This document shows, in pieces, positions 1 through 33,643 of a stretch of 33,643 nucleotides of DNA. The position numbers were made by a program, and so were the translations under genes. The notes below the pieces were generated by a model. The model searched no databases, was not told the DNA's origin, and saw only the letters and a list, made by a program, of their open reading frames with translations. The first letter of the stretch is position 1; each line of letters begins with the position of its first letter. Origin of the DNA: Robiginitomaculum sp. (lineage in GTDB: Bacteria; Pseudomonadota; Alphaproteobacteria; Caulobacterales; Maricaulaceae); NCBI GenBank assembly GCA_016763185.1, contig JAESUG010000090.1:1-33643 (forward strand), read 5' to 3'.

Positions 1-240
1 TAACGCTTTAATTTCTTCTTTGGGGCGCTTCCAGTTTTCAGTAGAAAAGCTAAATAGCGTTAAATGCTTGGTTCCTGATTGCGCCACATGGCCCACAACT
101 TTTCGTAACGTCTCAACCCCCGCTTGGTGACCAAAAATACGGGGTTTGCCTTGTGATTGCGCCCAACGGCCATTGCCGTCCATAACAATAGCAACATGTT
201 TTGGTAAAAAATTTACTGAGGTAGGAGTATCAACCACCAC
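1..240 (-). CDS. uppS: Undecaprenyl diphosphate synthase (isoprenyl transferase), N-terminal part; truncated by the window edge
   Basis: Minus-strand translation from a GTG near 240 reads [79 protein letters not shown]; the MDGNGRWA and FSTENWKRP motifs are diagnostic; open at the window edge. Confidence 0.93.
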
Positions 241-244
241 GAAC

Positions 245-802
245 TTAAACCTGCATAATTTCTTCTTCTTTTGACCCAAGCGCTTGGTCAATATTCGAAA
301 TCTGTGCATCCGTTGCCGCTTGCACTTCCGCGCTCAAGCGTTTGTGCTCGTCTTCACTAATTTCGTTTTGTTTTTCCATGGTCTTTAGGGCTTCCATGCC
401 ATCACGGCGAACATTGCGCACTGCAATTTTGGCGCTTTCGGAGAAACGACCGGCTAATTTGGTCATCTCCACACGTCTTTCTTCGTTAAGCGGCGGAACT
501 GGAATGCGGATATTTTGTCCGTCAACGATTGGGTTAACCCCAAGATCAGCATTGCGAACCGCACGCTCGACCGCGCCAACCATGGTTTTGTCCCATACGG
601 ATATTGATAACATTCTAGGCTCTGGAACATTGACCGTTCCAACTTGAGCTAATGGCATGACCGCGCCATATGCATCGACAACAACACTATCAAGCATTGC
701 GGCATTTGCCCGACCGGTACGCAAACCTGAAAACTCATGTTTTAATGCTGAAAACGCACCATCCATCCGTCTTCGAATATCTTCAATATCATAGGATGCC
801 AT
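245..802 (-). CDS. frr: Ribosome recycling factor
   Basis: 185 aa ORF with RRF signature ([49 protein letters not shown]); located between pyrH and uppS as expected. Confidence 0.97.
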
Positions 803-813
803 GATGGTGCCTT

Positions 814-1563
814 TTACCCGTTTTTGTTGTTATCAATAATGGTGCATACACCGTTGCCAGTAAGCACATTTTGCAACGTACCGGAAACTTGATTGGAGTA
901 AACAATGATCGGAATATTATTATCACGCATCATCGCCACTGCTGATGCGTCCATGACCCGCAAATCATCTGCCAAAACCTTGCCATAACTAAGCCGGTCA
1001 TAGCGGCGTGCCGATGGATCCTTTTTCGGGTCCGCCGAATAGACGCCATCAACCTGGGTGCCTTTTAGCAAGGCATCGCACCCCATTTCCGCCGCCCGAA
1101 GCGCCGCGCCGGTGTCCGTGGTAAAAAATGGATTGCCCGTGCCTGCGGCAAAAATTACAATCCGGCCTCGTTCCATATGTCGAATGGCTCGGCGACGAAT
1201 ATAAGGCTCGCAAACCGACATCATCGGAATCGCAGATTGAACTCGGGTTTCAACCCCAGTCATTTCCAGCGCATTTTGCATGGCCAAAGCATTCATTACA
1301 GTGGCCAACATGCCCATATAGTCAGCAGTGGCCCGTTCCATGCCCTGTTCTGCTGCCGAAAGGCCACGAAAAATATTACCGCCACCTATAACCAGACAAA
1401 TTTGCACCCCACTCTTCATCGCGCTTGCGACTTCGTCTGCAATGGCCCGCACCGCCGTGTTATCGATGCCATAGGCCTGTCCGCCCATCAAAGATTCGCC
1501 AGACAATTTCAGCAAGACCCGGCCGAATTTCTGGTCCCCTTTGGGTTCCGGGGTTTGGTTCAT
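814..1563 (-). CDS. pyrH: UMP kinase
   Basis: [44 protein letters not shown] motifs; start placed at the internal Met ([11 protein letters not shown]) rather than the upstream Met of the 275 aa ORF. Confidence 0.95.
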
Positions 1564-1654
1564 GCCAAAGTTCCTAATATATCGACTCACCTGAAAATAC
1601 CGTAGAACATTTAACAATGAAAGGGTACGCGGTTTTACCAATTACAAGCTAGCC

Positions 1655-1690
1655 AAAAAATTGAGCCAGTTTTGGGTACAAATGGCTCAG
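1655..1690 (-). terminator. Rho-independent terminator downstream of tsf
   Basis: Inverted repeat TGAGCCA (1662-1668) / TGGCTCA (1683-1689); on the minus strand followed by ATTTTTT (plus-strand aaaaaa 1655-1660). Confidence 0.7.
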
Positions 1691-1711
1691 TTTTAATTTA
1701 ACCAGTCATAG

Positions 1712-2638
1712 CTAGTTTTTTTGACCAACGGCAGCGACTTCTGCCGCAAAATCTTCTTCGACCTTCTCAATCCCCTCACCAATGGTAAGGCGAGCAAATG
1801 AGCTCAAAACAATCGGCGCACCCATCTTCTCAGCACTGGCCGCAATAAATTCTTCCACAGTCAGATCTGGGTTCATCACAAAAGCTTGCTTTAACAACAC
1901 CACTTCCGAGAAAAATTTGTCAATCCGGCCATTTACCATTTTTTCAATAATCGCTTCTGGCTTTCCTGACTCGCGAGCTTGTTCCACCAATACCGAACGC
2001 TCACGTTCAACATCCGCTGAATCTAAATCATCGACCGACAGCGACAACGGCGAAGTTGCTGCAATATGCATCGCAATTTTTCGACCAATTTCGTTCAACT
2101 GATCCGTATTGCCTGAGCTTTCTAGCCCGACTAAAACTCCAATGCGTCCCAAATTATCGGCCACGGCACCATGAACATACTTCGCAACAACACCTTGGTT
2201 CACCTGTAAGGCGGCAGCGCGGCGCAATGTCATATGTTCACCAATCGTCGAGATCAATTGGGTCAATGCATCCGATACCACCTCACCAGAACTCATTTTG
2301 GCAGCGGCGATTTGCTCCAAATTACCATTGCAAGCAACAGCAACCGCTGAAAGGTCTCGTGCAAAAGCTTGGAAATCAGAATTTCTGGAAACAAAGTCAG
2401 TTTCAGAATTCAGCTCAACCATCGCGGCAATATTTGCGTCACCAGCCAAAGCGATCAAACCCTCAGCCGCAATCCGTCCAGATTTCTTGGCGGCTTTCGA
2501 TAAGCCCTTAGCCCGCAACCAGTCAACGGCCTGTGTGACATCGCCATCACATTCCGACAGGGCCTTTTTGCAATCCATCATGCCTGCACCTGAAATATCG
2601 CGCAGCTCTTTAACCAACGCCGCAGTAATTATGGCCAT
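1712..2638 (-). CDS. tsf: Translation elongation factor Ts
   Basis: 308 aa; [25 protein letters not shown] and [10 protein letters not shown] motifs. Confidence 0.97.
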
Positions 2639-2723
2639 AGGTTCATTCCTTTTACATGCTTGGTGCCGAAAGTTATTCCGTACACATTTTTAGGTTTATG
2701 CCAATAATTTCAGCAGTGGGAGC

Positions 2724-2750
2724 CGGCTAGGCAACTATACCTCCTAGCCG
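2724..2750 (-). other. Intercistronic stem-loop between rpsB and tsf
   Basis: 8-bp perfect inverted repeat CGGCTAGG/CCTAGCCG with 11-nt loop; no U-tract on either strand. Confidence 0.5.
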
Positions 2751-2764
2751 AAACCCATCAACAA

Positions 2765-3874
2765 TTAATCATCTGCTTTTGGTTTTGCTGTTTTGGCAGC
2801 TTTCTTGGCAGCTGCTGGTTTCTTAGTCGCAGCCGGTTTTTTGGCAACTGCTGGCTCTTTTTCCTTCTTCGCGGCTGGCTTTGGCTCTGCCTTGGTTGCC
2901 TTTGGTTTTACTTTAGCCGGTTCAGCTTTTGCCTTAGCCGCTTCAACTTTCACGGGTTTAGCTTTGACTGGTGTCGCTTTGGCCTCAACTTTGTCAGCTT
3001 TAGCGGGTTCAGGTTTTAGTTCAGCTTTAGCTGGCGTAACTTTTGGTTCAGCCTTCACGCTTGCGGCAGTTTCTACTGCGGGGGCTTCCACAACAGATGC
3101 GGCCTCCACTGCAATCACTGGCTCTGCCAATGCTGGCTCGACTGGATTTACAGCAGCGCCTGGGTCATGGCCCAAATCGGCTTGAGCATCGGCCATTCCG
3201 TCCAATGCGGCATCAGCAATCAATTCACAGTACAATGTGATGGCTCTTGCCGCGTCGTCATTACCTGGAACCGGGAAATCCGCGTCCGCTGGGTTCGAAT
3301 TGGTATCAATGATGGCTGCTACTGGAATGCCAAGTTTGCGCGCTTCGCCCAAAGCAATGGTTTCTTTCGTGGTATCAATTACAAAAAGAAGATCCGGAAT
3401 ACCGCCCATATCTTTAATGCCGCCAAGCGAACGTTCCAACTTGGTTTGTTCGCGAGTTAAGCCCATCAGTTCTTTTTTGGTAAGACCCGTATCAGCGCCA
3501 TCTGCTAATAGCTCTTCTAGTTTACGCAATCGGCTGATCGAATTGGAAATAGTTGCCCAATTGGTCATAGTGCCACCCAACCAACGGTGGTTTACGTAAT
3601 ACTGAGCACAACGCTTTGCCGCCAATTTCACGGGTTCCGAAGCTTGCCGTTTGGTTCCAACAAACAAAATCCGGCCGCCACGGGCCGCAACTTCACGGAC
3701 TTTCACCAAAACTTGGTGCAACAAAGGCACGGTTTGCGAAAGATCAATAATATGAATATTTGAGCGTACACCAAAAATGTACGGCTCCATTAGGGGATTC
3801 CAGCGATGTTTCTGATGACCAAAGTGAACGCCAGCTTCGAGAAGCTGCCGCATATTAATAGGGGGCAGTGCCAT
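2765..3874 (-). CDS. rpsB: 30S ribosomal protein S2 with a long low-complexity Lys/Ala/Pro C-terminal extension
   Basis: [91 protein letters not shown]; roughly the last 140 residues are AKAEPK/KKPAA-type sequence. Confidence 0.96.
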
Positions 3875-3987
3875 AGTCTATCCTTTTCCGGTTCGCCTCC
3901 GTGAAACCTGTTCCGCGGAATGCGGCACCGGATGGACAATAACAGGATAATCCCTGAAATGCCCGGATTCACGTGCGGGATGAGCGC

Positions 3988-4016
3988 CTTATAGAAAGCG
4001 TTTTTTACTTTGGCAA
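3988..4016 (-). promoter_or_regulatory. Predicted sigma70-type promoter for rpsB-tsf
   Basis: On the minus strand TTGCCA (plus 4011-4016), 17-nt spacer, TATAAG (plus 3988-3993); about 110 nt upstream of the rpsB start. Confidence 0.65.
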
Positions 4017-4048
4017 CCCTAATTCGTCCCTAATCTGTTCCAAATTTG

Positions 4049-7000
4049 TTAGTGAACCTTCTCAATTTCGGATACAGACTGAATACCGGGAACACCACGC
4101 AAAATAGATTGGGCCATTGAGCCAATAGGCCAACCGTCTCCAAGGTCAATCTCGACACGTCGACCATCGTTTAGAGAGGTAACAATTCGAAGTTTTCCTA
4201 AGTTTTTCGTATCTTTCTGTGGTAAGGCCCGTAAATAGTCATTAATTTCTTGTGCTGGCTTTGCATCGCGTAACTGCAAAATTAAGCCTTCTACTCGAAC
4301 AGCGGCAATATTGTCTAACGTATCCACATCTTCCAAAAACATTCGAATATCACCGGAGCGGTTTTCTGCTTTTACGCGCAATACTCGAATTTGGCCGGTT
4401 TCTAAGGCATCACGGTGTTGTGCCAACACCTCTGCACTCGCTAAAACCTCGAACTCGCCCTCTGGATCGGAAAAAGAAACATAGGCAAAACGTTTCCCAT
4501 TTCGGGTTGAAACTCGCTCTTGCCGTTTTCGAACGACACCGATCATTCGAAAAATGCTCCCGTCTTGATTGGCCCTTTCCAATACTTGACCGCTAAATAC
4601 GATATTCAATTTCTCAATGCGCTCCAACTGACCATCCAATGGGTGCCCAGATAGATAAAACCCAATGCTGGCGAGTTCTTGGTCCATGCTTTCTTCGTTC
4701 GACCAAGGTTCCAATTGTGGCAAAGGCGGTCTACCAAAATTCTTGCCCTCATCACCAAAAAGACTATCTTGGTTACTTACTTTGCTTTGTGCCGCAGAAA
4801 TACTTGCGGCCTGCATCAGCGATGAAGCCTCCAACGCATTGCGGCAATTTGGCTCGATGTCGCGAAAAGCCCCAGCTTTTGCCAGATTTTCAATGGCGCG
4901 TTTATTGATGAAGCTTGGGTCAACTCGATCGGCAAAATCATATAAATTTTTAAATTTTCCACCAGATTCGCGCACCTGCACCAAATGTTCCATGGCTTGC
5001 CCGCCAACATTTCTAATGGCGCCTAAGGCATAAAGGATACGCCCATCAGCAACAGAAAAATCGGCCATGCTTGAGTTTACATTCGGTGGTATTACCTCAA
5101 TTTTTAAAAACTTAGCTTCTTGAGCAAACAAGCTAAGTTTATCTGTATTGGCCATATCAAGGCTCATCGAAGCGGCCAAAAACTCCACTGGATAATGGGT
5201 TTTCAACCAAGCCGTTTGATAGGCAATCAGCGCATATGCTGCAGAGTGCGATTTGTTAAAGCCATACCCTGCAAATTTATCAACAATATCAAAAATTTCG
5301 TCGGCCCGTTTGGGGTTGACCCCATTTTTCACCGCACCATCAACAAATCTGGTGCGTTGGGCTTTCATTTCAGCTTTGATTTTTTTGCCCATTGCCCGGC
5401 GTAATAAATCAGCTTCGCCAAGCGAATAACCAGACAGAACTTGGGCAATTTTCATGACCTGTTCTTGGTAGATAATTACCCCATAGGTATCGGCAACCAA
5501 GGGGGTAATCATTTCATGCAGGTGAATGGGTTTTTTGCGGCCAAATTTACAGGCGACATAGTCAGGAATATTATCCATTGGACCGGGCCGATACAGCGCA
5601 ATGATCGCAATAATGTCCTCAAAACAATCCGGACCGGCTTTACGTAAAGTATCGCGCATGCCCGCGCTCTCCAATTGAAACACCCCAACGGTATCCGCAG
5701 CACGCAACATGGCGTAGGTAGCTTCGTCATCCAGCGGTAAAGCCTCTACATCCAACTCCACACCATTTTTTCGCAAAAACCCGACCGTCCGGTCGATTAC
5801 GGTTAATGTTTTTAATCCCAGAAAATCAAACTTTACCAAGCCTGCCTTTTCAACCCATTTCATGTTAAATTGGGTCGCTGGAATATCTGAACGATGATCC
5901 AAATAAAGCGGGGTCAACTCCACCAAAGGCCGATCGCCAATAACAACACCGGCGGCATGGGTTGAGGCATTTCGGATTAACCCCTCAAGCTGATTGGCGG
6001 TGTGCAACAATGTTGCGACATCTTCATCTTCATCACGAGCTTGTTGTAATCCTGGTTCTTGTTGGATGGCTTGGGTAAGTGATACCGGGTCGGCCGGGTT
6101 ATTGGGTACCATTTTAGCAAGACGGTCAACTTGCCCCAAGGGCAATTGCATCACCCGGCCAACATCACGCAACGCAGCGCGTGGCTGTAACGTACCAAAG
6201 GTAATGATTTGCGCGACCCGGTCATAGCCGTATTTTTGTTTCACGTATTCGATTACCTCGCCGCGACGTTCTTGACAAAAATCAATATCAAAGTCAGGCA
6301 TCGAAACCCGTTCTGGATTTAAGAACCGCTCAAACAGCAACCCAAATCGAATGGGATCCAACCCGGTAATGGTCAACGCCCAAGCAACAACCGAACCAGC
6401 GCCAGAGCCCCTGCCCGGCCCCACGGGTATCCCTTGCTCGTTCGCCCAATGAATGAAATCGGCAACAATTAGGAAATACCCAGGAAACCCCATTTGCTCG
6501 ATCATTTGTAATTCGAACTCTAAGCGCTCCACATAGTCTTGTTTTGGGACCGCCAATTGGGTGTTTTGAAATCGCTTTTGCAAACCCTCACGGGCGCGCA
6601 ATGCTAGGTCTTGGGCTTCGCTTAAGCCTTTTTCACTGGTAAATTTTGGTAAAATTGGATCACGGGTACGCGGTCGATAACTACATCTTCGTGCAATCTC
6701 AATCGTGTTTTCCAACGCCTCCGGCAGATCAGCAAATAAAGTTGCCATCTCATCCGAACGGGTAAAGTAATGCCTCGGCGTTACTTTACGACGCTCGTTC
6801 ACCGATAAATAGGTGCTTTCAGAAATACACAATAACGCATCATGCGCTTGATAATTTTCCGGTTGCTCAAAGAAAGGTTGCTGGGTGGCAACAATGCCAA
6901 CCTCGGCGGCATAAGCCCAGTCAACCAAAACAGTTTCTGCTTTGTGTTCATCGGCTAATCCATGTCGTTGTAGCTCGACATAAAGTCGGTCTCCAAAGCC

Positions 7001-7513
7001 GTCATGAAGCTGTGATAACAAACGCGTAGCATGTTCCACTTGGTCATTGACGATCAGCTTATTCACGCAGCCTTCCGGCCCTCCGGTCAGCGCAATAATA
7101 CCCTCACTCAGCGCTAAAACAGTGGAGATATCGACGCATGGCACGGCTGCCGGGTCTCTTTCCAGCCAAATCGTGCTGGCCAATTGCAATAGATTTAGAT
7201 AGCCCTGCTCGGTACTGGCCAACAGCGCCAAATTACCATCTGGCTCTCGTGGGTTCCCCGTAGAAGTTTTTTCAAGATGGACGGCCAAGGTCAAACCGAT
7301 AATGGGCTGTATGCCGGCTTTGGCCATTACTTCGGAAAATTCCAACGCCCCGAACATATTATTGGTATCGGTAAGGGCGATGGCGGGCATTGCGGCACGA
7401 GCGCAAATATCCCTTAGTTTTTCAATTTGAACTGCGCCTTCAAGAATGGAATAGGCTGAATGGCTTCGTAGGTGAATGAAAGGCTTTGTCGCCGATCTTC
7501 CTTTGTTCGCCAT
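4049..7513 (-). CDS. dnaE: DNA polymerase III subunit alpha
   Basis: 1154 aa; PHP-like N-terminus (FIHLRSHSAYSILEGA), GPGRGSGAGSVVAWALTITGLDPIRFGLLFERFLNPERVSMPDFDIDFCQERRGEVI, HAAGVVIGDRP, QEQVMKIAQVLSGYSLGEADLLRRAMGKK. Confidence 0.98.
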   Translation of the reverse strand: MANKGRSATKPFIHLRSHSAYSILEGAVQIEKLRDICARAAMPAIALTDTNNMFGALEFSEVMAKAGIQPIIGLTLAVHLEKTSTGNPREPDGNLALLASTEQGYLNLLQLASTIWLERDPAAVPCVDISTVLALSEGIIALTGGPEGCVNKLIVNDQVEHATRLLSQLHDGFGDRLYVELQRHGLADEHKAETVLVDWAYAAEVGIVATQQPFFEQPENYQAHDALLCISESTYLSVNERRKVTPRHYFTRSDEMATLFADLPEALENTIEIARRCSYRPRTRDPILPKFTSEKGLSEAQDLALRAREGLQKRFQNTQLAVPKQDYVERLEFELQMIEQMGFPGYFLIVADFIHWANEQGIPVGPGRGSGAGSVVAWALTITGLDPIRFGLLFERFLNPERVSMPDFDIDFCQERRGEVIEYVKQKYGYDRVAQIITFGTLQPRAALRDVGRVMQLPLGQVDRLAKMVPNNPADPVSLTQAIQQEPGLQQARDEDEDVATLLHTANQLEGLIRNASTHAAGVVIGDRPLVELTPLYLDHRSDIPATQFNMKWVEKAGLVKFDFLGLKTLTVIDRTVGFLRKNGVELDVEALPLDDEATYAMLRAADTVGVFQLESAGMRDTLRKAGPDCFEDIIAIIALYRPGPMDNIPDYVACKFGRKKPIHLHEMITPLVADTYGVIIYQEQVMKIAQVLSGYSLGEADLLRRAMGKKIKAEMKAQRTRFVDGAVKNGVNPKRADEIFDIVDKFAGYGFNKSHSAAYALIAYQTAWLKTHYPVEFLAASMSLDMANTDKLSLFAQEAKFLKIEVIPPNVNSSMADFSVADGRILYALGAIRNVGGQAMEHLVQVRESGGKFKNLYDFADRVDPSFINKRAIENLAKAGAFRDIEPNCRNALEASSLMQAASISAAQSKVSNQDSLFGDEGKNFGRPPLPQLEPWSNEESMDQELASIGFYLSGHPLDGQLERIEKLNIVFSGQVLERANQDGSIFRMIGVVRKRQERVSTRNGKRFAYVSFSDPEGEFEVLASAEVLAQHRDALETGQIRVLRVKAENRSGDIRMFLEDVDTLDNIAAVRVEGLILQLRDAKPAQEINDYLRALPQKDTKNLGKLRIVTSLNDGRRVEIDLGDGWPIGSMAQSILRGVPGIQSVSEIEKVH

Positions 7514-7583
7514 AACAAGCCCCTGTTATTTAGTTGATGGATTTCAAATTTGCCACAATCGTATGGCTGTTCTATCCAACAAA

Positions 7584-7676
7584 TCAACCACCCAGAACCA
7601 TTGACCATGCACCAATCATCATAATGAAACCAGCCAAAACCGATAATGCTGCAAGCTCTCTTACTATATCTCTCAT
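7584..7676 (-). CDS. Candidate 30-aa SOS-induced single-pass membrane peptide, SidA-like cell-division inhibitor (not in the ORF track)
   Basis: Minus-strand ORF ATG (7676) to TGA (7584): MRDIVRELAALSVLAGFIMMIGAWSMVLGG. Purine-rich Shine-Dalgarno GGGAGAAAGAAA just upstream of ATG; LexA box and promoter upstream; position immediately 5' of dnaE. Confidence 0.75.
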   Translation of the reverse strand: MRDIVRELAALSVLAGFIMMIGAWSMVLGG

Positions 7677-7706
7677 TTTCTTTCTCCCTATATGTTCACG
7701 AGTTAT

Positions 7707-7721
7707 GTTCGTGATTTGTTC
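7707..7721 (-). promoter_or_regulatory. LexA (SOS) box, alphaproteobacterial GTTC-N7-GTTC type
   Basis: Exact GTTCGTGATTTGTTC on the plus strand (GAACAAATCACGAAC on the minus), directly downstream of the predicted -10 and 30 nt upstream of the small ORF start. Confidence 0.8.
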
Positions 7722-7726
7722 TTATA

Positions 7727-7756
7727 GCTATATTCCCTTTTTGTTCTTATTGTCAA
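7727..7756 (-). promoter_or_regulatory. Predicted sigma70 promoter for the SOS small ORF (and possibly dnaE)
   Basis: Minus-strand TTGACA (plus 7751-7756), 18-nt spacer, TATAGC (plus 7727-7732). Confidence 0.65.
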
Positions 7757-7788
7757 GCCTGTTTTTCATATGACTGCAAAATAACGAG

Positions 7789-8496
7789 CTAAGCTCGGTC
7801 TGAACCTTGTTCGACAGCTAATCCACCGGACATGTGCAACACCCGGTCCATATAGGAAGTTAGCGCCATATTGTGGGTTGCCACCAATGCGGCGACCCCT
7901 TCAATGCGAACCAGATCAAACAAGCTTTGAAACACCGTCGCTGCAGTGTTTGGATCCAAATTCCCGGTTGGCTCGTCCGCCAGTAAAACAGCCGGCTTGT
8001 TCGCCAAAGCACGAGCGATTGCCACCCGTTGCTGTTCGCCGCCAGACAGTTGCGCGGGTTGATGCAAAACCCGGTTGGCCAACCCCATCACATCAAGTAA
8101 CCGCACGGCCTCATAGCGTGCGGTTTTTTGCGCCACGCCTTCGATAAGAAGTGGCATCGCCACATTATCCAGCGCCGAGAACTCTGGAAGCAAATGATGA
8201 AATTGATAAACAAACCCGATCATGTTGCGGCGAATACGGGTGCGCGTTTTGTCGGGCAGGCTGAGGCACTCTTTGCCGCCAAGCCACACTTTTCCCGATT
8301 TTGGTTGTTCCAGTAAACCTGCCGCATGTAGCAGGGTTGATTTACCCGAACCAGATGGCCCCAATAACCCAACAATTTCCCCCGCATGCACATCCAAATT
8401 CACGCCGCGCAACACATGCAAGGTTTCGGCATCAGTGACAAAGCTTTGGGAAAGGCTCTCAATTCGTAAAATAGGATTTTGCGAATAATTATTCAT
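7789..8496 (-). CDS. lolD: Lipoprotein-releasing system ATP-binding protein LolD
   Basis: ABC ATPase: [21 protein letters not shown] (Walker A), [32 protein letters not shown] (signature and Walker B); adjacent to a LolC/E permease. Start taken at MNNYSQNP. Confidence 0.92.
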
Positions 8497-9811
8497 AGCG
8501 CAAAGCCTCAACCGGATCGAGGGTGGAGGCGCGCCAAGACGGGTACAAAGTCACTAAAATCGAAGCGCCAAACCCAAAGGCAGCAATCACCGCAACTTCC
8601 GACCAATCAACGACGGCAGGCAATCTGGACAAGCCATATACGTCTTCATCGAACAGCAATGTACCGGGTGAAAATAACCCAAACACCCATTGTACAAAAT
8701 CTTGAATAGGCTCAATAAACCACGCAAATAATACGCCCAGAATTATGCCAAATAGCGTCCCAAATCCCCCAATTGCCGCGCCAACCATCACAAAAACCCG
8801 CATCATTGCGCCGCGGCTGGCCCCCATTGTGCGTAAAATGGCGATATCTTTACCCTTGTTTTTGACCAGCATCACCAAGCCTGAAATAATATTCAACGCG
8901 GCAATCAACACCACCAGCATTAAAATCAGACGCATCATCGTGCGTTCGATTTGCAATGCGGAGACGAAACTACGGTTTTGATCCAACCAGTCTTCCATAA
9001 ACACCGGTATACCGGCGGCATCGCGCACCAGCCCCTTTAACACCGGCGTATCAAACGGTTTATCTACCCGCAGTTCAATAAAATCGGGTTTGCCCTGTTT
9101 TTTGAAAAATAAATCAGCTTGTGACAACGGCATATAGACAAAGTGCTGATCACGATCGACAGCTCCCATCTTGAATATTGCCCCAACCCGATAGGTTTTT
9201 CGCACAGGCCTGCTGCCAAACGGGGTCATGGTCCCGCCGGAAAAGCTCAAAAAAGTAAGATCATCACCGACTTGCACCCCAAATTTTCGAGCCATTACTG
9301 CACCGATAACCACTTGATCGCCACCATGGCGCCCCACCCCAAATTCGTCCAACGAGCCAGAGGTAATTTTTGAGGTTAACAGATCTAATGATTGGATGGC
9401 TTCGGGTTCAATCCCAAAAACCAACGCCAAATCACCGTCTGAGTTTAACGCAGAAATCGCAGCAGCATTTCCAAAAATCATCGTTCGGGCGCTGTTAACG
9501 CCCGGCACCTGCAACACGCGCTGACGCAAAGGCTCTATTTCTTCAACTTCTAATTGGTTGGAATAAATAAAAATATGGCCACTGGCTCCGGTCATAATCT
9601 CGATGACTTTGGCGGTGTATCCGTTCATCACTGACATCACGACAATCAACACCATGACGGCGAGCATAATCCCGAAAAACGAAATGATGGTAATCAGCGA
9701 AGCGCCACCATCAGAACGCCTAGAGCGCAAATACCGTGTGGCCAATGTCCGTTCAAACAGTGACAACGGCAATGCACCTCGACCCGGATTTTGCACTCGC
9801 TCATTCATCAA
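8489..9811 (-). CDS. lolC: Lipoprotein-releasing ABC transporter permease, LolC/LolE family
   Basis: [48 protein letters not shown]-terminus and C-terminal MacB/FtsX-type TM segments; overlaps lolD. Confidence 0.9.
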
Positions 9812-11142
9812 TATTTGGTCCCGTGACGACGGACAATTTCGGCAACCGCCGCAATGGGTGACAAATCAACTCGTTCGCCGGTGGCCCGGTCTTTGACTTC
9901 GACAATACCGTCCTTTAGGCCACGGGGTCCGACGATAATTTGATCTGGCAAGCCGATTAAATCCATTTTCGAAAATTTACCCCCGGCCCGCGCATCGGTA
10001 TCATCATAAAGCGGCTCTAATCCGGCGGCGATTAAATCATTATAAATGGCTTCGCACGCCGCATCGGTTTGTTCATCACCAGCGCGCATGTTCAAAATAC
10101 CAACATCAAATGGGGCAACGGAGCGTGGCCAAATAATACCGGCTTCGTCGTTAAATGCCTCGATTAACCCGCCAACGATCCGCGAGACACCAATCCCGTA
10201 TGAGCCCATATGCACGGCTACTTCACCTTGGGTGGGATGGCTTACTCTGGCTTTCATCGGTTCGGAATATTGGGTGCCAAAGTAAAAAACCTGGCCTACT
10301 TCTATGCCTCTGGCTGAGACTTTTTTATCGTCAGGAATGGCTGCGAACGCGGCTTCATCGTGAACATCTTCGGTGGCGGCGTAAAGACGGGTACGTTCAT
10401 CGACAATGCCTTGTAAGTCACCGTCAAAATCAACATCCAAACCGGGCGGTGGCAGATCCAGTAAATCACGATGACAAAACACCTCTGACTCGCCATTTTC
10501 GGCGAGAATGATGAACTCATGGGACAAATCACCCCCAATCGGACCCGTTTCGGCCTTCATCGGAAACGCCTTTAGCCCCATCCGGGCAAACGTATTCAAA
10601 TACGCCACAAACATGCGATTATAAGACTTCATTGCCTCGGCTTCGGAAATATCAAAAGAATAGGCATCCTTCATCAAAAACTCGCGGCCACGCATCACCC
10701 CGAACCGCGGACGGCGTTCATCGCGAAATTTCCATTGAATGTGATAAAGAAGTTTTGGTAACTCTTTGTAGGAACGACAAAAATTACGAAATATTGATGT
10801 AATCATTTCCTCATTGGTTGGACCATAAAGCATTTCGCGTTTATGGCGATCTTGGATGCGTAACATTTCATCGCCATAGGCATCATAGCGCCCGCTTTCA
10901 CGCCATAGATCAGCCGGCTGGATGGTCGGCATTAACATCTCAATCGCCCCGGCCCGGTCTTGTTCCTCGCGCACGATTTGCTCAACTTTCTTCAACACCC
11001 GAAACCCCAAAGGCAACCAGGAATAAATCCCGGCACTTTCTTGGCGTATCATCCCGGCGCGTAACATTAATTGGTGCGAAGCAATCGCCGCATCTGCAGG
11101 AGTTTCTTTGGTGGTTGGTAGGAAAAATTTTGATAGGCGCAT
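9808..11142 (-). CDS. proS: Prolyl-tRNA synthetase, short (about 444 aa) alphaproteobacterial form
   Basis: [101 protein letters not shown]. Confidence 0.96.
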
Positions 11143-11222
11143 GTGTTTAGGTTCACCTCTATTTGTATTGATTTGATAAACTGCTCTGTGACTAGTTGTC
11201 CACCTTGCAAACCCAATCGAAT

Positions 11223-11257
11223 AAAAAAAGAGCGGTCAGGACACGTCCCGACCGCTC
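11223..11257 (-). terminator. Strong Rho-independent terminator at the 3' end of the nuo...mce-DUF1467 run
   Basis: GAGCGGTC (11230-11237) / GACCGCTC (11250-11257) with inner GGAC/GTCC; U-tract on the minus strand from seven A residues at plus 11223-11229. Confidence 0.9.
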
Positions 11258-11260
11258 AAG

Positions 11261-11338
11261 TTAGTACATCATCAAGCAAATATCGGCGAGCGAGTAGCTA
11301 GCACCGATAATTTGTTGTTGTTCAGTTTTATGTATTTT
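11261..11338 (-). pseudogene. Possible remnant of a glutathione S-transferase C-terminal domain
   Basis: Minus-strand frame ending at TAA (11263-11261) reads KIHKTEQQQIIGASYSLADICLMMY*; 'YSLADICL' resembles the GST_C '(F/Y)SxADI' motif; the frame is closed upstream by TGA and has no plausible start. Confidence 0.3.
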
Positions 11339-11437
11339 TCAATGCCAGTTTGGAATAAAAACCCTAAATTTATAATTTAACCGATACTTGTTGCAAGAAT
11401 GTCCCAAAAATATATCTCGAAGAGGAAATTATCCCTT

Positions 11438-11689
11438 TTATGCCAAACCAATAAAGCGATCAAATACCCCGACAGCCAACAAAACCCGAAACACCACAAA
11501 TATCAAAGCCGCAATAATGGTGGTTATGATAAACTTTCGCCGCAAATTGGTTTTGACTGGTGCGCCAGGTTCCGTCCCGGCAACCGTATCGCCATCTTCC
11601 CATTGCCCGCGGATCCCAAACGGTAAAACAGTGAACAACACGACCCACCAAATGACAAAGAATACCGCAAGACTGGTAATCGGCCCCAT
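11438..11689 (-). CDS. DUF1467-family small membrane protein
   Basis: MGPITSLAVFFVIWWVVLFTVLPFGIRGQWEDGDTVAGTEPGAPVKTNLRRKFIITTIIAALIFVVFRVLL; two TM segments; location next to mce is typical. Confidence 0.8.
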   Translation of the reverse strand: MGPITSLAVFFVIWWVVLFTVLPFGIRGQWEDGDTVAGTEPGAPVKTNLRRKFIITTIIAALIFVVFRVLLAVGVFDRFIGLA

Positions 11690-11690
11690 A

Positions 11691-12110
11691 TCAATGCCCC
11701 TTCGGTTGTTGCATGAGTTCCACCAACACACCGCCCGAATTGACCGGATGCACAAATATCACCGGAACACCATGGGCGCCAATTCTGGGATTACCGTCGC
11801 CTAACACTTTGGCGCCGCGCTCAACCATCGCATTGCGAGCTTGGATGATGTCATCCACTTCAAAGCAAATATGATGTTGGCCACCTTTGGGGTTTTTTTC
11901 CAGAAATTTGGCGATGGGGGATTGTGGCGTTAAGGGTGAGATCAGTTCTAATTGACTGTTCGGTAAATTCACAAATTTCACTCTTACCCCTTGTTCTGGC
12001 AAATCAAATGCAGGTTCTGCATCAATGGCACCATATAATTGCGCCCAGTTTTCGGCTTCTTTTTCAACATCAGGCGTTGCAATTCCAATATGGTTGATGC
12101 GGCCAATCAC
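11691..12110 (-). CDS. mce: Methylmalonyl-CoA epimerase
   Basis: GRINHIGIATPDVEKEAENW, VRVKFVNLPNSQLELISPL, GGQHHICFEVDDI; VOC-fold family. Confidence 0.92.
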   Translation of the reverse strand: MIGRINHIGIATPDVEKEAENWAQLYGAIDAEPAFDLPEQGVRVKFVNLPNSQLELISPLTPQSPIAKFLEKNPKGGQHHICFEVDDIIQARNAMVERGAKVLGDGNPRIGAHGVPVIFVHPVNSGGVLVELMQQPKGH

Positions 12111-12119
12111 GGTACTCTC

Positions 12120-13799
12120 CTATTCACTGCCCAAGATGACAATTTCAATATGTGGTGTTTTACCCCAAATCGTGCGGGTGTGGCGTTTAATTTTGCGAAA
12201 AACTTCAGTTTCTGCGGCGTCTAAATCTTGCTTTTGGGTACTACTTAGTTTCATCCAAGTTGACCTTGCCAAACCCTCAAGCTCATCAAGAACTTGATCA
12301 AAATCATTGTCATACGGGTCCGGCAGACCAAATAACCGCGCCACCGGTTCCGCACTTAGACGGGTTCGTTTATCCACAGCAAAGGTAAGCAACAACATGC
12401 CGCCAAAGCTAAGGTATTTACGCTCACGCATTGCCCCCGCCCCTTCGGGGGCGATGATATTGCCGTCCCGAAATAGACGAGCCGCATAAACCTCGTCAAC
12501 CAGTTCGGCGCCGGTTTCAGACAGCTCAGTCATATCGCCATTTTTAGGAACAAATCCGTGCGGGACTTGTAATTTGCGGGCCAATTTGCCGTGTTCAATC
12601 AAATGGCGGCGCTCACCATGTACCGGAATGGCGATTTTTGGCCGAGCCCAAGCATACATTTGGCGTAATTCGTCGCGACATGGGTGGCCAGAGACATGAA
12701 TATGATGGTCCTTTTCAGTAATAATATTCACCCCCTGCCCGGCTAAGGCATTTTGCAGGGCAAAAATCGATTTTTCATTACCTGGAATAACTCTGGATGA
12801 AAACAATACGGTATCGCCTGAGCTAAATTTTACATGACGATGACTACCCTCGGCGATACGGGATAATGCGGCGCGTGGCTCGCCTTGGCTGCCGGTACAT
12901 AAATACAAGACGTTTGATTTGGGCAAAGAAGCCGCATCTTCTTCGTCAATGAAGGCCTTTGCATTGGCAAATAACCCGATATGACGTGCCGCGCCCATCA
13001 TCCGGTGCATGGAGCGCCCGACCAAACAAACGGTTCGACCATTGGCTTCGGCGGCCTCCACCGCGCTTTGCATCCGGGCAACATTGGAGGCAAATGAGGC
13101 AATAGCCACCCGGCCCGTTTGCTTACCAACTAATTCAATTAAGTTTTTCCGTACCCCGGCTTCGGAGCCAGCCATGCCTATCGTAAAGACATTGGTACTG
13201 TCGCACACCATCGCCAGCACCCCTTCATCGCCCAATTGCAACAAGGTTTTGGCATCGGTAGGTTTGCCGACCAAAGGTTCAGGGTCAATTTTCCAATCGC
13301 CCGTGTGTAATATAGTGCCAATGTCAGTACGGATCACCAAACCGTTTGGCTCTGGAATAGAATGGGTGAGTGTCACCAGTTCTAGATCAAATGGGCCAAG
13401 AGAAAACCGACTGGACAGGCCAATTTCGTGTAACTCGACCTCGCCTAAGATACCGGCCTCTTTTAACCGATCGCGCACCAGATAGGCGGTGAACGGCGTG
13501 GCATAAACCGGCGCTTTTAACCGCGACCAAAGCGGGGCAACCGCGCCCATATGGTCTTCGTGGGCATGGGTTAAGATAATGGCCAGCAAATCGGCTTTTC
13601 GTTCTTCGATAAATGTCGGGTCCGGGTAAATCACCTCGACACCGGGGGTTTCGGCATTGCCAAACGTCACCCCAAAATCAACCATGATCCATTTTTCACG
13701 GCCCTTTGGCCCAAACCCATATAGGTTCAAATTCATGCCAATTTCATTTGATCCACCTAGGGGAACAAACACCAGGCGGTTTTGTCGTTTATGTTTCAT
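12120..13799 (-). CDS. rnj: Ribonuclease J (beta-CASP metallo-beta-lactamase)
   Basis: [95 protein letters not shown]. Confidence 0.95.
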
Positions 13800-14572
13800 G
13801 TTTTTCCAGCATTTTGGTTATAAATTTCCAACAGACCACGAATGGTCAGATCAGACTCAAATCGCTCGATTTCTTGGGATGCTCCGGCAAACAAGGGAGA
13901 TACACCGCCGGTTCCGATCACCGTCATTGGCTTGTTATATTCGGATCGAATGCGCCGCACCAATCCGTCAATCATTTCCACATGTCCCCAAAAAATACCG
14001 GTTTGCATCGCATTTACGGTATTGGCCCCGATGGTTTTTTGAGGTTTTTCTATGGCGATACGCGGTAATTTTGCTGCTGCGTCATGCAAGGCTTCCATCG
14101 ATAAATACATGCCGGGCGCAATCGCGCCACCGATGAATTTATTGTCTTCGGTTACCACATCAAATGTGGTTGCGGTTCCTGAATCAACCAACAACAATGC
14201 TCCATCGACCAAGGTTCTAGCGCCTACCGAATTGACCAAGCGGTCGGCACCAACCTCAACCGGGTTATCGGTGGCAGTAATAATACTCATTTTTAAGTCA
14301 CCTTCGCCAATAACCATGGGTTCATAATTTAAATATCGCCGCGACAAATTACGTAAGTGAAACAGGGATTGCGGCACCACGGTTGCGATAATACACGCAT
14401 CAAGATCAGCCAACGACAAGTCATCCATGGCCAACAATTGGTGCAACCAGACCGCATATTCATCCGCCGTGCGGCTGGTATTGGTGGCCGTGCGCCATTG
14501 TTTGCGCCAGCCGGTTCCATCATGGATGGCAAACAAGGCATTGGTATTGCCACAATCAATCGCAAGTAACAT
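13796..14572 (-). CDS. coaX: Type III pantothenate kinase
   Basis: [61 protein letters not shown]; overlaps rnj by 4 nt. Confidence 0.94.
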
Positions 14573-14589
14573 AAGCTTAACTCCAGTCG

Positions 14590-15318
14590 TTAGGGGAAGA
14601 ACACTTCCCCCGCCGATATTTCAATGGCCTGCCCCGAAGCTTTACGCAAGAGCAAGGCACCATTTTTGGACATGTCTTCAAAAGTTCCGCTGTGCCCATC
14701 GCTGGTCGTAATTTTTTGTCCCAATCCAAAAGCCCGCGCAACCCAGGCCCGGCGCAAGGGGTCAAACCCGTCTTGCTCCCAGCGCGCCACCCAATCCTCA
14801 AAACTCTGGATCAATTGCGGCAACACCATTGCCGGTGTTGGGAGTTTACGCCCCGGTCCCAAATAATCACCCACACATGCGGTGCCTCGATCCGGTAGCA
14901 CCGGTGCATGGGCCAAATTGATCCCAATGCCCATCACTAACCAGCCACGCCCATCTTTTATGCCACTTTCGGGTAGTATACCGGCGAGCTTCACACCCTC
15001 CAGCAACACGTCATTTGGCCATTTTAACTGCAATGCATCACTGGCAATCGTGTTGGCCAAAGTATCGGCAATCGCTAAGGCGGCGGCGAAGCTAAGCTCG
15101 GCCAATCGTGCCGGTGGGTGCTCAAACCAATATAGTCCACTGGCGTATAAATTACCGGTGCCGCTTTTCCATTCGCGCCCCCTGCGGCCCCGACCTTGGG
15201 TTTGCACATCGGCCAGCACCCATACCGGACCGGGTGTACCAGTTTTAGCCAGTTCGACGCATTTGGTATTGGTGCTATCAATTTGCGCAAAATGCTGAAT
15301 TGGGGTCGGGTTAGCCAT
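14590..15318 (-). CDS. birA: Biotin--[acetyl-CoA-carboxylase] ligase, without an N-terminal HTH domain
   Basis: Start at [82 protein letters not shown]. Confidence 0.92.
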
Positions 15319-16756
15319 TGATAAACAAGGATGATGCGGCAATTTGCGCCCATGAAGACAAAGCTGGTAGCAACCATATGGCCCCAGGCAATAGCAATAA
15401 TGCACTGCCGCCAGCTAAGCCAGCTTGCACTTTGGACATCGGAACAAATTCAGCGCCGGGTTGATCAAACCAGATAATTTTAATCAACCGCAAATACACA
15501 AACGCCCCAACAACACTGGCCACCGCACCCAGCACTGCTAGCCATGTCAGATTGGCATCAACCGCCGCTAGAAACACAAAGTATTTACCGAAGAACCCGG
15601 CCAATGGCGGAATACCGGCAACCGAAAACAACAGAGCCGTTAACGCCAGTGCCAACGCTGGTTTTGAGCGGGACAACCCAGCTAAATCATCAATTTGTTC
15701 AACCATGCCCTCGGCCCGGCGCATCGCCAAAATACAGGCAAAAATGCCCAAGGTCGAAATCAGGTATAGCCCCATGTAAAATAATAACCCGCTTAAACCC
15801 ACCTCGGTGCCGGTGGCCATAGCAATGAGCGCATAGCCCATATTGGCAATCGACGAATACGCCATCAAACGCTTGATATTGGTTTGCATAATCGCGCCTA
15901 GATAACCAATACACATCGACAACACGGAAATCGCGATCACCACTTGTTGCCAGTCAACAACCATCTGGCTGAACGGCCCAAACAGCACGCGCGCGATTAA
16001 CACAATCGCCGCGATTTTCGGGGCCAATGAGAAAAACGTGGTGACCGGCGTTGGTGCGCCTTCATAGACATCCGGGGTCCACATGTGAAACGGTGCCGCC
16101 GATATTTTAAACGCCAGCCCGCATAACAAGAACACAACGCCAACCACCAACCCGACGGAAGGTGACTGGGCCGCAACCTCGGCAATAGCATCAAAGCGCA
16201 AGCTGCCAGTAAAGCCATAAATCAATGAAGCGCCATAGAGCAACAAGCCAGACGAGAGCGCCCCCAATACAAAGTATTTCAAACCTGATTCAGAGGAACG
16301 CAAACTATCGCGATTACTGGCGGCCAGCACATAAAGCGCCAAGCTTTGCATCTCGATCCCGATATACATCGACAATAAGTCATTGGCCGAAACCATAATC
16401 ATCATGCCCAGAGCGGCAAACAATACCAAAATGCCAAATTCGGAGGTTAATCGGCCCTCGATTTTCAAATAATGATGGGCCAATAACAAGCTAAACGCCG
16501 CCGCGATCAGGGCCGAAACCTTGCCAAAGCTGGACAAGGTATCAATCACCAATGCGCCATCAAACAGGCTTTTGGCTTCGCTGCTGAACGTTAACACAAC
16601 ACCGGCGGCAATGAACAAAACGACGACACAAGCCAAAACTACCGGTCCGCTAGCTTTGCGACCCCCAAAGGCACCTACCAACAGAAAAGTTAATGCTGCC
16701 GCCACCAAAATGATCTCTGGTGCAAGTGCTGTTAAATTAACAATCAGATCAGCCAA
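15311..16756 (-). CDS. nuoN: NADH-quinone oxidoreductase subunit N
   Basis: 481 aa multi-[59 protein letters not shown]; overlaps nuoM. Confidence 0.96.
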
Positions 16757-18275
16757 TTGGGCCTCCTACTGGCGCAGCCAAAGCAAGCCCCGCTTCAATC
16801 CGCTCTAATAATGCCTCCACGCTTGGGCCGGTAATGTCCGTGATCAATGTCGGGAAAATACCAAATACCAATGTGGCTACCACCAACGGCGTAAACATCA
16901 CAATTTCGCGCCGCGTTACATCCGTAATGGCCACAAGTTTGGGGTTGGTAAGTTCGCCGTAAACCACTTCGCGATACAAGTTTAGCGCATAAACCGCCGA
17001 CAAAATCACGCCGGTTGCTGCGCCAAACGCCACCCATGTATTGGCTTGAAACGCGCCGACCAGTGTCAATATCTCGCCAATAAATCCAGAGGTCGCCGGC
17101 AAGCCAACATTGGCCATCGTAAACAACATGAAAATCGCCGCATAAATCGGCATGCGCTGTACCAATCCGCCATATTCGGCGATCTCACGGGTATGCATCC
17201 GATCGTAAATCACCCCGACGATCAAGAACAACGCACCGGAAATAATTCCATGACTTAGCATTTGGAACATTGCCCCTTGCAGGCCCGCCAAATTCATCGC
17301 GAACAAGCCCATGGTGACAAACCCCATATGCGCCACCGAGGAATAGGCGATTAGCTTCTTCATATCCGTCTGTCGGAACGCGACCAATGACGTATAGATA
17401 ATGGCAATCACCGAAAGGGTAAAAATCAATGGCGCAAAATATTGCGAGGCCAACGGGAACATCGGCAATGAAAACCGGATGAAGCCATAGCCACCCATTT
17501 TGAGCAACACCCCGGCCAACACCACGGAACCTGCCGTCGGTGCCTGTACGTGGGCATCCGGCAACCATGTATGTACGGGCCACATCGGCATTTTAACCGC
17601 AAAGCTAGCGAAAAATGCCAACCACAGCCAGGTTTGCAATTCCGGTGCAAAATCATAGGCCAACAGCGTCACAATATCCGACGTACCGGCGACCAAGATC
17701 ATCGTAATCACCGCGATCAGCATCAATACCGAGCCCAGCAAGGTATAGAGAAAAAACTTAAACGCCGCATACACCCGATTGGCGCCGCCCCAGACCCCGA
17801 TGATCAAATACATCGGAATAAGACCGGCCTCAAAAAAGATGTAAAACAACATAATATCAAGGGCGCAAAACACCCCGATCATCAAGGTTTCCAACACCAG
17901 AAACGCGATCATATACTCGGTAATACGGGTTTTAATCGCGCCCATCGAAGCAATGAAACAAAGCGGCATCAAAAACGTGGTTAGCACCACCAAAAGAATA
18001 GAAATACCATCAACGCCCATCCGGTAATTAAAGCCCGCAAACCAGCTGATTTCTTCGACCAACTGAAAAGATGGGTCGCTAGGTTGAAACTCAACCAATG
18101 CTAAAATCGACAATGCCAGCGTAAAGAGCGACGTTACCAATGCTACCACAGGCGCATTTTTCTCGACAATGGCTTTGTCATCGGCCCGCGCAAAGCTTTT
18201 GAACAGCAATAATAGTAATGCACCGATCAGCGGCGTAAAGGTAATCAGCGACAAGATATGTGGAAGATCATTCAT
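16749..18275 (-). CDS. nuoM: NADH-quinone oxidoreductase subunit M
   Basis: 508 aa; [64 protein letters not shown]. Confidence 0.96.
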
Positions 18276-20315
18276 CTAATTTGCACCCATCCCACGCAAT
18301 AAGGCCCACGTCACAAACCCAACCAGCCCGATTAACATCAAAAACGCGTAATGATAGACAAACCCAGTTTGCAACCGCGAAGCCTGTTTGGCCAAGGCCT
18401 GGGTTACGGCGGCAAATCCATTGGGTCCAAACCCGTCAACAATCCGCTGATCTCCACCACGCCAAAACAGATCGCCCAAGCGTTTGACATTTTTCACCAA
18501 TACGGCGTCGTACAACTCGTCAAAATACCATTTATTATACAAAAACGGATGCACCACCCGCGAGCCAGCCGCCCATTTTGCGGCCAGTCCCGGATTGCGA
18601 ATATATAGCCAATACGAAAACGACAATCCCAACATCATCGCAACAAATGGCGACCACAACACCCAGAGCGGCACATGATGGCCGCCGCCATGATCGTCCG
18701 CATGGCTGTCAACCACGGCGTGATCATCGACCACGGTTTCAACATGTTCCGTCGTTTCATAACCAGCAACCGCCGCACCTTCGATCACGGTAGAACCGCG
18801 CCAGAAATCCGCCGACTGCGAACCGATGAACGAACTTTTGAACATGACCCCTGCGAAAATCGCCCCAAACGCCAGCAACGCCAATGGCACCAACATGTTC
18901 GCCGGGCTTTCATGAGCCTGCTCGAACGTTTTGGCATCGCCGTTTGGCTTGCCGTGAAACGTCATGAAGATCACACGCCATGAATAAAAACTGGTCATCA
19001 GGGCGGCAATTACGCCAACCCAAAACGCGGGAAACCCGAAACTACGCCCGGCTTCACCGGCGATATATGCACCCTCAATCACCGCGTCTTTGGAGAAGAA
19101 CCCGGCAAAGCCAAAGCTGGTCCCCGGTATGCCAAATCCGGTGAGCGCCAAGGTTCCGATTAACATGAACACCCAGGTAATCGGCATTTTACGCCATAAC
19201 CCGCCCATTTTTCGCATATCTTGTTCGTGGTGCATGCCAACAATTACCGAGCCTGCGCCCAAGAACAATAAGGCTTTGAAAAACGCATGGGTAAACAAAT
19301 GGAACATGGCCACATTATACATGCCAAGCCCAGCGGCAAAAAACATGTACCCCAACTGGCTACAAGTTGAATAGGCGATCACCCGCTTGATATCGTTTTG
19401 CACCAAGCCAATGGTCGCCGCAAAAAACGCAGTCATCCCCCCCACCAACACAATAAAGCCAGAGGTTAGCGGCGCGGCATCAAAGATCGGCGCACAACGC
19501 ACCACCAAGAAAACCCCGGCGGTAACCATGGTCGCAGCGTGGATGAGCGCCGAAACCGGCGTTGGCCCCTCCATCGCGTCCGGCAACCAAACATGTAAGA
19601 AGAACTGAGCCGATTTTCCCATCGCCCCAACAAACAACAAAAACGCTACCAACTCGATGGCATTAATATTCATGCCCAAAAATGAGAACACTCGTTCTTT
19701 GTTCGCCTCAACACCGGCAAAAACCGTATCAAATGACAGCGAACCAAAAATCACGAACAACGCCATAATCCCAAGTGCAAAGCCAAAATCGCCTATTCGG
19801 TTGGTGACGAACGCCTTGATCGCGGCGGCATTGGCCGACGGTTTTTTATACCAAAACCCGATCAACAAATACGAGGCCAAGCCAACGCCTTCCCACCCAA
19901 AGAACACTTGCATGAAATTGTCCGCCGTTACCAACATCAACATGAAGAAGGTGAACAATGACAAATACGCAAAAAACCGTGCTTTGTGCGGGTCGTCCGC
20001 CATATAGCCCCATGAATAGACATGGACCAGTGAAGCAACAAACGTCACCACCACCAACATTACGGCGCTTAAGGTATCAATACGCAATACCCAATGGGCT
20101 TCAAAACTGCCGACAGCAAACCAACGGGCGACTTGCACGGTTTGTTCATGGCCCAAAATAGCAACGTCATAGAACGCAAACAATGACAAACAGGCCGATA
20201 CCAATAACAGGCCGGTGCTGATCAATTGCGCCGCAGTCACACCGGTAAATCGCGGGAACAATCCGGCGATAATGGCACCAACTAGCGGCAAAAATACAAT
20301 TGCTAAATAGAGCAT
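18276..20315 (-). CDS. nuoL: NADH-quinone oxidoreductase subunit L
   Basis: 679 aa; FFGWEGVGLASYLLIGFWYKK, SAQFFLHVWLPDAMEGPTPVSALIHAATMVTAGVFL. Confidence 0.97.
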   Translation of the reverse strand: MLYLAIVFLPLVGAIIAGLFPRFTGVTAAQLISTGLLLVSACLSLFAFYDVAILGHEQTVQVARWFAVGSFEAHWVLRIDTLSAVMLVVVTFVASLVHVYSWGYMADDPHKARFFAYLSLFTFFMLMLVTADNFMQVFFGWEGVGLASYLLIGFWYKKPSANAAAIKAFVTNRIGDFGFALGIMALFVIFGSLSFDTVFAGVEANKERVFSFLGMNINAIELVAFLLFVGAMGKSAQFFLHVWLPDAMEGPTPVSALIHAATMVTAGVFLVVRCAPIFDAAPLTSGFIVLVGGMTAFFAATIGLVQNDIKRVIAYSTCSQLGYMFFAAGLGMYNVAMFHLFTHAFFKALLFLGAGSVIVGMHHEQDMRKMGGLWRKMPITWVFMLIGTLALTGFGIPGTSFGFAGFFSKDAVIEGAYIAGEAGRSFGFPAFWVGVIAALMTSFYSWRVIFMTFHGKPNGDAKTFEQAHESPANMLVPLALLAFGAIFAGVMFKSSFIGSQSADFWRGSTVIEGAAVAGYETTEHVETVVDDHAVVDSHADDHGGGHHVPLWVLWSPFVAMMLGLSFSYWLYIRNPGLAAKWAAGSRVVHPFLYNKWYFDELYDAVLVKNVKRLGDLFWRGGDQRIVDGFGPNGFAAVTQALAKQASRLQTGFVYHYAFLMLIGLVGFVTWALLRGMGAN

Positions 20316-20318
20316 GCC

Positions 20319-20627
20319 CTACCCTTTCATCAGGTTGATACGATCAACGCTGATATCCCCGCGATTGCGAAAATAGGTAACCAAAATCGCCAAACCAACC
20401 CCGGCCTCTGCCGCCGCAACAGTGAGCACAAACAGAGCAAACACCTGTCCCGACAAATCATTCAAATACGACGAAAATGCCACAAAATTCACATTTACCG
20501 ACAATAAAATCAACTCAACCGACATCAAAATAATAATAACATTCTTGCGGTTCACAAAAATCCCAAACACCCCAATGGTGAACAAAATCGCCGAAAGCGC
20601 CAAATAATGAGAAAGTCCAATTTCCAT
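20319..20627 (-). CDS. nuoK: NADH-quinone oxidoreductase subunit K
   Basis: 102 aa; [48 protein letters not shown]. Confidence 0.97.
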
Positions 20628-21250
20628 TAGCCCAATCCCTCCCCAGGTTTGACATCAACCAATTTCATGCCGTCCTTTGGTGTGCGGGCGACTTGATCCG
20701 AGATATTTTGCCGCTTTACGCCTTTTTTGTGCGAAAGCGTCAGCAGTATCGCCCCAACCATTGCCACCAATAAGATCAAACCCGCCGCCTCGAAAAAGAA
20801 GGCGTAATCCGTATAAAGCACCAAGCCAAAGGCCTCAATATTACTGATACCGGGATCAATCGGGCTTTGCACAGCGCCGATGCCGGTTTCCGGCAAACGA
20901 AAGGTTGCCCCCAACACAATCAATTCAACGGTCAGTACAAATGCCAATAGTCCGCCTAAGGGCAAATATTCAGCAAAACCTTGGCGCAGCTCGACAAAAT
21001 CAACATCCAACATCATCACGACGAACAAAAATAACACCGCAACTGCGCCCACATAGACCACCACCAATAACATCGCCAAAAACTCAGCGCCCAACATCAC
21101 AAACAACGCGGCCACCGAGAAGAATGTGGCGATTAAAAATAATACCGAACGCACCGGATTGCGTGCGATCACCACCATCAACGCCGACAAACAAGCCGTG
21201 CCTGCGAACAGGTAAAAGGCAAGGGCCGGCAATATACTTACAAATTCCAT
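20627..21250 (-). CDS. nuoJ: NADH-quinone oxidoreductase subunit J
   Basis: 207 aa; [54 protein letters not shown]. Confidence 0.96.
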
Positions 21251-21268
21251 CAGCTTTCTCCTTTGCGC

Positions 21269-21757
21269 TCACCGATAAGGTGCGTCTAGCTCCAAATTTT
21301 TGGCAATTTCCCGCTCCCAACGATCGCCGTTATCGAGCAGTTTTTGTTTGTCATAAAACAATTCCTCGCGGGTTTCGGTGGCATATTCAAAGTTTGGCCC
21401 CTCGACAATCGCATCGACTGGACAGGCTTCTTCGCACAATCCGCAAAAAATACATTTGGTCATGTCGATGTCATAGCGCGTGGTGCGGCGCGAGCCGTCA
21501 TCTCGTGGTTCGGCCTCGATGGTGATGGCTTGCGCCGGGCAAACGGCTTCGCATAGTTTACAGGCAATGCAGCGTTCCTCGCCATTGGGATAACGGCGCA
21601 ACGCATGTTCACCGCGAAATCTGGGGCTAAGCGGGCCTTTTTCAAACGGATAGTTTAACGTGGCTTTCGCTTTGAAAAAATAGCGCAAGCCCAGCCCGAA
21701 CGCTTTGATAAATTCAATCAAAAACAAACTACGAATAAATTGCAGAACTCGGTTCAT
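21269..21757 (-). CDS. nuoI: NADH-quinone oxidoreductase subunit I (two 4Fe-4S)
   Basis: 162 aa; [16 protein letters not shown] and [16 protein letters not shown] ferredoxin motifs. Confidence 0.97.
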
Positions 21758-21758
21758 A

Positions 21759-22802
21759 TCAGCCCCCTCCTTGGGCGAACGTCACCCATGCAGCTACCAA
21801 CACCACAGCGCCTAGGCATAATGGTAAAAACACTTTCCAACCCAATCGCATTAATTGGTCATAGCGGTATCTGGGCACCAAAGCTTTGACCATCGCGAAC
21901 ATAAAAAACGCAAAGCCAATTTTGATCGCCAGCCATAATACCGGTGGTATCCAGGTAAACGGCGCAAAGTCAAACGGCGCATGCCAGCCACCCAAGAACA
22001 AGATGGCAATCATGGCGCACATCAACACGATATTTAGGTATTCACCGATCATAAACAGCAAATAAAACGTCGATGAATACTCAACCTGATAGCCCGCCAC
22101 CAACTCGGCTTCGGCTTCGGGTAAATCAAATGGCGGCCGGTTGGTTTCGGCCAGTGCCGCGATGAAAAAAATCACCATCATCGGGAACATCACCAAGGTA
22201 ATCGGACTAAGCGCCAATGCATTCCAATGCCAAAACCCACCGGCTTGGGCCTCGACAATAACGGTTAAGTTCAATGAGCCACTGAGCAGTATAACCGTTA
22301 CAAATACCAAGCCGATTGGTATTTCATAAGAAACCATTTGCGCCGCCGAACGCAATGCTCCCAAAAATGCATATTTTGAATTCGAAGCCCAGCCGCCTAA
22401 GATCACCCCGTACACGCCCAATGACGAGATCGCCAACACGTATAAAATACCAACATTTAGATCAGCGATCACCCAACCCGGTGCCACCGGAATGGCCGCC
22501 CAAACAATAAATGCCGTCACTAAGGTTAGCACCGGTGCCAAAGCATAAATCGGCTTATCAACCCCGGCCGGGATCACCGCTTCTTTGAGCACAAACTTCA
22601 AGAAATCGGCAAAGGACTGCAGCAAGCCAAACGCGCCCACCACATTGGGGCCGCGACGCATTTGCACCGCTGCCCAAATTTTGCGATCCGCCAACAAAAG
22701 AAACGCTAATGAGATCAGCAACACCACAACAAAACCCAATATCACAAGGGTTTTGACAATAAACCAGCCAAGAGGCGTTGCCGTATCAAACAGAAATTCC
22801 AT
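21759..22802 (-). CDS. nuoH: NADH-quinone oxidoreductase subunit H
   Basis: 347 aa; [53 protein letters not shown]. Confidence 0.97.
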
Positions 22803-24860
22803 CTATTCCGCAGCCTCCAATTGTGCCGATTGCGAGCTTGCACATCGGGACATGGTTTCGCTGGCTCTGGCAATTGGATTGCTAAACCAGAACGAATTGG
22901 GGTTGGGCGCCAACGCGGTATTGGTAATTTTGCCCGCCTTGCCAAGCTTGGCCGGATCAAATTTGCTTGTCTTAGGTGCTGTGATACTGGCGCGCAACGC
23001 AGCTATATCATCATATGGCAAGACCCGGCCCAAGTTATCGGACAACGCGCGAAGGATTTTCCAATCTTCCTTCGCTTCACCTTTGGGTCCAACTGCGGCT
23101 CTGGTTTGTTGCCAGCGTCCTTCGGTATTGGCGTAGGTTGTGGACTTTTCAGTATAGGCAACACCCGGTAAAATTACATCAGCCCGGTGTGCGCCAGCAT
23201 CGCCGTGCGAGCCCTGGTATATCACAAAAGTATCGTCGATTTCACTAAGCTCTATTTCATCGGCGCCAAGCAAGAACAACGTATCCAGATCGTTCTTCTT
23301 TGCTGCATCTAACATTTGACGGGTATTTAGGCCGTCTTGTCGTGGCAAAAACCCGACATCCAGCGCCCCAACTCGTCCCGCAGCATTGTGCAGCACATTA
23401 AACCCGTTCCAGTCCTCGCGAACCAGTTTCCATTTGGCCGCCAACAAACCCGCTGCCCGCAGGATTTGCGCGCCATCGGTTCGAGTAAGCGCGTCCATCC
23501 CGATGATGATCATTGGCTTTTTGGCCTTGGCCATGGCCCGAACAAACGGATTGCGCTTGCTGGTTAATTCATTCAAATCTGCCGGTTGATTGCCCAAATT
23601 GGTATATGGATAGGTAAGTTCCACCGCCGCCCCGATGAGGCCAATTTCGGCATTGTTTTCCAACCAAGCCTTGCGAATACGCGCATTGATAATCGGTGCA
23701 TCAACCCGCGGATTGACCCCGATCAGCAAAATCGCATCCGCCTCATCAATCCCAGCAATGCCAGAGTTAAACAAATAGCCTTCGCGCGCCTGTCCACCAA
23801 TGGCAGCCCCATCTTGGCGGCAATCCATTGAGCGCACACCCAATGATTCCATCAAATCTTTTAAGGCTTTGACACTTTCTATATCAGCCAAGTCACCGGC
23901 AATCGCTCCAATACGCGATGGATCGCCTTTCAAGCGTTCAGCAATAACCATCAATGCTTCGTTCCAGCTCGCGCCGCGCAACCGGCCATTTTCGCGGATA
24001 AATGGCTTGTCCAACCGTTGACGCTTTAACCCATCCCAAACAAAACGGGTCTTGTCGGAAATCCATTCTTCGTTGATATCTTCGTTGAGGCGCGGCAAAA
24101 TCCGCATCACTTCGGCGCCGCGGGCATCAACCCGAATGGCAGAGCCTACCGCATCCATCACATCAATGCTTTCGGTTTTGCGTAACTCCCATGACCGGGC
24201 ATTATAAGCATAGGGCCGCGAGGTCAGCGCCCCAACCGGGCACAGATCAATTACATTTCCGGAGAGTTCTGACGTTAAGTTTGCTTGTAAATATGTCGTA
24301 ATTTCAGCGCCTTCTCCACGGTTTATCAATCCTAATTCTTCGACACCAGCAACCTCAGAAATAAAGCGCACACATCTGGTGCATTGGATGCAACGGGTCA
24401 TATTTGTTTTGACCAATGGCCCCATGTTTTTTTCTTCGACGGCCCTTTTATCTTCTTCAAACCTGGTTTCGGAACGGCCATAGCCCAAAGCTTGGTCTTG
24501 TAAATCACACTCACCGCCTTGATCGCAAATCGGGCAATCCAGCGGGTGATTGATCAACAAAAACTCCATCACCCCTTCACGGGCTTTTTTGACGGTTGCG
24601 CTATTGGTTCGAATATTCGCCGGGCTACCGTCGCGGTTTGGCCGTAAATCATTCAGCGACATCGCACATGAAGCCATAGGCTTGGGCGCACCCTCCCACT
24701 CGACCAAACACATCCGGCAGTTCCCGGCCACGGACAACCGCTCATGATAGCAAAACCGCGGGATCTCAGCACCTGCCGTCTCGCAGGCCTGCATCAGGGT
24801 CAGATGCCCCGGCATTTCGTATTCGACACCGTCAATATTTACTTTGCGAAGCTCGCTCAT
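22803..24860 (-). CDS. nuoG: NADH-quinone oxidoreductase subunit G
   Basis: 685 aa; CYHERLSVAGNCRMCLVE, DCPICDQGGECDLQDQALGYG, TRCIQCTRCVRF. Confidence 0.97.
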   Translation of the reverse strand: MSELRKVNIDGVEYEMPGHLTLMQACETAGAEIPRFCYHERLSVAGNCRMCLVEWEGAPKPMASCAMSLNDLRPNRDGSPANIRTNSATVKKAREGVMEFLLINHPLDCPICDQGGECDLQDQALGYGRSETRFEEDKRAVEEKNMGPLVKTNMTRCIQCTRCVRFISEVAGVEELGLINRGEGAEITTYLQANLTSELSGNVIDLCPVGALTSRPYAYNARSWELRKTESIDVMDAVGSAIRVDARGAEVMRILPRLNEDINEEWISDKTRFVWDGLKRQRLDKPFIRENGRLRGASWNEALMVIAERLKGDPSRIGAIAGDLADIESVKALKDLMESLGVRSMDCRQDGAAIGGQAREGYLFNSGIAGIDEADAILLIGVNPRVDAPIINARIRKAWLENNAEIGLIGAAVELTYPYTNLGNQPADLNELTSKRNPFVRAMAKAKKPMIIIGMDALTRTDGAQILRAAGLLAAKWKLVREDWNGFNVLHNAAGRVGALDVGFLPRQDGLNTRQMLDAAKKNDLDTLFLLGADEIELSEIDDTFVIYQGSHGDAGAHRADVILPGVAYTEKSTTYANTEGRWQQTRAAVGPKGEAKEDWKILRALSDNLGRVLPYDDIAALRASITAPKTSKFDPAKLGKAGKITNTALAPNPNSFWFSNPIARASETMSRCASSQSAQLEAAE

Positions 24861-24865
24861 TGTCC

Positions 24866-26167
24866 CTACTCCGCCGCAACTTGGTGAACGGCTTTGCCCA
24901 CACGGTAATTGGTAATTTTGGCTTCAATTTCATGACGAAAATGCCGGATCAACCCCTGTACCGGCCAAGCCGCTGCATCGCCAAGAGCGCAAATGGTATG
25001 GCCCTCGATTTGGGTGCTGACATCGAGCAGTAAATCAATCTCGGACATTTCAGCGCGCCCTTCGCACATTCGAGTTAACACTCGCCACATCCAACCGGTT
25101 CCTTCGCGGCATGGCGTACATTGACCACAGCTTTCGTGTTTGTAAAAATAGGCCAAACGGGTGATAGCTTGCACCATGTCGGTGCTTTGATCCATGACAA
25201 TAACCCCAGCCGTACCAAGGCCGGATTTATGATCGCGCAATGCATCAAAATCCATCAATACCGTATCGCAAATATCACGGGGTAAACAAGGCACTGACGA
25301 GCCGCCGGGGATTACTGCTTTTAGGTTTTCCCAGCCACCACGTACGCCGCCAGCATGGGTTTCGATCAACTCCTTTAACGGAATAGACATCGCTTCTTCC
25401 ACATTGCACGGGTTGTTCACATGACCCGAAATACAATAAACCTTGGTCCCAACATTACCGGGCCGACCAAACGACGAGAACCATCCGGCCCCGCGACGTA
25501 AAATCGTTCCGGTAACCGCGATGCTTTCTACATTATTGACTGTGGTTGGGCATCCATACAAACCGGCATTGGCTGGAAACGGTGGCTTGAGGCGTGGCTG
25601 GCCCTTTTTGCCTTCCAAGCTTTCCAGCAAGGCGGTTTCTTCGCCGCAGATATAGGCACCGGCTCCGTGATGAACAAATAAATCAAAATCCCAACCGGAC
25701 CCACAAGCATTCTTTCCGATGAGTCCAGCTTCATACGCTTCATCAATCGCCGCCTGCACCCGAGCCAACTCGAACACATATTCGCCGCGCAAATAAATAT
25801 AAGCCGTATGGGCGCGCATGGCAAAAGCCGCAATCAAACAACCCTCAATCAGCAAATGCGGGTCGTGGCGCATCATATCGCGATCTTTACAGGTGCCCGG
25901 CTCGCTCTCGTCGGCATTGACCACCAAATAATGCGGCCTTGCCCCAACTTCTTTGGGCATAAACGACCATTTTAGACCGGTGGGGAACCCTGCCCCGCCG
26001 CGTCCACGCAGACCTGATGCTTTGATTTGTTCGACAATCCATTCGGGGCCTAGATTTAAAAAATCACCCGTACCGTTCCAGTTTCCACGTTTTTTGGCGG
26101 CGGGCAAGCGCCAGTCCTCGCGGCCATATAAATTGGTGAAAATACGGTCTTTGTCTGCCAACGTCAT
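24866..26167 (-). CDS. nuoF: NADH-quinone oxidoreductase subunit F
   Basis: 433 aa; [70 protein letters not shown]. Confidence 0.98.
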
Positions 26168-26883
26168 TTGCCGGTCTCCTTTGCCGGTTTTTTGGTTTTT
26201 GGTTTGGCTTTCGAAGCCTTGGCCGGGGCATTGGGAATGGATTTTAAGCGTTTACCGCGTGAACCATCGTATAAAGTTTTGTCCAGCAAGGTAATCGCCT
26301 CGCCTATCGGGGCCGAGGTTTCGCGTGCCACCCGTGGTCCGGGCATTGGAGCGTTGCCCGTCGCTAGCTCATCGAGCAAAGTGTTCATGCTGGCCTCATC
26401 TAGGTCTTCGTAATAATGATCGCCTTCGGCGTTGGATATCTGGACCATTGGCGCATTGACACACGCGCCCAAGCATTCGACTTCCATCCATGAAAAATTA
26501 CCATCATCGGAGACTTTTCCAGCGGAACCAATTCGGCTTTGGCAAATTTTGATCAAATCACCAGAGCCACGCAACATACAAGGTGTCGTGCCGCACACTT
26601 GGATCAGATGCTTGCCGACCGGGGCCAGATTGAACATGGAGTAAAATGTCACCACTTCCATCACTCGGATATAGGCCATGTCTAAGCGGTCCCCGATCAC
26701 CCGCATCGCGGCTTCGGGGATCCAGCCGCCATGATCTTTTTGGGCAATCCACAGCATTGGAATAACCGCCGAGCGCTGTTTATCAGTTGGGTATTTCTTC
26801 CGCCAGTATGTTATCTTTTCCTCGGCCTCATCGGAAAAAGCAAAGCTATCTGGTTGATTGGCGGCAAGCTTTGAAGATACCAT
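26164..26883 (-). CDS. nuoE: NADH-quinone oxidoreductase subunit E with Lys-rich C-terminal extension
   Basis: 239 aa; [15 protein letters not shown] and [13 protein letters not shown] 2Fe-2S ligands; C-terminal [21 protein letters not shown]. Confidence 0.96.
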
Positions 26884-27152
26884 CAGCTTTCCTCCACAAG
26901 TTCGATGCCGTGTTGGTCTGCGGCAACTTTAAAACAGCCAAGGCACAACACATTGAGCAATTTTTCTTGCTGAGCCACCCATTCAGCGGGGCTCATATCG
27001 TTACAAACTTCGCACAAAGCATCATACTCGCCATCTTTCATGCCCCAGAAAAAACCGGCCAACTCCCCGGTTTGCATGGCTTTGACAATATGGGTGCAAA
27101 CATAGGACGCAGGTTGCGTGCCGTGAGTGGCGCAATGCAATTGCTTGCTCAT
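26883..27152 (-). CDS. Small Cys/His-rich, probably zinc-binding protein of unknown function in the nuo operon
   Basis: 89 aa [89 protein letters not shown]; overlaps nuoD stop (ATGA-type) and nuoE start; CxxC pairs LCEVC and LCLGC plus HCATHG...YVCTH. Confidence 0.85.
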
Positions 27153-28333
27153 CGGTCAATCTCCCCAAACACCACATCTAGCGAGCCAAGTATCGCCGAG
27201 ACATCGGCTAGCATGTGACCCTTCGCCATAAAATCCATCGCCTGCAAATGGGAAAAGCCTGGGGCGCGAATTTTACATCGGTATGGTTTGTTACTCCCGT
27301 CACTGACTAGATACACGCCAAACTCGCCCTTAGGGGCTTCGATACTTACATAAATCTCGCCTTCAGGCACATGGAAACCTTCGGTATACAGTTTAAAGTG
27401 ATGGATCATCGCTTCCATCGATTGCTTCATCTCACTGCGACGTGGGGGGGCAACTTTGCCGCTGCTTTCCATGATCGGGCCGGGTTTCATTTTAGCGATG
27501 CATTGTTCAATAATCCGAACCGATTGGCGCATTTCTTCCATGCGCACCAAATACCGGTCATAGCAATCGCCGTGCACGCCGACCGGAATGTCAAATTCTA
27601 ACTCTGAATAAACCTCATAAGGTTGCGCCCGGCGCAAATCCCACGCCATGCCAGAACCACGAACCATCACCCCGGAAAAACCCCAATCCAGCGCGTCTTG
27701 TTTGCTAATCACTCCAATATCGCAGTTGCGCTGCTTGAAGATACGGTTGTCGTTCAACAATCCCTCAATATCGGCCAATACGGGTAAAAAACTAATACAC
27801 CAGGCACCGATATCATCAATCAGTTCTGGCGGTAAATCTTGATGGACACCACCGGGGCGAAAATACATCGCATGAAGACGCGATCCACAGGCGCGCTCAT
27901 AAAACTCCATTAGTTTTTCGCGTTCCTCAAAGCCCCAAAGCGGTGGCGTTAACGCGCCAACATCCAAGGCTTGGGTGGTGATATTCAACAAGTGACTTAA
28001 AATTCGGCCAATTTCTGAATACAGCACCCGGATGAACTGCGCCCGCCGGGGCACTTCTACTTCGGCCAAGCGTTCGATTGCCAAGCAAAACGCATGCTCT
28101 TGGTTCATCGGCGCTACATAGTCGAGCCGATCAAAATACGGCAAGGCTTGTAGGTACGTCTTATGTTCAATCAGTTTTTCGGTACCGCGATGCAACAAGC
28201 CAATATGCGGATCAACCCGCTCAACGACTTCGCCGTCCAACTCCAACACCAACCGCAATACCCCATGGGCTGCCGGATGTTGCGGGCCGAAATTAATGGT
28301 AAACTTGCGAGGCTCAGCGACCGGGTCAACCAT
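27149..28333 (-). CDS. nuoD: NADH-quinone oxidoreductase subunit D
   Basis: [44 protein letters not shown]; start at [10 protein letters not shown]. Confidence 0.97.
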
Positions 28334-28940
28334 TGTCCGCCTCCGTTTTTGTCGCTTCGTCACGGACGTATTTGGCGCCTTCCCACGGGCTTTCCGTGTC
28401 GAAATGACGAAACTCTTGCGGCAAGGATACCGGTTCGTAAATCACCCGTTTTTGCTCTTCATCATAGCGACATTCCACATGGCCACTTAACGGGAAATCT
28501 TTGCGCAATGGATGACCCGTAAAACCATAGTCCGTCAGCAACCGGCGCAAGTCGGGATGATCGCGAAACACAATCCCAAACATATCAAAAGCTTCGCGTT
28601 CGAACCAATTGGCCGATGGGTATATGCCAATGGCACTGGCGACCGCATCGTCTTCGTCAACTTTCACGGTTAGCCGAATGCGTTGGTTTAATGGCATGGA
28701 CAGCAGATGATACACCACCGAGAACCGGGCGCCACGCCCAGGGTAATCAACGCCGCAAATGTCAATCAAAGTGGTAAATTGGCATTTGCCGTCATCGCGC
28801 AAAAAATTCAGCACCGAAACAATTTGATCCAAATGCACGGTTAAACTCAATTCGCCACGGATAATGCCAATACCGGTTAAGGCATCACCAATTTTGCTCT
28901 CCAAACGAGTTACTAACAGCTCCAACCGATCGTCATTCAT
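28326..28940 (-). CDS. nuoC: NADH-quinone oxidoreductase subunit C
   Basis: Start MNDDRLELL overlapping nuoB stop (ATGA); [54 protein letters not shown]. Confidence 0.97.
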
Positions 28941-29500
28941 CGAATGATGTCTCCTTCGCGGCGGATTTTCTTTTGCAATTGCAAAATCCCATAGACCAAA
29001 GCCTCGGCGGTTGGTGGACAACCGGGAACATAAATATCAACCGGTAAAATGCGGTCACAACCGCGCACAACTGAATACGAATAATGATAATACCCACCGC
29101 CATTGGCGCACGATCCCATTGAGATCACATAACGCGGATTGGGCATTTGGTCGTACACTTTACGTAATGCTGGTGCCATTTTATTGGTCAAAGTGCCGGC
29201 GACAATCATAACATCCGACTGTCGTGGGCTGCCGCGCGGCGCAAAGCCAAATCGTTCAACGTCATATCTGGGCATTGCGGCATGTATCATTTCCACGGCA
29301 CAACACGCCAACCCGAATGTCATCCACATCAGCGAGCCGGTGCGCGCCCATGTGATCAACTCGTCAGCACTGGCAATGACGAAGCCTTTGTCCATCAAGG
29401 CATCATTTACATCATCAAAATACGGGTCGTGTTGTTTGGGGTCATAGGCCGGAACCTGCGAGCGCGCTGCCAATGAAACCGGTTTGTTGTCATCCGTCAT
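28937..29500 (-). CDS. nuoB: NADH-quinone oxidoreductase subunit B
   Basis: [73 protein letters not shown]. Confidence 0.98.
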
Positions 29501-29504
29501 CGCC

Positions 29505-29870
29505 TCAATCCCACTCTAATGCGCCGACTTTCCACGCATAAATATAGCCGATCACCAGCTCGCCCAAGAAAATCATCATCGACCAAAACGCATATGGCCC
29601 GACCTGGTCTAAGGTCACGGCCCAAGGAAACAAAAACGCCACTTCCAGATCAAAAATAATGAACAAAATAGCGACCAAATAAAACCGAATATCAAATTTC
29701 ATTCTCGAATCATCAAATGCATTAAACCCGCATTCATAGGTCGATACTTTTTCACTGTCCGGGGCAGAAGGGGCCAATACCAACGGCAATGCCAAAAAAG
29801 CCAAGGCCAAGGTTATCGCGATCCCAGCAAAAATAAGAATCGGAAGGTAATCTAGCAACAACCCACTCAT
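29505..29870 (-). CDS. nuoA: NADH-quinone oxidoreductase subunit A
   Basis: 121 aa; [41 protein letters not shown]. Confidence 0.97.
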
Positions 29871-29957
29871 CTTCTGATACCCTTCCCTTATCCAGCGTTA
29901 CCAAGGCAATCATCGCTCTGATCAAACGACTCATCCCAGCGTTTTATAGCCCACCGA

Positions 29958-29986
29958 AAAATAGAACTCTAGGTCGCTGATGGCAA
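29958..29986 (-). promoter_or_regulatory. Candidate promoter of the nuo operon
   Basis: Minus-strand TTGCCA (plus 29981-29986), 17-nt spacer, TATTTT (plus 29958-29963), about 90 nt upstream of nuoA. Confidence 0.35.
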
Positions 29987-30243
29987 CGTATTCTCGCAGG
30001 TTTTTTTCACGACAACTTGCGCCTGGCTGGGGCTTCATCTATTTTGTTCTCCCAAGGCCGCGCACACTCATTTACCATCAAAAATTTCATACGTTTGAAG
30101 ATAATCGAATTTGGATAACGCTTGTTCGATGGAAAGCTGTGCGTACAGATAGTTGAGTTGAGTGTGATTGGGACTTAATTGAAAAACCCACATGATACCT
30201 TACGTGCAGATCATGGTGATGGCGGCTCGTAAAGACCATTTTG

Positions 30244-30284
30244 TTGCCAAACTTTCGGCATGATTGGCAATGTACAACTGTTGT
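30244..30284 (+). promoter_or_regulatory. Tandem inverted repeats upstream of the VWA gene (possible operator or 5' UTR hairpins)
   Basis: TTGCCAA (30244-30250) N13 TTGGCAA (30264-30270), immediately followed by ACAACTGTTGT (30274-30284); VWA start at 30309. Confidence 0.4.
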
Positions 30285-30308
30285 GGGGCGTAACAACAGG
30301 AATAAGCC

Positions 30309-31442
30309 ATGAATAAATTAAATACCCATGCGGCATGCCTTCTGGCAATTGCCCTATGCAGTTCGTCTTTGTCTCGCCCCGTATTGGCAAAACCAGATCA
30401 GCTTATCCGAAATGTCGAAGTTGCATTTGTATTGGACACCACGGGGTCAATGGCCAGTTTGATTGATGGCGCCAAGCAAAAAATTTGGTCGATTGCCAAT
30501 GAAATTATTGATGTCCAAAACGGTGAGCAAGTGAAAGTTCGCTTTGCCCTGATCGGATATCGCGACCGCCAAGATGCATATGTGACCAAGGTTTATGATA
30601 TGACCGATGACATTCATGGCATTTATGGGCATTTGCTTGCATTTCAAGCCCAAGGCGGCGGCGACCGACCCGAAGCCGTCAACCAGGCCTTACAAGAAGC
30701 CGTCAACGAGATAAATTGGAGCGAAGACCAACAGACCTTACGCCTGATCTTTTTGGTTGGTGATGCACCTCCGCATATGGACTATGCCAATGAAGCGCAA
30801 TATCCGGCAATTGTTGGTCACGCCGCCCAACACAATATCATCGTCAATACCGTGCAGGCCGGTATTGACCGAGAAACCAGCCGTATTTGGCGTGAGATCG
30901 CTCATTTGGGGCAAGGTGATTATGTAGCCATTGCCCAAGATGGCGGCATGCAAGTCATCCATAGTCCCTATGATCAAGATATTGAGGCTCTGCAACAGCG
31001 TATCAACCGCACGGCATTGGGCTATGGCACGAGCTATGAGCGCAAACAACTGAACGCCAAACGTGACATTGCTCTTAACGCGTCTTCGGCGGTTGCTTCT
31101 GATATGGCTGAATTTCGACTAAAAGCTGGCAAAAAGAACCAAGTCATCACTGGGGCTAGCGAGTTGGTTGAGGATTACGAAGACGGCACGGTTGACCTTG
31201 AAACCATTGCGGAAGCAGATTTGCCGGATGCACTCCAAGCGCTTAGCGCAGAGGAGCGTAAAGCCAAAGTTGAGGCCTTGGTGGCGGAGCGAAAAGACCT
31301 CAATCAAAAATTAGAAACCCTTGTTTCACGGCGCGAGGCCCATATTGAGCTAGAACGCGAAAAACTAGACGCCAGCACCAAGGAAGATAGCTTTGACAGC
31401 CAAGTTCGTAAAACCATCGCCAAGCAAATGAAAAGGCGGTGA
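30309..31442 (+). CDS. Secreted von Willebrand factor type A domain protein with C-terminal coiled coil
   Basis: 377 aa; signal peptide-like N-terminus (ACLLAIALCSSSLSRPVLA), MIDAS motif VAFVLDTTGSMASLIDGAKQK, LIFLVGDAPPHMDY; charged Glu/Lys-rich C-terminus. AGGA ribosome-binding site upstream. Confidence 0.88.
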   Translation: MNKLNTHAACLLAIALCSSSLSRPVLAKPDQLIRNVEVAFVLDTTGSMASLIDGAKQKIWSIANEIIDVQNGEQVKVRFALIGYRDRQDAYVTKVYDMTDDIHGIYGHLLAFQAQGGGDRPEAVNQALQEAVNEINWSEDQQTLRLIFLVGDAPPHMDYANEAQYPAIVGHAAQHNIIVNTVQAGIDRETSRIWREIAHLGQGDYVAIAQDGGMQVIHSPYDQDIEALQQRINRTALGYGTSYERKQLNAKRDIALNASSAVASDMAEFRLKAGKKNQVITGASELVEDYEDGTVDLETIAEADLPDALQALSAEERKAKVEALVAERKDLNQKLETLVSRREAHIELEREKLDASTKEDSFDSQVRKTIAKQMKRR

Positions 31443-31470
31443 TGTTGGTATCAACCTGACCGGTGCGGCT

Positions 31471-33643
31471 CTAGTCGCTATAATATTTACGGTAATTTTT
31501 GTAATAGCTGCCATAGCCGTACCCGTAGCCATAGCTATGTTGTACGGCGAGGTCGACTTGGGTTAGAGCAACGCCGGCAATCGGTGCATGCACCCTTTGC
31601 AGGGCTTCAAGGGCTGCTTTGGCTATTTCACGGGGTGTTTTGCGCCAGCGTACCAGCAAAACCACTGAATCCATCAATGTCGCTAATACTCTGGTTTCGG
31701 CAACGGGTAATGCGGGCGCAGTATCAACGATAATGAAGTCATACTTTGTTTTGAGGGTTTCCAGCAACATTCGCATGGCGGGCATTCCAAACAGGTCCAG
31801 AGTCAGGTTTTCTTTGCGATCAACCAGTGGTAAAACATCCAATCCGCGCTGTTTGTCAGCGACCACAGCTTTTTCAATCGGGACTTGGCCAGCGATAATA
31901 TCAACCAAACCAACCGACGGTGTAAGGTGTGCAGTTTGGGTAAGCATTCGGCGGCGAATATCAGCATCAATGACCAACGTACGTGACCCCATCATCGCTG
32001 AAACACGCGCCAATGATAACGCCATCGAGGTTTTGCCTTCCCCAGGTAGCGCTGATGTAATGGCAACAATATGGGATTTTCCGCCTTCATGGCCATGGGC
32101 ATATAGCAATGCTGCCCGCATGGTTCGTAACCCTTCGGAAAAACTGGAAAGCGGTTTCTCCATGACATAATCAGCCGGGGTTTCACCCGCTTTTAGCTTA
32201 TCAATTTTGGCCAAGGATGCTAAACATGCCACGCCAAGCTCGCGTTCAATATCATCAGACGTGTGCAGGCCTCGATCAAGAGACTCAGCGGCAAAAATTG
32301 CACCCGCACCTGCACCCACTGCCAACACAAATCCCAATAACAACATCAGATTATTGTTTGGGAAACTGGGGGCACTTGGTATCGCCGCACCAGATATGAC
32401 GCGGGCATCGGCTTCAAGCAGTGATTGTTGCTGACTGGTTTGCTTGAAACGGTTAAGGAAGGATTCGTACAACGTTCTGTTTGCGGTGGCATTCCTCTCC
32501 AACTCACGCAATCGCACCAGCGCAGAATTGTTCGTTGTTAGCCTCGTCGTCAATCCCGCCACATCGCGCTCCAAAGACGAAAGGCGCTGGCGGGCAATGG
32601 AAACTTCACCACGAAGAGAGGAGACAATTCGCGAAATCTCTCGTTGAATTTGATTGTCAACGTCAGCCAACTCACCGCGAACTTTTAGTATTTCTGGGTG
32701 ACGAGCCCCATAGCGATTTTGTAAATCACTTTGCCGACGAGTAATTTCTGATTGTTGGCGGCGTAAATCACTGATTACGATCGAATCAAGAACAGCGGCG
32801 ACATCCTCTCCGCGCCCGTCGGTGGCCAATTGTTGGTCAACCGTCCGCAACCGCGCTCGTTTTTCTGCCAGTTCCGCTCGCAAGATAATCGTTTGCCCGG
32901 TCAGTTCAGCGATTTGCTGTTCGGTCAACGACGAGCCCTCGGCATTAATTAGCCCTTCCTGCACGCGATAAATCTCGACGGCGCGTTCCGCCAGCTGCAG
33001 CTCATCACGCAACGAACTTAACCGCTCTGCCAGCCATTCATTCGCCCGTTGTGTTGCATCAAATTTAGATTCGAGCTGATCTACCAGATATTTATTGGCA
33101 AATGTGTTGGCCACAAGAGCCGCCTTCTTGGGGTTCACACTCTCAAAGGTCACTTCAATGACATAGGTGATGCCGGATCTTCTAGTGGATAACTGATCAA
33201 GGACAGCCTCAATGGTTTTTTCGCGCGTCCGTAGCTTTTTTTCTTCATCACTGATGATTACGGTTGGTCCTTTGTTCAGTAGCAAACTTCCAAACCATTG
33301 ACTGGTATTGCTTCTCCACAAAGAAAATCCAGTCAAAACACGATAATCCGCATTAAATTCCGGATCAATGGTGAGATTTAGTTCGTCAACAACTCGGCCG
33401 GCAAGTGAACGTGAATTGATGATTTTTACTTCACTTTCTACCACCGCCGTATCTGGCGTTAGACCGGACAAAACCTGATTCATATCGATCACTTGCTCCT
33501 GGCGCGGATCAATAATCAATTGCGCCGTAGCGCTAAAACGTGGGGTAAGCTGAAACGCAACCAATACGACGATTGCCAAAACAATAAGAGCAACCGCAAT
33601 AAACAAACGAAATCGGCGCCGAAATATGGTCAGCAAATGACGA
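31471..33643 (-). CDS. Exopolysaccharide co-polymerase / BY-type tyrosine autokinase (Wzz domain fused to CpsD/CapB-like ATPase); 5' end possibly beyond the window
   Basis: N-terminal Wzz-type TM and coiled coil, second TM near NNLMLLLGFVLAVGAGAGAIFA, Walker A SALPGEGKTSMALSLARV, Walker A' TLVIDADIRR, DFIIVDTAPALP, Tyr-rich tail YGYGYGYGSYYKNYRKYYSD. The reading frame stays open upstream to the window edge (RHLLTIFRRR...). Confidence 0.9.
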   Translation of the reverse strand, partial: RHLLTIFRRRFRLFIAVALIVLAIVVLVAFQLTPRFSATAQLIIDPRQEQVIDMNQVLSGLTPDTAVVESEVKIINSRSLAGRVVDELNLTIDPEFNADYRVLTGFSLWRSNTSQWFGSLLLNKGPTVIISDEEKKLRTREKTIEAVLDQLSTRRSGITYVIEVTFESVNPKKAALVANTFANKYLVDQLESKFDATQRANEWLAERLSSLRDELQLAERAVEIYRVQEGLINAEGSSLTEQQIAELTGQTIILRAELAEKRARLRTVDQQLATDGRGEDVAAVLDSIVISDLRRQQSEITRRQSDLQNRYGARHPEILKVRGELADVDNQIQREISRIVSSLRGEVSIARQRLSSLERDVAGLTTRLTTNNSALVRLRELERNATANRTLYESFLNRFKQTSQQQSLLEADARVISGAAIPSAPSFPNNNLMLLLGFVLAVGAGAGAIFAAESLDRGLHTSDDIERELGVACLASLAKIDKLKAGETPADYVMEKPLSSFSEGLRTMRAALLYAHGHEGGKSHIVAITSALPGEGKTSMALSLARVSAMMGSRTLVIDADIRRRMLTQTAHLTPSVGLVDIIAGQVPIEKAVVADKQRGLDVLPLVDRKENLTLDLFGMPAMRMLLETLKTKYDFIIVDTAPALPVAETRVLATLMDSVVLLVRWRKTPREIAKAALEALQRVHAPIAGVALTQVDLAVQHSYGYGYGYGSYYKNYRKYYSD

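Follow-up and report, generated by a model that had tools for sequence, protein, structure and literature searches.

SidA is a 29-aa inner-membrane protein that, in Caulobacter, is chiefly responsible for blocking division during the SOS response; it acts through FtsW, and the published model proposes that it holds the FtsW/I/N complex inactive (PMC4211646). DidA, another small damage-induced single-helix division inhibitor of Caulobacter, differs in that it is 71 aa long, SOS-independent (DriD), encoded at another locus and targeted to FtsN (PMC4211646). In Gram-positive bacteria, YneA, ChiZ, and SosA are SOS-linked small membrane division inhibitors for which an action on FtsW has been predicted or shown (PMC13396833).

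Here, we analyzed a peptide encoded directly upstream of dnaE in a 33,643-nucleotide stretch of Robiginitomaculum sp. DNA (the whole stretch is called the window). The window peptide resembles SidA in size (30 aa vs 29 aa), in having a short charged N-terminus and then one hydrophobic helix, in an RE motif at positions 6-7, and in its LexA box and its place directly upstream of dnaE. It shares with DidA the single helix and, if its predicted induction and inhibitory activity are correct, the behavior of a small damage-induced division inhibitor. Compared by description, YneA, ChiZ, and SosA are longer and carry a LysM domain or an extended extracellular part. TisB of E. coli, a LexA-controlled membrane peptide of about 29 aa, is a depolarizing toxin with an RNA antitoxin, and its likeness to the window peptide, again by description, lies in size, LexA box and predicted membrane helix.

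The ORF between lolD and dnaE and its homology to SidA

The sidA-like ORF (7584-7676, minus strand) consists of 30 codons and a stop, and was missed by annotation. It codes for the peptide MRDIVRELAALSVLAGFIMMIGAWSMVLGG and starts with ATG, directly preceded by the ribosome-binding site GGGAG (7684-7688, minus strand); a GGAG-like motif is found in most members of the genus. The N-terminus contains four charged residues (R2, D3, R6, and E7), and one hydrophobic helix is predicted from the sequence at residues 10-28, with a KD19 value of 2.07 for the window peptide and 2.06 for Caulobacter SidA. The upstream neighbor is lolD (7789-8511, minus strand), and dnaE, coding for DNA polymerase III alpha (4049-7513, minus strand), lies 70 nt downstream; both were confirmed by profiles. 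These features agree with the initial annotation, which had described an unannotated 30-aa minus-strand ORF between lolD and dnaE, with a good ribosome-binding site and a short charged N-terminus followed by one hydrophobic helix. A terminator-like hairpin at the lolD end (7785-7797, minus strand) sets the sidA unit apart from lolD, and the scan found no terminator-like site between the ORF and dnaE; the ORF is thus apparently transcribed as a unit of its own, which may extend into dnaE.

The window peptide had no match in Pfam or NCBIfam. In C. vibrioides OR37 (L235), a 29-aa peptide is encoded behind the box GTTCACAAGATGTTC and its gene ends about 19 nt before dnaE. This peptide scored 72.7 bits against the NCBIfam model NF033228 (div_inhib_SidA; cut-off 35), and this match, together with the known 29-aa length, identifies it as SidA. 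The position of sidA next to dnaE in Caulobacter, which the initial annotation had stated, was thereby confirmed in OR37. Some Caulobacter and Asticcacaulis genomes of the set had no perfect-box unit at dnaE, and a PDB search with SidA returned no match.

In an ungapped alignment, only 9 of 29 positions were identical between the window peptide and OR37 SidA, the common positions including IxRE (4-7), AL (10-11), GF (16-17), and M20. Comparison of the window family profile with SidA by hhalign gave 90.5%, which rose to 93.7% with larger profiles (score 28.2), the alignment covering columns 1-21 and running ungapped from residue 1. None of 600 shuffled controls reached this score, neither the 300 with whole columns shuffled (best 17.3) nor the 300 with only the helix shuffled (best 24.9). 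The confidence of the alignment covers residues 1-21, and the C-terminal half of the window peptide is different (W24 and a VLGG end), the last residues being AWSMVLGG in the window peptide vs SVAQLVA in SidA. Model NF033228 did not match the window peptide at E values up to 1, below its curated cut-off of 35 bits, and the peptide is therefore considered a divergent SidA-type orthologue rather than a member of the NF033228 equivalog family. The proposal that the ORF is the SidA equivalent of this lineage is supported by the significant profile-profile homology, the same position upstream of dnaE and the LexA operator. An action of SidA through both FtsW and FtsN had also been assumed; FtsW is indeed the direct target of SidA, whereas FtsN is the target of DidA (PMC4211646).

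Conservation, promoter and LexA boxes

A peptide search of relatives found the peptide in 17 of the 18 genomes of the genus, counting its own, and in roughly twelve other genera of the same family. The perfect box GTTC-N7-GTTC was present in all 28 true orthologues, about 20-60 nt before the start, and dnaE directly followed the peptide gene in 25 of them. The exceptions were L011, which has lolD and no dnaE in its stretch, and L017 and L018, which have neither. The latter two belong to the same genus and possess peptide and box, yet dnaE and lolD are both absent within about 1.5 kb, so that the peptide gene, or its neighbors, seems to have moved. L028 and L031 were rejected as orthologues, lacking the box and lying away from dnaE, as were most of the weak matches from profile searches, on the same grounds. 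These counts give a positive answer to the check suggested in the initial annotation, namely whether peptide and box are conserved in relatives. The ORF is 30 codons long in all 17 genus sequences, in which the variable sites by codon position were 20/10/28 of 29, pN/pS was 0.33, and pN was lower than pS in every one of the 136 pairs. This substitution pattern indicates that the sidA-like ORF is a real gene under coding selection.

The promoter consists of the -35 hexamer TTGACA (7751-7756, minus strand) and the -10 hexamer TATAGC (7727-7732, minus strand), separated by an 18-nt spacer, and TTGAC does not vary within the genus. The perfect LexA box GAAC-N7-GAAC (7707-7721, no strand; GTTCGTGATTTGTTC) lies close behind the -10 and is conserved in all the orthologues of the first search. 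Promoter and perfect box were both found as the initial annotation had described them, while a second, imperfect box, GAAC-N7-GAAT (7732-7746, no strand; ATTCCCTTTTTGTTC / GAACAAAAAGGGAAT), had gone unnoticed. This box is located between the -35 and the -10, its last half-site is GAAT, and its final base overlaps the -10. A strict promoter scan did not call the TTGACA/TATAGC pair, since TATAGC is without the final T. Three elements keep their register when the genus sequences are aligned, namely TTGAC, GAAC-N7-GAA upstream, and GAAC-N7-GAAC downstream, with the upstream GAAC missing only in L010. A similar tandem arrangement of boxes was seen across the order. An inverted repeat, TCACGAG-TTA-TGTTCGTGA (7696-7714), overlaps the downstream end of the perfect LexA box and was not conserved in the genus alignment.

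The LexA protein of the window's genome contains LexA_DNA_bind and Peptidase_S24 domains, and the same type of box precedes its own gene. Perfect boxes are also located before recA and a DinB-like polymerase gene, as well as before RadA-like and ComM/YifB-like genes, which were named partly by eye from the sequence. The box pattern was not enriched genome-wide (57 matches vs 125 for the reversed pattern), so single LexA boxes need added support. Similarly, chance would give 0.75 such 15-nt boxes per window, so that a LexA box on its own is weak evidence. The second perfect match in the window, at 4697 inside dnaE, is probably such a chance occurrence.

Proposed mechanism and alternative explanations

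Sequence comparison establishes the coding selection, the operator, the genomic position, and the homology to SidA. Taken together, the ORF very probably encodes a divergent SidA orthologue that would be repressed by LexA, induced in the SOS response, and block division at FtsW. The sidA-like gene would be kept off by LexA, which would occupy one or both of the boxes across the promoter. Upon DNA damage, RecA would trigger the self-cleavage of LexA and the promoter would fire, and a 30-aa single-helix peptide would then insert and accumulate in the inner membrane. By analogy with Caulobacter, the peptide helix may engage the FtsW/FtsI/FtsN complex, so that division would be arrested and septum closure delayed until repair. 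The divergent C-terminal halves might, speculatively, reflect contacts that differ between lineages, with a partner that co-evolves. An alignment of the natural variants, about 30 residues long, could reveal which positions of SidA touch FtsW.

An improbable alternative is that the ORF encodes a SidA homolog that is also SOS-induced and membrane-located but for which inhibition of the divisome is not the main role, acting as a TisB-like depolarizing toxin or on another membrane partner. Such a role would suit a LexA-controlled, membrane-inserted peptide of the same size class as TisB, and the strong divergence of the C-terminal half between lineages is consistent with it. However, both the sequence homology and the synteny point to SidA, and the conserved trait is a short charged N-terminus with an uncharged helix, not an amphipathic charged helix.

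It is still less likely that the ORF is a leader whose main job is to tie the translation or transcription of dnaE to the SOS promoter. In favor of this role, dnaE directly follows the ORF, the scan found no terminator-like site in the interval, and two loci keep a box next to dnaE without the peptide. In these loci, L305 (near 1085) and L308 (near 1378), the box is located 36 and 104 nt before dnaE, respectively, and no SidA-like ORF was found, which suggests that the box is a relic or that the SOS response acts on dnaE directly. On the other hand, selection acts on the amino-acid sequence of the peptide and not on its translation alone, and its homolog SidA is a protein with a known function. 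In addition, the distance to dnaE is variable (12-313 nt), and no dnaE follows the peptide in L017 and L018. A spurious ORF beside a chance LexA-like box, as the expected number of boxes per window might allow, is refuted for practical purposes by the co-occurrence of box and peptide in 28/28 orthologues and by the coding substitution pattern.

Distribution beyond the family and the link to dnaE

An order-wide profile based on sequence only found the peptide in 89 of the 150 genomes, almost always as a single copy, in four families, and a SidA-type peptide was present at the dnaE locus in 4 of the 5 families sampled in the window's order. The 25 loci examined from the order-wide search were all located 12-313 nt upstream of dnaE and had LexA boxes, 23 perfect and 2 with one mismatch, although this box test is not fully independent, as some of the loci had fed the order-wide profile. 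In the fifth family, f2, the order-wide profile found no peptide among the genomes listed. In the f2 genomes checked (L317-L321), lolD and dnaE are only 61-87 nt apart, and the sidA locus has therefore probably been lost there.

Of the 389 alphaproteobacterial genomes sampled, a single one passed the cut-off of NF033228, namely G046, which belongs to the window's own order. Judged by the SidA matches in family f3, this family is probably Caulobacteraceae and the window's family a sister to it within Caulobacterales. In genomes outside the order, a screen of 129 regions upstream of dnaE looked for a perfect box and, behind it, an ORF of 24-50 aa with one hydrophobic helix. Nineteen of the 129 passed, in 10 of 74 families, compared with 0.01 expected from dinucleotide shuffles; because the 129 genomes were chosen for the most window-like dnaE, this proportion is not a class-wide frequency. 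Many of these units share the motif [W/I/F]-x-[K/Q/E]-D-x-x-A-L ahead of a Trp-containing helix, and judged by position and motif the outside-order peptides are likely homologous to SidA. The window profile directly matched family f7 (E values of 2e-5, 6e-4, and 0.05), with all matches at dnaE and with the box. Even when its sequence can hardly be recognized any more, the gene mostly remains before dnaE.

Our results indicate a far wider distribution of SidA-type peptides than the curated family would suggest. In the open-access papers searched, we found no report of SidA outside Caulobacter and no earlier report of such a wide range beyond the curated family. For bacteria in which no SOS division inhibitor is known, these loci supply candidates that can be taken up directly.

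The constant location of the gene ahead of dnaE prompts a question that can be tested, namely whether the SOS response also controls the replicative polymerase. As a tentative and rather doubtful extension, SidA might be an ancient alphaproteobacterial SOS checkpoint peptide that was fixed upstream of dnaE and diverged so fast that it is annotated only in Caulobacteraceae. The reason for keeping this place might be that sidA and dnaE are induced together as one SOS unit, which would raise the replicative polymerase while division is stopped.

Two further loci of the window's genome were noted. L188 (C133) codes for a second S24-peptidase protein, whose N-terminal part is unlike LexA and which is of the phage-repressor type. 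In L265 (C4:5900-5914), a perfect LexA box, GTTCTAGTTTTGTTC, precedes an mraZ-like gene (Pfam MraZ) by about 157 nt. The mraZ gene normally heads the dcw division cluster, and the box before its homolog is a possible SOS input to division genes.
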